Assembly (NCBI RefSeq): GCF_003574315.2
Contig: NZ_AP025739.1
Coordinates: forward strand, 5,828,001 to 5,892,000
From: Capsulimonas corticalis
Lineage (GTDB): Bacteria; Armatimonadota; Armatimonadia; Armatimonadales; Capsulimonadaceae
Direction of reading: 5' to 3'
DNA: 64,000 nt
Shown here: one piece after another, positions 1-64,000 of the stretch
Layout of the letters: each line of letters begins with the position of its first letter
How positions within the stretch are numbered: position 1 is the stretch's first letter
The notes under the pieces: generated by a model
Databases searched by the model: none
What the model was told of the DNA's origin: nothing
Seen by the model: the letters and a program-made list of their open reading frames with translations, nothing else
Position numbers and translations under genes: made by a program

Positions 1-1
1 C

Positions 2-673
2 TGGATTTCCTTGCTCCAGCCGTATACAAAGAGCTACGATGTTTTCAAGTGTCCATCTAACCCGAACGCGTGGGTCGGTGTCAACACCGATGGTGTCAGC
101 TGTGGTAATGCGGCAGGCGCCGCCTCAGGATGTTCCGGCGTCGGCTATGGCGGCGAAAATAGTTATGGACACAATGATGTCTTTTTAAGCCCAGCGGGTC
201 AGTTTAACGATCCGACGAGCGGTGCTCCAGCATTGGTCAGCTTGGCTGCTATTCAGCGCCCGGCATCAACGATTATGGTCACCGACGCTACGTACTATGG
301 CGTCGCATTTGACGTGAACAATGAGAGCGGCATGCAAGATTCGCACAATGGCTCTTACGATCCTACGGGTGACAAGGCTGTTTACGCGAAAGAAAGCAAC
401 GCTAATGCCGGCCAGTACGAGAGCTACTGGAAGAACCTCGGCAACAGCAAGTGGGGCTGGGACACTGGCGCCGGTGCAGTCGGCTCCCCGAACATTGGTG
501 CTGGCGGAACTTCTCCGGCTTCCAAATTGCTTGGAGCTCGCCACACCGACTTCATCAACTGCCAGTTCGTTGACGGACACTGCAAATCTATTCGCTTCTC
601 GAAGGTCGTTGGCGACGTTTGCCTCTGGTCCACCGACAGTCTGGGTGGCAGCGACCACTCTTTCTGCAACTAA
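2..673 (+). CDS. DUF1559 / H-X9-DG pseudopilin-like protein, C-terminal part (5' truncated by window)
   Basis: The reading frame is open from the first bases of the window, so the N-terminal prepilin methylation signal lies outside. The visible part starts with WISLLQPYTKSYDVFKCPSN, the usual middle of DUF1559 proteins. Near the C-terminus His-Thr-Asp-Phe-Ile-Asn-Cys-Gln-Phe-Val-Asp-Gly fits the H-X9-DG motif exactly. The family is expanded in Planctomycetes, Verrucomicrobia and Armatimonadota and resembles type II secretion pseudopilins; the substrate or structure it builds is unknown. A terminator follows at about 695, so this is the last gene of its unit. Confidence 0.85.
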   Translation, partial: WISLLQPYTKSYDVFKCPSNPNAWVGVNTDGVSCGNAAGAASGCSGVGYGGENSYGHNDVFLSPAGQFNDPTSGAPALVSLAAIQRPASTIMVTDATYYGVAFDVNNESGMQDSHNGSYDPTGDKAVYAKESNANAGQYESYWKNLGNSKWGWDTGAGAVGSPNIGAGGTSPASKLLGARHTDFINCQFVDGHCKSIRFSKVVGDVCLWSTDSLGGSDHSFCN

Positions 674-694
674 TCTGTTCCGACAGAATTTAAC

Positions 695-736
695 GATCAG
701 CCTGCGACCATTTCCGGTCACAGGCTGATTTTGTTT
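695..736 (+). terminator. Rho-independent terminator after the DUF1559 gene
   Basis: A 14-base stem (696-709 with 716-729, one mismatch) encloses a 6-base loop and is followed by TTTGTTTG. It sits about 20 bases after the stop codon of the DUF1559 gene. Confidence 0.75.
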
Positions 737-806
737 GATGTCACACCACTGTAATGATCAATCACAAGCTATGGCACAGCAAACACAGAAGTCTGATTTC
801 AGAAAA

Positions 807-953
807 ATGATATCCGGCACCGTTGCTCTTGAGAAGTAAGGAACTCAGGTAATTCCTAAGGTGATTCGGGATGAATGTGGAATTGATGAGGGATCAAACG
901 TCGATATCTCTGTCGAGAAAATACCATCATCATTACTCCTATCGTGCACATAA
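807..953 (+). pseudogene. AbrB/SpoVT-type antitoxin remnant
   Basis: Reading from ATG 807 gives MISGTVALEK, then a TAA stop at 837. In the same frame beyond the stop comes GTQVIPKVIRDECGID and then EGSNVDISVEK. This matches the swapped-hairpin AbrB fold, whose consensus is roughly GQVTIPKEIRDELGI.PGD. The in-frame stop falls where a Lys/Arg-Gly turn is expected, and the frame closes again at 951. I read this as a decayed antitoxin belonging to the PIN-like gene that follows. The alternative, translation from an internal start after 837, would remove the first strand of the fold. Confidence 0.55.
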
Positions 954-1405
954 GAAATCGGCTAGACGATAATTTCGATGCAACGCACATAATGCCGGAA
1001 AGCAAAAGCTTCACATTGGAAATGGCGATGGTTAAGCTGAGGGAGCTTAAAAACAGGCAGGTGAATGATTTTTCTCCTCCTAAATTATTTCTGGATGCCT
1101 CTTTAGTCATTGCAGCACTGTTCTCGCATAAATCGGATTCGCCAGCGTGTGGATTATTTAACCTGGGAGAAAATAGGTTATTGATTTACAAGAGCGATGA
1201 TGCGCTTCGAAAGCCCAATGGCGTGTTACAAGGACTGCTGGATGAAGATTACGAGATCATCAAATTCATACTCGCAGAAAATTTTGAGATGGCGAATATC
1301 GTAACAGCCGCCGCAAAGCGTGTTTGCGAGAAACTCTTGCTATACGACACACGGCATTTGCTGAGCACCCCTAGATTGGTACGAAGAATACTCAACAGGT
1401 TGTGA
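944..1405 (+). CDS. PIN-domain-like protein, probably a degraded VapC-type toxin
   Basis: Residues about 46-57 (KLFLDASLVIAA) match the first strand and catalytic Asp of PIN ribonucleases. The C-terminal part (NIVTAAAKR, then LLLYDTRHLLSTPRLV) resembles the final PIN helices with an Asp-x-Arg-His-Leu-Leu motif. The middle is short and lacks a clear second acidic motif. The first 45 residues are not PIN-like and could be the shifted C-terminal part of the preceding AbrB-like antitoxin. The GTG start has no convincing ribosome site. It may be a functional short PIN protein or a pseudogene; the broken upstream antitoxin favours decay. Confidence 0.5.
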   Translation: MHIRNRLDDNFDATHIMPESKSFTLEMAMVKLRELKNRQVNDFSPPKLFLDASLVIAALFSHKSDSPACGLFNLGENRLLIYKSDDALRKPNGVLQGLLDEDYEIIKFILAENFEMANIVTAAAKRVCEKLLLYDTRHLLSTPRLVRRILNRL

Positions 1406-1537
1406 TGTCTGGTGGTGAGGCTCTACAGTGGGCTACACATTGAATCATCGTTCGGGCGCGGCTTCGGCAGGAAGAGAATAGACGAAAACGGTAGCCGTGC
1501 TCAGAACCCTGCATTGTTGATATGAGGTTTTCTCATA

Positions 1538-2719
1538 TTACGCGCGCATGTACTTTGCGAGAATGGCGTCTTCTTCGGAGATCCGTGGCTTGTTGGTGAT
1601 TTGCAGCAGGATCGACGTCCCCTTCTCGCTGGTGCTGAGGGTGAGTGCGTCGGTGGCTTCGAGCATAAGGTGGAAGCCCATGCCGAGGGAGATGCGGGTG
1701 GAGTAGCCTTTTTCGAGGGTGGCGCGGGCGAGATGGACGGGGGCAATGCCGGTTCCGTTGTCTTCGATCAAGACGCAGACGAGGGTGTCTTCGATCCAGA
1801 CGCGGGCGGCGCCGCCGCCGCCGTGCTTGATCGCGTTGGTCGCGGCCTCGCTGACACTGGTGAGAAGATCGGCGGTGCGCTCGACATCCATGTGCAGATC
1901 CACGGCGACCTGGTGCAGGTCTTGCCGCAAGCGAGAGGCGTCAAGCGGAGTCTTGAGCGGCTGATCCATGGACGGCGCGCGTTCGGTGAGTTCTTGCGGC
2001 AAGATCTCGTCGCGCTCCACGAGGTTCAGCTTGCCGCCGGTGACGGCCAGAAGGACTTCGCTGTTGAATGTGCGACGCTGCTCCTCACTGTCGACCAGAC
2101 GCTGATTCGTCGCCGCCAGACGATGATTGATCTCTTCAAGACGCATGTGCGATGCGTGGAGGTAACCCAGGGTCTTGCGCAGGCGTCCGGTCACGGCGGC
2201 GATGGCGAGGGTGCCCATGGCGAGGGTCGTAAGCTCCAACCCTTCGGCGAGATTGGGAACGGACAGAAGCGCCCATCCATGCTTGTGGTCGTTGAAAAGA
2301 TAGATGCGGGTGAGAAGCAGTACGGCGACTGAGGCGGCGACGCCGCCTCGAAGCCCCAGAAATGCGGCGGCGATTGCCACGGGCACGAGATAGAGGATGG
2401 TGTAAGGTCGTTCGTATCCGGTAAACTCTCGGAGCCAGAGGATCCACCAGGTACAGAGTGTGAGCAGACCGACGGTCAGTAAAGATCCCACGGCCGGACT
2501 GACAAAGATATCGCGGACACTGGAAAGAACCTTGCTTGGCGTCTTGTAGCGGGGAGAGAGCGGATCCGGCAAGGATGGCTGGCTTGTCTCGCTAATAGCA
2601 GCCAATTTGCCGGACTTCGGTTCGAAGTTTTTGGACCGTGATTTACCGTGGTTGCGATCGTCCACAACGCTGGCGGACTGCGGCGACGGCTGAATATCGT
2701 TCAAAAGTTCGACGCTCAA
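1538..2719 (-). CDS. Membrane-bound HATPase_c protein (RsbW-like kinase fold)
   Basis: The C-terminal third is a GHKL ATPase domain with an N-box EAATNAIKHG, a G1 box EDNGTGIA and a G2 box LGMGFHLM, closest in style to anti-sigma-factor Ser/Thr kinases. There is no His phospho-acceptor motif. Upstream are three to four membrane segments around IILYLVPVAIAAAFLG, recalling DUF4118 sensor regions, then a short coiled coil (LEEINHRLAATNQRL). I start it at a TTG with a GGGAGA site; an ATG at 2878 is in frame but adds 53 Arg/Ser/Cys-rich residues that look non-coding. It probably senses a membrane signal and regulates a partner not seen here. Confidence 0.7.
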   Translation of the reverse strand: MSVELLNDIQPSPQSASVVDDRNHGKSRSKNFEPKSGKLAAISETSQPSLPDPLSPRYKTPSKVLSSVRDIFVSPAVGSLLTVGLLTLCTWWILWLREFTGYERPYTILYLVPVAIAAAFLGLRGGVAASVAVLLLTRIYLFNDHKHGWALLSVPNLAEGLELTTLAMGTLAIAAVTGRLRKTLGYLHASHMRLEEINHRLAATNQRLVDSEEQRRTFNSEVLLAVTGGKLNLVERDEILPQELTERAPSMDQPLKTPLDASRLRQDLHQVAVDLHMDVERTADLLTSVSEAATNAIKHGGGGAARVWIEDTLVCVLIEDNGTGIAPVHLARATLEKGYSTRISLGMGFHLMLEATDALTLSTSEKGTSILLQITNKPRISEEDAILAKYMRA

Positions 2720-2918
2720 CGGATTACATCTCCCTGCCCTACGCGCCCGCGCCGCTCTTTCCGAAGAAATACGGCAAGCACAAAAGCATACGTCGGATCG
2801 CCGAGGAACGGTCTGTCTCCGTTCAGCAATCCAGGATCGGGATATGGTTCGCGATGATGACGCGCAATTCCTGCGCATTCATATGACTTTGAAAAAAAAT
2901 TATGTCCGCTTGTTTTAA

Positions 2919-2946
2919 CCTAGTTTCCCGTGACCGAGAAACTAGG
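2919..2946 (-). terminator. Weak terminator-like hairpin after lysS
   Basis: A 9-bp perfect stem (CCTAGTTTC with GAAACTAGG) and 10-base loop lie 18 bases after the lysS stop. On the minus strand only a short T/A stretch follows, so termination is possible but not certain. Confidence 0.4.
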
Positions 2947-2963
2947 TGGTTGGGACGGAGGAA

Positions 2964-4520
2964 TTATCCGTGCTTTTCGGGCTTGAGCTGCGGGAAGAGG
3001 ATTACGTCGCGAATGCTCGGCGCGCCCGTAAGCACGATCGCCAGGCGATCCACGCCGCTGCCATAGCCGCCCGTGGGAGGCATGCCGTACTCCAGAGCGC
3101 GCAGGAAATCCTCGTCCATCGGATGCGCTTCGGCGTCGCCGCCCGCGCGCAGCGTCATCTGCTGCTGGAACCGTTCGCGCTGATCGATGGGGTCGTTGAT
3201 CTCGCTGAAAGCGTTGCCAAGCTCGGCGGCGGCGATATAGATCTCGAAGCGGCGCGTCAGACGCTGGTTCTCCGGATGCTTCTTCGCGAGCGGCGAGGTT
3301 TCCAGCGGGAAGTCGGTGATAAACGTCGGCTGGATCAGAGTCGGCTGCGTGTACTTCTCGTGCAGCTTCTCGATGATCCCGCCCACGGTCGGCTCATTCT
3401 CCGTCGGCAGCCCTAGTCGCTTGAGGACGGCGTGCGCGGATTCGAGGGTTTCCAGCTCCTCCGGAGCAACGCCGGCGTACTTGCGAATGCCTTCCAGGAT
3501 CGGCAGCCGCGTGAACGCGGGCGCGAGGTCGATCTCATGACCGGCGTAGCTGAACTGTTCGCGGCCATGCAGTTCGCGGCAGATATAGCGGAACATGCCC
3601 TCCACGAGCTCCATCATATCGTCCAGGTCGGCGTAAGCGGCGTAGAGCTCCATCAGCGTGAATTCGGGGTTGTGCCGGGTGCTGATGCCCTCATTGCGGA
3701 ACACACGGCCGATCTCGTAGACCTTGTCGAAGCCGCCGACGATCAGACGCTTGAGGTAAAGCTCCAGCGAGATGCGCAGGTGCAGCTCGGCGTCCAGCGC
3801 ATTGTGGTGCGTCAGGAACGGCCGCGCCGCCGCGCCGCCCGCCACGGACTGCAAAATCGGCGTCTCCACTTCCAGATACTGCTGGTTGTCCAGATACTGG
3901 CGCATGGCGCGGACGATCTTGATACGGCTGAGCAGCACTTCGCGCGCCTGCTTGTTGACCGTCAGATCGACGTAGCGCTGCCGGTAGCGGATCTCCGTGT
4001 CGGCAAGCTGCCCGGAATGCTTCTCTTCGCCGGTCTCGGACTCATACTCTTTTCCAAAGGGCAGCGTGCGCAAAGCCTTCGCAAGAAGCGTCCATTCGCG
4101 GACATGGATAGAAATTTCGCCGGTCTTCGTTCGGAACACAAACCCCGTCACACCGACAATATCGCCCAGATCCAGCCGGTGCTTCAGATCGTCGAAGGCG
4201 TCATCGCCGATCTCGTCCTTACGGACATAAAGCTGGATGCGTCCAGAGCTGTCGGTGAGGTCCGCGAAGGCCGCCTTGCCCATCAGGCGTACGACCGTGA
4301 TGCGGCCGGCGACGGAAACGGTCTCGTTTTCGAGCGTTTCAAAATTTGCGGCGATCTGGTCGGCGTGGTGCGACACGGGAAATCGCTCGACCTGGAAGGG
4401 GTCTCGGCCTGCGGCGCGCAGGGCGTTCAGTTTTTCCAGTCGGATGGGATCGACGCCGTGATGCGCCGGATGCTGCGCGCCTTCTTCGTGCGCGAGTTCG
4501 GAGTGTTCGGTTTCGGACAA
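2964..4520 (-). CDS. lysS: Lysyl-tRNA synthetase, class II
   Basis: This enzyme charges tRNA-Lys with lysine. The 518 residues contain the N-terminal OB-fold anticodon-binding domain (VSVAGRITVVRLMGKAAF) and the class II catalytic core, with motif 2 (FRNEGISTRHNPEFTLMELY) and motif 3 (GYGSGVDRLAIVLTG). Length is normal for the bacterial class II family, with a slightly long acidic/His-rich N-terminus. It follows greA at about 120 bases on the same strand, a common pairing, and I see no separate strong promoter between them. Confidence 0.97.
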   Translation of the reverse strand: MSETEHSELAHEEGAQHPAHHGVDPIRLEKLNALRAAGRDPFQVERFPVSHHADQIAANFETLENETVSVAGRITVVRLMGKAAFADLTDSSGRIQLYVRKDEIGDDAFDDLKHRLDLGDIVGVTGFVFRTKTGEISIHVREWTLLAKALRTLPFGKEYESETGEEKHSGQLADTEIRYRQRYVDLTVNKQAREVLLSRIKIVRAMRQYLDNQQYLEVETPILQSVAGGAAARPFLTHHNALDAELHLRISLELYLKRLIVGGFDKVYEIGRVFRNEGISTRHNPEFTLMELYAAYADLDDMMELVEGMFRYICRELHGREQFSYAGHEIDLAPAFTRLPILEGIRKYAGVAPEELETLESAHAVLKRLGLPTENEPTVGGIIEKLHEKYTQPTLIQPTFITDFPLETSPLAKKHPENQRLTRRFEIYIAAAELGNAFSEINDPIDQRERFQQQMTLRAGGDAEAHPMDEDFLRALEYGMPPTGGYGSGVDRLAIVLTGAPSIRDVILFPQLKPEKHG

Positions 4521-4638
4521 GGGAGCGCTCCTCGGTGATGCGATGGTCGTGCAGGATAATCAAAACGGTGAGGGATCGGCGGCGACAAACGCATTGCGTC
4601 CATCGCCGCCGGTATTTCAGGAAGCGGACCGCCAGTCG

Positions 4639-5115
4639 CTATTTGCGGATGGCGGTAATCAAGTATTTATTTTTGCCGGCGGGAACGGTCACGGACACGG
4701 TGTCGCCCACCCTCTTGCCGAAGAGCGCTTCGCCAACCGGGGATTCGTCACTGATCTTATCGATGTTTGGGTTCGCCTCAACGGGAGAAACCAGCGTGAA
4801 TTCCCATTCGTCGCCGGTATCGTCCGTCACGGTGACGATCGATCCCAGGCCAACATAGTCCGTCGGGATCTCATCGATCTCCATCGGACGCGCGATCTGC
4901 ATGATATGCTTTAGATCTTCAATGCGGCCTTCCAGAAACGCCTGCGCGTTCTTTGCGTCCTCATACTCGGAATTTTCCGTCAGCTCGCCGTAGGTGATGG
5001 CGTCGCGAATACGTTCGGCCACTTCCCTCCGCTCGGTCGTGCGCAGCTTATCCAGCTCTTCCGAAAGTTCCTTGTAACCGGCCGCTGTTAATACGATCTC
5101 TTCGATGTCGCCCAA
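4639..5115 (-). CDS. greA: Transcription elongation factor GreA
   Basis: GreA rescues backtracked RNA polymerase by stimulating transcript cleavage. An N-terminal coiled coil (ELSEELDKLRTTERREVAE) contains the signature ENSEYEDAKNAQ with the tip acidic residues, followed by the FKBP-like C-terminal domain (GSIVTVTDDTGDEWEFTLVSP). The TTG start, with GAGGAG upstream, gives 158 residues, the normal GreA length. A longer in-frame ORF to 5223 adds 36 residues that belong to no GreA domain. It is transcribed from a strong promoter at 5262-5291 and is probably co-transcribed with lysS. Confidence 0.95.
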   Translation of the reverse strand: MGDIEEIVLTAAGYKELSEELDKLRTTERREVAERIRDAITYGELTENSEYEDAKNAQAFLEGRIEDLKHIMQIARPMEIDEIPTDYVGLGSIVTVTDDTGDEWEFTLVSPVEANPNIDKISDESPVGEALFGKRVGDTVSVTVPAGKNKYLITAIRK

Positions 5116-5168
5116 GTGCTCAGCTCTCCTCGCTCGGAAGGATTCCAGATCGATTCCAGAAAATGAAC

Positions 5169-5222
5169 AGAGAGCACCGGCCGCCAAAGCCCTGCGTCGG
5201 GCGGGACAACCAGTGCTCTTCA
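5169..5222 (-). promoter_or_regulatory. Structured leader hairpin upstream of greA
   Basis: In the roughly 140-base greA leader, AGAGCACTGG and CCGGTGCTCT can pair (one mismatch) around a G/C-rich interior that can fold further. A regulatory role such as attenuation or a small leader RNA is inference. Confidence 0.4.
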
Positions 5223-5261
5223 ATTCGCCTATGTACTCGATTGTGGCAATGTTTGCGCGCT

Positions 5262-5291
5262 GTTATACCCCAATTTTTGCGGGATTGTCAA
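5262..5291 (-). promoter_or_regulatory. Sigma-70-type promoter of greA-lysS
   Basis: On the minus strand TTGACA (5286-5291) and TATAAC (5262-5267) are separated by 18 bases. The element overlaps the last codons of the DUF697 gene and points toward greA. Confidence 0.75.
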
Positions 5292-6258
5292 GAGAATCCT
5301 CAAAATAGTAGTCAGAAGGCGCAATTTCCGGCTGCGGACGCTCCGTAATCTCGGAAACTCCGGCCGATGTCTCTTTCGCCGAGACGACGCTCGGCGCGCG
5401 GCGCAGCAGGCCGCGCACTTTCTCCACCGCGCTTCGGTAAGCGTCCTGATAGAGCTGTTTCATCCGGGAAGCCGTCAGCTTCTTTCCGGTGCTGAAATAA
5501 ATCGCGGCCGTCTTGCCGACGGTGTAAGTGCCAGCGTAGGCGATCGCGCCCTTGACGACCACGCCGACGCCGCCCGGGACGAGACCGACCAGCTCGCGCG
5601 CCAGAGTCCGCCAGCCGAATGCGCTTCCAAATACTGGGAGCAGTTCCCGGTAGCGTTCCTTCAATTCCGCCTGCTGTCCGTAGGCGGCGGCGATCCTCAT
5701 CAAAAGCACCGCCTGATTGCGCGTTAGCAAGATCGTGTCGCCCAGCGCCGTCGCCGGCAGCAAAATGTCGGTGAACGGGATGATGCCGGGCAGCGCGGAG
5801 ACCACGGCGATCTTCGCATTGTCCCACGACGCGTCGGCGATCACCTGGCTGACAACCGCCGGCCGGAACGCCGGGATATGGCGGGCCAGCGAAAGACGGA
5901 TCTCCGGGCGCGCCGACACGATCTGCGCCAGCGCCTCCGCCAGACGAGTTTCGTCGGCTGTGAGCGGATCGGCGTGCAGCAGGATCGCGTCCTGGGGCGC
6001 TTCCCGCGCATCGGTCCGCATCGTGACATAGGGCCAGATATTCGCGGGGCCGGCCGCGCTGTCCGTCGGCGTGGGCATTTCCAGCGCCAGCCGCGCGGCG
6101 AGCAGCGCCGTATGATCCGGCGGTCCGATCAAAGCAATTTGAAACGGTCGCTCCGCTTCCCGCATGATTTCCGACGCCGACAGGGACTTCAGCTGTTTCC
6201 AAAATCCGAGCACGCCGGACGCCGCGGAGGGCGCCGAATTCCATGGCAACTTAGGCAT
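5263..6258 (-). CDS. DUF697 (YcjF-type) protein
   Basis: 331 residues from an ATG preceded by GGAGG at good spacing; an upstream in-frame ATG at 6300 adds 14 residues without a better site. The C-terminal half contains the hydrophobic DUF697 region (LTRNQAVLLMRIAAAYGQ, then LVGLVPGGVGVVVKGAIAYAGTYTVGK), which usually associates with the inner membrane. The N-terminal half has a P-loop-GTPase-like alpha/beta pattern (IALIGPPDH) but lacks GKST, so nucleotide binding is doubtful. Family members are often linked to Era-like GTPases. The function is unknown. Its 3' end carries the greA promoter. Confidence 0.7.
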   Translation of the reverse strand: MPKLPWNSAPSAASGVLGFWKQLKSLSASEIMREAERPFQIALIGPPDHTALLAARLALEMPTPTDSAAGPANIWPYVTMRTDAREAPQDAILLHADPLTADETRLAEALAQIVSARPEIRLSLARHIPAFRPAVVSQVIADASWDNAKIAVVSALPGIIPFTDILLPATALGDTILLTRNQAVLLMRIAAAYGQQAELKERYRELLPVFGSAFGWRTLARELVGLVPGGVGVVVKGAIAYAGTYTVGKTAAIYFSTGKKLTASRMKQLYQDAYRSAVEKVRGLLRRAPSVVSAKETSAGVSEITERPQPEIAPSDYYFEDSLDNPAKIGV

Positions 6259-6426
6259 CTTCCATCCTCCATTTGCTTTCCTTATACCCACATCCCACAC
6301 TCACAAAGCAGACGAACGAAGCGAGCAATTTGTTTCGTCCGGCAGGAGAACACGGACATGGGATGGAATAAAGCGCCCTAATTACGAGATCGCGAACGCG
6401 CCAACGGAATGACGCAAGGGGTGACA

Positions 6427-7035
6427 ATGACACGGGTAGTATTTTATGGATCGTCGACAGTGGAAGGCGCCGGTGCCACACAGCCGTCGAATCGGTTTTC
6501 GACAATCGTCTGCGCCACGATGGGCTGGCGGGAAATCAATCTTGGAATCGGCGGGACGACCGTCGTCGGGCGTGATGAAGACGGCCAGTTGATTCGCCGC
6601 GACAGTGGTCTGGGACGCGTTCCGGATGTGATCGACGCGAATCCGGACCTGGCGGTGATCTTGTACGGCGCCAATGACTTCGGCCAGTCCATGGAGCTGG
6701 GATCGGAAAGCGAACGTATTTGGGGAACGTATTACTGGGACTACGACAGCATGCTGCGCGGAATTCTGGGCGGCGTGCCGGCGGAGAAGATCGTGCTCAG
6801 CACCTGCCAGTATCGAGCCGACGCGAATACGCCTAACGAAGCCGAATATATTCTTCAGGATTACAATGGCGTCATCAAAAAGCTGGGAGCGCAGTACGGA
6901 GTGCGCGTGCTCGATCCATACCAAAACTCGACGATCGACGCGCATAACTTTGATAAGCTCTCCGCCGATCCCGGGCATCTCAACGACCTTGGGTACGAGC
7001 AGCTCGCGGCGTTTTTCATCGAAGAACTGCATTGA
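6427..7035 (+). CDS. SGNH/GDSL-type hydrolase
   Basis: About 200 residues with all four SGNH blocks in order: VVFYGSSTVEG (block I, Ser nucleophile), NLGIGGTT (Gly), VILYGANDF (Asn) and SADPGHLND (Asp and His, three apart). No signal peptide is visible, so it probably acts in the cytoplasm on an ester such as an acetylated sugar or lipid. I start at the ATG with AAGGGG upstream; a second ATG lies 18 bases earlier. It is isolated between convergent minus-strand genes, and its substrate cannot be told from sequence. Confidence 0.85.
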   Translation: MTRVVFYGSSTVEGAGATQPSNRFSTIVCATMGWREINLGIGGTTVVGRDEDGQLIRRDSGLGRVPDVIDANPDLAVILYGANDFGQSMELGSESERIWGTYYWDYDSMLRGILGGVPAEKIVLSTCQYRADANTPNEAEYILQDYNGVIKKLGAQYGVRVLDPYQNSTIDAHNFDKLSADPGHLNDLGYEQLAAFFIEELH

Positions 7036-7064
7036 CCCAGATCACATCGAGCCAAACGGAGTCG

Positions 7065-8852
7065 TCATACATGCTCCAGGCGTTTCAGGGCGCGCTGCGT
7101 GCGCGCCCGCTCCGTCTCCAGCGCCGTGAGGCGGCCGCGCAGATCGGCCGCTTCCTGCTCGTAAACGTCCGCCTGCGCGTCCATCATGCTCGCCCATTCG
7201 GCTTCCGCCTGCTGCCGCCGGAAGATATTGAAGAAGCTATCGACAAGCACCGACACCAAGTAAACCATATAGAAGAAGATAGGCCACGAGAACGCCAGGT
7301 AAGCGTACAGCAATATCTTGTTGAGATCGGGGCCGCTGACGGGGGATCTCGAAGGTCCGATCAGCGCCTGGACCTGCGGCATAAAGTGGACATCCACGCC
7401 CACGGCCGCCAGGAAGAAGATGGCGTAGATCCATCGCCCGCCGCCGCGAATGTAGCGCGACAGCGTATTCAAATTTGTCAGACGATCCCGGCGGTCGTCT
7501 TCCGCTTCAGTAATGATCCGGCGCTGCGATAAGTCCAGATCGTGGAGGGCGAGCGAAACTTTGTTTTGCTCGATGGCGCGCTCCGAGTCCACACGGAGGA
7601 TCGTCTCACGCGCGAATGTGACGGTCTGATCGCCGTAAGCGAGCGCCTTACGCTCGATCTCCAGCGCCACCAGATAGTCGACGTCATCGAGCGCGGGAGT
7701 GTCGCCCAGCGCTTCCTCGGCGATTCCTTTGGGCAGCGCGATCGGCAAGCCCGCCTCGCGCTCCACCTCGCGCACGATCTCCAGCGCCTGCTGCCAGTGC
7801 TCCACATTGTCGTCGGCGCGGTCCCGCGCTTCCTCCAGCATCCGTGCAGCCATATCGGCCATCGCGCGCGCCAGGCGCGCCGCCGCGGCGCCGCGCAGGA
7901 AATCGACTTCCGCGAACATGCTGATGATCGTCGTCGGCCGGTCGTAGATACACTGCTCCAGAAGGCGCAGGCACTCCTCGGAAAACCCGCGGCTGGCGGC
8001 GTACCGGGCGGCGTCGAAACGCGTGTCGTGTTCGTCGCTCGCGACCAGCGCCTTTTGGATCGTCTCGTAAGCCTCCGCGAACCGTCCCTGCAAATGCTGC
8101 ACGTAGGCGAGATGGCGCAGGCTTTTGACGTAAAACGCATCGCCCTTCACGGCGCTGAGCCGCTGGGCGCGGTAGAACGCTTCCTCGGCCTCCGGGAGGT
8201 TCCGTTCGTGCTTCCAGAGCAGCCAGCCGATCTCGAACCAGGCGACATAATCCTGCATCCCCTGCGGCGTGGTGACCATGTCTTTCAGGATCCGGAGCGC
8301 GTCTTCAAAGTCCTCTTCGCGGTCTCGCCCGAGCCGCTTCATGCCGCTGACCAGCCAGCGGTTGGATTCGGCGCGTCGGATCTGGGCCTGCGCTTCATAC
8401 ATGCCGCGCATCCGATCGTGGATCTTGACGAGAGCCTTCTGCTGGCGCATGAGCTGTCGCGCGAGCCGTTCGAACTCTGTCGCCAGGGTATCCTGAAGAT
8501 CGGCCGAAGGATCGCCGTGAATCGGCAAAATGGTGTGCTGGGCGAATTCGAGGGGCTGAAGATCGTCGACGGGGAAATGGTCCATCCCATCCACGAGGAG
8601 GTCGATGTCGGTGGCGAGCGTCCCCAACTGCCCCGAGGTTTCGCGCCCGTTCACCATCACATCGATATTGCGTAAGGTCTGAGAAGCCTGGGAGGCTTGA
8701 GCTCGGAGGATGGTGGCGTAGAATTGTACGAGCTGACGGGCGTTTTCAGCGACCAGCTCCAATTGGTATTCATGCTCGATCGCGCGAAGGCGCTCATGAT
8801 CGTGCCGGAACGGTTTGGGTATCAGCGAGAATAAGGGTCCGCCGCCGCTCAT
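7065..8852 (-). CDS. Unknown protein with TPR-like helical region, two membrane segments and coiled-coil tail
   Basis: I do not recognise a family. The 595 residues start with a charged helical region (HDHERLRAIEHEYQLELVAENARQLVQF), then TPR-like helices around residues 215-300 (WFEIGWLLWKHERNLPEAEEAFYRAQRLSAVKG). Two hydrophobic segments near residues 465-540 (WIYAIFFLAAVGVDVHFM, and LAFSWPIFFYMVYLVSVLVD) anchor it in the membrane. The last 50 residues form a coiled coil. There is no signal peptide, so most of the protein should face the cytoplasm. It stands alone, divergent from the PolX-like gene. Confidence 0.65.
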   Translation of the reverse strand: MSGGGPLFSLIPKPFRHDHERLRAIEHEYQLELVAENARQLVQFYATILRAQASQASQTLRNIDVMVNGRETSGQLGTLATDIDLLVDGMDHFPVDDLQPLEFAQHTILPIHGDPSADLQDTLATEFERLARQLMRQQKALVKIHDRMRGMYEAQAQIRRAESNRWLVSGMKRLGRDREEDFEDALRILKDMVTTPQGMQDYVAWFEIGWLLWKHERNLPEAEEAFYRAQRLSAVKGDAFYVKSLRHLAYVQHLQGRFAEAYETIQKALVASDEHDTRFDAARYAASRGFSEECLRLLEQCIYDRPTTIISMFAEVDFLRGAAAARLARAMADMAARMLEEARDRADDNVEHWQQALEIVREVEREAGLPIALPKGIAEEALGDTPALDDVDYLVALEIERKALAYGDQTVTFARETILRVDSERAIEQNKVSLALHDLDLSQRRIITEAEDDRRDRLTNLNTLSRYIRGGGRWIYAIFFLAAVGVDVHFMPQVQALIGPSRSPVSGPDLNKILLYAYLAFSWPIFFYMVYLVSVLVDSFFNIFRRQQAEAEWASMMDAQADVYEQEAADLRGRLTALETERARTQRALKRLEHV

Positions 8853-8920
8853 TGTGACATCTCACGAAATTCTACTTCACAGCTCAGAAGAGTGACTAAT
8901 CGATCCCCTGTCAATCGTAT

Positions 8921-8937
8921 GACTTACATAGTAAGTC
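8921..8937. promoter_or_regulatory. Perfect palindrome GACTTAC-ATA-GTAAGTC
   Basis: A 7-bp perfect inverted repeat with a 3-base spacer lies in the divergent intergenic region between the TPR/membrane gene and the polX-like gene. Size and symmetry fit a dimeric regulator's operator; the regulator is unknown. Confidence 0.4.
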
Positions 8938-9028
8938 TTCATCATATCATAACACCAATAGCAAGGGGACGTCAAGACAGGAATATTACAGATCGCCAAC
9001 AATTAATTCTTTCTTCCCGTTCGATGAT

Positions 9029-9038
9029 TGGGTACAAT
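9029..9038 (+). promoter_or_regulatory. -10 element placed for leaderless transcription of the polX-like gene
   Basis: TGGGTACAAT ends six bases before the ATG at 9045, so transcription should begin at or next to the start codon. No Shine-Dalgarno sequence is present. The same ten bases occur at the same distance before ppc. Confidence 0.55.
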
Positions 9039-9044
9039 CGGCGC

Positions 9045-10694
9045 ATGAGTGAATCAGGAACGCTGACCAACGGAGAAGTCGCGCGAGTTTTTGATAGAAT
9101 CGCCGGGATCATGGAGATCCAGGGAGAAAACGCCTTCAAAATCCGCGCGTATCGCAACGCCGTCGAGACATTGAATACGCTGCCGGAGCCCATCGCTCAG
9201 ATCGCCGCCGCAGGCCGTCTGGACGATATTCCCGGTTTCGGAGACGCCATCCAGGCGAAAGTCAAAGATATCCTCGGAACCGGCACTACGGCTTTATACG
9301 AACGGATCAAGGACCAGGTTCCGGCAGGTGTCGTCGAAATGCTGTCCATCCCCGGACTCGGCGCCAAAACGGTGCGCCAGGTCTGGCAAGGTCTGAAGAT
9401 TGAAAGCATCTCCGCTTTGGAGACGGCCGCGCAGACCGGCAAGCTGACGGAACTGCCCGGAATGGGCGAAAAGAGCGTCCAGAAGATATTACAGTCGATC
9501 GAGCGCTATCGCAGATACAGCGGACGCATTCGGATCGGCGACGCGCTGCCGTTAGCCGAATCGCTGATCGCGGCGGTCCAAACGTTCCCAGGCGTTTCCG
9601 ACGCGCAGATCGCCGGCAGCGTGGCGCGCGGGCAGGAGACGGTGGCGAATATCAACCTTGTCGCCGCCACGTCATCGCCCGCCGAAACTCTGCGAAGCTT
9701 TACCGAGCTTCCGCAAGTCGGCTCCGTCGCCGCAAGCGACGCCCACTTCGCGCGCGTGGTCCTGCATGGAGGAATGGAGGCGGATCTGTATGTCGCGCCA
9801 TCCTCGGAGTTCGCGGCGCTGCGCGATGCGCGCATCGGCTCCGCGGCGCACAACGAAGCTCGCGCGGCCGCCGACAGAGACGGCTCGGTCGAGATCCTGC
9901 GGGCGATCCCGCTGGAGATCCGCGAGAACGGCGGCGAGATCGAAGCGGCGCTGGCGGGAACGCTCCCCACCCTCGTGACCCTGGCGGATATTCGCGGCGA
10001 CGTCCACGCGCACACCACCGCGTCGGACGGCAAAACTACCGTCGAACAGATGGCGGCCGCCGCCAAGGCGCGTGGCTACGAGTATATGGCGATCACCGAC
10101 CACTCGCAAAGCCTGTACATCGCCAACGGATTGACGCCTGACCGCCTGCGCGCTCAAATCGCCGAAATCCGCGCCTTGCAGGATAGTCTGGGAATTCGTA
10201 TCTTCACGGGGTCCGAAGTCGATATCAAAGCCGACGGCTCCATGGACTTCGACGACGATCTGCTGCAAGAGTTAGACTTTGTGATCGCGTCCGCGCATCT
10301 CCATAACAATCAAGACAAAGACGCGCAGACCAAGCGTATTATCCGCGCCATCGAAAATCCGAACGTCGATCTGATCGCCCACCCCAGCGGACGCATCATC
10401 AATCGGCGCGATCCGTTCGACTTCGATTTCGACGCCGTTGTCGCGGCGGCCCTGCGCACGGACACGGCGCTGGAGATCAACGCCGCGCCGGAACGGCTCG
10501 ATCTGAGCGACGTCCACGCGCGGCAGGCCGGCGCCGCCGGCGTCAAGATCCTGATCAACACGGACGCGCACTCCATCGAAAATTACGATCTGATGCGCTA
10601 CGGCGTCCTCGTCGCCCGCCGCGCCTGGCTCACGCCTCACAACGTGTTCAATACCCGCCCGCTCGCCGAGTTCGAAGCCTGGCTGCGCCGATAG
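9045..10694 (+). CDS. polX: PolX-type protein: helix-hairpin-helix/family X polymerase fold plus PHP domain, polymerase site degenerate
   Basis: 549 residues in the PolX order: N-terminal 8-kDa-like domain with HhH motifs (GRLDDIPGFGDAI, SIPGLGAKTV, ELPGMGEKSV), family X palm, then PHP exonuclease from about residue 317. The PHP metal ligands are present (DVHAHTTASDG, AITDHS, GSEVDI, SAHLHNN, IAHPSG, NTDAHS). In the palm, where PolX has Asp-x-Asp, this protein has Asn202-Ile-Asn204 in GQETVANINLV; only the third Asp (MEADLYV) remains, and the stretch before the PHP domain is short. I infer the 3'-5' exonuclease or phosphoesterase role is kept and polymerisation lost. The gene runs into an HDAC-like gene 8 bases later. 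Confidence 0.85.
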   Translation: MSESGTLTNGEVARVFDRIAGIMEIQGENAFKIRAYRNAVETLNTLPEPIAQIAAAGRLDDIPGFGDAIQAKVKDILGTGTTALYERIKDQVPAGVVEMLSIPGLGAKTVRQVWQGLKIESISALETAAQTGKLTELPGMGEKSVQKILQSIERYRRYSGRIRIGDALPLAESLIAAVQTFPGVSDAQIAGSVARGQETVANINLVAATSSPAETLRSFTELPQVGSVAASDAHFARVVLHGGMEADLYVAPSSEFAALRDARIGSAAHNEARAAADRDGSVEILRAIPLEIRENGGEIEAALAGTLPTLVTLADIRGDVHAHTTASDGKTTVEQMAAAAKARGYEYMAITDHSQSLYIANGLTPDRLRAQIAEIRALQDSLGIRIFTGSEVDIKADGSMDFDDDLLQELDFVIASAHLHNNQDKDAQTKRIIRAIENPNVDLIAHPSGRIINRRDPFDFDFDAVVAAALRTDTALEINAAPERLDLSDVHARQAGAAGVKILINTDAHSIENYDLMRYGVLVARRAWLTPHNVFNTRPLAEFEAWLRR

Positions 10695-10702
10695 GAAAAT
10701 TC

Positions 10703-11770
10703 ATGACTGTCGTTTTCCCTCCACTGGGACTGCTCTACGATCCATCCGTCCTGAACCATCAAACGCCGCCGGGGCATCCCGAACGCCCCGCGCGTGTGGA
10801 GTCCGTCGTCTCCGGCCTGCAAAACACCCTGCTCTGGGACCGCGCCGCTCATCTGCCGGTCACGCCTGCGACTCGCGATCAAGTACGCCTTGTCCATACC
10901 GAGGCGCATCTCCGGCTGATCGAAGAAACCTGCGCGGAAGGCGGCGGCTACGTCGACGGCGGCGACACCTACGCGTGTCCACGATCCTGGGAGGCCGCGC
11001 TGGTCGCCGCCGGCGCGGCTATCGGCGCAGTGGACGCCGTATTGAATGATGAGCTTGGCAGCGCCTTCGCCATCGTTCGGCCGCCCGGGCATCACGCTAC
11101 ATCTGCCGGCCCCATGGGCTTTTGCCTGCTGAACAACGCCGCCGCCGCCGCCGCGCACGCCATCGCCGTCCACGGCCTGGAGCGCGTGCTGATCGTGGAC
11201 TTCGATGTCCACCACGGCAACGGCACGGAGGATATCTTCTACGAAGATTCGCGGGTGCTGTACTTCTCCACGCACCAAAGCCCGGCTTACCCCGGCACGG
11301 GACAGGCGCAGTATATCGGCGAAGGCAAGGGCAAAGGCTACACCGTCAATGTCCCTCTGCCCGCCCACATCGGCGACGACGGCTTTCTCGCCGCGTTTGA
11401 CGAAATTCTGCTGCCGATCGCCGAACGATACCAGCCGCAGCTCGTCATCGCCTCCGCCGGATACGACGCGCACTGGCGCAATAGCGTCTTCGTCCAGGGC
11501 ATCGACGAGCGTATGACGACCACCGGGTTTTACGCCCTCTCCGAGCGCCTGCAAGAGATCTCCAACAAACATTGTCCGGGAAACCTCGTCGGGATCTTAG
11601 AAGGCGGGTACGACCTCGACGCGCTGGCTCTGGGCGTCCGGCAAACCCTCTCCGCCTGGACCGGCGAACCGCCCGTACAGGACACCATCGGGGCGCCGCC
11701 CGGAGGCGCCGATTCCGCCGAGACACTGGAGCGACTATTCACGCGCATCCGAGGGATCCATGGTCTGTGA
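10703..11770 (+). CDS. Histone deacetylase family (AcuC/HDAC-like) zinc deacetylase
   Basis: 355 residues with the arginase-deacetylase fold and its motifs: RPPGHHATSAG, IVDFDVHHGNGTEDIFY (metal Asp and His), YPGTGQAQYIG, and IASAGYDAHWRN with LEGGYDLDALA at the end. Bacterial members remove acetyl groups from lysine or small amines such as acetylpolyamines. There is no signal peptide, so it is cytoplasmic. It starts 8 bases after the PolX-like gene and is almost certainly co-transcribed with it. The true substrate is unknown. Confidence 0.9.
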   Translation: MTVVFPPLGLLYDPSVLNHQTPPGHPERPARVESVVSGLQNTLLWDRAAHLPVTPATRDQVRLVHTEAHLRLIEETCAEGGGYVDGGDTYACPRSWEAALVAAGAAIGAVDAVLNDELGSAFAIVRPPGHHATSAGPMGFCLLNNAAAAAAHAIAVHGLERVLIVDFDVHHGNGTEDIFYEDSRVLYFSTHQSPAYPGTGQAQYIGEGKGKGYTVNVPLPAHIGDDGFLAAFDEILLPIAERYQPQLVIASAGYDAHWRNSVFVQGIDERMTTTGFYALSERLQEISNKHCPGNLVGILEGGYDLDALALGVRQTLSAWTGEPPVQDTIGAPPGGADSAETLERLFTRIRGIHGL

Positions 11771-11806
11771 GGCAGTTATGATGCCCCACAGGTGGACGGG
11801 GGAATC

Positions 11807-12916
11807 TTAACTCTCTCCAAAACACCGCGCGGCGAACCGTTCCAGATGTTTGTTGACCTCATCGTAGCATTCCAGCAAATTGAGATGACCGCAGTTGCGG
11901 TGGATGATCAGTTCGGCGTCCCGAATGCTTGCCGCCATTTCTCGCTGAATATCGGGCGGCATATTCACGTCGGCCTCGCCGGTCATTAAGAGCACGGGGA
12001 CGTCGATGAGCGGGAGGGCGGCGCGGGCGTCGAAATCAAAGCAAGTGATGGCGCCGAGGCCGGCGGCGCGCATGGAAAACCGGCCGCAGCGCTCGGCGAC
12101 GAAGTCGTTTTGCCCACGGCTCTCACGGCCGCAGTGCAGCCCGTACATGAGGGCCATGTGGAGACAGCCGGTCTGCAGCAGGCCGCGAGCGCAGAGATCA
12201 AAAAACGCCGGCCAGCGGGCGAGCAGCTTTCCCAATGGCTCCCAGAGAATACGGCGCGTCGGGGCGAGCCACCACCGGCCCTTCATCGTTTCCAGCAGTG
12301 GGCGATCGGTTCCGGCAAGCATCGCAAAGCCTCGGACATGGCGCATACGGTCGGGAAAACGCTGTGCGAATAGCGGCGCCAGCATGGCGCCGAGCGAATG
12401 GCCGACCAGGATACAGCCCTTCGGATGCCGGCCGGCGTCACTGGCGTCGAACACGACGGCGAGATCGAACAGCAAGGCGTCCAGCGAGTAATCTCCATTG
12501 GCGGGAGCCGACGAGCGACCGTTGGCGCGCATATCCCACGAAATCACCCGATGCTTCTTACTCAGCGCTTCCTTCTGGTAGTACCAGATCTCCTGCGTCA
12601 GCGACCAACCATGACAGAGCAGGATGGCCGGCGCATCGGCGGGTCCGCGCTCCTCCCAGGACAACGCCACGCCGCCCATGCCGAGCGCGACTCCCCGGCG
12701 CGCCGCCGGGATCGCCTTCGGTTCGTCGGCGATGGCCGGACGCAGATACCGCATCCACCACCGTCCCGTCAGAGACAGGACGACCAGCGTGAGGCCGAGC
12801 ACTCCGTCCGCGCCCATGCGCTTGCGCTGGAGCGCCTGGATGAGCTTGACGATCCCAGCAAAGAAGGCGATGACGGGAGCAGGCAGGAAGAACAATGCAA
12901 AGAGAGGGAGCCACAT
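11807..12916 (-). CDS. Alpha/beta-fold hydrolase with N-terminal membrane segment
   Basis: 369 residues. The N-terminus has a hydrophobic anchor (LFALFFLPAPVIAFFAGIVKLI) and a second hydrophobic stretch near residue 45. The hydrolase domain has the oxyanion region LLCHGWSLTQEIW, the nucleophile elbow VGHSLGAML, the acid loop MTGEADVN and the final His in RNCGHLN. This is a complete Ser-Asp-His triad of the esterase/haloperoxidase type. A CPBP protease gene lies 12 bases upstream on the same strand, which suggests a two-gene unit. The substrate is not evident. Confidence 0.85.
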   Translation of the reverse strand: MWLPLFALFFLPAPVIAFFAGIVKLIQALQRKRMGADGVLGLTLVVLSLTGRWWMRYLRPAIADEPKAIPAARRGVALGMGGVALSWEERGPADAPAILLCHGWSLTQEIWYYQKEALSKKHRVISWDMRANGRSSAPANGDYSLDALLFDLAVVFDASDAGRHPKGCILVGHSLGAMLAPLFAQRFPDRMRHVRGFAMLAGTDRPLLETMKGRWWLAPTRRILWEPLGKLLARWPAFFDLCARGLLQTGCLHMALMYGLHCGRESRGQNDFVAERCGRFSMRAAGLGAITCFDFDARAALPLIDVPVLLMTGEADVNMPPDIQREMAASIRDAELIIHRNCGHLNLLECYDEVNKHLERFAARCFGES

Positions 12917-12928
12917 ATTGGTTTGGAA

Positions 12929-13654
12929 TTACCCGCGCAGCACGGCGGCGAAAACAAAGATAATCGCCATGTCGAACACAAGTCCATGCCAGAGAATGGG
13001 AACGACGATCGAGCGCGTGCGTCGATAGAGCCAGGCGAAGAATATTCCGGAAATCACAATCCCGAGTACGGTCAGTTCGGCCCAGCCGGGACGCAGCAGC
13101 AGCCGGATGACGAGATAGTGCCAGCCGCCGAACGCAAGCGCCGTCCAGACGGCGCCGAAGGTCCACACCGCCTCGCCCATGCCGCGCAGTTCGTTCAGCA
13201 CCACGCCGCGCCAAAACAGCTCCTCCAAAGTCGCGTTGACGGGGATAAAATACAGCGCCAGGGGAATCAGCAATTGCGTGCGAAAGCCGCGATGGGTCAC
13301 AACGGAAAGGACCTCATGTGCGTCAAAGAGGCGGGCGCCAATCCAGTGATAGGCGGCGACGGACGCCGGGATCGCCACCACTACCGCGACCGCCAGCACC
13401 GCCCACTCGCGCGCTGTCGGCCACCGCAGTGAATGCCGCCAGAGCTTGCGCCCCCAGTAGATCGCCGGCGCCAGGCACAGCCCATGATAGAGCGCGAAGG
13501 TCAGGGCCAGGTTATCGAATCGGTACAAGCCAAACCAGACCGCCGGCCATGGCAGCAGAGTGAGCAGCAGAACGAGCAGCAGGCGGCGCTCGATGCGTAT
13601 CCATCGAAGGTTCTTCACGCACTCACGGTAGCACAACCCCTTCTCCAGAGTCAA
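12929..13654 (-). CDS. CPBP-family intramembrane glutamic protease
   Basis: 241 residues with about six to eight hydrophobic segments. The family motif 1 is clear (TLEELFWRGVVLNEL, paired Glu plus Arg), followed by FGGWHYLV and by motif LWHGLVFDMAI near the C-terminus. These residues form the active site of CAAX-prenyl-protease-like (Rce1) enzymes. A GTG at 13618 is an alternative start that removes 12 residues. It shares a transcription unit with the downstream alpha/beta hydrolase. Bacterial members often process peptides or signalling proteins; the target is unknown. Confidence 0.85.
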   Translation of the reverse strand: MTLEKGLCYRECVKNLRWIRIERRLLLVLLLTLLPWPAVWFGLYRFDNLALTFALYHGLCLAPAIYWGRKLWRHSLRWPTAREWAVLAVAVVVAIPASVAAYHWIGARLFDAHEVLSVVTHRGFRTQLLIPLALYFIPVNATLEELFWRGVVLNELRGMGEAVWTFGAVWTALAFGGWHYLVIRLLLRPGWAELTVLGIVISGIFFAWLYRRTRSIVVPILWHGLVFDMAIIFVFAAVLRG

Positions 13655-13707
13655 GGGACCTTAGACCTATGGAAATTCAGGGAACTCCAGCGGCCCGGCG
13701 CGGTGTT

Positions 13708-13735
13708 TTGATTTTGTAGGCCGATGTGCTAGAAT
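13708..13735 (+). promoter_or_regulatory. Extended -10 promoter of trxB
   Basis: TTGATT (13708-13713), a 16-base spacer, then TAGAAT (13730-13735) preceded by TGC, which makes an extended -10. It lies about 40 bases before the GTG start of trxB. Confidence 0.55.
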
Positions 13736-13773
13736 GGATGGGGCGCGGACGGTCCGCGCGGAGGAGTACAGAG

Positions 13774-14739
13774 GTGACCAGTATCGAACATGACGTGCGC
13801 AATGTGGTGATTATCGGGTCCGGCCCGGCGGGTCTGACGGCGGCCATTTATGCGGCGCGAGCGAACTTGAACCCGCTTGTCATTGAAGGCGGCGCGCCGA
13901 ACTTGCCCGGCGGACAACTGATGATCACATCGGACGTCGAAAACTTCCCCGGCTTCGCCCATGGGATCATGGGTCCGGAGCTGATGGATCAAATGCGCCA
14001 GCAGGCGGCCCGCGTTGGCGCCGAATTCTGGACGGAGAACGTCACGGACGTCGATTTCTCGGATCGGCCGTTCCATATCAAGACCGACGGTGACCGCGAA
14101 GTCTACGCCAAGACCGCGATCGTCACGACAGGCGCCTCCGCAAAGTGGCTGGGGCTTCCGTCGGAAACCGCACTGTACGGCAAGGGCGTCTCCGCCTGCG
14201 CCACGTGCGATGGTTTCTTCTTCCGCAACCGCGAAGTAATCGTGGTGGGCGGCGGCGACACGGCGCTGGAAGAAGCGAATTATCTGGCGCGCATGGCGTC
14301 GAAAGTGACCCTCGTCCACCGGCGCGAATCGCTGCGCGGCTCGCACATCATGCAGAAGCGCGCGATGGACAATCCGAAGATCGAGTTCGCCTGGAACAGC
14401 GTCATTACGGAGATCCACGATCCGAAGGAAGGCAAAGTCACCGGCGTCACGCTGCATAACTTGAAAACCGACGAAAAAACCTTCCTGTCAACCGACGGCC
14501 TTTTCATTGCGATCGGCCACTCGCCAAATACAAAGCTGTTCGAAGGCAAGCTGTCGATGGATCCACAAGGCTACATCATCACTACCGCCGGCCGCCCGCT
14601 GACCAACATTCCCGGCGTCTACGCAGCCGGCGACGTGCAGGACACGCTCTACAAACAGGCCGTCACAGCGGCGGGGTCGGGCTGTATGGCGGCGATCGAG
14701 GCCGAGCGGTTCCTGGAAGAGGAAGATTCGCACGGTTAA
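13774..14739 (+). CDS. trxB: Thioredoxin-disulfide reductase
   Basis: A flavoprotein that reduces thioredoxin with NADPH. It has an FAD-binding GSGPAG motif at residues 15-20, the redox pair Cys142-Ala-Thr-Cys145, the NADPH-binding GGGDTALEEA with HRRESLR downstream, and the C-terminal FAD motif GVYAAGDVQD. From the GTG start, which has GGAGGAG seven bases upstream, it is 321 residues, normal for low-molecular-weight TrxR. The longer ORF start at 13726 has no ribosome site. It is followed by a very large inverted repeat. Confidence 0.95.
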   Translation: MTSIEHDVRNVVIIGSGPAGLTAAIYAARANLNPLVIEGGAPNLPGGQLMITSDVENFPGFAHGIMGPELMDQMRQQAARVGAEFWTENVTDVDFSDRPFHIKTDGDREVYAKTAIVTTGASAKWLGLPSETALYGKGVSACATCDGFFFRNREVIVVGGGDTALEEANYLARMASKVTLVHRRESLRGSHIMQKRAMDNPKIEFAWNSVITEIHDPKEGKVTGVTLHNLKTDEKTFLSTDGLFIAIGHSPNTKLFEGKLSMDPQGYIITTAGRPLTNIPGVYAAGDVQDTLYKQAVTAAGSGCMAAIEAERFLEEEDSHG

Positions 14740-14755
14740 AGAAGGACGGCCCTGC

Positions 14756-14986
14756 CGGGTCAAACCCACCCCGGCCATCGGCCGATCCTTCCCCGGCAAA
14801 CCCACCCCGGCCCTTCGGGCCACCCCTCCCGCCGACGGGAAGGGTTATTTCAGAGTGTGTTATCGCAAGCCGCTTTCGTAAGAGGCAATCCGACAAACCC
14901 TTCCCGTCGGCGGGAGGGGTGGCCCGAAGGGCCGGGGTGGGTTTGACCGGGAAGGATCGGCCGATGGCCGGGGTGGGTTTGACCGG
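14756..14986. repeat. Very large inverted repeat (two arms of about 91 bases, 49-base loop)
   Basis: Bases 14756-14846 and 14896-14986 are near-perfect reverse complements with only one to three differences; the loop is 14847-14895. Each arm contains smaller palindromes such as GGCCCTTCGGGCC and CGGCCATCGGCCG. A unit containing GGGGTGGGTTTGACCGG is repeated in tandem at the right side and decays into about 15017. The core GGTGGCCCGAAGGGCCGGG recurs at 16641. There is no transposase, so this looks like a non-autonomous REP/MITE-type element or an RNA hairpin cluster between trxB and the next gene. Confidence 0.85.
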
Positions 14987-15062
14987 AAGGGATCGGCCGA
15001 AGGTTGAGGTGGGTTTGCTCCGGAAGCGCCAGAGTAAATTTGCCCCTGCGGAAATAAATCTC

Positions 15063-15422
15063 ATGTCATCCCCAATCGAACCCGAATTCCAAAAGATCTA
15101 CGATGTGGTCCGCGCTATACCGCGCGGATCGGTTCTCTCCTACGGCGATGTGGCGAAAATCGCCGGCAGCACCGCGCGCACGGTCGGTTGGGCGATGGGC
15201 AATGTGGATGGCTTGGACGTCCCCTGGCAGCGCGTGGTGGGCGCGGATGGGTATCTGCGGATCGGCAAGCGCTCGCCGGAGCTCAAGGAAAAGCAGCATC
15301 GGCTTTTGCTGGAGGAAGGCGTCGAGTTTTTAGAGAACGGCTATGTCGATATGGCCAAACAGCGTGACGCCGGCGCGCCTCCGCCCGTTCCGCAAACACT
15401 TTCCCTCGATTTGGACGAATAG
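15063..15422 (+). CDS. Alkyltransferase-like protein (MGMT fold, active Cys replaced by Trp)
   Basis: 119 residues matching the DNA-binding domain of O6-alkylguanine-DNA alkyltransferase: FQKIYDVVRAIPRGSVLSYGDVA, the Arg-finger region STARTVGWAMGN, and PWQRVVGADG where true MGMT has PCHRVV. Trp at position 55 in place of the acceptor Cys is the hallmark of ATL proteins, which bind alkylated guanine and hand it to nucleotide excision repair instead of repairing it directly. The ATG at 15063 gives a typical ATL length; the longer frame to 14919 runs through the inverted repeat and is not protein-like. Confidence 0.88.
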   Translation: MSSPIEPEFQKIYDVVRAIPRGSVLSYGDVAKIAGSTARTVGWAMGNVDGLDVPWQRVVGADGYLRIGKRSPELKEKQHRLLLEEGVEFLENGYVDMAKQRDAGAPPPVPQTLSLDLDE

Positions 15423-15438
15423 GAACCACGCAGTCTCC

Positions 15439-16077
15439 ATGATTATTCACGATATCAGTCTTACGGTCACGCCAAAGACGATCACCTGGGACGGGGTGGA
15501 GCTGGGCTTTTCTTCGCTCTGGACGAGCCGAATCGGACCGGGCAGCGAGTGCAACGTTTCGCTGCTGACGGTCGGCGCGCACACCGGAACCCATCTGGAC
15601 GCGCCGCTGCACTTCGTGGCGCAGGGCGGCGATATCGCCGGGCTAGATCTGACCACGCTGGTGGGGCCGGCGCAGCTGGTGGAGATTTTGGGGACGCGGG
15701 AAATTACTCCGGCGGACTTAGAGGCCGCCGGAATCGGCGAGGATATTGTCCGCGTGATCTTCAAGACGGACAACACGCAGCGCCGCCTGGTCCACGACAC
15801 GCGGTTCCATACGGACTATACAGGTGTCGGTCCCGAGGCGGCGGAATGGCTGGTCGCGCGCGGGATCAAACTTGTGGGAGTGGATTACCTCTCCGTTGGC
15901 GTATATGGAGATAAGAACACGGTGACACACCAAACGCTGCTGGGCGCGGGCGTGGTGATCCTGGAGACACTTGCCCTGGATTCCGTCTCGCCCGGACGAT
16001 ATCTGCTTGCGGCCTTACCGCCAAAGTTCGCGGATATCGAAGGCAGTTCTTGCCGCGCTATACTGATCGAGGAGTAG
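15439..16077 (+). CDS. Cyclase-family protein (kynurenine formamidase-like metal hydrolase)
   Basis: 212 residues with the family signature HTGTHLDAPLHF (metal-binding His and Asp residues), preceded by DISLTVTPKTITWDG and followed by VGVDYLSVG and the C-terminal GVVILETL.LD pattern. The family includes KynB formamidases and isatin hydrolases that use a binuclear metal site. It follows the ATL gene by 16 bases and precedes a hypothetical gene by 3 bases, so it lies inside a three-gene unit. There are no kynurenine-pathway neighbours, so the substrate is open. Confidence 0.88.
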   Translation: MIIHDISLTVTPKTITWDGVELGFSSLWTSRIGPGSECNVSLLTVGAHTGTHLDAPLHFVAQGGDIAGLDLTTLVGPAQLVEILGTREITPADLEAAGIGEDIVRVIFKTDNTQRRLVHDTRFHTDYTGVGPEAAEWLVARGIKLVGVDYLSVGVYGDKNTVTHQTLLGAGVVILETLALDSVSPGRYLLAALPPKFADIEGSSCRAILIEE

Positions 16078-16080
16078 AGA

Positions 16081-16467
16081 ATGAACGAAGCCCCCCAGCC
16101 TATCTCAATGACGCGCATTGACTCGGACGAATTGATACAAGACGAAGAAACGCCCGAAGCCATCGACTTCTCCATCGTGCTGTCCCAAACGCCGCCCGAG
16201 GAATGGGCCGCCTCCTTTACCGCCGCCTACCACGATCTCAATCACGGCATCAAGCCGCCGGTGCGTCTCGAAGGAGACCGGATATGGATCAGCTTCTTAC
16301 CCCGATACAACAGCGAGCTTCCGCTCTATCTGCGCTTCCTGCAAGCCGTTGTGAATGAGTCGAACCGCCAGGTTCAGCTGACTTACGAAATCCACCAGAA
16401 CAGCGCCAAAGATCAAATGCGCATGCAATTCCGCGACCTGCTCCGGCAGACCGCGCTGCCTGCCTAA
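16081..16467 (+). CDS. Hypothetical 128-residue protein
   Basis: I do not recognise the family. It is a small soluble acidic protein. An N-terminal acidic stretch (DSDELIQDEETPEAIDF) leads into an alpha/beta-looking region (RIWISFLPRYNSELPLYLRFLQAVVNESNRQ). There is no signal peptide or membrane segment. It begins 3 bases after the cyclase-family gene and is followed within 20 bases by a strong terminator, so it is the last gene of that unit. Codon usage matches its neighbours. Confidence 0.7.
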   Translation: MNEAPQPISMTRIDSDELIQDEETPEAIDFSIVLSQTPPEEWAASFTAAYHDLNHGIKPPVRLEGDRIWISFLPRYNSELPLYLRFLQAVVNESNRQVQLTYEIHQNSAKDQMRMQFRDLLRQTALPA

Positions 16468-16482
16468 AAAGAGGATGACGCC

Positions 16483-16518
16483 AAAAAGCCCCGCTGGATT
16501 TCCAGCGGGGCTTTTTTA
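16483..16518 (+). terminator. Rho-independent terminator
   Basis: AAAAAGCCCCGCTGGA pairs with TCCAGCGGGGCTTTTTT, a 12-bp GC-rich stem with a two-base loop and a T run. It ends the unit of ATL, cyclase and hypothetical genes. Confidence 0.92.
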
Positions 16519-16523
16519 GGGAT

Positions 16524-16666
16524 GGCCCTCACCCCCCGGCCCCCTCTCCCAATTTTGGGAGAGGGGGAGTCAGAGGGAGTTTTTTGATTTGGATCAAAGG
16601 TCCAAATCTTACTCCTAACCCTCTCCTAAGATTGGGAGAGGGTGGCCCGAAGGGCCGGGTGAGGGC
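16524..16666. repeat. Inverted repeat element sharing a core with the 14.8-kb repeat
   Basis: GGCCCTCACCCCCCGGCCCC and CTCTCCCAAT at the left pair imperfectly with ATTGGGAGAGGG and GGCCGGGTGAGGGC at the right. The right arm contains GGTGGCCCGAAGGGCCGGG, identical to 19 bases at 14918-14936. The element fills the space between two convergent genes. No coding potential is seen inside. Confidence 0.75.
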
Positions 16667-16674
16667 GTTCCTTC

Positions 16675-19149
16675 CTACTGGATCTTATTCTTCTTGTTAT
16701 ACGCATCCACCGCCGTGCGCAGCTGCAATGAATACTTTGCGATCTGGGTGCGGGCGCTGTCGTATTCCGAATCCGGGAGAAGCGCGAGGGGTTTGTCGAG
16801 ATAGGTTTTCACGTATCCCTCGGCCTCGTCGATCAAGGGTTTGGCGACATGGGCGTCCTTGCATTCGCGCAGCGCGGCGTAGAAGGTGGTGAGGTAACGC
16901 ACGTCGTTGACGCCCTCGCGCAGCGCTTCCCACTGAAGGGTGTCCAGGACGCCGCCCTGCACCGGGTAGGTCAGCATGCGCGGGCGATACGGCGCAAGGG
17001 CCGGCGGCGCTCCGGCGCTGGTGTCATCGTAGGGATCGGCGCCGGTAGCGAACTGATACTCCGGAACGTAGGCGCCGTAAAGGTTCGCGCGCCAGAGCAG
17101 ATATCCCGCGCTCAGCCGGTTAGCGTGCGGATCCTCGTTGGAGGCGTCCCAGTACCACCAGTCATGCTTGTTGGATTTGCGGGCGCCGTGAGTGCGCAGC
17201 AGCTCCTGCGGATACTCGGAGTCGCGATCGTAAACAACCAGCGCCAGTTTGTCCTGAAGGGCGTCGTAGTCGCTCTGACTCGTGACATACGTCATGCCGC
17301 CGAGTCCCGCTTTCGTGAGGGCCGCCAGATGGACGCTGCAGCTGTCGGTCGGATCGGCGAAGTAGACAAACTCCGGAGCATGGCTGTTCTTGCGCTCGGT
17401 CTCCACGGCGTCGGCCGCGGACGGCCCCTTGTAAACGTACGGCCCCAGAACTCCAGCGGCCTGATATGCTTGCAGCGCGTCCGGAAGAGTCGCCGCGCTG
17501 TCGTGCACGGAGACGTAGTGGAAGCCGTGGGAGACGATGTCCGTCAGCTGGGACGCCAGCGTATCCTTGGAGACGAAGTCCGTCACGGAGTCGTCGCCGG
17601 TATCGGAGGGCATCGCCGGCGCGGGGTCCAGGCGCGAGCGCAGATCGATGGCGTACTGCTTGGCGGCGCTCAGAAGGCGCAGCGGGAGCACATCGACATC
17701 GACCGGAACGGTGATGGGCGTGGACGAACCCGCCGCCGTCACAAGAAGCCGGCCGGTATAATGTCCCGGCTGCGCGTTTTTGGGTGTCGTCAGAGTGACC
17801 CAGAACTGCTTGGCGGTGTCCATGGGGATGGATGTCTGCGGAGCGCCGGTCAGGCGCACATCGGGAGCGACGCCGGTCAGCGGAACGCGGTCATCCTTGA
17901 CGAGCAGTTCCGGGACGAGGCTCGCCTCATCGGGGTTTCGCAGCGCGCCCGTCCCCTGCTGCTTCCAGACCTTGACCACACGCACATCAAGGGCGTCCTT
18001 GGGGATCGTCTTGCCGACTCCCTCCAGGTCGTCCGCCATCTGCACGGTGACATCCTTCATCGCCTGGCGGGTATACACGCAGAAACTGGCCGCCTGCACC
18101 TGCTCCGGGCAGACTTGCAAGGTGATTCCCGAGCTTGTTCCGCCAGGTTCCGGCAAAGACCAGGGATAGACGGGATCGAAGAGCGAGGCCGGCGTGAAGA
18201 CGAGCGTATTGCTGCCGACGGCCGCCATGGCTTTGTTCGCCGATGGGAAAAGAACGGTGTTGCGCCGCGCCGCCGGACTGAGCACATCCATCTTGAAGGC
18301 GACGCGGCCGCCATGGACCATCGCCGGCGCGGTCGCCAGGCCGAACGTGACCGTCGCCTGCTGCGCCGGCGTTCCCAGCGATGTCCACGCGGCGACATTT
18401 CCCTTTTCAAAATCGTCCACGGAGTCGCCCGACGTCACCGCGCCGGCGTCGCTCACCGTCACCCAGGTCACATCGTCAATCACGAGCGAGGACTTGGAGG
18501 GAACCGTCGCCTCAACGGCGAGCGCGTTCACCTGCGCGAACGCGGGAACGGTCACGGGACGCGTGGATACGGGACCTTGCGCATCGGCCGGCAAATTGAG
18601 ATCCAGTCCGACCGTCTCGCTGCCGACCCGCCGCAGCGTAAACTTATCGCGCGGCAGCAGAATCTCACGCCAGCCCGTAAAGTTCACCTTCACCGAATCG
18701 GAAACCCACGTCGGACGCAGCAGCGCCGCTTCGTCGGTCGCCGTCGGCTCCAGCGCCATCAGGCGCACGCGCACCGACGAGCCCGAACCGTCGCCGCGCA
18801 GCCAGAAGCGCAGGCCGTTATTCGTTCCCATCGGAACGTCGCTCCGCCGAAGCAGCAAGTTATGCGCTTCTCCGCCGGAGAATGAGCCGGCCCACGGAGA
18901 GTTGGCGATCGGCGCGACCGGCGCGATAGCGATGGGCGCAACAGCCGTCGGTGTCGTGCTCGGCTTTTTTTTGACGCCGGCGGCCTTCGCCGGCTTTTTC
19001 CGCACGGCGGCTTTTGCCGAAGCGACTTGGTTGGAAATGAGAGGCAAACAAAGGGACAGGGCGGCGGCGAGCGCCGCGGGGCGCGAAATCGAGCGCGACT
19101 TGCGGGGGGCGGGCGCGGCGACGCGACGCGCGTAGGGTTCAAAGTACAA
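16675..19149 (-). CDS. Large secreted protein with C-terminal DUF4091-like domain
   Basis: 824 residues. The N-terminus has a basic region and a hydrophobic core (PAALAAALSLCLPLISNQVASAKA) that fits a signal peptide, then a Lys/Ala/Thr/Pro linker. Residues about 90-270 look like a carbohydrate-binding beta-sandwich (GLRFWLRGDGSGSSVRVRLM, then SLVIDDVTWV). The C-terminal 90 residues (LDTLQWEALREGVNDVRYL, followed by FYAALRECKD) resemble DUF4091, found in glycoside-hydrolase-like proteins. I infer a secreted polysaccharide-active or binding protein. It lies divergent from a GntR/LacI-type regulator that may control it. Confidence 0.65.
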   Translation of the reverse strand: MYFEPYARRVAAPAPRKSRSISRPAALAAALSLCLPLISNQVASAKAAVRKKPAKAAGVKKKPSTTPTAVAPIAIAPVAPIANSPWAGSFSGGEAHNLLLRRSDVPMGTNNGLRFWLRGDGSGSSVRVRLMALEPTATDEAALLRPTWVSDSVKVNFTGWREILLPRDKFTLRRVGSETVGLDLNLPADAQGPVSTRPVTVPAFAQVNALAVEATVPSKSSLVIDDVTWVTVSDAGAVTSGDSVDDFEKGNVAAWTSLGTPAQQATVTFGLATAPAMVHGGRVAFKMDVLSPAARRNTVLFPSANKAMAAVGSNTLVFTPASLFDPVYPWSLPEPGGTSSGITLQVCPEQVQAASFCVYTRQAMKDVTVQMADDLEGVGKTIPKDALDVRVVKVWKQQGTGALRNPDEASLVPELLVKDDRVPLTGVAPDVRLTGAPQTSIPMDTAKQFWVTLTTPKNAQPGHYTGRLLVTAAGSSTPITVPVDVDVLPLRLLSAAKQYAIDLRSRLDPAPAMPSDTGDDSVTDFVSKDTLASQLTDIVSHGFHYVSVHDSAATLPDALQAYQAAGVLGPYVYKGPSAADAVETERKNSHAPEFVYFADPTDSCSVHLAALTKAGLGGMTYVTSQSDYDALQDKLALVVYDRDSEYPQELLRTHGARKSNKHDWWYWDASNEDPHANRLSAGYLLWRANLYGAYVPEYQFATGADPYDDTSAGAPPALAPYRPRMLTYPVQGGVLDTLQWEALREGVNDVRYLTTFYAALRECKDAHVAKPLIDEAEGYVKTYLDKPLALLPDSEYDSARTQIAKYSLQLRTAVDAYNKKNKIQ

Positions 19150-19290
19150 CCGGTAAATCCTCCAAAACGTGCTGCTCTATCGAAAGTCCTGGTAGAGAGA
19201 CGACGGCAGCCGATAGAAAAGTTCCCGGTAATACAACAAGTTTCCTGCAAGGCAGCCGAGATAAAAATTCCTCATGGGACATACCAGCTC

Positions 19291-19319
19291 TTGACTCTGA
19301 CCACCCATTGGTTCATAAT
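19291..19319 (+). promoter_or_regulatory. Promoter of the GntR/LacI-type regulator
   Basis: TTGACT (19291-19296), exactly 17 bases, then CATAAT (19314-19319), about 38 bases before the ATG at 19357. It overlaps the operator at 19309-19325. Confidence 0.6.
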
Positions 19320-19325
19320 AAACCA
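19309..19325. promoter_or_regulatory. Operator-like inverted repeat TGGTT-N7-AACCA
   Basis: A symmetric TGGTT...AACCA pair covers the -10 region of the regulator's promoter. The position fits autorepression by the downstream GntR/LacI-type protein; this is inference. Confidence 0.5.
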
Positions 19326-19356
19326 GATTCAAACCAGTTCGTGAGGCGTCAGAACG

Positions 19357-20496
19357 ATGGGCCGGCACAAAAGCGATGTGGAAATCAGGCTGCGGGAGTA
19401 CCTGCGGCGGCCGGAGCGCCGCGTGGGCGACAAGCTCCCCGGCGAGCGGGCGCTGGCGGCGGCGCTGGGCGTCGGGCGCACCGCGCTGAGGCCGGCGCTG
19501 GAGGCGCTGGAGGCGGAAGGCGTGATCCGGCGGCAGCCGCGCTCCGGCGCGTTTCTGGCCTCCGTGCCTGCCCCGGCGGGACGCGGCGCGCTGCTCGCGG
19601 TCGTGGCGCCGTTGCAGGGCATGGGCGAGGAGCGGCCCGCCGGCGATCCCTCGTGGATCCACCGAGTCATCTCGGCGTTTGAGCGCACGGCGAATGTCGC
19701 CGGCGCAAGCGTCACCCTCTACGACCAATCTCCCCTCGCCGCCGATCCCTGCTCCGTCAAGGACCTCGTACGCCGCGCGGCCGAAGACGGGGCGGACGCG
19801 GTGATCGTCTTCCACGCCCTCGGCGAACGCGGCAAAATCGCGCACGCTCTCGCCATTCTGCACGACCTGGGCGTCCCCTCCGTCGTGATCTCCTCGCGCA
19901 CCTATCCCGGCCTCGCAAGTCAGGTGTATTTCGACTCCGGCTGGGGATCGTATCTAGCGGTGCGCCATCTTCTGTCCTACGGGCACACCCGGATTGGTTT
20001 CGCCGGCGGCGCAAGTGGGCATGAATGGGTGCAGGACCGCCGGCGGGGCTATCAGGCGGCTCTGGAAGCGTCGGACATCGCTCCAGAGCCCCTCTGGGAG
20101 TTTCTCCCCAGCGACGGGGAAGCGGAGGCGTTCGCCGACGACGGCGCTTTCGCCGTCCGCCAATGGCTGGCGCTTCCCGCCGCAGAGCGACCCACAGCGA
20201 TTGTCGCCGCCAACGATCAGATCGCCCTCAGCGTTTTGACCGAAGCCGCTTCGCATGGCCTCTCGGCGCCCGCCGATTTTTCGCTGATCGGGTTTGACAA
20301 TGGCGCGGAAGCGCTCCGAATCGGGCTGACAACCGTCGAGCGGCCGACGGAGGCGCTCGGGGAAGCGATCGCCCGGGTCACGCTGGAGCGCCTTGCGGCC
20401 GGCCCCAGCGCCGACAGCGTCACGGTCCGTCTGCGCCCGGTGCTGATTCAGCGCAAGACCGTCGGATCGCCGGCGTCATCAGTAAAAAACAAGTAA
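19357..20496 (+). CDS. GntR-type HTH with LacI-type sugar-binding domain (AraR-like repressor)
   Basis: 379 residues. An N-terminal winged helix of the GntR kind (RVGDKLPGERALAAALGVGR, then TALRPALEALEAEGVIRRQP) is joined to a LacI/periplasmic-binding-protein domain (AVRHLLSYGHTRIGFAGG, RRRGYQAALEASDI, AIVAANDQIALSVL and FSLIGFDNGAEA). This is the arrangement of AraR-like regulators that respond to a sugar. An operator overlaps its own promoter. Neighbours on both sides (secreted DUF4091-like protein, sorbosone-dehydrogenase-like protein, aldo/keto reductases) suggest control of sugar catabolism; the ligand is unknown. Confidence 0.88.
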   Translation: MGRHKSDVEIRLREYLRRPERRVGDKLPGERALAAALGVGRTALRPALEALEAEGVIRRQPRSGAFLASVPAPAGRGALLAVVAPLQGMGEERPAGDPSWIHRVISAFERTANVAGASVTLYDQSPLAADPCSVKDLVRRAAEDGADAVIVFHALGERGKIAHALAILHDLGVPSVVISSRTYPGLASQVYFDSGWGSYLAVRHLLSYGHTRIGFAGGASGHEWVQDRRRGYQAALEASDIAPEPLWEFLPSDGEAEAFADDGAFAVRQWLALPAAERPTAIVAANDQIALSVLTEAASHGLSAPADFSLIGFDNGAEALRIGLTTVERPTEALGEAIARVTLERLAAGPSADSVTVRLRPVLIQRKTVGSPASSVKNK

Positions 20497-20531
20497 AAAC
20501 AGCAACGGAAATATCAGCACGGAGAGAAGAA

Positions 20532-21899
20532 ATGACGACACCTAAGATCCGTATTAGCCGCACGGGCGCTCTGACCATGGCGCTCGGAGCCGCCGGGGCG
20601 CTATCCCTAATGGCGCTCTGTCCGGCGGGCAAGACCGAGCCGCAAAAGGCGCACGCCCCCAACGAGCTTCTCACTGGCCAGGCGGCGCTGAACTCGGACT
20701 GGGCCGACGACCAGCCGGGCCTGCGCCGCCACTTCACCGTCGCGGACCTGCCGGCCGCGTACGCCACGCAGTCGGTGGACAACGGTGCGCACATGGTCCC
20801 CAAGCCCGACGGCGCGCTGCCGAAGGCGCCGGCGGGATTTGCCGTCGAAGCGTTTGCGACCGGGCTCAACAACCCTCGTAAGATCATCACCGCGCCCAAC
20901 GGCGACTTATTCATCGCGGAGAGCGGCCCGAACCGCATTCACGTGCTGCGGGACACCGATGGCGACGGCAAGCCGGACTCGAACGAAGTTTTTGTCGACG
21001 GCCTCAAGCAGCCGTTTGGACTGGCGTTTTATCCGGCCGGTCCTAATCCCAAGTATCTGTATGTCGCGAATACAGACTCCGTGGTGCGCTTCCCCTATCA
21101 CAAAGGCGACCTGAAGGCGACGGGGCCGGGCGAGACGATCATCGACGATATCTCCGGAGGCGGACGCCTGCGCGGCGGCGGCCACTGGACTCGTGATATC
21201 GTCTTCTCCAAAGACGGCAAGCATCTTTTCGTCTCCGTCGGCTCACGCTCGAATGTCGAGGAGAACGACGGGCTAATCGAAGTGGAGAAGCGGCGCGCGC
21301 GAATCTTTGAATACGATGTCGATGGCAAGAACGAGCAAGTCTACGCCAGCGGTATCCGCAACCCGGTCGGCATCGCGATCAACCCCATCACTGCCGAGCT
21401 CTGGATGTCGGTCAACGAGCGCGATGGTTTGGGGGACAACCTTGTGCCCGATTATGTCGGCCATGTGGAGCCCGGCGGCTTCTACGGCTGGCCCTGGTAC
21501 TACATGGGCAACAATCCCGACGGCCGCGCGAAAGGCGATCATCCGGCGGACCTTGGCGCGAAGACCTTAATCCCGGACGTTCTGGTGCAGCCGCATTCGG
21601 CCTCGCTCTGCGTGACATTCTACGAGGGCAAGCAGTTCCCAAAAGAGTATGTGAACGACGCCTTCGCCGCCGAGCACGGCTCCTGGAACCGCGCCCGGCG
21701 CACGGGTTACAAAGTCATCCGCGTGGCGACCAAAAAGGGCAAGGCGACCGGCGAATACCAAGACTTCCTGACGGGCTTCGTGACGACGGAAGGCGATGTG
21801 TGGGGCCGGCCGGTCGGCGTCACTGTCGGCAAGAACGGCGACCTATTCGTCACGGACGACGGTTCAAACACGGTCTGGCGTGTCAGCTACAAGAAGTAA
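20532..21899 (+). CDS. Glucose/sorbosone dehydrogenase-like beta-propeller protein, secreted
   Basis: 455 residues. The N-terminus (TGALTMALGAAGALSLMALCPAGK) is a signal sequence with a possible lipobox before Cys. The body is a six-blade propeller of the soluble glucose/sorbosone dehydrogenase type: LNNPRKIITAPNGDLFIAES, DTDGDGKPDSNEV, LKQPFGLAF, GGGHWTRDIVF, YASGIRNPVGIAINP and VEPGGFYGWPWYYMG. Such enzymes use PQQ and calcium in the periplasm, although many relatives have no known activity. It starts 35 bases after the regulator and precedes two aldo/keto reductases. Confidence 0.85.
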   Translation: MTTPKIRISRTGALTMALGAAGALSLMALCPAGKTEPQKAHAPNELLTGQAALNSDWADDQPGLRRHFTVADLPAAYATQSVDNGAHMVPKPDGALPKAPAGFAVEAFATGLNNPRKIITAPNGDLFIAESGPNRIHVLRDTDGDGKPDSNEVFVDGLKQPFGLAFYPAGPNPKYLYVANTDSVVRFPYHKGDLKATGPGETIIDDISGGGRLRGGGHWTRDIVFSKDGKHLFVSVGSRSNVEENDGLIEVEKRRARIFEYDVDGKNEQVYASGIRNPVGIAINPITAELWMSVNERDGLGDNLVPDYVGHVEPGGFYGWPWYYMGNNPDGRAKGDHPADLGAKTLIPDVLVQPHSASLCVTFYEGKQFPKEYVNDAFAAEHGSWNRARRTGYKVIRVATKKGKATGEYQDFLTGFVTTEGDVWGRPVGVTVGKNGDLFVTDDGSNTVWRVSYKK

Positions 21900-21930
21900 T
21901 TTTCGGCAACCACGAAATAAGGAGCACTCG

Positions 21931-22914
21931 ATGAAATACAACAGCCTGGGACGCACCGGAGCGCAGGTGAGCAATCTGTGCCTTGGCGTGATGACCTTCG
22001 GATGGAAGACGGAAGAGGACGAAGCCTTTAAGGTGGTCGACCGGTTTATGGAGGCCGGCGGTAACTTTATCGACACCGCCAATGTCTACGGGCGCGGAAA
22101 ATCCGAGATCATGACGGGCAAAGCGCTGAGCCGCGACGGCAAGCGCGACAAGATCTTTCTCGCGACCAAAGCGCACGGCAAGATGAGCGACGAGGATCCC
22201 AACGACTGGGGCAATCACCGCTTCAATCTCATTCGCGCCTGCGAGGCGTCCCTGAAGCGTTTGGGAACCGACCATATCGACCTCTATCAAATCCACCGCC
22301 CGCAATCCGCCGTGCCGATCGACGAAACCCTGCGCGCTTTGGACGATCTGGTCCGTTCCGGCAAGGTCCGATATATCGGGACCAGCACCTACGCCGCCTG
22401 GCAGGTGCTGGAGTCGCTCTGGGTGTCCAAGGAGTACGGTCTGAACCGTTTTGTCACCGAGCAGCCGCCTTACAACATTCTGGACCGGCGCATCGAGCGC
22501 GAGCTGGTTCCGCTCTCGCAGTCTTACGGCATCGGCATCCTCCCCTGGTCCCCGCTCGCCGGCGGCAAGCTGACCGGAAAGTATAAGCACGGCCAGCCGG
22601 CCCCGGATAACTCGCGCGAGGACCCGGCGAAGTTCAGCGAAGGAACCTGGAAGGCGCTCGACGGTCTCGACGCCCTCAGCCGCGAAAAAGGCGTCACGCC
22701 CACGGCGTTCGCCCTCGCATGGCTGAACGCCATGCCCGGCGTAACTAGCCCGATCATCGGCCCCAACTCCGTGGCGCAGCTCGAAGACAACCTCGCCGCC
22801 TCGGATGTGGAGATCACCGAGGACGATAAGAAACGAGTCGATGAGCTCGTTCCGCCGGGAACGCACGTCGAGGATTACTACAAGGCCGACTTCGGCCCCA
22901 ACGCGCGCTGGTAA
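21931..22914 (+). CDS. Aldo/keto reductase (first of two)
   Basis: 327 residues starting at the ATG after GGAGCACTCG. It shows the TIM-barrel reductase pattern: [34 protein letters not shown] with catalytic Asp and Tyr, [10 protein letters not shown] with catalytic Lys, DLYQIHRP with His, and NADPH-binding [11 protein letters not shown] and [12 protein letters not shown]. It resembles the YajO/AKR11-12 group. It follows the sorbosone-dehydrogenase-like gene by 31 bases and precedes a paralogue by 35 bases, so the three are probably one sugar-oxidoreduction unit. The substrate is unknown. Confidence 0.93.
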
Positions 22915-22949
22915 ACCGCGTTCAATCGACCTCAAAAGAAAGAATCAGC

Positions 22950-23939
22950 ATGGAATTACGCAATGTGGGCCGCACGGGCCTGCAAGTTTCGGAGATCTGC
23001 CTCGGGACGATGCAGTTCGGGTGGACGGCGGACGAGCCAACCTCGTTCGCCGTCATGGACGCCTTCCGGGAAGCCGGCGGCAACTTCATCGACACCGCCG
23101 ATATCTATACCAACTGGGCGGGCGATGCATCGTACGGAGGCAAGACGGAAGAGATCATCGGCAAGTGGATGACGGCGCGCGGCGTCCGCCAGGACATCGT
23201 GCTCGCCACCAAGGTCCGGGGCCGCATGTGGGCAGGCGCTAACGGCGAAGGGCTGTCGCGGTCGCATATCCTTCGGGCCTGCGACGAATCCCTGCGCCGC
23301 CTGCAGACCGATTATATCGATCTGTACCAGTGCCACTGGGCGGACTTGAACACGCCGATTGAGGAGACATTGGAAACGATGAACGACCTCGTCCGGGCGG
23401 GAAAGGTGCGCTATATCGGCGCATCCAACTATCCGGCGTGGCGTCTGATGGAGGCCGTGTCGGTCTCCGAGCGGCGCGCGCTGGCCCGCTTCGACAGCTA
23501 CCAGCCTGAGTACTCGCTGATGGAGCGGCAGCTATTCGAATACGAAGCCGCGCCCTTCTGCAAGCACTACGGCCTGGGCGTCATCCCCTACTCTCCCCTC
23601 GCCGGCGGCTTCCTGACCGGCAAGTATCGCCGAGACACGGCCACGCCCGAGAGCGTCCGCGCAAAGGGTAATCTGGAGAAGTACGGTAACGAACAGGGAT
23701 GGGCCGCGATCGACGCGCTGGACGAAATCGCCAAGGCGCACGGCAAGACTATCGCCCAGACCGCCCTCGCCTGGCAGCTTTCCAACCCGGTCATCACCGC
23801 GCCAATCGTCGGCGCCAACACGTCGGCCCAACTCACCGATGCGCTGGGCGCCGCCGGATACCGTCTCAGCGCCGAGGAAATGACGCGTCTGAACGAAGCC
23901 TCCAAGTGGAGCCGCAACTGGCGCCCTATCTGGGATTGA
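22950..23939 (+). CDS. Aldo/keto reductase (second of two)
   Basis: 329 residues, a clear paralogue of the preceding gene over the whole length: [32 protein letters not shown] with catalytic Asp and Tyr, [12 protein letters not shown] with Lys, DLYQCHWAD with His, [13 protein letters not shown] and [13 protein letters not shown] for cofactor binding. Tandem duplication followed by divergence is likely. A strong hairpin terminator lies 45 bases beyond the stop and ends the unit. Confidence 0.93.
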
Positions 23940-23983
23940 GTTTTGGGAGAGTTGCCACGAAATAGCCGAGAGAAGAATCAAAC

Positions 23984-24018
23984 AGCGCCCGGACCAATTG
24001 GTCCGGGCGCTCTTTTTA
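23984..24018 (+). terminator. Rho-independent terminator
   Basis: A perfect palindrome GCGCCCGGACCA/TGGTCCGGGCGC around AATT is followed by TCTTTTTAT. It lies between convergent genes and may also serve the minus strand, where the trailing T run is weaker. Confidence 0.9.
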
Positions 24019-24027
24019 TCTTAGCAA

Positions 24028-25680
24028 TTACTGATCGCTGCTCGTGTCCGAATCCTGGTCGGTCGTGACCAGGGGCTTTGCGGACGAGTTCACCGCGATG
24101 ATGTACCAGAGGTCGTCTTTATGCCGCAGGGTGTAGGCGACATAAGTAACCTTCTCTTCGCCCGGCGCCGGATCGGTCGCTTGGTCGTAGGGCTGATCCG
24201 CGCTGCTGTCGAACGGGACGGTGTCGGAGTCCTTCACGGCGTCGCCGCTCGTCGCGTCGTCGGAGGTGCGGTAGACGTGCTTTCCGTAGGCGGTCACGTC
24301 CCCGTTCTTCGCTTTGCGCAGGCGCGTGAACTTAAACGAGACCGTGGTCAGACGGTCCAATGCGTCTCGCGTGATCTGCTCGAAGTCGCCCGAGGCGATG
24401 GAGTACGCGTATTTGCGCTTCAGCAGAATACTGATCTTGGTGTCGTCGTCACGCAGGTGCTTGCGCAGCGGAGCGATGTTGCCGTCCGACCAGGCCTTCG
24501 CGATATCCGCGAACGCCGCCTGATAGGTGCCGTCCTTGTAGGCGGACTTCACCGCCGCCTTCGCCGTATCGCCGCCTTCGCGGATATCTGACGCCCGGTC
24601 CTCGCTTGTCGTGTAGTAATTCGTCTCGTTGTACGTTACCTGATACGACGGCTGATAGAACGGCAGATACGGTGTGGTGTAGACCGGAGAGTACGGATCG
24701 TTTAGCACGATTACCGACGGGTTGCAGATATACTGCGGGAAGCCGCCATAGAGCGTGTAGACCGACGGATAGATGTTTGCCCCGTAGCCGTAATTGCAGT
24801 AGTTCCCGTAGTAATAGCCGCCGTAAAGCACCGGGCCATTGGTGACGATCGTGGTTCCGCCATTGTCATAGACAAAGTCGTCATGATGGTGATGGCGGTC
24901 TCCATCCCAGTCGCGCTGCCCCTGCGGGGTCGTCACCCGGATTGTTCCCCGGATGATTTGGTCCGATAAGCCGGGCTGCACGGGATTCAGACGCGCTTCT
25001 CCGCTCCCGCCGGAGCGGCGGAGGCCGGTGCTCGGCGTAAAGTTTGAGGTATCACGGGCCGGCGGCGCCGTCACGGTCACGCCGTTGAAGCGGCGTGAGC
25101 CGCCATTATTGGAATTTTCGACGGAAACGCCGCCTCCGCCCATGCGCGATGGGTAGTAGCCCGTGGAAAGGTTACCTCCGCCGCGATTCGGGGAGTTGAC
25201 GGTGACGCCGGAATTGACGCCGCGCGACGGATAAAACGCAGCCGGGGGAGCAGTCGGAGCGTTATCGCCCTGCGACTGGCCAAAATTCGACGGAGAGTTC
25301 ATCACAGCGCCCGGCGCGACCGAAACCCCATTGCGGCGGATGTAACCGGAGCCGGAATTGCTGAAGCCGCCGCCGGACTGTCCGAATCCATTTCCGCCCA
25401 CCGGGGCCGGAGGAGCGACGCGTACGGGAGCCGGCGTGGGAATAACGGGCGCCGGAGCGGGCTGCGCCGCGACGGGCGCGGGCGCGTTGCGGCGAGTGTC
25501 TGTTTGGACGCCGCTGCCTTGCTGCTGGCTCAAGTCAACGCCGCCCCGCCGGCCAAACGATCCCATGGACTGGGCGGACGCCGTGGTGACCGCCAGACCG
25601 CAGCCCAGGGCGGCGGCCACGAGGGCGCGCAGAGTTTGTTGGTGCAGAGAATGGGTGTTGAGTAAATGTTTCGTGCGCAT
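24028..25680 (-). CDS. Secreted Gly/Asn/Ser/Tyr-rich repetitive protein
   Basis: 550 residues with a signal peptide (LVAAALGCGLAVTTASAQ). Residues about 40-240 are low-complexity, with Gly/Asn/Ser runs, Pro-Ala linkers and recurring short repeats such as YPSRGVNSGVTVN and YPSRMGGGGVSVE. A His cluster (DRHHHHDD) follows, then a Tyr/Gly-rich stretch (VLYGGYYYGNYCNYGYG). The C-terminal 200 residues are a folded, charged domain (KAAVKSAYKDGTYQAAFADI, then DLWYIIAVNSSAKPL). I know no family for it. An extracellular matrix, surface or adhesion role is inference from composition. Confidence 0.65.
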   Translation of the reverse strand: MRTKHLLNTHSLHQQTLRALVAAALGCGLAVTTASAQSMGSFGRRGGVDLSQQQGSGVQTDTRRNAPAPVAAQPAPAPVIPTPAPVRVAPPAPVGGNGFGQSGGGFSNSGSGYIRRNGVSVAPGAVMNSPSNFGQSQGDNAPTAPPAAFYPSRGVNSGVTVNSPNRGGGNLSTGYYPSRMGGGGVSVENSNNGGSRRFNGVTVTAPPARDTSNFTPSTGLRRSGGSGEARLNPVQPGLSDQIIRGTIRVTTPQGQRDWDGDRHHHHDDFVYDNGGTTIVTNGPVLYGGYYYGNYCNYGYGANIYPSVYTLYGGFPQYICNPSVIVLNDPYSPVYTTPYLPFYQPSYQVTYNETNYYTTSEDRASDIREGGDTAKAAVKSAYKDGTYQAAFADIAKAWSDGNIAPLRKHLRDDDTKISILLKRKYAYSIASGDFEQITRDALDRLTTVSFKFTRLRKAKNGDVTAYGKHVYRTSDDATSGDAVKDSDTVPFDSSADQPYDQATDPAPGEEKVTYVAYTLRHKDDLWYIIAVNSSAKPLVTTDQDSDTSSDQ

Positions 25681-25814
25681 CGCGTTTCCTCTCCCGGGCG
25701 TTTATTTGGAGGCTGCGCGCCTCCAGACACAGTACTATTCGGTAATAGGACTGACATTGCGCCGGAATTGTTCCACGACGCTTCACTTATTATTTTACCC
25801 GACTCTCGGAACGG

Positions 25815-26021
25815 TTAAGCGGCCGCCGCAAGCTCCGGCAACACCGTTTCGGGCGATAAAAATTGCCGGGTCCAGGCGCTCTCGCGCCGCGCGATTTCGT
25901 CGGCGATGGCGCGCGCCAGCACCGGATACTCATCCGCCGTACGTCGGTAAAGCGGCCCAAGATCCTCGTAGGTCATCGACGCCAGCATCTGCTGGTAAGC
26001 CTCACGATGAAATCTCATCAT
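25815..26021 (-). CDS. Small hypothetical protein (68 residues)
   Basis: A short helical, charged protein (YEDLGPLYRRTADEYPVLAR followed by AIADEIARRESAWTRQFL) with no recognised family. Its ATGATG start overlaps the last 20 bases of the DUF1361 gene, so it is probably translated by coupling as the last member of that four-gene operon. Composition and codon choice look coding. It is short, so confidence is moderate. Confidence 0.5.
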   Translation of the reverse strand: MMRFHREAYQQMLASMTYEDLGPLYRRTADEYPVLARAIADEIARRESAWTRQFLSPETVLPELAAAA

Positions 26022-26688
26022 CCTCTTGGTTCCTCTCCCGCGCGCGCCGGCTCATTCGCCACGCAAAGCCGTCCATCCAAATGTCGAACCCCAGGTACAG
26101 AACCCAAAGAATCGCCGCGAAGCCCACAATGAGCGTGGCCGTAAACGGCGCAAGCATGCTATTCACAATTACGGTGAAGATTCGGTTCAGTCCCGCGCGA
26201 TGCACCAGATCCCACGAATTGAACCGATAGACCAGCCCGAGGTAAACCCCAAGCGAACAAAGCAGAAATCCCGCGACCTTGCCCCAGGCGAGGACCGGCC
26301 CCAGCCGGGCGCGGGCAAGACGCTCCAGGGGCCAGATCGCCAGGAAAAACGACAGCAGCCCGGCGCCGCTATAGATGATGTAAAATCCGGTCGAGACGAG
26401 CAGCCCCGCCAGCGCCTCATGGTTATCCCGAGCGTTGTACGAAATGCGGCTCGCCGTCAGGTCGGTAATGTAGTGACGCCACTCCATCAGCAGGTAACAG
26501 GTGTTCGGCAGAAACACCAGCCAAACAAGCAAAACCGGAGTCCACAGCCACCATCGGACACGATTGGAGCGCCGTACATCCTCACGCGCTCCGCGCGCGA
26601 CAATCAGCGCCAAGACAACGGGAATAAACGCCAGAAAAAGGTTCCAGATGACGTTATGCGGCGGCCGCAGCATGAGATGCTCAAACAT
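26002..26688 (-). CDS. DUF1361 membrane protein
   Basis: 228 residues with about six membrane segments (LFLAFIPVVLALIVA, WLWTPVLLVWLVFLPNTCYLLM, FYIIYSGAGLLSFFLAI, VAGFLLCSLGVYLGLVY, LIVGFAAILWVLYLGF). The FLPNTCYLL and GVYLGLVYRFNSWDL motifs match the DUF1361 signature (consensus roughly FLPNxPY and GxxLGRxxRxNSWD). The function of the family is not known. It begins 6 bases after the winged-helix regulator gene in the same operon. Confidence 0.82.
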   Translation of the reverse strand: MFEHLMLRPPHNVIWNLFLAFIPVVLALIVARGAREDVRRSNRVRWWLWTPVLLVWLVFLPNTCYLLMEWRHYITDLTASRISYNARDNHEALAGLLVSTGFYIIYSGAGLLSFFLAIWPLERLARARLGPVLAWGKVAGFLLCSLGVYLGLVYRFNSWDLVHRAGLNRIFTVIVNSMLAPFTATLIVGFAAILWVLYLGFDIWMDGFAWRMSRRARERNQEDDEISS

Positions 26689-26694
26689 AGGATA

Positions 26695-27030
26695 CTATGC
26701 GCCCTGCCCCGCCGCCTGGACGATCCGCTCCAGCGCCCCTAAGTATTCGTGGAAGGCTTTGCGGCCGGCGTCGGTGGGGGTATAGGTTGTGTGCGGTTTT
26801 TTGCGGACGAACTCTTTGCGGCTGAGGAGATATCCGGCGTCCTCCAGCTTAGTCAAGTGGATGGACAGGTTGCCGTCGGTGACGTTCAGAGTCTCCTTGA
26901 GGAAGCGGAAGTCAGCCTCCTGGCTCGCCATCAGGGCCGACATAATGCCCAGGCGCACCTTTTGATGGATGACCTCATCCAGAGATTCAACCGATGCGAA
27001 CAGCGCCGAAGGGGCGCCCTCTGCTACCAT
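26695..27030 (-). CDS. Winged-helix transcriptional regulator (HTH_27/PadR-MarR-like)
   Basis: 111 residues. HQKVRLGIMSALMASQEADF, then LKETLNVTDGNLSIHLTKLEDAGYL and a wing region VRKKPHTTYTPTDAGRKAF, follows the compact one-domain regulators that bind DNA as dimers. Its ATG overlaps the end of the upstream membrane-protein gene by 7 bases, so the two are translationally coupled. An inverted repeat ACTTT-N7-AAAGT in the operon leader is a candidate autoregulatory site. Confidence 0.88.
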   Translation of the reverse strand: MVAEGAPSALFASVESLDEVIHQKVRLGIMSALMASQEADFRFLKETLNVTDGNLSIHLTKLEDAGYLLSRKEFVRKKPHTTYTPTDAGRKAFHEYLGALERIVQAAGQGA

Positions 27031-27644
27031 CCGTGACGCCTCGCGATCACCACGCCATAGATGATGTGGAAGCCGCCGAAGGCAATCGCCATCATCGGAA
27101 GCTGCAAAGTCAAAGGGAGCAGCAGCGTCACCGCGCCGGCGAGCACGAAGGCGGAGCCCAGGAACGTGACGGGCTTGGCGGAGAACAGGCCCACGGCGCA
27201 GATCGCCAGGCCATAACAGAGCATCCAGATTCCGCAGATGTGCAGCGCCAGGCCATGCATGGAGAAGAACGCCGTGAGGATCGCGCCGCCCAGAAACGCG
27301 GGAAGCGAGGCCACAGCGACATGCGCGCCCAGCCGGGAAACAATGTGCTTCCCGACCCGGCGCGCGCGAATCTTATTGCACAAGAATTCGGCGCTGACGG
27401 CCAGGATCAACGCCGCAAGCCAGATCCCGGCAAGCGTCGGCATCGCGCCGGCCGCTAAATGGCCGCCGGCGTGGCGCATATCCACCACCCGCTGCGTCGC
27501 CGCCGTCGCCGCCAGCGCGATCAATCCGATCAGGACGCCCGACCATCCCGAAAGCGTCGAATACTGCGTCGAACGCTCCATTGTTTGCCGAATGACGCGC
27601 AGGTTTTCCCTCGCCTCATCCAGGGGAGATATCAATGCCGACAT
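27024..27644 (-). CDS. Hypothetical six-segment membrane protein
   Basis: 206 residues: a short cytoplasmic N-terminus (SPLDEARENLRVIRQTMERS) and about six hydrophobic segments (LSGWSGVLIGLIALAATAA, GIWLAALILAVSAEFL, ASLPAFLGGAILTAF, ICGIWMLCYGLAICAVGLF, LGSAFVLAGAVTLLLPL). Proteins of this type are commonly encoded next to small winged-helix regulators in Acidobacteria and relatives, and the overlap with the regulator here fits. No transport or enzyme motif is visible. It is the first gene of the operon behind a strong promoter. Confidence 0.72.
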   Translation of the reverse strand: MSALISPLDEARENLRVIRQTMERSTQYSTLSGWSGVLIGLIALAATAATQRVVDMRHAGGHLAAGAMPTLAGIWLAALILAVSAEFLCNKIRARRVGKHIVSRLGAHVAVASLPAFLGGAILTAFFSMHGLALHICGIWMLCYGLAICAVGLFSAKPVTFLGSAFVLAGAVTLLLPLTLQLPMMAIAFGGFHIIYGVVIARRHGW

Positions 27645-27661
27645 GCTTGAACCTCTTCAAA

Positions 27662-27678
27662 ACTTTAATTAACAAAGT
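27662..27678. promoter_or_regulatory. Operator-like inverted repeat ACTTT-N7-AAAGT
   Basis: A symmetric pair in the leader of the membrane-protein/regulator operon, just downstream of its promoter. The position fits autorepression by the operon's winged-helix protein; this is inference. Confidence 0.4.
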
Positions 27679-27689
27679 GCTTTGACTGC

Positions 27690-27719
27690 ATTATAGCAAC
27701 AGCCAGGCCCGCCTGTCAA
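27690..27719 (-). promoter_or_regulatory. Consensus promoter of the HTH/DUF1361 operon
   Basis: On the minus strand a perfect TTGACA (27714-27719) and perfect TATAAT (27690-27695) are 18 bases apart, about 45 bases before the first start codon. Confidence 0.82.
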
Positions 27720-27802
27720 GGAGAGATTTCAAATTCGCCGCGAGAGTCGTTTTTCCCAAGGGGAAACACCGACTTCCCATCGAAATGTTCCTGAGCGCTT
27801 GA

Positions 27803-27831
27803 TTGACATTCAGAGTAAAAAATGCTATTCT
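27803..27831 (+). promoter_or_regulatory. Promoter of the GH57 gene
   Basis: TTGACA (27803-27808), 17 bases, then TATTCT (27826-27831), about 35 bases before the ATG at 27866. Confidence 0.75.
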
Positions 27832-27865
27832 GCTGTTAGAATTACCGGGACGAGGTTGTTGTCTA

Positions 27866-29611
27866 ATGAGCGAGCCGCTGGGGACCTTTTCATTTGTGTT
27901 GCACTCGCATATCCCCTATGTCCTCGCCCACGGACGCTCTCCGCATGGTACTGATTGGCTCTCCGAAGCCGCCGCGGAAACTTATCTCCCCCTGCTCGAT
28001 GTCTGCCGTCGCTTGGTCGACGAAGGACTTTCTCCAAAGATCACGCTTGGTCTGACTCCCGTACTTGTCGAGCAGCTGCGGGATCCCAGTTTTCACGATG
28101 AGCTTCTCGGATACCTTCAGGCAAAGGTCAAATCGGCCGCCGAAAACGAAGAGCAGTTCCGCCGCGACGGCAACTATCACATGGCCTATCTGGCCCGCTA
28201 CTGGGAAGACTGGTACGGCAAGGCGCTGACGGATTTTCGGGACAGGTACGGCTGCGATATCGTGGGCGCGTTCGCCGCGATGCAGGACGCCGGCCATATC
28301 GAGATCATCACGAGCAGCGCAACTCACGGCTACTCGGCCCTGCTTTCTCAAGACTCCAGCATTCAGGCGCAGGTAAAGCAAGGGATCGCCGCCTATCAGC
28401 GCCACTTCGGACGCAAGCCGCGCGGCTACTGGCTTCCGGAATGCTCCTACCGGCCCCGCTATCATTGGGTCGCGCCGGAGACAGTGCCGGGCGTCACCAA
28501 AACGGCCCACCTGCGCAAAGGGGTCGAAGAGTTTCTTTCGGAAAACGGCATTGAATTTTTCTTCGTGGATGGACACCTGCTCAAGGGCGGCGAGGCGCTG
28601 GGCGTCTACGCCGACAAGTTCGGCCCGCTCAAGGAAATTTGGAAACAGTTCTCCAAGGAAAGCGTCAAAGTCGAATACCGGCCTTATACGCCTTACAAAG
28701 CCTACAACGTCAACTCGTCGGGAGATCCGAACAAACGCCCCGTCGCCGTTCTGGGACGGGACGCCGCCACCGGAACGCAAGTCTGGAGCGGAGATCACGG
28801 CTACCCTGGCGACGAATGGTACTTAGAGTTCCACAAGAAATACGTCACCCCGAACGAGAAGAGCCTGGGCCTGCGCTACTGGCGCATCAGCCAGGACAAG
28901 GCCGACCTTGGGACGAAAAGTCTCTATGAGCCGCATCAGGCCGAAGCGCGCACCCGCGAGCACGCCGCGCACTTCGTCCCGCTGATCAAGGATGTTCTGC
29001 GCGCGCAGAACGATCCGGCCTCCGTGCTCTGCGCGGTGTACGACACGGAGCTTTACGGGCACTGGTGGTTCGAAGGCCCGCAGTGGCTTTACCATGTGCT
29101 CAAGCAGCTCGCGCAGGATCCGGAAATCAGTCTCAAAACCGTCAGCGAATATCTGGAAGCCCATCCGCCCGTCAATACCGTCAACCTGCCGGAAGGCTCA
29201 TGGGGGGAAGGCGGCTTCCACTTCATCTGGCTGAACGAGGAGACGGCGTGGTCGTGGAAGCTCGTATACGAGACCGAGATCGAGATTTCGGCGCTGGCGC
29301 GCGAGTGCGGCGACAGCGTCCCCGCTGCCCCGATCTTGAAACAAGCGGCGCGCGAAGCGCTGCTGCTGATGGCGTCGGACTGGCAGTTCTGCATCTCGAC
29401 CGGCGGCGCCAAAGATTATTCGGAAATTCGTCTGCGCAACCACTACGATAACTTCAAAGCGCTGTCTTCCCTGGTTCGTCGGGCCGCGTCGGGGGAACAA
29501 CTATCCGTAGGTGACTGGAAGAACATCGCCGAATGCGAGAGCCGTGACTGCGTTTTCCCGGATATTGACCCGCAGTGGTTTGCCGCGGTCGAGCAGCCGG
29601 CGACGGAATAA
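27866..29611 (+). CDS. GH57 1,4-alpha-glucan branching enzyme-like protein
   Basis: 581 residues. The GH57 regions are visible in order: FSFVLHSHIPYVLAHGR (His motif), GHIEIITSSATHGYSALL, GYWLPECSYRPRY with the nucleophile Glu, and VYDTELYGHWWFEGPQW with the acid Asp, followed by the all-helical C-terminal DUF1957-type region. This group forms alpha-1,6 branches in glycogen-type glucans in the cytoplasm. I start at the ATG just after the consensus promoter. A sugar-nucleotide gene follows, and GH15 glucoamylase lies 14 kb away. Confidence 0.93.
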   Translation: MSEPLGTFSFVLHSHIPYVLAHGRSPHGTDWLSEAAAETYLPLLDVCRRLVDEGLSPKITLGLTPVLVEQLRDPSFHDELLGYLQAKVKSAAENEEQFRRDGNYHMAYLARYWEDWYGKALTDFRDRYGCDIVGAFAAMQDAGHIEIITSSATHGYSALLSQDSSIQAQVKQGIAAYQRHFGRKPRGYWLPECSYRPRYHWVAPETVPGVTKTAHLRKGVEEFLSENGIEFFFVDGHLLKGGEALGVYADKFGPLKEIWKQFSKESVKVEYRPYTPYKAYNVNSSGDPNKRPVAVLGRDAATGTQVWSGDHGYPGDEWYLEFHKKYVTPNEKSLGLRYWRISQDKADLGTKSLYEPHQAEARTREHAAHFVPLIKDVLRAQNDPASVLCAVYDTELYGHWWFEGPQWLYHVLKQLAQDPEISLKTVSEYLEAHPPVNTVNLPEGSWGEGGFHFIWLNEETAWSWKLVYETEIEISALARECGDSVPAAPILKQAAREALLLMASDWQFCISTGGAKDYSEIRLRNHYDNFKALSSLVRRAASGEQLSVGDWKNIAECESRDCVFPDIDPQWFAAVEQPATE

Positions 29612-29734
29612 GCCTGGGGATCGAAAATCAATCTCGAAATTGAGATTCATCATTGCATAATAAATCCGATGATCACAATCGGCCAACGATGGAAACGCTG
29701 TCTCAGCAGCGAACTTGGATGAGGAGATAACAAC

Positions 29735-32233
29735 ATGAAAGCCGTTGTGATGGCGGGCGGGGAAGGCACACGATTGCGCCCGCTCACCTCGAACCGACCG
29801 AAGCCTTTAGTGCCGATCTTGAATAAGCCCTGTATGCAGCACACCATTGAGCTGCTCAAGAGATTCGGCGTGACGGATATCGTCGTGACGCTCTACTATC
29901 TGGCCGATGAAATCGAAGGCTACTTCGGCGACGGTTCGGAGCTCGGAGTCAATCTCATTTACACCGTCGAGGATACGCCGCTCGGCACCGCCGGCAGCGT
30001 CAAGAAGGCGGAAGAGTATCTCAAGGACGACACCTTCATCATCGTCTCCGGAGACGCGCTGACCGACATCGACCTGGAGAAGGCGCTGGCGTTCCACCGC
30101 GAGCGGGAATCCATGGCGACTCTCGTGCTCCAGCATGTCGAGAACCCGCTGGAGTTCGGCGTCGTGATCACCGACGAAGAAGGCAGAATTCGGCGCTTCC
30201 TGGAAAAGCCCAGCTGGGGCGAAGTGTTCTCCGACACCGTCAATACCGGCATGTATATCCTGGAGCCCTCCATCTTCGACTATATGGAGCACGATAAGTC
30301 CTACGACTGGTCCCAGGATATCTTCCCGCAGATCCTTCAGGAAGAAAAGCCGATGTTCGGCTACGTCATGGGCGAGTACTGGACGGACGTGGGCTCGCTC
30401 CAGCAGTACCGCCAGGCGCAGTACGAGATGCTCCAGGGCAAGACCCAGCTTCCGATCGAGGGACGCCGCGAAGGCGGATCGATCTGGATCGGCGAAGGCA
30501 CGGAGATCGATCCCACGGCGCAGCTAATGGGACCGCTGCTGATCGGCAAAAACTGCCGGATCAAGGCCGGCGCGCACGTCGGCCCGGAAACAGTCATCGG
30601 CGATAACTGTCTGATCGAGGAAGGCGCCATTCTCCAGCGCGCCATCGTCTGGGACAGCAACTATATCGGCGCCCGCACCAAGCTCACAGGATGCACCATC
30701 TGCTTCCGAAATACAATCAAGGACGATTGTATTATCCAGGAGGGCGCGGTGGTTGGCGACCGCTGTCATATCGACAGCGGCAGCAACATCCGCCCGCTGG
30801 TCAAACTCTGGCCGGATAAGATCATCGAAGGCGGCTCGGTCGTCACGATGAGCCTGATCTGGGGCAGCAAGTGGCAGGGATCGCTCTTCCGAAACCTGGG
30901 CGTCTCGGGCATCGCGAACGTCGAAATGACGCCGGACTTCCTGACCAAGCTCGGCGCATCGTACGGCGCATTCCTGAAGAAGGGGTCGACGGTTATCACC
31001 AGCCGCGACTCGGCGCCGGTCTGCCGCATGCTCAAGCGCGCCTTGATCGCCGGTCTCGCCTCCGTCGGCGCGAATGTCCTGGACAACGAAGGCATGCCGC
31101 TGCCGCTGTCCCGCCATTCAATCCGCACGAACAGCGCCGCCGGCGGCGTGCATATCCGTCTGGCGCCCGATCAGCCAAACCTCGCGCTGGTCGAGTTCTT
31201 CGATAAGAACGGCATCTACCTTTCGACCAACGGGCAGCGCAAGATCGAGACGATCTTCTACCGCGAGGACTTCGGGCGCACCGATCCCGACGAAGTCGGC
31301 GAGATCAACTATGTGTCCCGCGCGGTCGAACGCTACAGTCACGACTTCTTCCGGCTCTTGAACCGAGAAGCCGTGCAGAACTGCGGCTTCAAGGTTGTCG
31401 TCGATTACTCCTATGGACGTATCTCGGGGGTGCTCCCCCAGATGCTCGGCCAACTGGAGACCGAGACGATCGCGCTGAACGCCTACACGGACCCGAAGAA
31501 GGCGCCCAAGACCAAGGCCGAACGCAAGGCGCTGGTCGAAAACCTCGCCGCGACGGTCTCGACGCTGAGGGCGAGCCTTGGCGTGGCCCTGGAGTTCGAC
31601 GGCGAGCGCCTGTCCGTGGTCGATGAGACCGGCAGCATCCTGTCGGGCTCGGACCTGCTGGCGACATTCGCGCTGCTGGTGGCGCGCGCCAAGCCCGGCG
31701 CGCAGGTCGCCGTTCCGGTCACGGCCCCCTCGTCCATCGAGACGGTCATGGCGCAGTACGGCGGCGGCGTCATCCGCACCCAGACCGACGTCCGCTCGCT
31801 GATGGCGACGGCGGCCGAGGGCAAAGAAGGCATCGCGCTGGCGGGCGACACCGAAGGCGGATTCATCTTCCCCGAGTTCCATCCGGCGTTCGACGGCCTT
31901 TTCTCCTTCGCCAAGCTGCTGGAGATGCTCGCCGTACAGAACACCACGCTCAGCGAAGTGCGATCCCTGCTGCCGAAGTACTACATGGCGTCCGAGATCG
32001 TCAACTGCCCGTGGGAGATCAAGGGCCGCATCATGCGCGTCCTGATGGAAGACACCCACGACGCGCAGACCGAGCTGATCGACGGCATCAAGATCTACCG
32101 CGACGGCGGCTGGACCCTCGTCCTGCCCGACGCCTCCGAGCCGTACTTCCGCATCTACGCCGAAGCCGAGACCCAGGACAAAGCGAACGAAATGGTTCAC
32201 CGCTACGTCCTGCGCATCAGCGCGCTCAAGTAA
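29735..32233 (+). CDS. NDP-sugar pyrophosphorylase fused to a phosphomannomutase-like domain
   Basis: 832 residues in three parts. Residues 1-230 are a nucleotidyltransferase with [30 protein letters not shown] and the LEKP motif. Residues about 250-370 form a left-handed beta-helix of hexapeptide repeats ([18 protein letters not shown]). Residues about 375-832 follow the phosphohexomutase fold, but the catalytic and metal motifs are altered: [11 protein letters not shown] at the phosphoserine site, [11 protein letters not shown] instead of DGDADR, and GDTEGGFIF at the sugar loop. Such fusions are known from actinobacteria and cyanobacteria. I infer active GDP-mannose or UDP/ADP-glucose synthesis and an inactive or regulatory mutase part. 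Confidence 0.9.
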
Positions 32234-32247
32234 GCAATCCGCAAACG

Positions 32248-32283
32248 CCCCGGCCGCCGAATGGCGGCCGGGGTTTTCTTTTT
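32248..32283 (+). terminator. Rho-independent terminator
   Basis: An 11-bp perfect GC stem (CCCCGGCCGCC with GGCGGCCGGGG), GAAT loop and TTTTCTTTTT tail lie 15 bases after the stop of the fused pyrophosphorylase. Confidence 0.93.
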
Positions 32284-32301
32284 CCGCCTCTCCGAGACCC
32301 C

Positions 32302-34539
32302 ATGACCATGCTCAAGCCTCTGTGTTTATCGCTGCTTCTCTCCATTGCCCTGGCGACGCCGAGCCGCGCGCAGTCCCCCGCCTGGGACACATACAGCGAT
32401 ACCTGGGTGGCGACGGATGGGCTGGGACGCTCGCTTCCGACGGCGTCCGAGGTTGGCGCGCCGCGCGCGAACAAAACCGTCGGCGTTTTCTACTTTTTGA
32501 CCTTCGATCACAGTCAAGCCACGGTTTATGACAATTCGAAGATCTTGAAAGCGCATCCAGAGGCGATGGGCGACGTTCACCATCCCGCATGGGGACCGCT
32601 GAACGCCGCGCATTATTGGGGCGAGCCTCTCTTCGGCTACTACACCAGCGACGACGAATGGGTTCTGCGAAAGCACGCCCAAATGCTCTCGAACGCCGGC
32701 GTGGATGTCGTGATCTTCGACAACTCCAACGCCGTCACGTACGCCAGAGCGCGGGAGACGCTGTGCCGAGTCTGGGAGCAGATCCGGCGCGAAGGCGGCA
32801 AAACGCCGCAGATCGCCTTTCACTGTCCGTTCAGTAACGCCAATGGCATCGGAACCGACACACTGAACGAGCTGTATGAAACGATCTACGCGCCCGGACG
32901 ATATTCCGATCTCTGGCTCCGCTGGCGCGGCAAGCCACTCATCATTGCCGATCCCGGATACGCCGACGCGGGCGCGCTTTCCCGCCCGCCGCAGCGCCGG
33001 CCCGCCGAATTGACGGTGGGTGAAACACTCGGCCAGGCGTTGACGGTCAGCCGTCCGTTTCTGGAAGTCGGCGGCCAGTTTCCAACCTGGGCTGCGGCGG
33101 GCTCCGGGATGACGCTTTCGTTGTTTGCCGATGGCCCCCATGTCGCACGGCTCGCACAACGATCGTGGGCCGATGTGAAAGACAACGCCACGCTGCTGAT
33201 CGGAACGGGGAAAGTGCTGCCGCCGGGGAAATACTATTTGGAAATGTCGCGTCCCGTCGGCCGCATCGGCTGGTGGGGATCCTTCGGCGGTCTCTCGCAG
33301 TCCGGCGCTTACGAGAACGGCGAGCCGGTGTCCGGAGCCCGCTCGCTGCGTGTCCGATACGCGGCGGCGGAGGAAGCGCTGCCGCTCGACGCCCCGACCA
33401 CACCGGCCGAAGCCCAGGAACGCGCGCGTCGGCTGCGGGATTTCTTCACCTTCCGTTCTCCGATCGCCCCTTACAACCTTCCAAAGCCCGCGCCCGGCGC
33501 GTGGGCGTGGCTGCAAATCTCACCGCAAGCGCCGCAGACCGATCCCGAAGGCAAGATCGAGGAAGTTTCCGTCGGCGTCGCCCAAAACTACAATGCGACC
33601 GACAACCGCACAGCGCCGATGAGCTTTCCCGGCGCGTTCGGCCGCAGTTACCACGACGCACGGGAAGAGACGACGCCCGGCGCCGGGCGCTGGGGATACA
33701 ACTTCGACGAGCAGTGGCGGCGAGCGCGGCAGATCGATCCGCCCTTTGTATTCGTCACCGGCTGGAATGAATGGACCGCAGGTATTTACGACGACTGGGC
33801 GGGGTTTCACGCGCCGCCGCCGATCTTCGTGGACGAGTTCAACGAAGAGTTCAGCCGCGATATCGAGCCGATGCGCGGCGGCCACGGCGATGACTATTAC
33901 TACCAGCTTGCCGCCAATATTCGGCGATACAAAGGAGTCAGATCGCTTCCTGCCGTCTCGCCCCACCCCATCGCCATGAATGGACGTTTCGAGCAATGGA
34001 AGAACGTGACGCCCGAATTCCGAGACCCGATCGGCGACACCGCGCATCGGAACGCCCCTGGTTACGGACGCCAGGGCCCATATGTGAACGCCACCGGGCG
34101 CAATGACATCATCGCCGCCAAGGTAACGTACGACGCGGCCAACATTTACTTCTATGTCCGTACACGTACGAAGCTGACTCCCCATACCGACGCCGACTGG
34201 ATGCGCCTCTACCTCAATACCGATGCGAACGATCGCACCGGCTGGCTGGGGTATGACTTCACGGTCAACGGCAGGATCGGCGACCATACCACCCGCGTGG
34301 AGCGAAATGTCGGCGGCGTAAATCGCTGGCGCGTCGCAGCCCAGGCGCGTTACGCCGTCCAAGGCAATGAGTTAGAAATCGCGATCCCAAGGTCCGCGCT
34401 GGGGATCCAGCGGCTGCCGGCGGCCATCGACTTCAAGTGGGCGGACCACTGCCGTACTCAGGGCGACGGGACGGATTTCACCCAGAACGGAGACGCGGCG
34501 CCCGACGACCGTTTCCGTTACCGCGCGAAGTTCCGGTAA
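32302..34539 (+). CDS. Secreted glycoside hydrolase 71/99-like protein with C-terminal CBM9-like domain
   Basis: 745 residues starting with a signal peptide (MLKPLCLSLLLSIALATPSRAQ). Residues about 40-480 look like the GH71/GH99-type (beta/alpha) fold: VGVFYFLTFDHSQ, TSDDEWVLRKHAQMLSNAGV then DVVIFDNSNA, QIAFHCPFSN, LIIADPGY and FVFVTGWNEWTAGIY. The C-terminal 190 residues (YDAANIYFYVRTRTKLTPH, then WMRLYLNTDANDRTGWLGYD) resemble CBM9 sugar-binding domains. I infer hydrolysis of an alpha-glucan or alpha-mannan outside the cell. The longer frame upstream to 32011 overlaps the previous gene and the terminator, so it is not used. Confidence 0.75.
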   Translation: MTMLKPLCLSLLLSIALATPSRAQSPAWDTYSDTWVATDGLGRSLPTASEVGAPRANKTVGVFYFLTFDHSQATVYDNSKILKAHPEAMGDVHHPAWGPLNAAHYWGEPLFGYYTSDDEWVLRKHAQMLSNAGVDVVIFDNSNAVTYARARETLCRVWEQIRREGGKTPQIAFHCPFSNANGIGTDTLNELYETIYAPGRYSDLWLRWRGKPLIIADPGYADAGALSRPPQRRPAELTVGETLGQALTVSRPFLEVGGQFPTWAAAGSGMTLSLFADGPHVARLAQRSWADVKDNATLLIGTGKVLPPGKYYLEMSRPVGRIGWWGSFGGLSQSGAYENGEPVSGARSLRVRYAAAEEALPLDAPTTPAEAQERARRLRDFFTFRSPIAPYNLPKPAPGAWAWLQISPQAPQTDPEGKIEEVSVGVAQNYNATDNRTAPMSFPGAFGRSYHDAREETTPGAGRWGYNFDEQWRRARQIDPPFVFVTGWNEWTAGIYDDWAGFHAPPPIFVDEFNEEFSRDIEPMRGGHGDDYYYQLAANIRRYKGVRSLPAVSPHPIAMNGRFEQWKNVTPEFRDPIGDTAHRNAPGYGRQGPYVNATGRNDIIAAKVTYDAANIYFYVRTRTKLTPHTDADWMRLYLNTDANDRTGWLGYDFTVNGRIGDHTTRVERNVGGVNRWRVAAQARYAVQGNELEIAIPRSALGIQRLPAAIDFKWADHCRTQGDGTDFTQNGDAAPDDRFRYRAKFR

Positions 34540-34672
34540 GCGCCCTCGACCAGGGAAATACCTGCTTTCCCGCCCTATTTTCCGGGGTCCTCACGCCCGA
34601 TAATAGAATCACAAAGAGTTCTTCCCCACGCACCGCCGCGTTCTCCTTATGGATTTTAGAGAAGGTATTACC

Positions 34673-35785
34673 ATGACTCCTACCATTATCGCCTCTCACC
34701 ATTCGTCGAATGCGGCGGAATCCGCCGAGGACGCATCTCCCGAGCGGATCGCCGATCTCGCCGACTCCCTGGTCGGCAAGATGAGCCGCGCCAGCACGGA
34801 AATCAGCCGAATCAACGACCGGACGCGGCTTCTTTCGCTCAACGCCCAGATCGAAGCGGCGAGGGCCGGCGGGCCGACCGGCGCCGCCTTCGGCGTCGTC
34901 GCCTCGGCCATGCAGGATCTGTCCGATAAGACATCCCAGGTCGCGGGCGCCATGGCGACGGAGACGACGGAAGCCAACAAAGCGCTCCGTCAGATTATCC
35001 AGGTCCTGACCACGAATGTGCGCGGCCTGCGGCTGTCGGATCTGGCGCTGACAAATATCGACTTGATCGACCGCAACCTCTACGAGCGATCCTGCGACGT
35101 GCGCTGGTGGGCCACGGACAGCAGCCCCGTGGCGGCGCTGGCCGAGGGAACGCCCGAAGCGGCGCGGCGATGTTCGCAGCGTCTCGGCGTGATTCTGAAA
35201 TCCTACACCGTTTATTACGACCTCGTCGTCTGCGATCTGAACGGGCGCGTGATCGCTAACGGGCGTCCCGATCTCTATCAGTCCGTCGGTGCGGATTGCT
35301 CTCAGGACGCCTGGTTCCGGACAGCTCTGGCAACGCGCTCGGGCGAAGAGTTCGGATTCCAAAGCGTCCATGCCAGCCCGCTGGTGAAGGGCGAGCGCGT
35401 CTTAATTTACTCCTGCTGCGTCCGGGCGAACGGCGATGTCGGCGCCGCGCCGATCGGCGTTCTGGGCATTATTTTCCACTGGGACGCGCTGGCGCAGACA
35501 ATCGTGGAGAATACCCCCATGAGCGCCGCTGAAAAATCAGGAACCCGGGTCTGCATTGTGGACGACGCCGGACTCATTCTGGCGGATACGCAGGGCCGGC
35601 AGCTATTGGATCGTCTGGAGCTTCCCAATTCCTCCAAACTCGCTGGAGAGAACAAAGGGTTCACGCAGATGACTCTGAACGGTTCCGACTGCTGCGTCGG
35701 CTACGCCGTATCTCCCGGCTATGAAACCTATGCGACCGGCTGGCGTTCGCTGATCATTCAAAAGCTCGACGCCAAAACCTCATAA
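34673..35785 (+). CDS. Soluble MCP-type signalling protein with C-terminal Cache-like sensor
   Basis: 370 residues. Residues about 25-110 are a short methyl-accepting coiled coil (SRINDRTRLLSLNAQIEAAR and GVVASAMQDLSDKTSQVA, the conserved hairpin tip style). The remaining 260 residues are a Cache/PAS-like sensor (YYDLVVCDLNGRVIANGRPD, QDAWFRTALATRSGEEFGFQ, LIYSCCVRANG, CIVDDAGLILADTQG). No signal peptide or membrane segment is seen, and the order is opposite to a normal chemoreceptor. It probably senses a cytoplasmic ligand. No che genes are nearby. Confidence 0.75.
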   Translation: MTPTIIASHHSSNAAESAEDASPERIADLADSLVGKMSRASTEISRINDRTRLLSLNAQIEAARAGGPTGAAFGVVASAMQDLSDKTSQVAGAMATETTEANKALRQIIQVLTTNVRGLRLSDLALTNIDLIDRNLYERSCDVRWWATDSSPVAALAEGTPEAARRCSQRLGVILKSYTVYYDLVVCDLNGRVIANGRPDLYQSVGADCSQDAWFRTALATRSGEEFGFQSVHASPLVKGERVLIYSCCVRANGDVGAAPIGVLGIIFHWDALAQTIVENTPMSAAEKSGTRVCIVDDAGLILADTQGRQLLDRLELPNSSKLAGENKGFTQMTLNGSDCCVGYAVSPGYETYATGWRSLIIQKLDAKTS

Positions 35786-35793
35786 CGCCTTCC

Positions 35794-35823
35794 TTGAGCA
35801 TATCGCGGGCCGTCGGCTATAAT
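35794..35823 (+). promoter_or_regulatory. Promoter of the AAA+ ATPase gene
   Basis: TTGAGC (35794-35799), 18 bases, then perfect TATAAT (35818-35823), 55 bases before the ATG. Confidence 0.6.
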
Positions 35824-35877
35824 GTTATTGCCGCGCGCCCGCAATATCCAAAATAAATTCGCGCCCGGCGACTACCG

Positions 35878-37134
35878 ATGCAGATCGACAATCTGATTCG
35901 TGAAGCGCTTTCACAGCCAAAAGACGCTATCAACTACTCCATCAGCCAGGCCCTGACGGACATCTTCCCCGACCGCGCTCTGCTGGAAACGACCGACGGC
36001 TCGTTCAACTTAGAGCAATTTGCCCACGCCGGTCACTGCAAGCTCGAACTGAGCCACCGGCTGCACAACCGCCTCGTGACGTCCTGGCATGGCCGTTCCT
36101 ACGGGATTGGGCGATCTCTGGAAAGCGGCTGTTATAAAGTTCTCTGGAACGGCGAAACAATCGATGTCCTGACGGTCAGCTGGGCCGATGGACGATGCCT
36201 GACCCAGTTTCATTGGATTGTCGCCGATCACCAGGAGCTTGCCGACCGCTTCTTCCGAACCGTCTGCGAATGGGAAGAGGAGATCCGCAGTGAGGTGCTG
36301 GTGTTCGAGAACGGGCACTGGCAGAAAAACGCCGCGCTCTACCGCTCGATCCAGGCCGCCACGTTCGAGAATCTTATCCTGGCGGGCGAATTGGCCGAAG
36401 AGTTACGCGGCGACTTTGACAGCTTCTTCAAGGCGCGCGATCTCTACGAGAGATACAATATTCCGTGGAAGCGGGGCGTCCTGTTTCTGGGCGATCCCGG
36501 CAACGGCAAGACGCACACGACGAAGGCGCTGATCAACTGGCTCAAGCAGCCCTGCCTCTACGTCAAGAGCTTCAAATCGCCTTACGGCACCGATCACGGC
36601 AGTATTCGAGACGTCTTCGCGCGAGCGCGCAAAACAACGCCATGCCTGCTGGTGCTGGAAGACCTGGATTCGCTGATCAACGACAAGAACCGTTCGTTCT
36701 TTCTCAACGAAATGGACGGCTTTGAGGCAAACACCGGCGTTGTAGTCATCGCGACGACGAACCATCCTGAGCGCCTGGATCCCGCAATTCTCGACCGCCC
36801 CAGCCGTTTCGACCGTAAGTACACATTCGAACTGCCGGCTGCGGAGGAGCGCTCCGCCTATCTGTCGCGCTGGAACAGCTCCAGCGATTCGGAGATGCGC
36901 CTTTCAAACGATGGGCTGTTCGATGTCGTCACGGCCACGGACGGTTTTTCGTTCGCCTATCTCAAAGAACTGACGCTTTCTTCGATGATGCGCTGGATCG
37001 AGAAGCCAGCGGCGGGAGCAATGGACCTCGTGATGCTGGGGCAGACGGACATGCTTCGCGAGCAGATGAAAACCTCGCAAGACGCGCCGCTGGAGATTTT
37101 GCCTCCTGAGGACGATGAGGAAGACGAGGAGTAG
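35878..37134 (+). CDS. AAA+ ATPase with unknown N-terminal domain
   Basis: 418 residues. The C-terminal 220 residues are an AAA+ module: Walker A GDPGNGKTH, Walker B CLLVLEDLDSL, sensor 1 VVIATTNHPERLDPAIL, and DRPSRFDRKYTFELP with the arginine finger, followed by a small helical lid. The N-terminal 190 residues have no recognised domain. The tail is strongly acidic (PPEDDEEDEE). The AAA+ part resembles BCS1/proteasomal-type ATPases, so a remodelling or unfolding role is plausible. It is a single gene with its own promoter and terminator. Confidence 0.82.
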   Translation: MQIDNLIREALSQPKDAINYSISQALTDIFPDRALLETTDGSFNLEQFAHAGHCKLELSHRLHNRLVTSWHGRSYGIGRSLESGCYKVLWNGETIDVLTVSWADGRCLTQFHWIVADHQELADRFFRTVCEWEEEIRSEVLVFENGHWQKNAALYRSIQAATFENLILAGELAEELRGDFDSFFKARDLYERYNIPWKRGVLFLGDPGNGKTHTTKALINWLKQPCLYVKSFKSPYGTDHGSIRDVFARARKTTPCLLVLEDLDSLINDKNRSFFLNEMDGFEANTGVVVIATTNHPERLDPAILDRPSRFDRKYTFELPAAEERSAYLSRWNSSSDSEMRLSNDGLFDVVTATDGFSFAYLKELTLSSMMRWIEKPAAGAMDLVMLGQTDMLREQMKTSQDAPLEILPPEDDEEDEE

Positions 37135-37144
37135 AGCAGACGCC

Positions 37145-37187
37145 AAAAAGGGGCGGGACGAAAATCGTCCCGCCCCTTTTTATGGCC
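37145..37187. terminator. Bidirectional rho-independent terminator
   Basis: AAAAAGGGGCGGGACG and CGTCCCGCCCCTTTTT form an 11-bp GC stem with flanking A and T runs, so both the AAA+ gene and the convergent apt gene can terminate here. Confidence 0.92.
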
Positions 37188-37189
37188 TG

Positions 37190-37711
37190 TCAATACTTGA
37201 GCAGTGCTTGAATTTCGTAGCCATCGAGCGCCGCGCGGCCCTGTAAGAATTCGAGCTCGATCAGGAAGCTGAAGCCGATGACCGTTCCGCCCAGCGTTTC
37301 CACCAGCCGCGCGGCGGCGGCGGCGGTGCCGCCGGTGGCGAGCAGGTCATCCACGATCAGCACGCGCTGGCCCAGCTGGATCGCGTCGCGATGGACCTCC
37401 ACGGCGTTTGTCCCGTACTCCAGCGCATACTCTTCCCGAATGGTGTCATGGGGCAGCTTGCCGATCTTGCGCACCGGAACAAAGCCTAAGCCGAGGGCGA
37501 GCGCCACCGGCGCGCCGAAGACGAAGCCGCGCGATTCGATCCCGACAATCACGTCCGGCGCCTTGCCGGACGCCCATCCCACACAATGATCGATCACTTC
37601 TTGGAAGGCGGCGTAATTCGCCAGAACCGGGGTGATGTCTTTAAACAGAATCCCCGGCTTTGGAAAGTCGGGGATGTCACGAATCAAACGGGCCGCAAGC
37701 AGATCGGTCAC
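37190..37711 (-). CDS. apt: Adenine phosphoribosyltransferase
   Basis: Converts adenine and PRPP to AMP in purine salvage. The 173 residues have the usual length and motifs: [34 protein letters not shown] and the PRPP loop [21 protein letters not shown]. It follows the STN-like secreted gene by 18 bases and may be co-transcribed with it. The purine gene purA is encoded 2 kb upstream on the same strand. Confidence 0.96.
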
Positions 37712-37729
37712 TCAGTTTCCTCGATATTT

Positions 37730-38677
37730 TTAGTAGCGATACGGGTTGTTCGTCCCCAGGATAATCGGGCCGCCCCCGCCAAACCCGTATCCGGGCCAGC
37801 CAGGAAGGACCGTGAGGCCGCTGCCATTGGAATATCCGCCTGAACCGCCATAGCCCATCGAGTTATAAGGGTTATAATTCGGCCCATAGTAACCGAAATA
37901 GGGATTGCCGCCTTGCGGATACTGTCCCTGCGGATTTTGCCCCGGCTGCGCGTTCGGCGCGTTGGGATCCGTGGCGGCGTTCGCGTCGGCGGTCGTATCG
38001 ACCGGCGGCGGTTCCGGCGCATTGCGGAAAGTCCGCAGCGGCAGCTCCAGGATCGGCTTGCCGCTGGCGGTGTAACCGATCACCTTGCCGCCCGTGGAAT
38101 TGCCGCCCCGGCCGCGCGGAGTGATAGCGTAAAAGGTCTTCCAAACCGTGTGGGACTGGCGCGCGATTTCCGCAGCCGCTTCCTTGGCCGTCATGTCGTC
38201 GCCGGTGAACTTGACCGAACCGTCGACATTCTCGGTGATCTTCGCCACCGCGCCATCGACTTCGGCGACTGTCTGGATCGCCTCACGCGCGGCCACGGAG
38301 CCCTCCTTGAAGGTCACCGGGGCATCCGAGTCCAGCACGGGGGCTGGCGCGGCGGTGTCCGTGGACGACTTGCGCACGACGATCACCTTTTGGAAATCGG
38401 CGTTCAGAGCGTTGGCGAGCTGATTGATGGCGTCGAGACGCGCGCCCGGTCCCTGAAGATCATCCACGGAAAAGGTGACGCGTGTGTTGGGATCGATGCC
38501 TTGCTTGAGGGAAATCGTGATTCCGAGCTTGCTGTCGATCTGGGCGACCGCATCGCTGACGGGAGTGGAGTTAAAAGAAAGTGACGCCGCCGATGCAGGA
38601 TACGCTCCGCACAGGGCCAATACGGCGGTGAGCGGCGCCAGCGTTCGGCGCTGAAATATGTTGACCGATTTTATCAT
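37730..38677 (-). CDS. Secreted protein with STN/secretin-like N-terminal domain and Gly/Asn/Pro-rich tail
   Basis: 315 residues with a signal peptide (FQRRTLAPLTAVLALCGAYPASA). Residues about 31-100 (LSFNSTPVSDAVAQIDSKLG, then TFSVDDLQGPGARLDAINQL) resemble the STN/secretin N-domain that often begins TonB receptors, FecR-like sensors or secretins. A middle charged domain follows, and the last 90 residues are rich in Gly, Asn, Pro, Gln and Tyr. No secretin pore domain is present. The ATG at 38677 has GGAGG ten bases upstream; another in-frame ATG lies 30 bases earlier. The function is unknown; envelope location is inferred. Confidence 0.65.
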   Translation of the reverse strand: MIKSVNIFQRRTLAPLTAVLALCGAYPASAASLSFNSTPVSDAVAQIDSKLGITISLKQGIDPNTRVTFSVDDLQGPGARLDAINQLANALNADFQKVIVVRKSSTDTAAPAPVLDSDAPVTFKEGSVAAREAIQTVAEVDGAVAKITENVDGSVKFTGDDMTAKEAAAEIARQSHTVWKTFYAITPRGRGGNSTGGKVIGYTASGKPILELPLRTFRNAPEPPPVDTTADANAATDPNAPNAQPGQNPQGQYPQGGNPYFGYYGPNYNPYNSMGYGGSGGYSNGSGLTVLPGWPGYGFGGGGPIILGTNNPYRY

Positions 38678-38742
38678 GGGACCAATACCTCCGTAAACGT
38701 TCGACATCAGAAGAACATCGCTTACTTAGATCTTGTTCCCGA

Positions 38743-38783
38743 TTTTTTTGCCCTGCAAACGATGAAGTTCGCAGGGCAAAAAT
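38743..38783. repeat. Inverted repeat between tpiA and the STN-like gene
   Basis: TTTTTTGCCCTGC and GCAGGGCAAAAA form a long stem with a short loop. On either strand the T run precedes the stem and A residues follow, so it is not a canonical terminator, although it could block or protect transcript ends. Confidence 0.55.
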
Positions 38784-38796
38784 TCCGTAGGAACGA

Positions 38797-39603
38797 CTAG
38801 ACGGCCGCAGCGGCCACGATCGCCGCGAAGTCCGCCGGCTTGAGGCTTGCCCCGCCGATCAGACCGCCGTCGATGTGCTCCTGAGCGAGCAGTTCGGCCG
38901 CGTTGTCGGGCTTCATGGAGCCGCCGTACTGAATGCGGACCGCATTCGCGACATCGGCGCCGTAAAGGCTCTCGATCGTCTTGCGGACGACGCCGCAGAC
39001 GCGCCCCGCTTCATCGGCCGCGCAGACCTCGCCGGTGCCGATCGCCCAAACGGGCTCATAGGCGAAGATCAACTGCGAGCGCACCAGATCCGAGGAAACG
39101 CCGTCCAGCGCCTTGGTGACCTGATCGCGAACGATAGCGTCCGTCGATCCGTCCTTGCGCTCGGCCAGGGTCTCGCCGATGCAGACGATCGGGATCAGGC
39201 CGGCTTGCAGCGCGGCGTGTGTCTTCACGTTGACGCCGGAGTCGGTCTCGCCGAACGCCTTCAGCAGATCGGGCGTCAGACCCTCTTCGGCGACGCCGAA
39301 GCGGCCGCGCGTTTCCGAGTGTCCGATCAGGACGTACTTGGCGCCCGCGTCCAGGATCAGCGGAGCGGAGACGTAGGAGGTGTAAGCGCCGCTTGGCTTC
39401 CAGAACAGGCCCTGCGCGGCGGTCGCCACGCCCGTGCCTTGGAACGCCTGGGAGACGGAGTACAGCGCGGTATAAGGCGGGCAGATCACGATATCCACGC
39501 CGTCTTTGCCGGCGACCAGCGGCGCAAGCGCCTCCGCGAACGCCAGCGCTTCCGATACGGTCTTGTTCAGCTTCCAGTTGCCGGCGATAATCTTCTTGCG
39601 CAT
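38797..39603 (-). CDS. tpiA: Triosephosphate isomerase
   Basis: Interconverts dihydroxyacetone phosphate and glyceraldehyde 3-phosphate in glycolysis. The 268 residues carry the N-terminal GNWKLNKT (catalytic Lys), VLIGHSETRG (catalytic His), the FAYEPVWAIGTGEVC active-site region with Glu and loop 6, and YGGSMKPDNAAELL for phosphate binding. It is slightly longer than the 250-residue average. It starts 32 bases after purA and is probably co-transcribed with it. Confidence 0.97.
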   Translation of the reverse strand: MRKKIIAGNWKLNKTVSEALAFAEALAPLVAGKDGVDIVICPPYTALYSVSQAFQGTGVATAAQGLFWKPSGAYTSYVSAPLILDAGAKYVLIGHSETRGRFGVAEEGLTPDLLKAFGETDSGVNVKTHAALQAGLIPIVCIGETLAERKDGSTDAIVRDQVTKALDGVSSDLVRSQLIFAYEPVWAIGTGEVCAADEAGRVCGVVRKTIESLYGADVANAVRIQYGGSMKPDNAAELLAQEHIDGGLIGGASLKPADFAAIVAAAAV

Positions 39604-39635
39604 TGAGAGAAACCTTTTCGTTGTCTTGTCGATCG

Positions 39636-40913
39636 TTACGGTTTGCGGAACAGGGTCTGGTCGCGGCGGCGTCCGACGGAGATCATGGTGATCGGGACGT
39701 CGATCAGCGCTTCGACCGTTTCGATGAACCGCCGGGCGTTGCCGGGCAGGTCTTCGTAGTTCTTCACGTTGCTAACGTCTTCTTTCCAGCCCGGAAGGGT
39801 CTGGTAGATCGGAACACAGCGGCTCAGACGCGCCTGGTCGCTCGGGAAGTCCTGAATGACTTTGCCGTCCAGTTCATAGGACGTCGCGATCTTGACCTCA
39901 TCGAAACCACACAGCACGTCCATATGCCCGAGATACAAGTCGGTAAGACCGTTTACGAGCGAGGAGTAGCGCAGCGCGACGCCGTCCAGCCAGCCGCAGC
40001 GGCGGGGACGCCCGGTCGTGGTGCCGTATTCGGCGCCGCGATCGCGGATCAGGTCGCCGATCTCGTTCTCCAGTTCGGTCGGGAAAGCGCCCGCGCCGAC
40101 ACGTGTCGTGTATGACTTGGAGACGGCGATGATCTGATCGATCTGCGTCGGTCCCAGGCCCGTGCCGATACAGGAGCCGCCGGCGGACGGGTGCGACGAG
40201 GTCACATAAGGATAGGTGCCGAGGTCGATGTCCAGCAGCGTCGCCTGGGCTCCTTCGAACAGGACCTTCTTGCCGGACTTCGCGGCGTAGGCCACGCGCA
40301 AGGCAGTGTCGTCCACATAAGGACGCAGCGCTTCGGCGTACGGCGTCAGTTCCGCAATAATATCTTCCGCTTTCAGGGCCGGCGAGTCGTAAATCTTTGT
40401 CAGGAGCTCATTCTTCAGTTCCAGAGCTTCCGTCAAGCGCGCCGGGAAAAGATCCGGGTCGACGAATTCGCGCATCCGGATTCCGATGCGAGCCGCCTTG
40501 TCCTGGTACGCCGGACCGATACCCCGACCGGTCGTCCCAAGCGCCTTCTTACCCTTGCGCTTTTCTTCCAGCTCATCCAAAAGCCGGTGGTATGGCAGCA
40601 CGACATGCGCATTGCCGCTGATCTTCAAGTTTTCGCAAGTGACGCCGCGTCCCTGCAGATGCTCGATCTCGCCGACAAAAGACGCCGGGTCTAAAACGAC
40701 GCCGTCCGCCACCACGCAAAGCGTCTCCGGATGCAGGATTCCCGCAGGAATCAGATGCAGCTTGTACTCCTGGTCATCCACCACCACCGTGTGGCCAGCA
40801 TTCGATCCGCCGCCCCATCGGACAACAACGTCTTTGTCGTGTGCGAGGTAGTCAATGAGCTTACCTTTCGACTCATCGCCCCACATCGCTCCCACAACTA
40901 CAGTGTTCGTCAT
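39636..40913 (-). CDS. purA: Adenylosuccinate synthetase
   Basis: Joins IMP and aspartate with GTP in AMP synthesis. The 425 residues include VVVGAMWGDESKGKLIDYLA, RWGGGSNAGHTVV, the IMP-binding GTTGRGIGPAYQDKAAR and TTTGRPRRCGWLD. The P-loop-like motif reads GDESKGK where most enzymes have GDEGKGK; the catalytic Asp is kept. I start at the ATG preceded by AAGGGGCGAGCA; the longer ORF adds ten residues without a better site. The next gene downstream is tpiA. Confidence 0.96.
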   Translation of the reverse strand: MTNTVVVGAMWGDESKGKLIDYLAHDKDVVVRWGGGSNAGHTVVVDDQEYKLHLIPAGILHPETLCVVADGVVLDPASFVGEIEHLQGRGVTCENLKISGNAHVVLPYHRLLDELEEKRKGKKALGTTGRGIGPAYQDKAARIGIRMREFVDPDLFPARLTEALELKNELLTKIYDSPALKAEDIIAELTPYAEALRPYVDDTALRVAYAAKSGKKVLFEGAQATLLDIDLGTYPYVTSSHPSAGGSCIGTGLGPTQIDQIIAVSKSYTTRVGAGAFPTELENEIGDLIRDRGAEYGTTTGRPRRCGWLDGVALRYSSLVNGLTDLYLGHMDVLCGFDEVKIATSYELDGKVIQDFPSDQARLSRCVPIYQTLPGWKEDVSNVKNYEDLPGNARRFIETVEALIDVPITMISVGRRRDQTLFRKP

Positions 40914-41078
40914 CTTGCTCGCCCCTTTTAAGGCCGCCTGCATCGTCGGCAGCCGACCTGAAATTATAGCACCCGGGCTTCGCCAAAGTCAACCGCGATT
41001 CTCGGGAATGGAGCGGGGACAGGAGGGAAAGAGGAATAATTTGCGAGAGCAGGAGGGCAAATTTGAGACGGACGGCCC

Positions 41079-41375
41079 CTACGGCGCCCTGCTCTCGGCC
41101 TCTTCCCACGCCGCTTCCATCGCCGCCCAGCGGTCCGGGGACAAGGAAGCGCCTTCGGCCGCCAGTGCTGGCGGAGCGGCGGCGCCGAGGCGGCGCAGCC
41201 GTTCGGACACCTGCTTCAGGGCGTCTAGAGCCGCCTGGCAGCGCGGGCAGTGGGCAAGGTGCCACAGCGCGTATTTCTGGACCATTCCGGTCACGGAGCC
41301 GTCCACCAGTCCGGAGATCAGCGATTTCATGTGCCAGCACGGCTTGATGGGCTCGATTGTCGGGATGTCGGTCAC
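41079..41375 (-). CDS. Zinc-finger anti-sigma factor
   Basis: 98 residues from a GTG start that overlaps the stop of the upstream sigma-factor gene by four bases (GTGA), the usual coupling for sigma/anti-sigma pairs. It has CWHMKSLISGLVDGSVTGM followed by HLAHCPRC, which fits the H-x3-C-x2-C zinc anti-sigma motif. The C-terminal half is helical. No membrane segment is present, so it is a soluble, possibly redox-responsive regulator of its partner. Confidence 0.78.
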   Translation of the reverse strand: MTDIPTIEPIKPCWHMKSLISGLVDGSVTGMVQKYALWHLAHCPRCQAALDALKQVSERLRRLGAAAPPALAAEGASLSPDRWAAMEAAWEEAESRAP

Positions 41376-42037
41376 AATCGCCTCCGGCTGCGCGCATAGT
41401 CGACCAATCGCTCGTGCAGCATCATTCGCGCCCGGGAAAGGCGCGAGCGAACGGTTCCAATGGGGATATTCAGCGCGGCGGCGGCCTCCGCGTAGTCGAG
41501 TCCTTCGACATCGACCAGCATGACGCACATCCGCAGGGGTTCGGACAGCGAGGCCAGCGCGCGCTCCAGCTCCTCGTCCATGATTCCGGAAAGGAGCGCC
41601 GTGTCCGGCCGGTCCTCGGGAGCCGCATGCGCCGACGGGGGCGCGGTCTCGCCGCCCCGCGTGAGCGTATCGACATCAACGCCGGCGTCCCACTTCTTGC
41701 TGTGGCGGTAACTGTTGATGTAGTCGTTCGTCATGATGCGCAGCAGCCACGCATACGCGTTGCTGCCCGGCATGAACCGCCCTTGCAGAAACGCTTCATA
41801 GCCCCGGACCAGCGCATTTTGCGCCAGGTCCGCCGCGCGGTCCTCGTCGCCTTGCGCCATGCGGCGCGCGGCGCGCAGCAGGCGGCTCTCCGTGTCGCGG
41901 GCGATCTGCGCGAACTCGGCGCGCGCGCGGACCGGCGAGGGCGAAACGTTTGGCGCGGACGCCATATCAGGCTCCGGCTTTCGCATCAGCGCGCCGGCCC
42001 TTCTCGGTATTGCAAGCTCCATAACCCGACGTAACAA
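41372..42037 (-). CDS. ECF sigma factor
   Basis: 221 residues with region 2 (RAADLAQNALVRGYEAFLQG, then NAYAWLLRIMTNDYINSYRH) and region 4 (LASLSEPLRMCVMLVDVEGL, then DYAEAAAALNIPIGTVRSRLSRARMML). Possible internal starts at the 18th and 25th codons would trim an unconserved N-terminus. The coupled zinc anti-sigma gene follows, so activity is likely controlled by protein-protein release. Target promoters are unknown. Confidence 0.9.
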   Translation of the reverse strand: MLRRVMELAIPRRAGALMRKPEPDMASAPNVSPSPVRARAEFAQIARDTESRLLRAARRMAQGDEDRAADLAQNALVRGYEAFLQGRFMPGSNAYAWLLRIMTNDYINSYRHSKKWDAGVDVDTLTRGGETAPPSAHAAPEDRPDTALLSGIMDEELERALASLSEPLRMCVMLVDVEGLDYAEAAAALNIPIGTVRSRLSRARMMLHERLVDYARSRRRL

Positions 42038-42075
42038 ACGACCGGACCGTGAAGTTCCATAATCGCCGAACGGCG

Positions 42076-43284
42076 TTATCCCTTCTGCAAATGATACGCG
42101 CGGGTGACCGAGGATGTCTTCTTATGCTGGCAGGACCAGTAAACATCTTCCGTGCGCTGGACCATTTCGCGCTCACTGAACTTGGGGTCGACGGCCTCCA
42201 GGCCCTTCTGCCCCATCTCCATACGCACCTTCGGATTTTCCAGAAGGTGGATGACGCGGTCCGCGAGTCGCGCGACATCTTTGGGCTCGACAAGATATCC
42301 AGTCACGTTGTCCTCGATGGCTTCCGGAGCGCCGTCGACATTCGTCGCGACGATCGGCAGCGAAGCGCACATCGCCTGCGAAAAGACGCGCGGCAGCCCT
42401 TCCCACAGCGAGGTCAGCAGGAACACATCAAAGAGCCGGAGCAGGCGCGGCACGTCGTCCCGGTAGCCCAGCAGATGCATCCGGTCTTCCAGGCCCGCGT
42501 TCTTGATATCATCCAGATACAGCTTGCGCAGAGGGCCGTCTCCGATAAACACAAAGTGCGCTTTCGGGAACCGCTTGCAGACCTCGGACGCGACGCGGAC
42601 GAAATCTTCCGGCGCCTTCTGCGTCGCCAGGCGGCTGATCGTTCCAATTACCTGAGCGTCTTCCGGAATGCCAAACTCGCGGCGCAGCGCCCCGCGGTCC
42701 ACCACCACATCACGGAATCGGGCGATGTCGATGCCGGGAAGCACCGTGACGTATTGCTCCCGCACGCCGATCTGGTCGCGCAGCCCTTTTTCGCGGTTGG
42801 CGTCCGCCACAACGATCATCCGGTCCGTGATGCGCGCCGCGCGCCGCTCCGCCGAAACAAACATCCAGCGCGCTTGCGGCGACTGGCGCTCGTGATGTCC
42901 CCATCCATGAACGGTGTGGACGATCGCGGGAACTCCCGCCGCCGACGCCGCCATGCGTCCAAGGATTCCCGCTTTGCTTCCATGCGTGTGGACGACATCC
43001 CACTTTTCTCGACGAAGCTTTTCCGTCAGGGTTTTGTACGCGAGCGCATCGACCCAGGGATGAACAGAGCGACGCAGGCTTGGCAGGCGAGACACCTGGA
43101 TCCCCGCGAAATCCGTGAGGTCGTCCCAGGAATCTTCGCCGGCCGGGGTTTGCCCACAGCAGATCGCGCTCTCAATCTCCGGATGACTCATACGGCACGA
43201 GGCGATTACTGTTTCCGCCGCCCCTCCAACCGCCAGATGAGTGATGACGTGCAGTACGCGCAGCCGCTTCGTCTCAAAATGCAA
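42076..43284 (-). CDS. Glycosyltransferase family 4 protein
   Basis: 402 residues in the GT-B fold. The N-domain shows VLHVITHLAVGGAAETVI and VVHTHGSKAGILGRMAA. The C-domain shows VIGTISRLATQKAPEDFV, VFIGDGPLRKLY, MHLLGYRDDVPRLL and the E-x7-E type motif SLWEGLPRVFSQAM. These retaining enzymes transfer a sugar from an NDP-sugar during capsule, EPS or glycolipid synthesis. It stands alone upstream of a 400-base gene-free stretch. The acceptor cannot be told. Confidence 0.92.
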   Translation of the reverse strand: MHFETKRLRVLHVITHLAVGGAAETVIASCRMSHPEIESAICCGQTPAGEDSWDDLTDFAGIQVSRLPSLRRSVHPWVDALAYKTLTEKLRREKWDVVHTHGSKAGILGRMAASAAGVPAIVHTVHGWGHHERQSPQARWMFVSAERRAARITDRMIVVADANREKGLRDQIGVREQYVTVLPGIDIARFRDVVVDRGALRREFGIPEDAQVIGTISRLATQKAPEDFVRVASEVCKRFPKAHFVFIGDGPLRKLYLDDIKNAGLEDRMHLLGYRDDVPRLLRLFDVFLLTSLWEGLPRVFSQAMCASLPIVATNVDGAPEAIEDNVTGYLVEPKDVARLADRVIHLLENPKVRMEMGQKGLEAVDPKFSEREMVQRTEDVYWSCQHKKTSSVTRAYHLQKG

Positions 43285-43689
43285 AACTTAACCCCTTTCT
43301 CTCGTCGCAACCGTACCGTGACGAGGCCCATCTTTGGGCGCAAACCGAAATCTTATCGAAGCAGACGCCGAACGGCTTAGAGACCGCCGGAAGGGATTCG
43401 CTTCGAAAACGTGACGCACTTCCGGCGAGGAAGCAAAGCCGGGAGACACGACGCGATTGGGGAGAACTCGACAATTGCTGTTTAGCGCGGGAAGGCGACG
43501 CCGCCGCGCTCCATGAATTTGTCATTCGTATATCATGAACGGGAGCCGCGCGGTCGTCCAGAGTCTTTGCTCCGCATGTTCATGTCCAATGGTCGTATTG
43601 ATGGAATGCACTATAGTAGCAGATATTATGTAATCCGTGAGCACTTTACTGCGCCAAAATCCGACAAATTCGCTGTTAGCGGCTTACGA
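43285..43689. other. Gene-free intergenic region
   Basis: About 400 bases between the glycosyltransferase start and the GH15 stop. I see no coding sequence, RNA gene or strong terminator. The stretch 43520-43660 is more AT-rich than its surroundings and probably holds the glycosyltransferase promoter, but no hexamer pair stands out. Confidence 0.5.
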
Positions 43690-45684
43690 TCACCCTTTAT
43701 TAGACACTTTTAACCGCGAAAGCGTGTCCAGATAGGCCGTTACGGTGTCGACAAACTGCGCGTGCGACCATGTCAGCGGCGCCACGGAAAGCGGCTCCAG
43801 GGAGAACGGATGCACCTGCTCCGACAGAATGCCCGTGCGCTGCGCGCAGATCCCCACCCACTCCAAAAGGTCCAGCGCGCCCGAAAGATCCGAAGGGCTC
43901 TTCGCCGTCGCGATATACCAATCCGCCAACCAGAGCGTGCAGATGATCCAGGGGTTGCCCGGAATTTTGTCGAAGTCGTCCGTCACATGGAAGTAATAGT
44001 CTCGCTCGTAACGGGCGACTCCCCCCACCCCGGCGCGCACCCAGAGCTTGCGGCCGATCGCCTCCATATTCGCCACGACATGCGGATCGGACGCCGGCAG
44101 CACGCCGAAGGCGAAGACTGAATAAGACGACGCGTCCACCGCCCAATCTTTCTCCATCGAGCCGTCGGGCCGGACCGTGATCATCCGCGCGAAATGCCGA
44201 ACGCCATCGTCCCAGAAGTGCGTCAGGATCGCTTCCTTGATCTCCTCGGCGGCCGTCTGATAGCGCAAGCGGTCGGCGTCATGCCCGAAGATCTCCGCGA
44301 AGCGCGCGGATGCGGACAAGGCCGCGCACACCGTCGCCGTCGTATAGATGTGCGTCCCGCGACGCTCTTCCCAGAGGTCCCAGCTGGGCAGCGGAAGTTT
44401 GCTGTCGGCGTATCGATAGGACGCCATAAAATCCGACGCCGGTTTCACGAACGATTCGTACAGGCGCGCCGCGAACTCCGTATCTTTGTACTTCTCGAAA
44501 TGACGCCACAGCGACCAGACCACCAGCGCGGTGCCGTCTTCCTGAATCGGCGTCTCGCGGCCGCCGTCCGGCGTGGCGTAGGGATGCCACGAGGCGCCCA
44601 CCGTTCCATCCGGGCCGTACTTGTGCAGCAAGGCCGCCGGGTTCTTCGGCAGTACGCGGGCGCAAAACTCAAAAAACGGCTTCGTAATCTCCTCGACGCC
44701 GATCTTGTCCAGCGCGGCGGAGGCCAGCGCCCCGTCGCGCGGCCACATGTAGGAGTAGTGCGCGCGCGCCGTCTCCATGATATCGCTGTCGTTGGAGGCC
44801 AGGATCGCGCCGCGTTTGTCGCACTGGGTGCGCATGATCAATATACTGCGAACAAAAAGCTCGGCGACACGCGGAGGCAGTTTCGCGAGATCGTCGCGCC
44901 TGTCGCCGTACGCTTTCCAGTAAACACCGGTCTGGCGCATCGTCTCTTCGAACTCGGTCTTCATCGGTGCGTGAAGCGCCGTCGCCGCCTCCAGATTCGC
45001 CGCCGCCGCCATCCAGGTTCGCAGCGTCTCGCGGCCGCGCCCCGAGACATGCAGCGAATGGCTCGCCACGCTGTCCACGGATCCCTGCGCCATGGCGTTC
45101 ATGGAGAGCAAGCCGTCCTCGGCGTCTCGCCATGTGCCTTCGGCGCCCCGAAAACCCTTTTCCCCGCAAGCGTATTGAAAGATACCCACATTCTCCGCCT
45201 CGCATGCATCACCGACGTATCCCGCGAATAAAAAGTACCGATCGCGCTTGTAGTGAACCATCGCGTCTTCATAAGGATAGTAAAACGCGGTGTCGCCGAT
45301 ATCGGATTCGTCGATTCGCAGGTCGTGCGCCAAAAACACGCGGACTTCCCGCGATGTCTCATGAAGGTTTTCGATGGTGATGCGCTGGAGGAAGAGGTTG
45401 CGATCGTGCGCAACGGCGTGATTGAACGTGAGCAGAAGACCAAGATCGCCGCTGCGGGCGGTGCAGTGGGTCACCAGCGTCGCGTCTTCGTAGTTGATGC
45501 GCCAGTCCCACGAATCGTCGAGCCAGGAAAACTTGCCTTCGCCGGTCCAGACGCCGATACGACAGCGATATCCGCCGACGTGGTTCGCCCAGCCAACATA
45601 GGGATAGTAAATGTCGCGGATGGAGAGATGGCGATCGAGATTGACGAGCAACTCTCCATTGCCGAGCACAATGTCGCGAGGCAT
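43690..45684 (-). CDS. GH15 glucoamylase-like glycoside hydrolase
   Basis: 664 residues. An N-terminal beta-sandwich (PRDIVLGNGELLVNLDRHLS, then IRDIYYPYVG) precedes the (alpha/alpha)6 barrel. Visible catalytic regions are HYSYMWPRDGALAS, PLPSWDLWEERRGTHIYTTA with the acid Glu, and RTGILSEQVHPFSLEP with the base Glu. Family members release glucose from alpha-glucans or trehalose. No signal peptide is seen, so it probably degrades intracellular glycogen-like glucan made with the GH57 enzyme. I start at the ATG with GGGAG ten bases upstream; an in-frame start at 45729 adds 15 residues. Confidence 0.92.
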   Translation of the reverse strand: MPRDIVLGNGELLVNLDRHLSIRDIYYPYVGWANHVGGYRCRIGVWTGEGKFSWLDDSWDWRINYEDATLVTHCTARSGDLGLLLTFNHAVAHDRNLFLQRITIENLHETSREVRVFLAHDLRIDESDIGDTAFYYPYEDAMVHYKRDRYFLFAGYVGDACEAENVGIFQYACGEKGFRGAEGTWRDAEDGLLSMNAMAQGSVDSVASHSLHVSGRGRETLRTWMAAAANLEAATALHAPMKTEFEETMRQTGVYWKAYGDRRDDLAKLPPRVAELFVRSILIMRTQCDKRGAILASNDSDIMETARAHYSYMWPRDGALASAALDKIGVEEITKPFFEFCARVLPKNPAALLHKYGPDGTVGASWHPYATPDGGRETPIQEDGTALVVWSLWRHFEKYKDTEFAARLYESFVKPASDFMASYRYADSKLPLPSWDLWEERRGTHIYTTATVCAALSASARFAEIFGHDADRLRYQTAAEEIKEAILTHFWDDGVRHFARMITVRPDGSMEKDWAVDASSYSVFAFGVLPASDPHVVANMEAIGRKLWVRAGVGGVARYERDYYFHVTDDFDKIPGNPWIICTLWLADWYIATAKSPSDLSGALDLLEWVGICAQRTGILSEQVHPFSLEPLSVAPLTWSHAQFVDTVTAYLDTLSRLKVSNKG

Positions 45685-45767
45685 AGACGGCAGGCTCCCT
45701 AAAATTTCCCGTAGGATACCCGCACACACTTCCGTTCGTCAACGAAATATCGCGTAAGTCCGCCAAG

Positions 45768-45777
45768 TGGGTACAAT
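45768..45777 (+). promoter_or_regulatory. -10 element placed for leaderless transcription of ppc
   Basis: TGGGTACAAT ends six bases before the ATG at 45784, with no ribosome-binding site between. It is identical in sequence and spacing to the element before the polX-like gene. Confidence 0.55.
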
Positions 45778-45783
45778 ATCGCC

Positions 45784-48627
45784 ATGTCAAGCTTGAGAAC
45801 CGATTCGCGCCCCGTCGATTCCGAAGGCGGCGGCGAGCTAGCGCGCGATGTGCGCATACTGGGAAACGCTCTAGGGAATGTTTTGCGAGAGCAGGGAGGC
45901 GACGCTCTTTACGAACGCGTGGAAAGAATCCGGGCGCTGACCAAGGAAGCGCGGCGGACGCAGGGCCGGGATCCCGCCGAACAAGAGCTGGACGCCCTGT
46001 TCGCCGGCATGGACTTCGCGGCGGCGTTGCCCGTGCTCAAGGCGTTCACGACCTTCTTCCAGCTGATCAATCTCGCCGAACTCAAAGAGATCGCGCGCGT
46101 CAACCGCCGGCGCGCGGCGGAGGCGAGCGACGCCCCGCGCCGAGAATCGATCCGTGACGCGATCCGCGCGCTCAAAGAGTCCGGCGCCGGCCCGGAGCAG
46201 ATGCACGACCTCATTCGCGCCCTCTCCATCCAGCTCGTGTTCACGGCGCATCCCACCGAATCCAAACGCCGCAGCGTCCAGCAAAAGCTGCATCGCTTGT
46301 CGAACGTGCTCACCCGTCAGGAAGACCCACTGCTTTCGCACAGCGAGGCGCTGGCGCTGGACGCGGAGATCGCCTCCGAAGTCGAGATTCTCTGGCAGAC
46401 GGATGAAGTCCGCCAGCGCCGCCTGTCCGTATTGGATGAGGCGAGGAACGTCCTTTTCTACTTCAGCCAAACGCTGATCGCCGTCACCCCGCGTATCTAC
46501 GACGATCTGCGCTCCGCGCTCGCCGAATACTACCCCGGCGAAACGTTCGAGATTCCCACCGTCCTGGAGTTCGGCTCCTGGATCGGCGGAGACCGCGACG
46601 GCAACCCGACCATCACGCTGGACCATACGACGGAAGTCCTGCGGCTGCACGCGGACTTAGTCCTTTCGTATTACATTCCTGCAATACGCAGCCTGAGCGA
46701 CAAGCTCTCCCAGTCCCGTCACTATGTCGGGATCTCCCGCGAACTGGAGCAGTCGCTCGCGGATGACGCCGCGCGGCAGCCGGATGTCGTCGCGGAAGCC
46801 GCCAATCGAAGTCAGACCGAGCCGTATCGCCGCAAGATGGAGTTTATCTGGGAGCGCCTGCGCGACACCCAGCGCCGGCTCAACGGCCTGGAAGCGACCC
46901 TGCCCTACGCCAGCGCCGCCGAGTTCATCCATGATCTTGAGATTGTGGACCGATCGCTGCGCGAGAACAACGGCGTCTTCGCCGCAAACCGGGCTCTGGC
47001 GCCGTTCCTGAACCAGGCGCGCGTCTTCGGCTTCCACCTGGCCCGGCTCGATATCCGGGATCACAAAGAAAAGTATATCGGCGCGCTCGCCGCCGTATTC
47101 GCTCCGCTGGGCGTCGATTGGAACGCGCTGGACGAAGACGCGAAGATCGCGCTTCTGGAGCGTGAGATCGCCAACCCGCGCCCGCTGATCCCGGCCGAGC
47201 TGGATTACGACGAGTCCGTGAGCGAGACGATCAACTTGCTGCGTCTCGCCAAAACAAAGACCGAACAGATCGGGCCGGAAGCCATCGGGTCGCTGATTAT
47301 GTCGATGGCGTCCACCGTCTCCGATGTCCTCGCTATGCTGCTGCTCGCGAAGGAAGCGCGTCTGCTCAAGATCCACAGCGATCAATTCGACTCGAGCGTG
47401 GATGTGGTTCCGCTGTTCGAGACGATCGCCGATCTCGAGAATGCGCCCGGCGTTCTGGACACCCTGCTCTCCAATCCCGTGTATCGCAAGAACATCGATG
47501 CGCGCGGCAACCAGCAGGAGGTCATGGTCGGCTACTCGGACAGCAACAAAGACGGCGGCTATGTGACGGCGAACTGGAAGCTCTACGTCGCGCAGACAAA
47601 GCTTGCGGAAGTCTCGCGCAAGCACGGCGTCGCGCTCCGTATCTTCCACGGACGCGGCGGCGCCGTGGGACGCGGCGGCGGTCCGGCGAACAAGGCCATT
47701 CTCGCGCAGCCGCCCGGCAGCATTCAAGGGCGTCTCAAGATCACCGAGCAAGGCGAAGTGATCGCGGCGCGGTACTTCGACGAACGGATCGCGTATCGAA
47801 ACCTGGAGCAGGTCGTTCACGCCGTGCTGACCGCCAGCGCCGAGGCCGCGCAGCCCGGCCATGCGGAGCCGAAGGCCGAGTGGATCGCCGCCATGGATGA
47901 AATCTCCGATGACGCTTTTCACGCATATCGCTCGCTGGTCTATGAAGATCCGGAGTTCGTCCGCTTCTTCCATGAGGCAACGCCGATCGGCGAATTGGCC
48001 CAGCTCAATATCGGGTCACGACCGCCCAAACGCACGGCGTCGGACAAGATCGAGGATCTGCGCGCCATTCCGTGGGTCTTCTCCTGGATGCAGAGCCGCT
48101 ACACGCTGCCCGGCTGGTACGGGATCGGCGCGGCCCTCGGCCGCTACGCCGCGCGCTCGCCGGAGCACTTAGCCTGCCTGCAAGAGATGTATCGCAACTG
48201 GGCGTTCTTTACCACGACGCTGGACAACGCGCAGATGTCGCTGGCTAAGGCCGACATGGACATCGCGGCCAAGTACGCCACACTGGTTTCCGATGAGAAT
48301 CTGCGCGCGCGTGTGTTTGGAGCGATCCACAAGGAATACTGCGATTCCGTGGAGATCGTCTGTAAGATCATCGGGGGCGACGCGCTGCTGGACAACAGCC
48401 CGGTGCTGCAAAAATCCATCCGGCTGCGCAACCCGTACGTGGATCCGCTGAGCTATCTGCAAGTGGAGCTGTTAAGCCGGCTGCGCACGCTGCCGACGGA
48501 CGACGGCGAGGGGCGTGAGGGAGAAGACGCGGAGCGAGACGCCATCCGCGCGCGGCGCCGCGACCTGCGCGCGGCGGTGCTGCTATCGATCAACGGCGTG
48601 GCCGCCGGTCTCAAGAACACGGGCTAG
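45784..48627 (+). CDS. ppc: Phosphoenolpyruvate carboxylase
   Basis: Adds bicarbonate to PEP to give oxaloacetate, refilling the TCA cycle. The 947 residues hold the family signatures: VFTAHPTESKRRSVQQKLHR with catalytic His, the GGDRDGNPTIT region, GYSDSNKDGGYVTANWKLY, and FHGRGGAVGRGGGPANKAIL followed by QPPGSIQGRLKITEQGEVI. The C-terminus is LLSINGVAAGLKNTG, as expected for the tetrameric enzyme. Length is normal. It is divergent from the glucoamylase gene. Confidence 0.98.
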   Translation: MSSLRTDSRPVDSEGGGELARDVRILGNALGNVLREQGGDALYERVERIRALTKEARRTQGRDPAEQELDALFAGMDFAAALPVLKAFTTFFQLINLAELKEIARVNRRRAAEASDAPRRESIRDAIRALKESGAGPEQMHDLIRALSIQLVFTAHPTESKRRSVQQKLHRLSNVLTRQEDPLLSHSEALALDAEIASEVEILWQTDEVRQRRLSVLDEARNVLFYFSQTLIAVTPRIYDDLRSALAEYYPGETFEIPTVLEFGSWIGGDRDGNPTITLDHTTEVLRLHADLVLSYYIPAIRSLSDKLSQSRHYVGISRELEQSLADDAARQPDVVAEAANRSQTEPYRRKMEFIWERLRDTQRRLNGLEATLPYASAAEFIHDLEIVDRSLRENNGVFAANRALAPFLNQARVFGFHLARLDIRDHKEKYIGALAAVFAPLGVDWNALDEDAKIALLEREIANPRPLIPAELDYDESVSETINLLRLAKTKTEQIGPEAIGSLIMSMASTVSDVLAMLLLAKEARLLKIHSDQFDSSVDVVPLFETIADLENAPGVLDTLLSNPVYRKNIDARGNQQEVMVGYSDSNKDGGYVTANWKLYVAQTKLAEVSRKHGVALRIFHGRGGAVGRGGGPANKAILAQPPGSIQGRLKITEQGEVIAARYFDERIAYRNLEQVVHAVLTASAEAAQPGHAEPKAEWIAAMDEISDDAFHAYRSLVYEDPEFVRFFHEATPIGELAQLNIGSRPPKRTASDKIEDLRAIPWVFSWMQSRYTLPGWYGIGAALGRYAARSPEHLACLQEMYRNWAFFTTTLDNAQMSLAKADMDIAAKYATLVSDENLRARVFGAIHKEYCDSVEIVCKIIGGDALLDNSPVLQKSIRLRNPYVDPLSYLQVELLSRLRTLPTDDGEGREGEDAERDAIRARRRDLRAAVLLSINGVAAGLKNTG

Positions 48628-48652
48628 TCGAAAAAAAGCGAGGGGGTGGAGG

Positions 48653-49009
48653 TCAATCGTCGATCTCCACCAATCCCTCTTCCGTTCCGACTTTGTGGAT
48701 ATATACCGGCACGTAGCCGAATGTCCGATAGAAGCGAAGAGCTAGTTCGCCCTCATCCGCATCCGAGTCAACAATGTTTCCCTGATAGACGGCGACATAC
48801 CGTCCATAGTGCTCATCGATTGTCGTCTGAGGCAGTTGGTTGAACGCCACCACTTCCTTCCAGAAGGGCGCGTCTTCGATGTCTTCACGCAGCCATGGCA
48901 TGGACGACAGGCTGACTTGAGTCGTGTCCGAAGATGAAGGATGAGAATTGCCGTTATGATGCTCCGGGTCCGGCTGGGCGGAGAATATTTGATCTGAAGC
49001 GCCGGTCAT
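48653..49009 (-). CDS. DUF5678-like small protein
   Basis: 118 residues from an ATG with GGAGG seven bases upstream; an in-frame start at 49069 adds 20 residues. The N-terminal half is a polar linker. The C-terminal half (HYGRYVAVYQGNIVDSDADE, then GELALRFYRTFGYVPVYIHKV) matches the DUF5678 pattern of a short beta-hairpin plus helix. The function is unknown. It lies directly downstream of pafA on the same strand, so a link to the proteasome locus is possible, though only by position. Confidence 0.65.
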   Translation of the reverse strand: MTGASDQIFSAQPDPEHHNGNSHPSSSDTTQVSLSSMPWLREDIEDAPFWKEVVAFNQLPQTTIDEHYGRYVAVYQGNIVDSDADEGELALRFYRTFGYVPVYIHKVGTEEGLVEIDD

Positions 49010-49135
49010 TGCGAAACCTCCTGCCCAAAGTATAGCAAAAGGGCAAGGAGGAGTCAAGCAATTTTCCATCGTGCGGCCGGACGAAAGCGCTATGGGCGCG
49101 GAAAGCGCGCGAAGTCGTCAAGAAGCCCGGCGTTA

Positions 49136-50620
49136 TTACGCCAGTCCCGACGAGAAGATCTTCGCTTCTTCCGTATAAGTGTTGAACGGTTCCTTCATCT
49201 CCAGATGCAGGCGCTTCGAGAGATAGATCAGGTCCCAGTCGATGACGTAGTCGCGATAGTTGGTGGCGAGGAGCTTGTCGATGACCATTCCCCTGCCCTT
49301 CGCGCGCGTCGTCTGCGGCGGCGTGGTCATGGCTTCGAAGATCCGCCGGTCGGTCGTGACGCGCTCCACCAGTCCCGCTTGCTCCAGGCCATAGTAAAGC
49401 CCGTCGTCCGGGCTGACGTTATGGTACTCTAAGTCCAGAGAATGCAGAACGTCGTCGCCCCACTTCACTTCGCCGTCCGCCTCCATGAACTCTTCCAGCA
49501 TCTTGCGCTTGGCGACCCAGTCCAATTTGTCGGACAGCAGATACGGGTCTTTCTCCAGCGTATCCAGCACGTACTCCCATTCGCCGAGCACATAATCCGT
49601 CTGCTCGTCGCGGCCCGTGTAGCGTTTTTTGGCGGCGTTCAGATAGAGACGCTGCAAATCGACGGCCTTGATCGTGGCGCCGTCCTTGCGGGTCACGATC
49701 CACTTCCAGGTCGGATCGCGCGAAACGCTCTTGAGCGCATCCAGAGCGTCCCTCAACTCCACATCGTGCAGCACCACGCCGTCTTCGATCAGGTCCAAAG
49801 CGATGCTGGTCGTCCCAACCTTCATCAGGGTCGCATACTCGCTCATATTGCACTCGCCAAACAGAATGTGCAGGCGATGCATGTTGAGATAGTTGTAGTA
49901 CGAATCCCACTTCGGATTGATGATCGCCCGGTTAAAGCGAACACGCGAGGAGATCGTCTTGACGATGTGGTCCGCGCGCTGCGACAACTGGAAATCGACC
50001 GTCGGATCGACTTCGACGCCGTAGAAGTTGCCGACCCACTGGTAGTCCACCTCGTAATCCGAGATGGTCATGATATTGTTCTTGAGGCTCTTGTAGTTGA
50101 GCCGGTGCCCGCCGACGCGGCCGACGCCCGCGAAGATCTGCCGCGTCACGAGAAACGGCATCAAGCTCGCGAGGGCCTCAAGAAAATTCTGATCGTCGAT
50201 CTGGACGAGGTAATTCTCATGGCAGCCGAATGTGTGGCCGCCAAAGTGGTCCACGGAGTTGGAATGGAAAGAGACCTGGTCCTGAAGATTGAGCTCGCGC
50301 AGCAGGCGGTTGAGGATCACGCGACCGGCTTTGTCGTAGGCCACAACGTCCTTGAACTCCGTGCACTCGGGCGTGGCGTACTCCATGTGCGACCCGACGG
50401 CGTCGATATAGAGACGCCCGCCGCTGCGCAGAAATCCGCCGCACCGCGCAGGCTCGAAGGCGTAGTCGCGCGCGTGCAGATCGATCAGGCCCAGCTTGTC
50501 CTTGTAGAACGCATGGTCCTTGACCTGCTCGACGATCATTTCGGGCGTGCCGGCGGCGTCGTCACGGACCATACAGCCGAACTCGGTCTCGATCCCAATA
50601 ATTCTCTTATCCATCCCCAC
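49136..50620 (-). CDS. pafA: Pup/UBact-protein ligase PafA
   Basis: Attaches the C-terminal glutamate of the Pup-like tag to substrate lysines using ATP. The 494 residues of the carboxylate-amine ligase fold start with RIIGIETEFGCMVRDD (Glu11 metal ligand) and have SGGRLYIDAVGSHMEYATPE with the key Asp73, then NSVDHFGGHTFGCHENYL and RLHILFGECNMSEYATLMKVGT. Most relatives have His-Pro-Glu-Tyr; here it is His-Met-Glu-Tyr. The ID-x-x-GSH form and missing Dop loop assign it to PafA rather than Dop. It closes the proteasome gene cluster. Confidence 0.93.
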   Translation of the reverse strand: MGMDKRIIGIETEFGCMVRDDAAGTPEMIVEQVKDHAFYKDKLGLIDLHARDYAFEPARCGGFLRSGGRLYIDAVGSHMEYATPECTEFKDVVAYDKAGRVILNRLLRELNLQDQVSFHSNSVDHFGGHTFGCHENYLVQIDDQNFLEALASLMPFLVTRQIFAGVGRVGGHRLNYKSLKNNIMTISDYEVDYQWVGNFYGVEVDPTVDFQLSQRADHIVKTISSRVRFNRAIINPKWDSYYNYLNMHRLHILFGECNMSEYATLMKVGTTSIALDLIEDGVVLHDVELRDALDALKSVSRDPTWKWIVTRKDGATIKAVDLQRLYLNAAKKRYTGRDEQTDYVLGEWEYVLDTLEKDPYLLSDKLDWVAKRKMLEEFMEADGEVKWGDDVLHSLDLEYHNVSPDDGLYYGLEQAGLVERVTTDRRIFEAMTTPPQTTRAKGRGMVIDKLLATNYRDYVIDWDLIYLSKRLHLEMKEPFNTYTEEAKIFSSGLA

Positions 50621-50647
50621 CGCCCTTTATTTCTCATGATTTCAGAA

Positions 50648-50671
50648 AGCCGGCGAACGAATTCGCCGGCT
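50648..50671. repeat. Short palindrome between prcA and pafA
   Basis: GCCGGCGAA-CGAA-TTCGCCGGC is a 9-bp perfect stem. The same core appears in variant form at both ends of the composite repeat at 52378-52526. A TTCTTTTC tail follows only on the plus strand, opposite to transcription of the operon. Confidence 0.65.
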
Positions 50672-50693
50672 TCTTTTCAGCGCAGACTCACAC

Positions 50694-51512
50694 CTAGCCC
50701 ACTAACGCGGGCTGGTATGCGGATAAGACTTCGGACAATTCACCTTCGTTCAGCAGCCGGAATTTGCTTTCGCGCGTGGTGTTGCGCTCCAGCACCCCCG
50801 CTTCCACAACCCAGCCCTTCGCCAATCGCTCCTTGATGAACGCGGAGACATCACTCTTGCCTTCGCCCTCGGTGGAGTAATCGGCGTCCGCGCGGTCCTC
50901 CGCGTCCAGATGCTTGGCGCCGACGCCCCAGGCGTAGACAGCCGCCGTGAGCGCCTGAGGCAGCGTGGGAACGCCGCTGCTGACTTCCGTGGTCAGATGC
51001 TCGCGCATCCGGTCTTCGGCGTAGGCGGAGCCGGCGACGACCGCGTGGCCGAGGCTGCTGGAGAACTCGCCGTCATAGGACAAGGTCACGATCTGATCGC
51101 GCTCGGCCTTCTTGCCAAGCTCGACAAAGATGCCCCGGAAGACGATCGGCTGCGCGAAGGGATCGCTGTAGACCTTCTTGATCGCCGGCGAGATTCGGAA
51201 ACTGACCATCCGCTGAATGCTGACATCGTCCGGCGAGCGCGAAAAGCCTTCGGAGTGCGCGACGTCGATCGCCGCACTGCGGATCTGCTCGATATCGCTG
51301 TGATTGCCGATCGCGCTGAACATCAGGCGATCGTAGATCTCATAGACTTTGCGCTGCGTCTGCCGCACGGAAACGAGCAGCACGCCCGCATCGTAAGTCA
51401 GAGCAACCACCGGACTGCCGTCCTTCAGACGGTCTTCAATATATTCGTTTCGCTGCTGGATACTCTCGTTCCAGTCATAAGGGCTATAGGAAGGCAAATC
51501 GTTTACTCCCAC
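50694..51512 (-). CDS. prcA: 20S proteasome alpha subunit
   Basis: 272 residues with the bacterial alpha-subunit pattern: SIQQRNEYIEDRLKDGSPVV, LTYDAGVLLVSVRQTQRKVYEIYDRLMFSAIGNHSD and SYDGEFSSSLGHAVVAGS. It has no catalytic Thr start. Alpha rings gate the barrel and dock the ATPase. It starts 15 bases after prcB and is co-transcribed with it. The C-terminus is longer than in Mycobacterium. Confidence 0.9.
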   Translation of the reverse strand: MGVNDLPSYSPYDWNESIQQRNEYIEDRLKDGSPVVALTYDAGVLLVSVRQTQRKVYEIYDRLMFSAIGNHSDIEQIRSAAIDVAHSEGFSRSPDDVSIQRMVSFRISPAIKKVYSDPFAQPIVFRGIFVELGKKAERDQIVTLSYDGEFSSSLGHAVVAGSAYAEDRMREHLTTEVSSGVPTLPQALTAAVYAWGVGAKHLDAEDRADADYSTEGEGKSDVSAFIKERLAKGWVVEAGVLERNTTRESKFRLLNEGELSEVLSAYQPALVG

Positions 51513-51527
51513 GCATTTCGACGGCGC

Positions 51528-52310
51528 TTACGCGCGGCCGAGGGCGCTCTTAATCTCATCGTCCGTAAAGTCGTGAATACCGTCGGCGGTAATGTATTTG
51601 GCCGCCGGCAGGAACTTGGCCGAGCCGCCGGTCGCCGTGTCGAGATCGGCGGCGATCTCCAGCAGCGTGATCGTTTCCTTGAGCGCCGTGAGACGGTCCA
51701 TATTGCGGAACGGTCCCTTGGTGCGCAGGATGTACTCAAACGCGCCCCGGATCGGCGCCGAACCGCTACCCGCCGCGCCGTACTCGGCCGTCTCGAACTG
51801 GCCGCCCATGGCGTCGTAGAAGTAGATGCGTCCCTGGTTCTCCTCGGTGTCGAACGTCGAAAGAACTGGGATAAACGCGCCGATCCCTTGCAGGGCCGCC
51901 GGCATGTTGTTCGCGATCACGCGCTGGAGCTCCATCAGCTTGCCTTCTTGAGACATCGGCTGAAGCTGCGATCGCTCGAAGTATTTGAAAGTGTGGCGCA
52001 GATAACGCACAACTTCGACACTCTTGGCGAACGATCCCGAAATCGAGATCAGCGTATGGTCGTCGAGCGCCAGGACTTTCTCGGCCTGGTCATACATGAT
52101 CGTATAACCCGCGGTCGCGCGGCGGTCGGCGACATTGATCAGGCCGTCTTTGTACTTGACGGCGATGACGGTCGTCCCGTGCGTCTCGATATCTTTGTAG
52201 CCCGGCACGTTCGGAACGGGCGTCGGCATCGGCAATCGGTCGGCGGCGACGATGCCCTGGGTGATTAATTCCGACAGCGATCCTCTCGCTTCGGTGGTTG
52301 GGAATGGCAT
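51528..52310 (-). CDS. prcB: 20S proteasome beta subunit (catalytic)
   Basis: 260 residues. A 45-residue propeptide (ending DIETHG) is followed by Thr46-Thr-Val-Ile-Ala-Val-Lys, so autocleavage before Thr46 would expose the N-terminal nucleophile. The active-site Asp and Arg region (GLINVADRRATAGYTIMYDQ) and Lys (AEKVLALDD) follow, then SISGSFAKSVEVVRYLRH. It is paired with the alpha gene downstream. This is the only proteolytic subunit in the window. Confidence 0.95.
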   Translation of the reverse strand: MPFPTTEARGSLSELITQGIVAADRLPMPTPVPNVPGYKDIETHGTTVIAVKYKDGLINVADRRATAGYTIMYDQAEKVLALDDHTLISISGSFAKSVEVVRYLRHTFKYFERSQLQPMSQEGKLMELQRVIANNMPAALQGIGAFIPVLSTFDTEENQGRIYFYDAMGGQFETAEYGAAGSGSAPIRGAFEYILRTKGPFRNMDRLTALKETITLLEIAADLDTATGGSAKFLPAAKYITADGIHDFTDDEIKSALGRA

Positions 52311-52377
52311 TTGAATCTATATCCTTGAGACTATCGCAATACTAGGAGAATACGTCACGAAGAGCATCGTCGAAAAA

Positions 52378-52526
52378 TGCCCGGCGAATAAATTCGCGGC
52401 TAAAAGTACGACCGTCCACCTACGTGGACTTCGGAGCCTACGGCACTTTAAAATGCCTTCGGCATAAAGGTCTGAACCCGCGAAGGCGGGTGACCGTACT
52501 TATAGGCGCGAATTCATTCGCCGGCA
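52378..52526. repeat. Composite palindromic element between the UBact gene and prcB
   Basis: Outer arms 52378-52410 and 52495-52526 are close reverse complements (TGCCCGGCGAATAAATTCGC versus the complement of the GCGAATTCATTCGCCGGCA arm, both ending in AGTACG). Inside are further hairpins: GTCCACCTACGTGGAC, ATGCCTTCGGCAT and ACCCGCGAAGGCGGGT. No coding sequence is seen in 52311-52560. It resembles a non-autonomous repeat or a multi-stem transcript element. Confidence 0.8.
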
Positions 52527-52560
52527 ATTCTTTGTAAGCTTCTTCGCGCAAATTGTGAAT

Positions 52561-52749
52561 CTACTCCCCGCTGCGCTGCCGGTACTTCCGCGCTTGATCG
52601 GGGTCGACGCGCTTCATGCGCTTGAGCAGGTCGCTGCGGTCGGGGCGTTCGACGTCGGGCTTGGTCGGTCCCTTTTCGTCGCCTTCCTTGCGGAGCGGGT
52701 CGACGGGGCCGGCGGGGCGTGTGGCGCGATCGTCATCCATTGTCGGCAT
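52561..52749 (-). CDS. Pup-like ubiquitin-type modifier (UBact), C-terminal Gly-Glu
   Basis: 62 residues from an ATG with GGAG six bases upstream; an in-frame upstream ATG adds nine residues. The protein is highly charged and disordered in its first half (DPLRKEGDEKGPTKPDVERP) and ends DLLKRMKRVDPDQARKYRQRSGE. The family known as UBact in Nitrospirae, Armatimonadetes and others has this RQR(S/T)GE/Q ending, while actinobacterial Pup ends GGQ/GGE. The terminal Glu means no deamidation is needed before PafA uses it. It sits between dop and the 20S genes, as in other Pup loci. Confidence 0.92.
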   Translation of the reverse strand: MPTMDDDRATRPAGPVDPLRKEGDEKGPTKPDVERPDRSDLLKRMKRVDPDQARKYRQRSGE

Positions 52750-52818
52750 AGCGTTCTCCTTCTGTATCGATCCCACGCGGCGACGGCGCTTGCCGAAACC
52801 GCGCGGACAAAATGCAAG

Positions 52819-54324
52819 TTATTTCTGGCCCTGCTCGCGATATCGCCGCAGCAAAGCGTTTAAGTCCGGAGCGGCGATGATGCGGGCGAGCTCCGGGGCG
52901 ACGTCTTCGGGCGTCACATATGGGTCCAGGTCCGCGACCCACGATTCCTGGCCGCTGCGTAGAACGACCTTATTCCAGCTGGCGACGCCGATGTTTTCCG
53001 AGAAGCGCTCGACGAGCGCTCCGCGGATCGCGGCGCGGGTCTCGGCGGGCGCATTGGTCCGCGCAGCGTCGATCGCAGCGTCATCCGTCAGGCGAACCAT
53101 CGCGCCGGACTGCTCCAGCGCATAGTAGAGGCCCTCTTCGGGATCGATATTGCTGTAGGCAAGATCGAATGACGCCAGGGATTCATCGCTCCACGGGATG
53201 CCTTCGGATTCGACATAGTCCGCCAGTAGCGCGCGCTTGGCGACCCAGTCGAGACGGTCGTCCAAACTCAGCGGATTGCTTTCCAGGGAATTCAATGTCT
53301 CTTCCCAGGCGCGCAGCGTCCAGTCGGTGTCCGCCCCCCGCCCCGCCAAACGTTCTTTGGCGGCGGCGAGGAAGACGCGCTGCACATCCACCGCCGGCGT
53401 TTTCCCCTGGCCTTCCACATCCACCAGCCACCGATAGGTGGGATCGCGCGACACATTCTTGATCGCCTGCACGGGATTTCGAAGACGGATCGGCGCACGC
53501 CAGCCTTCTTCGAGCAAACTCGTGACGAGATAAGTTGTCCCCACTTTGAGCGCCGTCGCGAACTCGGACATATTGGCGTCGCCGCAGATCACGTGCAGCC
53601 GCCGCCACTCGCGCGGATCGGCGTGGGGCTCGTCCCGCGTGTTCACGAGCGGACGCCGATACAGCGTATCCACCGAGGCTTCCTCGCTAAAGAAGTCCGC
53701 CCGCTGCGAGAGTTGATAGACGCCCGAATTCCCATTCGGCTCGATACCGATCTTGCCCGCGCCGGCGTACAGAATGCGCGTCGCGAAGAACGGCAGCAGA
53801 GCGCTCAGCAGATCGCTGAACGGCACGCCGCGCTTGACAAGGTAGTTCTCGTGCGTGCCATAAGACGAGCCGTGATGGTCCGTGTTGTTCTTATAGATAT
53901 CGATCTGACCAACGCCGTCATGCTCCATCCGAGCGCGCGCCGCTTCCAGCACGATCCGCTCGCCGGCCTTGTCATGGGTCACCAGATCCAGCAGCGTCCG
54001 GCACTCCGGCGTCGAATACTCCGGGTGACCGTGATCGTTGTACAACCGAGCGCCATTCACCAGGATCCGATCCCCGCGCTCTTCCTCGACGGGCAGCGGC
54101 TTATGATCCGGCGAGTCGAACTTCGCGTCTTCCGGATCCTGGGACAGCCGATCGACATAAAACCCGCGCATATCATTGCGCGAATCCTCGCCCCGGTAAT
54201 ACCACGGCCCGGCCGCCGTTCCCGGATACGCCCGGACAACGGCGCGAGATTCCGCGACGAGATCACTGGCGCCCTTGCCTTCGACGGCGATCCCGTATTC
54301 TGTTTCGATGCCGAAGAGGGGCAT
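52819..54324 (-). CDS. dop: Deamidase/depupylase Dop
   Basis: 501 residues of the same fold as PafA. MPLFGIETEYGI begins at an ATG with AAGGA upstream. NGARLYNDHGHPEYSTPE carries the nucleophilic Asp97, and NNTDHHGSSYGTHENYLV and HVICGDANMSEFATALKVGT follow. An insert at about residues 40-80 is the Dop loop region. Because the local tag already ends in Glu, I infer the main job is cleaving the tag from substrates. It lies upstream of the UBact gene by 70 bases. Confidence 0.94.
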   Translation of the reverse strand: MPLFGIETEYGIAVEGKGASDLVAESRAVVRAYPGTAAGPWYYRGEDSRNDMRGFYVDRLSQDPEDAKFDSPDHKPLPVEEERGDRILVNGARLYNDHGHPEYSTPECRTLLDLVTHDKAGERIVLEAARARMEHDGVGQIDIYKNNTDHHGSSYGTHENYLVKRGVPFSDLLSALLPFFATRILYAGAGKIGIEPNGNSGVYQLSQRADFFSEEASVDTLYRRPLVNTRDEPHADPREWRRLHVICGDANMSEFATALKVGTTYLVTSLLEEGWRAPIRLRNPVQAIKNVSRDPTYRWLVDVEGQGKTPAVDVQRVFLAAAKERLAGRGADTDWTLRAWEETLNSLESNPLSLDDRLDWVAKRALLADYVESEGIPWSDESLASFDLAYSNIDPEEGLYYALEQSGAMVRLTDDAAIDAARTNAPAETRAAIRGALVERFSENIGVASWNKVVLRSGQESWVADLDPYVTPEDVAPELARIIAAPDLNALLRRYREQGQK

Positions 54325-54359
54325 GAGAAATTCCTTCACCTAAGCTTACGCTTAGTGTG

Positions 54360-54504
54360 CCCCGGTTATGAAACCCGGGTCTGGGAGCCTTCGGCTAAGC
54401 GTCCGTGCCGGACGCAAATGCCAGCTATCGATCACAAATGACCTCCGTCCGGCACGGACGGTTAGTCGCGAAGCGACTCCCAGACCCGGGTTTCATAACC
54501 GGGG
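54360..54504. repeat. Composite palindromic element between the proteasome ATPase gene and dop
   Basis: The outer 28-base arms (54360-54387 and 54477-54504) are perfect reverse complements. Inside, CGTCCGTGCCGGACG (54400-54414) and CGTCCGGCACGGACG (54446-54460) are reverse complements and are each nearly self-palindromic. GCCTTCGGC and GTCGCGAAGCGAC add further stems. No coding sequence is present in 54325-54553. Confidence 0.88.
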
Positions 54505-54553
54505 ATTTTCGTCAACACGGCGATATACAAGGATCTGGGAGATGCGTACGTAA

Positions 54554-56347
54554 TTAGATCACGTTCCGCCGTGTCACCTGGCTGCCTTTTTTCGCCTTGA
54601 TCGGGTTCAGACGCACGACGTTGTCGGGTTCGTAGTCCACCAGCTTGAGCCAGTCTTCGAGATTGTCCGTCTTCGGGAAGATCTCGTTTTCTTTATACTC
54701 CGTGCGTACGGCGCGCTCCATGTCTTCCCAGGAGACGCCCTCTTTGGTGCTCTTGACTTCGATCGAGCGCTTGATCGCATAATCCTTGGCTCGCTCGACG
54801 ATCGAGGTGAGCAAGGCTCCGGAGACGAGGTCTTTCCAGTAAAGCGTGTCCACCGAGCCGTTGCGCAGGTAGGCTTCCAGGAACTCCGTCTCGTGGGTCT
54901 TTGACCAGATCAGCTCGGTCGTCTGCGCGACGAGGTATTCGCGGGCCTGATCGACGCCGCCTTTCTCATCGACAAGACGCCAGTCTAGAGGCAGGTCCTT
55001 GTGCAGATAGATGCCGAGGATGTCCGAGGTGCTCTGACGATCCGGGCGCACGACTTTGACCTTGCGGTCGATGCGCTCAGGGCGCAGGACAGCGGGGTCG
55101 ATGTAGTCGGGGCGGTTGGACGTCAGCATCACGACGACGTTTTCCAGGGAAACCAAGCCGTCCATCTCGGCGCAGAACTGCGGCACGACCGTATTGGAGA
55201 TGTTCGTGAAGCGGCCCGAGGAGCGGGTGCGCAGGATGCTTTCGGCTTCGTCGATGAAGATGAAGACGAGGTAGCCCTCTTTCGCCTTTTCCCGCGCCGT
55301 GGAAAAGATCTCGCGCACCTGTCGCTCGGATTCGCCGAGCCACATGTTCAGGATCTTCGGGCCGTTGATGTACATGAAGTACTCTTTGACGTCCCGCTTG
55401 GTGCGCTCCTTGTACTCCTGCGTGATATTGTACGCCGTCGCCTTGCCGATCAGCGTCTTGCCGCATCCGGGAGGTCCGTAGAGCAGAATGCCCTTGAGCG
55501 GACGCTTGCCGAAGCGCTCGTAGAGCTCGGGATAAAGCAGCGGAAGCTCGATGGCGTCCTTGATGACGCTGATCGCCTCCTGCTGGCCGCCGATCTTATC
55601 CCACGGGATTTCGGTGACTTGGTCGAGGAAGTAATCCTGGTTTTCCTTGCCGGCGAACGCCTCCAAAGCCACACGGCCGTTCGGCTCCATGCGCACTTCG
55701 GTCCCGGTCTTAATTTTGGCTTCCTTCAGTCCCTCGCCGCGCAGCACGACGCGGGAGTTCTGCCCCTGCTGATCGCCGCCAATGCGCAGGCGTCCGTCTT
55801 CGAGCGCCTCATTGACCTTGACGATCTGGCCGTTCTGGGCCGGGCCGAGGTCGCCGACAATCGCGTAGGCGTCGTTCACCTTGACGCGCGTACCGGTCTT
55901 GAGTTCGGCCGCATCGACATTGGGATCGATATTGGTGTAAAACTCGTTGTCGCCGAGCGCGATGTTCGCGGTGCCGTCTTCATTGCCGGAGAGGAAGACC
56001 GCGATCCGGTTCGCGGGCTGCGTGAGTTTGGTGTACGCTTCGTCGTACTTCTGGATCATCTCCTGCGCTTCGGCGAGCTGCTGCTCGTCGATCTCCAATT
56101 GGTGGCGCAGCAGGAGTAAATACTGATAGTTGGCGTCGAGCGGATCGGTGCTCTCCAGGATCTCATCCAGCACTTTGATCGCCCGGACGGAGGCGTCCGA
56201 TCGCTGCGCGCTGTCGCCGCCCCTGTTCCGCCGGTTATTTCTCTCGTTGTCGCTCGGCATCCGTTCGTACCTTTCGTCTGTCTCTCGAATCTCCGTCGTC
56301 CGGCCCCCGCGTTTTTGCTTGGCCGGGCGGTTCTTGTCTCGCGCCAT
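54554..56347 (-). CDS. Proteasome-associated AAA ATPase (Mpa/ARC)
   Basis: 597 residues. N-terminal coiled coil about residues 60-110 (LLLLRHQLEIDEQQLAEAQEMI), tandem OB folds about 115-235, then an AAA module with Walker A GPPGCGKT (291-298), pore loop in EYFMYINGPKIL, Walker B FIFIDEAES and DPAVLRPERIDRKVKV. The coiled coil binds the Pup-like tag and the ring unfolds substrates into the 20S core. The C-terminus is RRNVI, without the penultimate Tyr of the usual gate-opening tail. The first 113 bases overlap the upstream sigma-factor frame; a start at 56260 is also possible. Confidence 0.93.
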   Translation of the reverse strand: MARDKNRPAKQKRGGRTTEIRETDERYERMPSDNERNNRRNRGGDSAQRSDASVRAIKVLDEILESTDPLDANYQYLLLLRHQLEIDEQQLAEAQEMIQKYDEAYTKLTQPANRIAVFLSGNEDGTANIALGDNEFYTNIDPNVDAAELKTGTRVKVNDAYAIVGDLGPAQNGQIVKVNEALEDGRLRIGGDQQGQNSRVVLRGEGLKEAKIKTGTEVRMEPNGRVALEAFAGKENQDYFLDQVTEIPWDKIGGQQEAISVIKDAIELPLLYPELYERFGKRPLKGILLYGPPGCGKTLIGKATAYNITQEYKERTKRDVKEYFMYINGPKILNMWLGESERQVREIFSTAREKAKEGYLVFIFIDEAESILRTRSSGRFTNISNTVVPQFCAEMDGLVSLENVVVMLTSNRPDYIDPAVLRPERIDRKVKVVRPDRQSTSDILGIYLHKDLPLDWRLVDEKGGVDQAREYLVAQTTELIWSKTHETEFLEAYLRNGSVDTLYWKDLVSGALLTSIVERAKDYAIKRSIEVKSTKEGVSWEDMERAVRTEYKENEIFPKTDNLEDWLKLVDYEPDNVVRLNPIKAKKGSQVTRRNVI

Positions 56348-57152
56348 GTCTCGCCCCCGCCTCATCTATCTTACCCACGCGCTCCGGGTTCTTACCCTGG
56401 CTCGCGGCGCGGGCCGCGAGGCCCGTCGCCCTGGGATTTTTGACTGTCGTTTTCGGACTTTGCAGGGCCTGCGGCTCCGTGAGCAGCTCGACCATGCGGG
56501 CGGTATTGCCCTTCTCAAAAGCGTCCGCCCACTGAGCCACCACATCCCTCGCTTCAGGATCGCGGGCGGCCAGGTCCGACACATTCGCCGGATCGTCTCC
56601 GTGCGGCAGGCTCGCCAGCGTCTGCCTGGCTCTCGCCAGCGCATTCTTCACGGCGGGCACGGTGGTCCCCAGGATCTGCGCCGCCTCCTCCGCGCTCCAG
56701 CCGAGCACATCCCGCAGCACAAGCGCGGCGCGCTGCCTCGGAGGCAAGCTCTGGATCAGCGCGACAAATCCTAATCGAACATCCTCGCGCCCCTGCCCCG
56801 CCCTCTCGGCGGCGATCGACGTCTCAACCCGCCCGGCTTCCTCGGAATCGGCCAGCGATTCCCAGGACGGCCTCCGCTGCACGTGGTTGATCGACAAATT
56901 ATGCGCGATCTTATAAAGCCAGGCGCGAGGCGTGGCGCGGCCTTCGAAGGTTTCCATTGCCCGGTAAGCCCGGACAAACGCTTCTTGAGCGATATCTTCC
57001 GCTTCCGCAAGCGACCCGACGTGCCGATAGCAATACGCCACCAGCTCGCGCCGGTACGGCTCCATCAGCCGGCTAAACGCCTTGCGATCGCCGCGCTGGG
57101 CGCGAACGAGTGTTTCGTGTTGTTGGTTCTGAGCCTCGGTGGTCGTCGTCAC
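56235..57152 (-). CDS. ECF sigma factor at the head of the proteasome cluster
   Basis: 305 residues. Region 2 (YCYRHVGSLAEAEDIAQEAF, then VRAYRAMETFEGRATPRAWLYKIAHNLSINH) and region 4 (QSLPPRQRAALVLRDVLGWS, then AEEAAQILGTTVPAVKNALARARQTL) are complete. A short stretch AQWADAFEKGNTARMVELLTE looks like the start of a SnoaL-like extension that breaks off. The last 80 residues are Arg/Gly/Lys-rich and partly read through the 5' end of the ATPase gene in another frame. Overlap suggests co-transcription and perhaps coupling. Whether it controls the cluster is unknown. Confidence 0.82.
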   Translation of the reverse strand: MTTTTEAQNQQHETLVRAQRGDRKAFSRLMEPYRRELVAYCYRHVGSLAEAEDIAQEAFVRAYRAMETFEGRATPRAWLYKIAHNLSINHVQRRPSWESLADSEEAGRVETSIAAERAGQGREDVRLGFVALIQSLPPRQRAALVLRDVLGWSAEEAAQILGTTVPAVKNALARARQTLASLPHGDDPANVSDLAARDPEARDVVAQWADAFEKGNTARMVELLTEPQALQSPKTTVKNPRATGLAARAASQGKNPERVGKIDEAGARHGARQEPPGQAKTRGPDDGDSRDRRKVRTDAERQREK

Positions 57153-57405
57153 GAATCCGAACTCCTTGCTATCGCTCCTGGGATACTATTGTAACGCGTT
57201 CGCCTCCATGCAGAGTTCCCTGTCGTTGATATAGACACGGAGGCGGGATAAAAAGAACCGGCGCGCTCCAATCGTCGAAATTAATTCACGATTGCTCCCT
57301 GACCGACGTTACTATATTCCACATTCAGCCATCCTCACCCTGCATTTCGTATCTCTCGCCACAGTACTGATTTTACGCGGGTAATCCAGACAACTTACTG
57401 CTAAT

Positions 57406-57455
57406 TACCATAGAGTATATAATTTATATATTGACAACTAAAATACTCTATGGTA
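57406..57455. promoter_or_regulatory. Split operator: 13-bp perfect inverted repeat TACCATAGAGTAT / ATACTCTATGGTA
   Basis: Two perfect half-sites (57406-57418 and 57443-57455) are 24 bases apart. One lies upstream of the -35 and the other fills the -35/-10 spacer of the GH2-like gene's promoter, so a bound dimer or a loop would block RNA polymerase. The region is AT-rich, unlike its surroundings. The rest of 57153-57405 shows no gene. Confidence 0.7.
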
Positions 57456-57459
57456 TATT
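57431..57459 (+). promoter_or_regulatory. Promoter of the GH2-like gene
   Basis: Perfect TTGACA (57431-57436), 17 bases, then TATATT (57454-57459), about 50 bases before the ATG at 57511. One operator half-site lies in the spacer. Confidence 0.82.
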
Positions 57460-57510
57460 TGTACGAATTGTGGGACACGACTGTTCGAAAGGTGCGATCA
57501 GGACAAAGGT

Positions 57511-60500
57511 ATGAAGAAAATTATCTCGGCGGCAGTCTTGCTCTTTGCTCTGGGAGTGGGTTCGTCCACTCCTCGCATGGCGCGGGCGGAAGATATTTCG
57601 GGGTCGGGGTGGCGGCTCTGGCCGGACTCGCAGGCTCAGTGGAAAGACGATAAGCTTTATTTGCCTTCGGAGGTCAAGCTGTCGGAGCTGCCGGTGAATG
57701 CGCCGACGGGCGGATGGGCGGCGCTTGGCGGTCAGCAAGGGATCCCCGTCACGCTGCCGTCCACGGTGGAGGAGCATTATTGGGGAAAGATGGGCTTCCG
57801 GCCGTATACACGCGACGTCGCGGCGATTGGGACCGGCGACAAGGGCGTGCAGAACGGGAGTTACAACGGCGTGTCGTGGTGGTGGCGGTCGGTAGAAACA
57901 CCGCGTATCAAGCCGGGCCAGCGGCTGATCGTCCATGTGCGCGGCGCGCGGCTGCGCACCGAAGTCTACTGCAACGGCAAACTTCGCGGCTATAACATCA
58001 TGACGGAGCTGCCGTTCGATTCCGATGTCACCGACGCCGTCGAACCGGGCAAGCCGGCGCAGATTGCGCTTCGGATCACCAATCCCGGCGGCTTTCTCGA
58101 TTGGAACGACTTCTTCCCCATGCATGGCTTCAAATGGGGCGACTATACGTTCCCAGGGTCTCATGGCTTCGGCGGTCTGGATAGCGGCGTCACGCTTTCC
58201 GTCCGCGACGACGTTTCTGTCTCCGACCTGGCGACGATCAACAATCCCGACCTTCATCGCGTCCGCCTGATCGCGGAAGTCAAGAGCGTCTCACAGGATT
58301 ACAATGGGCCGGTGCATTTGCAAATCCGCCACGCGGGTTCGACCGTTTGGTCGGGCGATGTCCCTGTCAGCCTTCACGCCGGCGAGACAAAGAGCGTGGA
58401 AGCCGACGCACAGGTCGCCGGCGCAATCCCGTGGAGCCTGGATCATCCCGAGCTCTATCAGGCGACCGCCGCAATCGGCAAAGCCAACGCAGCGACCAGC
58501 GGACGGACGACGGATTTCGGATTTCGGTTCTTCACGGCGGTCGGCGTCGAGAAGATCGACGATCCCTATCTGACGCTCAACGATAAGCGTATCGTCGTGC
58601 GCTCCGCGATCTCGTGGGGCTTCTGGGGGCGCAACGGCTTGTGGCCGGACACGGAGATGGCGACACGGGAGATCACGGCGGCCAAGGCGCTGGGCCTGAA
58701 CACGCTTCAGTCACACCGGAACCTCTCCAAACCGATGGTTCTGGACTTGCAGGACCGCATGGGGCTTCTGCGTTATGAAGAACCGGGCTCCGGACAATCG
58801 TCCTACGGCAACCGCTACGGCGTCACGAAGGATGTAACCATCGACGCCAAGGACGGCTTCAGCCCCGGCGTCATCGACACCAGCGGAACCGGGCCCGACG
58901 CCGAGCCGATCGAGTTCTACGAAAAGTACGAAGAAGAGAAGATTCTGGAGATGGTGAAGCGCGACCGCAGCCATCCTTCGCTGATCATGTTTACCCTGCA
59001 AAACGAAGGGGGATGGGTGGATTCGACCAATCCGCGCATCTATCGCATCATGCGTGAGATCCGCGCGCTCGATCCGAGCCGAATCGTCCTGCTAAACTCC
59101 GGCGTCATGGCGCACCGAGCGCAGGCGCTCATGCTTCCCTATTCCGATACGATCACCTACTCCAACAAGACCGACCTCTGGGGCGGGTGGCGCGACGAGC
59201 ACAGCGTCGGCGGCCCCGGCAACTACACGTCGGACCTCTACACCGATCCGACTCACTACTCGCAGCGCACGCCCGAGAACGGCAAAGGCGCGATCAGCGC
59301 CTGGGGCGAAATGCTGGGCGTGGGTACGCCCGATAACTTCCAGCAGCTCATGGCTTCGTTCGACAAGAACCATTCCACGGGGTACGACTACCAGGACGAC
59401 AAACGCGTGTTAGACGCCACGCACGACTTCCTGGACAAGTGGGGCTTCCGCAAGGCGTTCCCAACGGACGCCTCGTACTACAACACCGTCGGCGACAAGA
59501 GTTACTTCTTCTGGCAGAAGATCATCGAGCAGGCGCGGGCCGACAACGCCAACGACTACCTCGTGATCAGCGGATGGGAAAGCACGACGATCGACAACCA
59601 CTCGGGTATCGTCGATAACCATCGCTTCTTCAAAGGCGATCCCAAAATTCTCCATCGCGCTTCTGTTCCCGAGATGCTGGTCGTACGGCCGCGCCGCCTG
59701 GCGCTCGCCAAAGGGCAGCACGATCTGATCGATGTCTTTCTGGTCAACGAAACTGGGCGCATGGGGCCGCACACGCTGAACATCACAGTCAAGCGTCCGA
59801 ACGGATCAGTGCTCTCCACAGTCTCCAAAGCCGTTCGCGCGGAGGGCGGCAACACCTACGGACAGCTTTTGGACGAGGGAATTGAGTTCACCGCCGACAC
59901 CGCCGGCATGCTTTCCGTGGAAGCAAGCCTGACGCCGGACACAGGCGCGAGCACGGAGAAGTCCCTGACGCAATCCGAGAAAGTCAACGTCATCGACGCC
60001 GCGCCTTCTTTTGCCTCGGCGCCGAAAGTCGCCGTGCTGGAAGAAAATCAGGATATCGCCAATGTTTTGACGAACACGCTCCACATCACGCCATCGAAGT
60101 ATGATCCTAGCGACGCGACGGCGAACGTCATCGTGTTCGCCTCCAAAGGCAAAGATCCCGACTTCGACGCGCTGGCGTCGAAGAACGGCGCCCCGCAGGG
60201 AGGGCCCAGCGCTCTGGATTCCGCGCTGGACAAAGTCAAAAACAACGGCGCGCGTCTGGTGCTCTGGCCCAACGGCGAGCGCTCCGCCCGCTGGATGGCG
60301 CATCAACTGGCGGACCGCAAGGTTGTGACGCTGGATGACTGGGTTCAGCACACAGGGGCGTCCTGGTTCGGCTCCTGGTACTTTGTGCGCAAGCACTGGC
60401 TGTTCGCCGGCCTGCCCGCGGACTGCGTGATGGACTGGCGCTACGACAACTCCTGGAACCCACAGCGATCCAACGGCGATGACGACAGTACCGGCGGCGC

Positions 60501-60729
60501 AGTGCTCAGCGCTCCGGGCCTGGAAGTCGCCTGCGGCTACACCAACAACGAAAAGAAAACGCTGATCGGCGCCTCCGCCGTCGTCCTCCCCTACGGCAAA
60601 GGACAGGTCGTCTGGTACTGCTTCCCGCAGCTGCTGGACGCCCTCACCAAAGACCACCTCGCCACCAACACCGCCGTCGCCCAGCGCCTGCTGGCGAACG
60701 CCGTGTTCACTCCGATGGCGGCGAAGTAA
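57511..60729 (+). CDS. Large secreted GH2-like glycoside hydrolase
   Basis: 1072 residues with a signal peptide (MKKIISAAVLLFALGVGSST, cleavage likely after ARA). The GH2 order is visible: sugar-binding jelly roll (SYNGVSWWWRSVETPRIKPG, LRTEVYCNGKLRGYN), an Ig-like domain, then a TIM barrel with AAKALGLNTLQSHRNLSKP and HPSLIMFTLQNEGGWVDSTN, where Asn-Glu is the acid motif. Beyond residue 750 are beta domains not typical of beta-galactosidases. I infer extracellular breakdown of a plant or microbial polysaccharide. Expression is probably induced through the split operator in its promoter. Confidence 0.8.
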   Translation: MKKIISAAVLLFALGVGSSTPRMARAEDISGSGWRLWPDSQAQWKDDKLYLPSEVKLSELPVNAPTGGWAALGGQQGIPVTLPSTVEEHYWGKMGFRPYTRDVAAIGTGDKGVQNGSYNGVSWWWRSVETPRIKPGQRLIVHVRGARLRTEVYCNGKLRGYNIMTELPFDSDVTDAVEPGKPAQIALRITNPGGFLDWNDFFPMHGFKWGDYTFPGSHGFGGLDSGVTLSVRDDVSVSDLATINNPDLHRVRLIAEVKSVSQDYNGPVHLQIRHAGSTVWSGDVPVSLHAGETKSVEADAQVAGAIPWSLDHPELYQATAAIGKANAATSGRTTDFGFRFFTAVGVEKIDDPYLTLNDKRIVVRSAISWGFWGRNGLWPDTEMATREITAAKALGLNTLQSHRNLSKPMVLDLQDRMGLLRYEEPGSGQSSYGNRYGVTKDVTIDAKDGFSPGVIDTSGTGPDAEPIEFYEKYEEEKILEMVKRDRSHPSLIMFTLQNEGGWVDSTNPRIYRIMREIRALDPSRIVLLNSGVMAHRAQALMLPYSDTITYSNKTDLWGGWRDEHSVGGPGNYTSDLYTDPTHYSQRTPENGKGAISAWGEMLGVGTPDNFQQLMASFDKNHSTGYDYQDDKRVLDATHDFLDKWGFRKAFPTDASYYNTVGDKSYFFWQKIIEQARADNANDYLVISGWESTTIDNHSGIVDNHRFFKGDPKILHRASVPEMLVVRPRRLALAKGQHDLIDVFLVNETGRMGPHTLNITVKRPNGSVLSTVSKAVRAEGGNTYGQLLDEGIEFTADTAGMLSVEASLTPDTGASTEKSLTQSEKVNVIDAAPSFASAPKVAVLEENQDIANVLTNTLHITPSKYDPSDATANVIVFASKGKDPDFDALASKNGAPQGGPSALDSALDKVKNNGARLVLWPNGERSARWMAHQLADRKVVTLDDWVQHTGASWFGSWYFVRKHWLFAGLPADCVMDWRYDNSWNPQRSNGDDDSTGGAVLSAPGLEVACGYTNNEKKTLIGASAVVLPYGKGQVVWYCFPQLLDALTKDHLATNTAVAQRLLANAVFTPMAAK

Positions 60730-60747
60730 ATCGCGCCCTATCTCGGC

Positions 60748-60786
60748 AAAATACAAAACGCCGGCGGACATGGTGTCCGTCGGCGT
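60748..60786 (-). terminator. Terminator of the ECF41/DoxX/epimerase operon
   Basis: On the minus strand CGCCGACGGACA pairs with TGTCCGCCGGCG (one mismatch, 3-base loop) and is followed by TTTTGTATTTTG, about 50 bases after the epimerase stop. Confidence 0.78.
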
Positions 60787-60837
60787 CCTGGGCAATGCCC
60801 ATGTCTTCTGACAGCTCCCAACTATACGCGCCAATTC

Positions 60838-61464
60838 TCAATTGCTGACGCCGATCACCTTCTCAATGGACGCCTGGCTTTCGGCGGCCTTCACCATGCA
60901 ATTGGCGACATCCGCACGAGAGATCTTAAAGCCGGCAAACGGCAGATACCCCGTTCGCACCCGATACTTGCCTGTAAACGCGGTGTCGGTCAGCTGCGGC
61001 GGCCGCACAATGGTCCAATCCAATTCGCTTTTGCCGAAAATCTCCTCCATCGCCGTGGCGTCGGCGACCACTCCGGGAAAGAATAAACGGCCGAAAAGAT
61101 GCGCGGGCGGCAGGATGGCGTCCTTGAAGAGGAACGCCGTGGATTCGATGACGACGCGCTTGACCTGAGTTCGTTTCATGGCGCCCGTCAGCGCGGCGGC
61201 GAAGCGCTCCAGAAGATGCGCATCCTCCTTCGCGATGGGGATCCGTGGCCCGAACCCGGACACGACCGCGTCGTGTCCTTCAATCGCCTTGGCAAGCTCA
61301 GCGCTGTTGAGCAAGTCTCCTTTCCGGACGGTGATGCGATCCCCATACGCCGCCAGCTTCTCCGGCGAGCGGACAAACGCCGTCACGTCATGGCCGCGCT
61401 CGATCGCCTGCCGCACGATCTCCTGACCGGTTCCTCCCGTGGCGCCCAGTATAACCAGTTTCAT
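60838..61464 (-). CDS. NAD(P)-binding epimerase/reductase-like protein (atypical SDR)
   Basis: 208 residues beginning MKLVILGATGGTGQEIVRQA, a Rossmann glycine motif of NmrA/atypical SDR proteins. FVRSPEKLAAYGDRITVRKGDL, DAVVSGFGPR and LDWTIVRPPQLTD follow the family pattern. The ATG overlaps the stop of the DoxX-like gene by four bases (ATGA), so it is translationally coupled and the last gene of the sigma-factor operon. Upstream in-frame sequence to 61665 is only the DoxX gene in another frame. The substrate is unknown. Confidence 0.88.
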   Translation of the reverse strand: MKLVILGATGGTGQEIVRQAIERGHDVTAFVRSPEKLAAYGDRITVRKGDLLNSAELAKAIEGHDAVVSGFGPRIPIAKEDAHLLERFAAALTGAMKRTQVKRVVIESTAFLFKDAILPPAHLFGRLFFPGVVADATAMEEIFGKSELDWTIVRPPQLTDTAFTGKYRVRTGYLPFAGFKISRADVANCMVKAAESQASIEKVIGVSN

Positions 61465-61877
61465 CGCGCCTCCCCCATCAACGTCTCTCGAACGGACCTC
61501 GGCGCCGACGGGAGCTCCAGACGGCGGTTCGCGGGCCGGGTTGCGTAGGACACAATCAGCAGCGCGAAGAACACGATCGGCTCCAATGCGGCAATTCCAT
61601 CGCCGGACATCCAGTGCGAATAGAACGCGCTCAAAATGGTGATTCCAAAGCCCGTGTAGGCCCACTCCTTCACCAGCGCGTATCCCGGCGCCAGGACGGC
61701 CACGACGCCGATCGCTTTCGCCACGCCGAGAATGTTGGAGAAATAAACCGGATACCCCAGGTGCGCGAGCTTCGTCATCATCGCTGGCGCATGCAGCAGG
61801 GCAAACAGGCCGGAGACCGTCATGACAAACATCACGAGGATGGTGGATGTCCAGTAGGTAATTGTTTTGGCTTTCAT
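61461..61877 (-). CDS. DoxX-like membrane protein
   Basis: 138 residues with four membrane segments (TILVMFVMTVSGLFALL, YFSNILGVAKAIGVVAVLAP, WAYTGFGITILSAFYSHW, IVFFALLIVSYA). The layout and the LGYPVYFSNILGVAKAIGVVAVL stretch match DoxX-like family proteins. It lies between the ECF41-type sigma gene and the epimerase and overlaps the latter by four bases. Genes of this type are usual targets next to ECF41 sigma factors; the biochemical role is unclear. Confidence 0.85.
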   Translation of the reverse strand: MKAKTITYWTSTILVMFVMTVSGLFALLHAPAMMTKLAHLGYPVYFSNILGVAKAIGVVAVLAPGYALVKEWAYTGFGITILSAFYSHWMSGDGIAALEPIVFFALLIVSYATRPANRRLELPSAPRSVRETLMGEAR

Positions 61878-61951
61878 TGTCTTCCTCACTTGCGAGTTTT
61901 TGATCTTCTTTATCAAAGACCGCGCACGCAAGTGAGTTGTGACAACAGGGG

Positions 61952-62884
61952 TCAAACGGAATGGGCGGGGAGGCTTGGCAAGTGCGTGAGTTTTTCGGGG
62001 TTGGTCACAAAATAGATGGAGCGAATGCGCTCCTCTTGAGAATCCATCGTCAGGACAGAATACGCTTTGCCATCGAGATAAAGGATAATCCCGGCTTCTC
62101 CATTGATCTGGGCGATATGCGGCTCCAGGTTGGCCGGCGTGAATTTGCGAGTGCCGCCCAGGATCGCGCGGGCGACATGATCGGCGCCGTGGATGAGGTT
62201 CGGCGCGGCCGCCGCCTTGCCCCCGCCGTCGGTGTGCAGAACAACATCGTGGGAAAGCACGGATACGAGACCGTCCAAATCGCCGCCGCCGACCGCCTGC
62301 AAGAACCGTTCGAGCAGATCGACTTGTTTTTGCGCGGACGCCGGGAAGCGCGGCCGCTCGGCGTCGACATGCTGACGGGCGCGCCGCAAAATTTGACGGC
62401 AATTGGTTTCGCTCTGCCCGAGCACATCGGCAATCTCCGAATACTCATATTCGAAGACCTCGCGCAGCAGAAACACGGCGCGCTCCGCCGGTGTGAGACG
62501 CTCCAGCAGCACGAGAAACGCCATCGACAGCGACTCGTCGATCATGACGCTCGCCAAGGGATCGCTCGCCGGATCGGTCATGAGCGGCTCCGGCAGCCAC
62601 TGCCCCACATACTTCTCCCGCTGCACGCGCGCGGATTGGAGATGATTGATGCACAAACGGCTGACGATCGTCACTAGAAACGCGCGCGGAGAACGAATTT
62701 CCGGATCGGACGCAAGCCGCCAGCGAAGAAACGTCTCCTGGAGCATATCTTCGGCGTCAGCGACGCTGCCGAGCATCCGATAGGCGATAGAAAAGAGCAG
62801 GCCTCGATATTGCTCGAACGCCGCGAAGCGTGTTTCGTCCGCATCCCCAAATTGCGCCCCGTCCAAAGCGCTATTCTTACGCAT
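61952..62884 (-). CDS. ECF41-type (SigJ-like) sigma factor with SnoaL-like C-terminal domain
   Basis: 310 residues. Sigma regions 2 (YRMLGSVADAEDMLQETFLR) and 4 (LTPAERAVFLLREVFEYEYS, then EIADVLGQSETNCRQILRRARQH) are followed by a 100-residue SnoaL-like domain. Two ECF41 hallmarks are visible: WLPEPL in the linker between regions 2 and 4, and DGGGKA in the extension. In this group the C-terminal domain acts as a built-in anti-sigma element, so no separate anti-sigma gene is expected and none is seen. The downstream DoxX and epimerase genes fit the known ECF41 neighbourhood. Confidence 0.92.
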   Translation of the reverse strand: MRKNSALDGAQFGDADETRFAAFEQYRGLLFSIAYRMLGSVADAEDMLQETFLRWRLASDPEIRSPRAFLVTIVSRLCINHLQSARVQREKYVGQWLPEPLMTDPASDPLASVMIDESLSMAFLVLLERLTPAERAVFLLREVFEYEYSEIADVLGQSETNCRQILRRARQHVDAERPRFPASAQKQVDLLERFLQAVGGGDLDGLVSVLSHDVVLHTDGGGKAAAAPNLIHGADHVARAILGGTRKFTPANLEPHIAQINGEAGIILYLDGKAYSVLTMDSQEERIRSIYFVTNPEKLTHLPSLPAHSV

Positions 62885-63164
62885 GATCTTTTCACTCCCA
62901 AGCTCATCGGTCAGTGGAGGCTGTAAGAGCCTTATACCATATGACCGGATATGGGAGCGCTTTGTGACAGAGGTTCAAGGCCGAAACCAACGCCAGTGAT
63001 TAACCGTCCACAAAATCGTCAGGTGATCGGAGCGACATCTTTGCACCGAAAAATTTCTTGGGCGCTTTGTCGGATTCCGGTCCCGCCGTTCGACTATGAG
63101 TAAGGAAGGGCAAACGGCCCTCCCGAAAACCATGACAGCCGTTCCCCAGAACGCGGAGACTCAA

Positions 63165-63746
63165 ATGAGGAAGCTCAAAATCATCGAACACATCTCGCTA
63201 GACGGAGTGATCCAGCACCCCGTCGCTGGCGACGATCTCCCCTACGGCGACTGGACGGCGCCCTATCGGAGCCCCGCAGGGCGGGAGGCAATCCTCGCCG
63301 CGCAGGGCGAGAGATTCGACCTGCTGCTTGGCCGTCTTACCTACGATCTCTGGTCAGGCTACTGGCCCAAGGCTCCGAGCAGCCCGATGGCGGATCGCCT
63401 CAACGCAGCGACAAAATATGTCGCGACCCACCGTCCGGAAAGTCTTGAGTGGGGCCCGTCCGAGGGCCTCGGGCCGGACATCATCGAAGACATTTGCCGC
63501 ATCAAGTCGCAGGACGGCCGGGACCTTATCCTCTGGGGCAGCTCCACGCTGACATCGATACTGCTCGAGCAGGGGCTTGCGGACGAAGTCCTGCTGGTCG
63601 TCTATCCGGTCCTGTTGGGCGTGGGGAAGCGCTTCTTTGCGGAGGGAACCCCGCCGCGCTCATTCGAGCTCGTCAGCACGAACGCAATGCCGACCGGCAT
63701 TATCCTCAGTGCTTACAAGGCCGCCGGGCCTTTGAAGACTGGATAG
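63165..63746 (+). CDS. Dihydrofolate reductase family (RibD C-terminal-like) protein
   Basis: 193 residues. MRKLKIIEHISLDGVIQHPV starts at an ATG with GGAG six bases upstream. LLLGRLTYDLWSGYWP, KYVATHRPESLEW, LILWGSSTLTSILLEQGLADE and VVYPVLLGVGKRFF follow the DHFR/RibD-C reductase pattern common in soil bacteria. It is probably NADPH-dependent, but not the true FolA. It is a single gene divergent from the ECF41-type sigma factor. An in-frame ATG at 63096 is less likely. Confidence 0.88.
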   Translation: MRKLKIIEHISLDGVIQHPVAGDDLPYGDWTAPYRSPAGREAILAAQGERFDLLLGRLTYDLWSGYWPKAPSSPMADRLNAATKYVATHRPESLEWGPSEGLGPDIIEDICRIKSQDGRDLILWGSSTLTSILLEQGLADEVLLVVYPVLLGVGKRFFAEGTPPRSFELVSTNAMPTGIILSAYKAAGPLKTG

Positions 63747-63798
63747 TTCGACGACGCGACATCGTCAGTGAATACCGGAACGCCGTAATGCCGACGTC

Positions 63799-64000
63799 TC
63801 ACAGGCCCAAATATCGCTTCAATTCCCAGGACGAGACGTCCTTCGCCACCATCTCGGCGTATTCGTCCCACTCTTCGCGCTTTGTCTCCAAATACGTTTG
63901 GGCGTAGGCCGAACCGAGGGCCGTGCAAAGGACGTCGTCCTTTTCGAGTTCATCCAGCGCCTCGCCGAGGTTGGCGGGGAGCAGGTCGATGCCCTGGGCC
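63799..64000 (-). CDS. Glutamine synthetase, C-terminal end (5' part outside window)
   Basis: The last 66 residues are visible. IDLLPANLGEALDELEKDDV, ALGSAYAQTYLETKREEWDE and WELKRYLGL match the C-terminal helices of GlnA-type glutamine synthetases, where LP.sL.EAL..le.d and WE...YL near the end are conserved. The catalytic part lies beyond the window, so the exact subtype cannot be given. Confidence 0.85.
   Translation of the reverse strand, partial: AQGIDLLPANLGEALDELEKDDVLCTALGSAYAQTYLETKREEWDEYAEMVAKDVSSWELKRYLGL

What the first reader, a model, noticed from the sequence alone, without database searches (positions are those of the whole stretch)
9648..9656. PolX homologue with Asn-Ile-Asn in place of catalytic Asp-x-Asp
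All HhH and PHP motifs are intact, but the two metal-binding aspartates of the polymerase palm are Asn202 and Asn204, and the segment before the PHP domain is shortened. The protein is probably a structure-guided exonuclease or phosphoesterase, not a polymerase.
Basis: partly seen in the sequence, partly recalled or inferred. Interest (0 to 1): 0.62.

Follow-up and report, generated by a model that had tools for sequence, protein, structure and literature searches.

The report
Polymerase-dead PolX exonuclease in Capsulimonas
This bacterium carries a DNA-repair protein of the polymerase X family whose DNA-synthesis site has been destroyed while its DNA-trimming nuclease site is untouched; such proteins are already known in other bacteria, but here the loss looks recent and separate, next to a close relative that still has an intact site.

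Summary
Window 9045-10691 (+) encodes a 549-residue bacterial PolX (8-kDa/HhH, thumb, palm, fingers, PHP). Window 9648-9656 reads AAT ATC AAC, Asn202-Ile-Asn204, exactly where Thermus PolX has Asp198-Leu-Asp200. The third triad aspartate survives (Asp247): the triad is N-N-D. The fingers segment before PHP has 45 residues instead of about 70, the dNTP pocket is degraded, and all nine PHP metal ligands are intact. An AlphaFold model (pLDDT 93) superposes on Thermus PolX. This is a member of the known 'noncanonical PolXs', shown in Deinococcus to be Mn-dependent 3'-5' exonucleases without polymerase activity (PMC9226535). What is added is modest: a second Capsulimonas genome shares N-x-N while a family-level sister at 61% identity is canonical DDD, so the loss looks recent and independent, one of about 7-8 in Armatimonadota; the palm evolves about five times faster than its flanking domains; and no Ku was found in this genome or in 18 other Armatimonadota genomes with altered PolX, so the published NHEJ link does not explain it here. 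Most likely function: a PHP-type 3'-end-cleaning nuclease held on DNA by its HhH domains and inactive palm. New member of a known kind.

The parts
9045..10694 (+). polX gene, 549 aa, noncanonical family X polymerase homologue
   Evidence: NCBIfam NF006375 PolX 456.6 bits against cut-off 426
9066..9287 (+). 8-kDa HhH domain (residues 8-81, HHH_8) with Lys72 at the position of the dRP-lyase lysine of Pol beta
   Evidence: Thermus also has Lys at this column; equivalence to Pol beta Lys72 from own knowledge
9336..9500 (+). second HhH region / thumb (residues 98-152, HHH_5)
9540..9797 (+). palm domain, full length (82 residues aligned to Thermus 166-247), nucleotidyltransferase fold kept; boundaries approximate
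9648..9656 (+). Asn202-Ile-Asn204 in place of catalytic Asp-x-Asp (Thermus D198, D200)
9783..9785 (+). Asp247, third triad aspartate, retained
9798..9932 (+). truncated fingers/linker (45 residues against about 70) with degraded dNTP pocket; boundaries approximate
9999..10691 (+). PHP nuclease domain (residues 319-549) with intact HHHEHHEDH ligands

Best explanation
A noncanonical (polymerase-dead) bacterial PolX of Capsulimonas (Armatimonadota). Shown from sequence and model: two of the three metal-binding aspartates of the palm are asparagine, the dNTP pocket and fingers are reduced, and the HhH domains and PHP active site are intact. Inferred: it binds gapped, nicked or 3'-recessed DNA through the 8-kDa and thumb HhH domains, with the palm kept as a structural or DNA-holding scaffold, and the PHP domain, with two or three metal ions (Mn in the assayed relatives), trims or cleans 3' ends (3'-5' exonuclease, possibly AP-endonuclease or 3'-phosphatase) in excision or break repair, in a host where no Ku was found.
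For: N-N-D triad and intact PHP ligands. Model pLDDT 93.4, pTM 0.88; superposes on Thermus PolX 3AU6 at Z 49.4, 3.5 A over 533 residues, and on Deinococcus PolX 2W9M at Z 41.1, 2.1 A over 372; Asn202 lies just before the strand 203-209, Asn204 in it, Asp247 in strand 245-251. [quoted passage not shown] palm dN is 5.2 times that of the flanking domains against a median of 1.18 (range 0-4.0) in 96 canonical pairs, yet palm dN/dS is still 0.19. All 19 altered Armatimonadota PolXs keep HHHEHHEDH. Deinococcus radiodurans (AEE) and D. gobiensis (ARE) PolXs have no polymerase activity but strong Mn-dependent exonuclease; one substitution (D203A) in B. subtilis PolX abolishes polymerisation only (PMC9226535).
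Against: No activity has been measured for this protein. The third Asp and part of the GS..R motif are kept, so weak residual nucleotide or metal binding cannot be excluded. The cellular pathway is a guess: no repair gene is adjacent.
Confidence: 0.9

Rival explanations
1. Still a polymerase: the two Asn plus Asp247 bind Mg or Mn well enough for slow or non-templated nucleotide addition.
For: Asp247, the GS and one Arg of the dNTP motifs are kept; the palm is under moderate purifying selection (dN/dS 0.19).
Against: Loss of two of three metal ligands, about 25 residues missing from the fingers and accelerated palm evolution; a single triad substitution abolishes B. subtilis PolX polymerisation.
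Confidence: 0.04
2. Gene decay: polX is on its way to being a pseudogene.
For: Fast change in palm and fingers.
Against: Open frame in both Capsulimonas genomes; N-terminal and PHP domains at dN/dS about 0.03, all nine PHP ligands kept.
Confidence: 0.01
3. Architectural role: an inactive subunit that binds DNA and recruits partners, the PHP chemistry being incidental.
For: The palm fold is kept although catalysis is lost; Prostova et al. suggest architectural roles in part.
Against: PHP is among the most conserved parts, with all ligands intact.
Confidence: 0.05

Closest known systems
Noncanonical PolX (Prostova et al. 2022, PMC9226535), e.g. Deinococcus radiodurans and D. gobiensis PolX
   Same: Altered catalytic triad, degraded dNTP pocket, fingers deletion in many members, intact HhH and HHHEHHEDH PHP domain
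   Different: NND triad; palm of normal length (82 residues); from Armatimonadota, not named in the paper's main text; apparently a separate loss, since its nearest relative is canonical; no Ku and no LigD nuclease domain found in the genome
Canonical PolX, Thermus thermophilus (3AU2, 3AU6) and the family-level sister L004/L090
   Same: Same domain order and overall fold; 61% identity to the sister
   Different: DDD triad, YLTGS or HFTGS pocket and 70-71-residue fingers in the canonical proteins
YcdX and other stand-alone PHP proteins (1M65)
   Same: PHP fold, Z 28.8 over 218 residues
   Different: No HhH or palm domain

Membership tests
Bacterial PolX (NF006375) | 8-kDa HhH, thumb, palm, fingers and C-terminal PHP in one protein | tested here: met
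   NF006375 456.6 bits over the 426 cut-off; whole-length superposition on 3AU6, fingers truncated
Canonical PolX DNA polymerase | Three acidic triad residues in the palm | tested here: not met
   NND
Noncanonical PolX | Substitution of one or more triad residues | tested here: met
   NND
Noncanonical PolX | Degraded dNTP site and/or deletions in fingers or palm | tested here: met
   Fingers 45 residues, ARIGSAAHN for YLTGSKAHS; palm not shortened
Noncanonical PolX | Intact PHP HHHEHHEDH | tested here: met
Noncanonical PolX | No polymerase activity, Mn-dependent 3'-5' exonuclease | not testable with these tools
   needs purified protein
Noncanonical PolX | Frequent co-occurrence with NHEJ (Ku/LigD); a trend, not a definition | tested here: not met
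   No Ku, no LigD_N, only a sub-threshold LigD Prim-Pol match; none of the 19 altered-PolX Armatimonadota genomes has Ku

The most novel reading that the evidence does not exclude
In Armatimonadota, PolX has repeatedly and recently shed DNA synthesis for a repair role outside Ku-dependent end joining, N-x-N being a recurrent form (three separate clades), and the dead palm is kept as a DNA-holding platform that directs the PHP nuclease.
Probability: 0.3. Interest if true: 0.4.

Novelty: new member of a known kind. Interest (0 to 1): 0.22.

Why it matters
It adds a phylum and a recent, well-placed case to the known loss of polymerase activity in PolX. The Capsulimonas protein and its canonical sister at 61% identity make a good pair for asking what the palm still does once synthesis is gone, and the lack of Ku in these genomes suggests that the published link between PolX and NHEJ is not general.

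Tried and rejected
Searches failed because I began one base out of frame (9046); repeated from 9045. An alignment shift restoring D-x-D: not possible, as the palm has no other D-x-D. A second PolX in the genome that could take over synthesis: none found; the only other match is an HhH-only 200-aa protein. The Pfam palm model finds nothing in the genome, but it gives only 14.9 bits even on the canonical sister, so that search is not informative. NHEJ association: not supported here; Ku and PolX are even anti-associated in the phylum (Ku in 5 of 121 genomes with PolX and in 29 of 170 without; Fisher p 7e-4, not corrected for relatedness). Conserved neighbourhood: the downstream deacetylase gene is paired with polX only in the Capsulimonas loci, but most other loci were fetched with too little flank to test this well. 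A single loss shared with L084: the tree puts canonical L004 beside Capsulimonas (100/99), but the AU test of the alternative is only marginal (p 0.063).

Full report
What is there. The window lies in a 7.65-Mb single-contig genome. Its polX is 88% identical to that of a 'Capsulimonas sp.' MAG (L003), which gives the same values as the genome listed as same genus (G021, L083), so the host is a Capsulimonas (Armatimonadota). The gene at 9045-10691 (+) encodes 549 residues. Pfam finds HHH_8, HHH_5 and PHP, NCBIfam names it PolX above the curated cut-off, and phmmer aligns it end to end with Thermus thermophilus PolX. It is the only full PolX found in the genome.

The catalytic site. Asn202 and Asn204 (9648-9656) sit on Thermus Asp198 and Asp200 in an ungapped stretch; the third aspartate is Asp247, retained. 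The first dNTP motif reads GSVAR for GSARR and the fingers motif ARIGSAAHN for YLTGSKAHS; the steric-gate position is not conserved. The fingers/linker region has 45 residues against about 70-76 in the canonical relatives of the phylum, while the palm has its full 82. All nine PHP ligands are there. The AlphaFold model (62-sequence alignment, pLDDT 93.4, pTM 0.88) superposes on Thermus PolX 3AU6 (Z 49.4, 3.5 A, 533 residues) and Deinococcus PolX 2W9M (Z 41.1, 2.1 A, 372 residues), and puts the Asn pair at the start of strand 203-209 and Asp247 in strand 245-251. No metal was modelled.

Is it real and is it old? The other Capsulimonas genome has the same N-I-N (L083). The next relative, same family (L004/L090, 61% identical), is DDD with full fingers and pocket. 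Trees made without the palm and fingers columns place it as sister to Capsulimonas with 100/99 support, with L084 (QTD) outside. Regaining a triad, a pocket and 25 residues is implausible, so the loss in Capsulimonas is most simply separate and recent; the alternative that joins the altered L084 to Capsulimonas is only marginally disfavoured (AU p 0.063). Across Armatimonadota 19 of about 88 readable PolXs are altered; parsimony needs at least 7 changes, about 8 losses on this tree if losses are irreversible (my count). N-x-N occurs in three separate clades (Capsulimonas; L138/L092/L093; L089, whose sister L088 still has D-x-D). Asp to Asn needs one transition per codon, so mutational ease may be enough to explain this.

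Selection. [quoted passage not shown] dS is near saturation, so the ratios are rough. In 96 canonical pairs of similar PHP divergence (many of them related to each other) palm dN is a median 1.18 times that of the flanking domains (range 0-4.0); here it is 5.2, and 2.3-19.9 in three other altered pairs. The nuclease is guarded, the synthesis site is released, and the palm still shows moderate constraint, as a scaffold would.

How it most likely works. Inferred from Deinococcus and Bacillus work (PMC9226535): the HhH domains bind damaged or gapped DNA; the PHP domain uses Mn to remove nucleotides or blocking groups from 3' ends. Lys72 lies at the dRP-lyase lysine position (equivalence to Pol beta from own knowledge), so a lyase step is possible. 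The pathway is uncertain: no Ku and no LigD nuclease domain was found in this genome (a sub-threshold Prim-Pol match in a 652-residue frame was not pursued), none of the 19 altered-PolX genomes of the phylum has Ku, and Ku and PolX are anti-associated there (not corrected for relatedness). This differs from the association reported by Prostova et al. across bacteria and suggests excision repair or general 3'-end cleaning.

Novelty. The class is known: 27.5% of prokaryotic PolXs in that survey have altered triads, and a 2026 survey agrees that the PHP site is better conserved than the polymerase site (PMC12926913). Armatimonadota are not named in the main text of either (supplements not read). 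The finding is correct and is a new member of a known kind.

Noticed in passing
L002:1411-2013 and 2050-3336 (G000:C1 near 1,434,200): A 200-aa protein with only the PolX-type N-terminal HhH domains (HHH_8 + HHH_5, no palm or PHP) lies 36 bp upstream of a 428-aa XPB/RAD25-like helicase; possibly a repair pair.
   Followed up: partly
window 10703-11770 (+): Histone-deacetylase-family gene starting 8 bp after polX; the pairing is seen in both Capsulimonas genomes but was not found near polX of the family sisters.
   Followed up: partly
Armatimonadota genomes: Ku and PolX are anti-associated in the phylum: only 5 of 291 genomes have both (Fisher p 7e-4, uncorrected for phylogeny).
   Followed up: partly
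L050, L052, L063 (Heliobacteria): A separate clade of altered PolXs (ERQ, EHQ, EYH triads) with intact PHP, sister to canonical Bacilli in the tree.
   Followed up: no
[quoted passage not shown]
   Followed up: no

Follow-up and report, generated by a model that had tools for sequence, protein, structure and literature searches.

A UBact-proteasome locus of Capsulimonas corticalis with a Glu-ending modifier and a tyrosine-free ATPase tail

Introduction

A UBact system of Gram-negative phyla was reportedly described by Lehmann et al. in 2017. A G[EQ] C-terminal signature of Pups across several phyla had been reported in 2008 (PMC2588565), and a Gram-negative proteasome cluster, that of armatimonadetes included, was in print by 2017 (PMC5666114). 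In 2020, the presence of Dop and PafA was called "very sporadic" (PMC7947786).

The meaning of a terminal Glu for the function of Dop has been discussed for Pup. In a 2012 review, the Glu-ending Pup was used to explain the presence of dop in Corynebacterium glutamicum, with Dop kept as a depupylase (PMC3511204), and according to a 2025 review a Glu ending suggests that depupylation is the primary function of Dop in such species (PMC12288473). The Dop loop is given as a feature of Dop (PMC7947786). At the proteasome, the docking motif of Mpa is a C-terminal GQYL with a penultimate Tyr (PMC9599533, PMC8223512); two modes are described for Tyr608 of Mpa, which bonds Arg26 of PrcA in the first; in the second it bonds Glu119, and Lys52 is the partner of the chain end (PMC9599533).

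The gene cluster and its modifier

The window, i.e., the whole stretch of 64,000 nucleotides that was analysed, contains six intact ORFs on the minus strand spanning 49136-56365 in the order ATPase-dop-UBact-prcB-prcA-pafA, all of which were named by Pfam and NCBIfam scans (Table 1). This confirms the complete six-gene order in about 7 kb that had been proposed in a sequence-only reading of the same DNA. The ATPase ORF of that reading also stands, but its start at 56347 is the second in-frame Met, the first ATG being located at 56365; the true start could be the Met at 56347 or a later one.

Table 1. Features of the UBact locus, in positions of the window.
Feature	Position	Strand	Remarks
ATPase, ARC/Mpa-like proteasomal AAA	54554..56365	-	603 aa from first ATG; OB domains and AAA domain
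Last three ATPase codons, Asn-Val-Ile	54557..54565	-	Tyrosine-free end, window sequence
Palindromic repeat element, ATPase/dop gap	54360..54504	.	28-nt perfect arms; 82 genome-wide matches
dop, depupylase/deamidase	52819..54339	-	Dop loop; predicted catalytic Asp102 in YNDHGHPE
UBact modifier	52561..52749	-	62 aa, C-terminus RQRSGE; NF033388 and PF20513
Terminal Glu codon GAG of UBact	52564..52566	-	Glu/Gln-switching position
Palindromic repeat element, UBact/prcB gap	52373..52532	.	Inverted repeat; 64 genome-wide matches
prcB, proteasome beta subunit	51528..52310	-	PF00227 82.5 bits; predicted nucleophile Thr46 in HGTT
prcA, proteasome alpha subunit	50694..51512	-	PF00227 25.8 bits; TIGR03691 69.6 bits, under cut-off
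pafA, predicted UBact ligase without Dop loop	49136..50620	-	PF03136 427.7 bits; predicted catalytic Asp73 in LYIDAVGSHMEYA

The modifier, scanned without its first Met, scored 82.0 bits against NF033388 (cut-off 35) and 82.1 bits against PF20513 (cut-off 27.8). With the same query, a single match was found across the 7.65-Mb genome of its own (the window is from one contig of 7,645,051 bases), and an NF033388 search of 14 control genomes gave zero matches. The score of 82 bits with both curated models agrees with the earlier claim that the locus, outside Actinobacteria, is a Pup-proteasome locus of the UBact type. The 62 residues and the RQRSGE terminus read for the modifier were confirmed in the window sequence. 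It was aligned with 30 relatives, and its end, RSGE, has the form R[ST]G[EQ]; being linked to dop, pafA, prcA, prcB and the ATPase gene, it marks a UBact-proteasome locus. No Rfam element was found in 48600-57200 at gathering scores, and an Rfam identity for elements of this interval was dropped.

All five partners of the modifier are under their NCBIfam equivalog cut-offs, which was counted against the best explanation: the ATPase (454 vs 504.75 bits, TIGR03689), Dop (459.3 vs 492.3 bits, TIGR03688), PafA (306.9 vs 551.3 bits, TIGR03686), PrcA (69.6 vs 139.05 bits, TIGR03691) and PrcB (142.5 vs 191.9 bits). They therefore represent a diverged branch of this machinery. In the ATPase, PF17758, PF16450 and PF00004 are over cut-off, and its best PDB matches are proteasome-associated ATPases. 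PrcA and PrcB are both over the cut-off of Pfam PF00227. The predicted nucleophile of PrcB follows a 45-residue propeptide, and 84 of the 95 distinct PrcB ORFs contain HGTT. Loss of PrcA in family f15 was also considered and mostly rejected: the adjacent gene is missing, yet 8 of the 11 genomes searched hold a diverged PrcA elsewhere. Among the same 11, G099 has a 31.9-bit PF00227 match, and no PrcA-like match was obtained for G134 and G135, which belong to one genus, in the PF00227 search at E 0.01.

The NF033388 search found UBact in 167 of 291 Armatimonadota genomes, and a Pup-ligase family protein is present in 188 of the 291. The system is therefore not rare, and the description of the locus as a rare chance for comparison could not be upheld; the frequency of UBact in this phylum is also contrary to the very sporadic picture of Dop and PafA drawn in 2020. 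The six-gene order is, by our reading of the loci, identical in 29 of 80 loci of relatives (with one gene in pieces in 2 of these 29), including L105, titled Gemmatimonadetes, and L129 and L131, titled Latescibacterota. The modifier of relatives in loci titled Gemmatimonadetes, Latescibacterota or Verrucomicrobia ends in RTG[EQ].

Assignment of Dop and PafA

Dop scored 459.3 bits with TIGR03688 against 362.4 bits with TIGR03686, and in pairwise alignment 381 bits to Dop 4b0r against 242 bits to PafA 4b0t. The Dop loop is present, the GxExE[YF]G motif being separated from the catalytic-Asp motif by 89 residues, and the protein groups with the solved Dops on a 36-sequence tree. Of 116 distinct Dops, 115 have the catalytic-Asp motif; the remaining one (L026) is a truncated piece.

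PafA has the Pup_ligase domain (PF03136) and the predicted catalytic Asp. It scored 306.9 bits with TIGR03686 vs 288.0 bits with TIGR03688 and has no Dop loop, the distance between the two motifs being 61 residues vs 89 in Dop. Its VGSH motif aligns with PafA 4b0t, with which it also groups on the 36-sequence tree (support 85/98; 4b0t lies on a long branch). Pairwise, it is slightly closer to the solved Dops (226 bits) than to the solved PafAs (205 bits). Its role as the putative UBact ligase is favoured only by the profile scores, the lack of a Dop loop, the VGSH motif and its place on the tree.

Terminal Glu and Gln

All 167 UBact genomes of the phylum could be classified by a pattern search in which YRQRSG had to precede a Glu or Gln codon and a stop. 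Glu was encoded in 69 of them and Gln in 98, and none had both (G234 fits the Glu pattern but does not belong to the 167, and G187 has a second match that was disregarded). Glu had been taken to be typical of UBact; Gln is in fact commoner in the phylum, and Glu is ruled out as a diagnostic feature. Both endings occur inside 11 of the 30 genera with at least two UBact genomes. One of these genera belongs to the family of the window, in which G024 and G025 end in Glu like the window and G022 and G023 end in Gln, G023 and G024 being of the same genus. A single base change is enough for a switch between Glu and Gln.

The distribution of the endings was further followed on an 83-row Dop tree that includes the window and was built from loci with exactly one Dop above 280 bits, of sufficient length, and a readable UBact end. 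The ending label takes 22 changes on this quick tree, in which 33 of 80 inner branches are poorly supported, compared with a shuffled mean of 27.6 (s.d. 2.4); 9 of 500 label shuffles were as low as 22. The most similar Dop pairs with opposite endings are 92% (L054, Glu; L055, Gln) and 90% (L032, Gln; L097, Glu) identical. The Glu/Gln state is weakly inherited and flips often. Mixing of the two endings in UBact and the speed of switching were found discussed nowhere in the literature searched, which did not cover the original 2017 UBact description.

For the Capsulimonas genome, in which Glu is encoded, the proposal that the tag would need no deamidation appears right by analogy with Pup, and is already standard. 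The main inference of the sequence-only reading, from a terminal Glu to a Dop acting mainly as a de-conjugase, is likewise already in print for Glu-ending Pups. Part of it can be retained: if deamidation is not needed, the remaining chemical job of Dop would be to strip UBact from its targets. It is unlikely that Dop has become purely a de-conjugase and lost its deamidase ability; the encoded Glu and the similar inference made for Glu-ending Pups (PMC12288473, PMC3511204) speak for such a loss, but Dops as similar as the two pairs above are found with opposite endings, and deamidation has been called the chemical equivalent of depupylation (PMC8223512). Frequent switching between Gln and Glu in the lineage means that Dop probably keeps its deamidase ability, and the speed of this switching argues against a permanently specialised enzyme. 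Furthermore, it offers natural pairs of nearly identical systems differing at the deamidation step, so that the value of this step becomes testable.

ATPase tail and PrcA docking pocket

The ATPase of the window ends in RRNVI and lacks the GQYL with penultimate Tyr of Mpa/ARC. In all 43 further distinct ATPase C-termini, the last two residues are Ile or Val and no Tyr occurs in the last three; pieces of 300 bits or less and open-ended pieces, among them an L068/L127 fragment ending in GPPDAARR, were excluded from this set, and sequences sharing their last 150 residues were counted once. Another 13 C-termini from families f15 and f16 (15 rows minus the window's own row and a repeat from L040) all have two hydrophobic end residues, with Leu or Met as the final residue in some, and again no Tyr in the last three.

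The putative docking pocket in PrcA differs as well. The GQYL reference tail was taken from the papers, and PrcA was compared with two solved actinobacterial sequences only. In the 71 aligned PrcA sequences (closed ORFs above 140 bits, collapsed by identity of their last 180 residues, with the window and some near-copies included), Lys52 and Asp144 are kept in all 71, Arg26 in one (L144) and Glu119 in none, Val mostly standing in its place. The PrcA of the window has Lys and Asp at the positions of Lys52 and Asp144, Asp31 at that of Arg26 and Val at that of Glu119. In 49 of the 71, a basic residue occupies the Arg26 position or the preceding one; the alignment may be shifted by one residue here, and a nearby basic residue could replace Arg26. 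An archaeal alpha subunit served as a control, a rough one because of a gap in its row near Lys52; Lys takes the place of Arg26 in it, and Gly that of Glu119. This subunit presumably binds tyrosine tails, and with Gly at this position Glu119 is probably no general requirement for tyrosine docking.

The simplest reading of these alignments is that the tail would dock by hydrophobic contact and a salt bridge to the Lys, without tyrosine. The comparison with just two actinobacterial sequences, the frequent basic residue near Arg26 and the archaeal Gly count against this reading. We give about even odds to a tyrosine-free docking code, in which a hydrophobic [IV]-[IVLM]-COOH tail would enter a pocket with Lys52 and Asp144 and without Arg26 and Glu119, tail and pocket having changed together in the UBact branch. 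Loci titled Gemmatimonadetes and Latescibacterota share the changed tail and the changed pocket with Armatimonadota, and loci titled Verrucomicrobia have the changed pocket as well. The two differences, each of them conserved, lie in separate proteins of a single clade and could be independent. The ATPase tail and PrcA pocket are a clearer difference from the actinobacterial system than the terminal Glu. No discussion of the UBact ATPase tail was found in the same literature, again with the original 2017 description outside its coverage. If the tyrosine-free tail docks, it would be a second solution to opening the bacterial proteasome gate.

Proposed pathway and alternatives

Judged by its gene set, gene order, family membership, motifs and Glu/Gln distribution, the locus as a whole is read as a UBact-proteasome system with a probability of about 0.9. 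By analogy with Pup biochemistry, PafA would phosphorylate the encoded C-terminal Glu of UBact, with no prior deamidation step, and link the Glu side chain to lysines of target proteins. The ATPase would then draw the tagged proteins into the PrcA/PrcB barrel, and Dop could release UBact from them.

It is also conceivable, though quite improbable, that modification by UBact is a reversible signal for regulation and that the proteasome acts mainly on untagged substrates. The tyrosine-free tail could mean that coupling between ATPase and barrel is weak or absent, and Actinobacteria without a proteasome retain pupylation (PMC3511204). Nevertheless, many relatives have prcB and prcA within the cluster, the conserved ATPase tail suggests selection, and the invariance of Lys52 in PrcA also speaks against this alternative. 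It is highly improbable that the locus is non-functional, whether decayed or acquired horizontally: genome-wide repeat elements do occupy two intergenic gaps, but the six frames are open, the catalytic motifs are intact in the window, and gene order and presence are conserved among relatives.

Comparison with known systems

The UBact-proteasome system favoured here is a sound observation of a system of known kind. To our knowledge, C. glutamicum has no proteasome subunits, whereas their genes are present in the Capsulimonas locus. Pupylation in C. glutamicum likewise starts from an encoded terminal Glu, with dop retained (PMC3511204). The actinobacterial Pup-proteasome shares gene content and order, the Dop loop, the catalytic Asp motifs, the G[EQ] ending and the Thr of the beta subunit with Capsulimonas. 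It differs in that its modifier ends in GG[EQ] and that of Capsulimonas in RSGE, and in that the Capsulimonas ATPase lacks GQYL, PrcA lacks Arg26 and Glu119, and the partners score below the equivalog cut-offs of NCBIfam. For specialists, the features that deserve attention are the switching residue and the tyrosine-free tail. With the UBact system of Gram-negative phyla, the Capsulimonas locus has in common the modifier family, the R[ST]G[EQ] C-terminus and the linked proteasome, Dop and PafA genes. The Capsulimonadaceae locus adds one more member to this known family.

Upstream ORF and intergenic repeats

The ECF-type sigma factor ORF that lies immediately upstream of the ATPase ORF overlaps its 5' end, and the start of the ATPase is therefore uncertain. 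Owing to this directly adjoining and overlapping arrangement, a regulatory link between the sigma factor and the ATPase gene is possible. In addition, the intergenic gaps of the operon hold two palindromic repeat elements, the upper one in the table with 82 and the lower one with 64 genome matches by BLAST, in which many loci were scored once per strand. Both look like mobile or REP-like elements.

Coordinates of the additional features (window positions unless a locus is named)
Feature	Position	Strand
ECF-type sigma factor ORF	56235-57152	minus
Palindromic repeat element	54360-54504	
Palindromic repeat element	52373-52532	
Normal UBact gene and extra UBact-like ORF of genome G008	L032 7803-8003 and 7951-8151	minus

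Variation among relatives

Five loci that belong to family f15 or are f15-like (L046, L057, L109, L116 and L125) carry Dop, UBact and PrcB in a cluster without neighbouring PrcA, PafA or ATPase. The ATPase was encoded away from this cluster in the f15 genomes searched, and PrcA was diverged wherever it was found. PF00227 matches in G134 and G135, f15 genomes of a single genus, comprised an HslV-like protein and PrcB, and a third, PrcA-like match was not found at E 0.01. PrcA of these two genomes may have been lost or be too diverged.

Among 291 Armatimonadota genomes, the Pup-ligase family was matched in 188, whereas UBact was present in 167. Among the 21 genomes with a ligase match and without UBact, such as G211, G213, G222 and G258, are incomplete ones and others in which the ligase match is weak or there are several; perhaps Pup-ligase genomes of this kind use another modifier or none.

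Besides its normal UBact gene, G008 contains an extra UBact-like ORF with a product that ends in ARRYEQRSGQ; the open frame of this ORF and the end of the normal gene overlap. A tandem second modifier is possible.

Charges in the PrcA pocket

In the alignment of 71 UBact-type PrcA sequences, numbered after 1q5q, 70 have Arg or Lys instead of Glu121, and 34 have Asp or Glu instead of Arg26, which is reported to contact the tyrosine in the C-terminal tail of Mpa in the actinobacterial system. A charge swap in the pocket region is possible.
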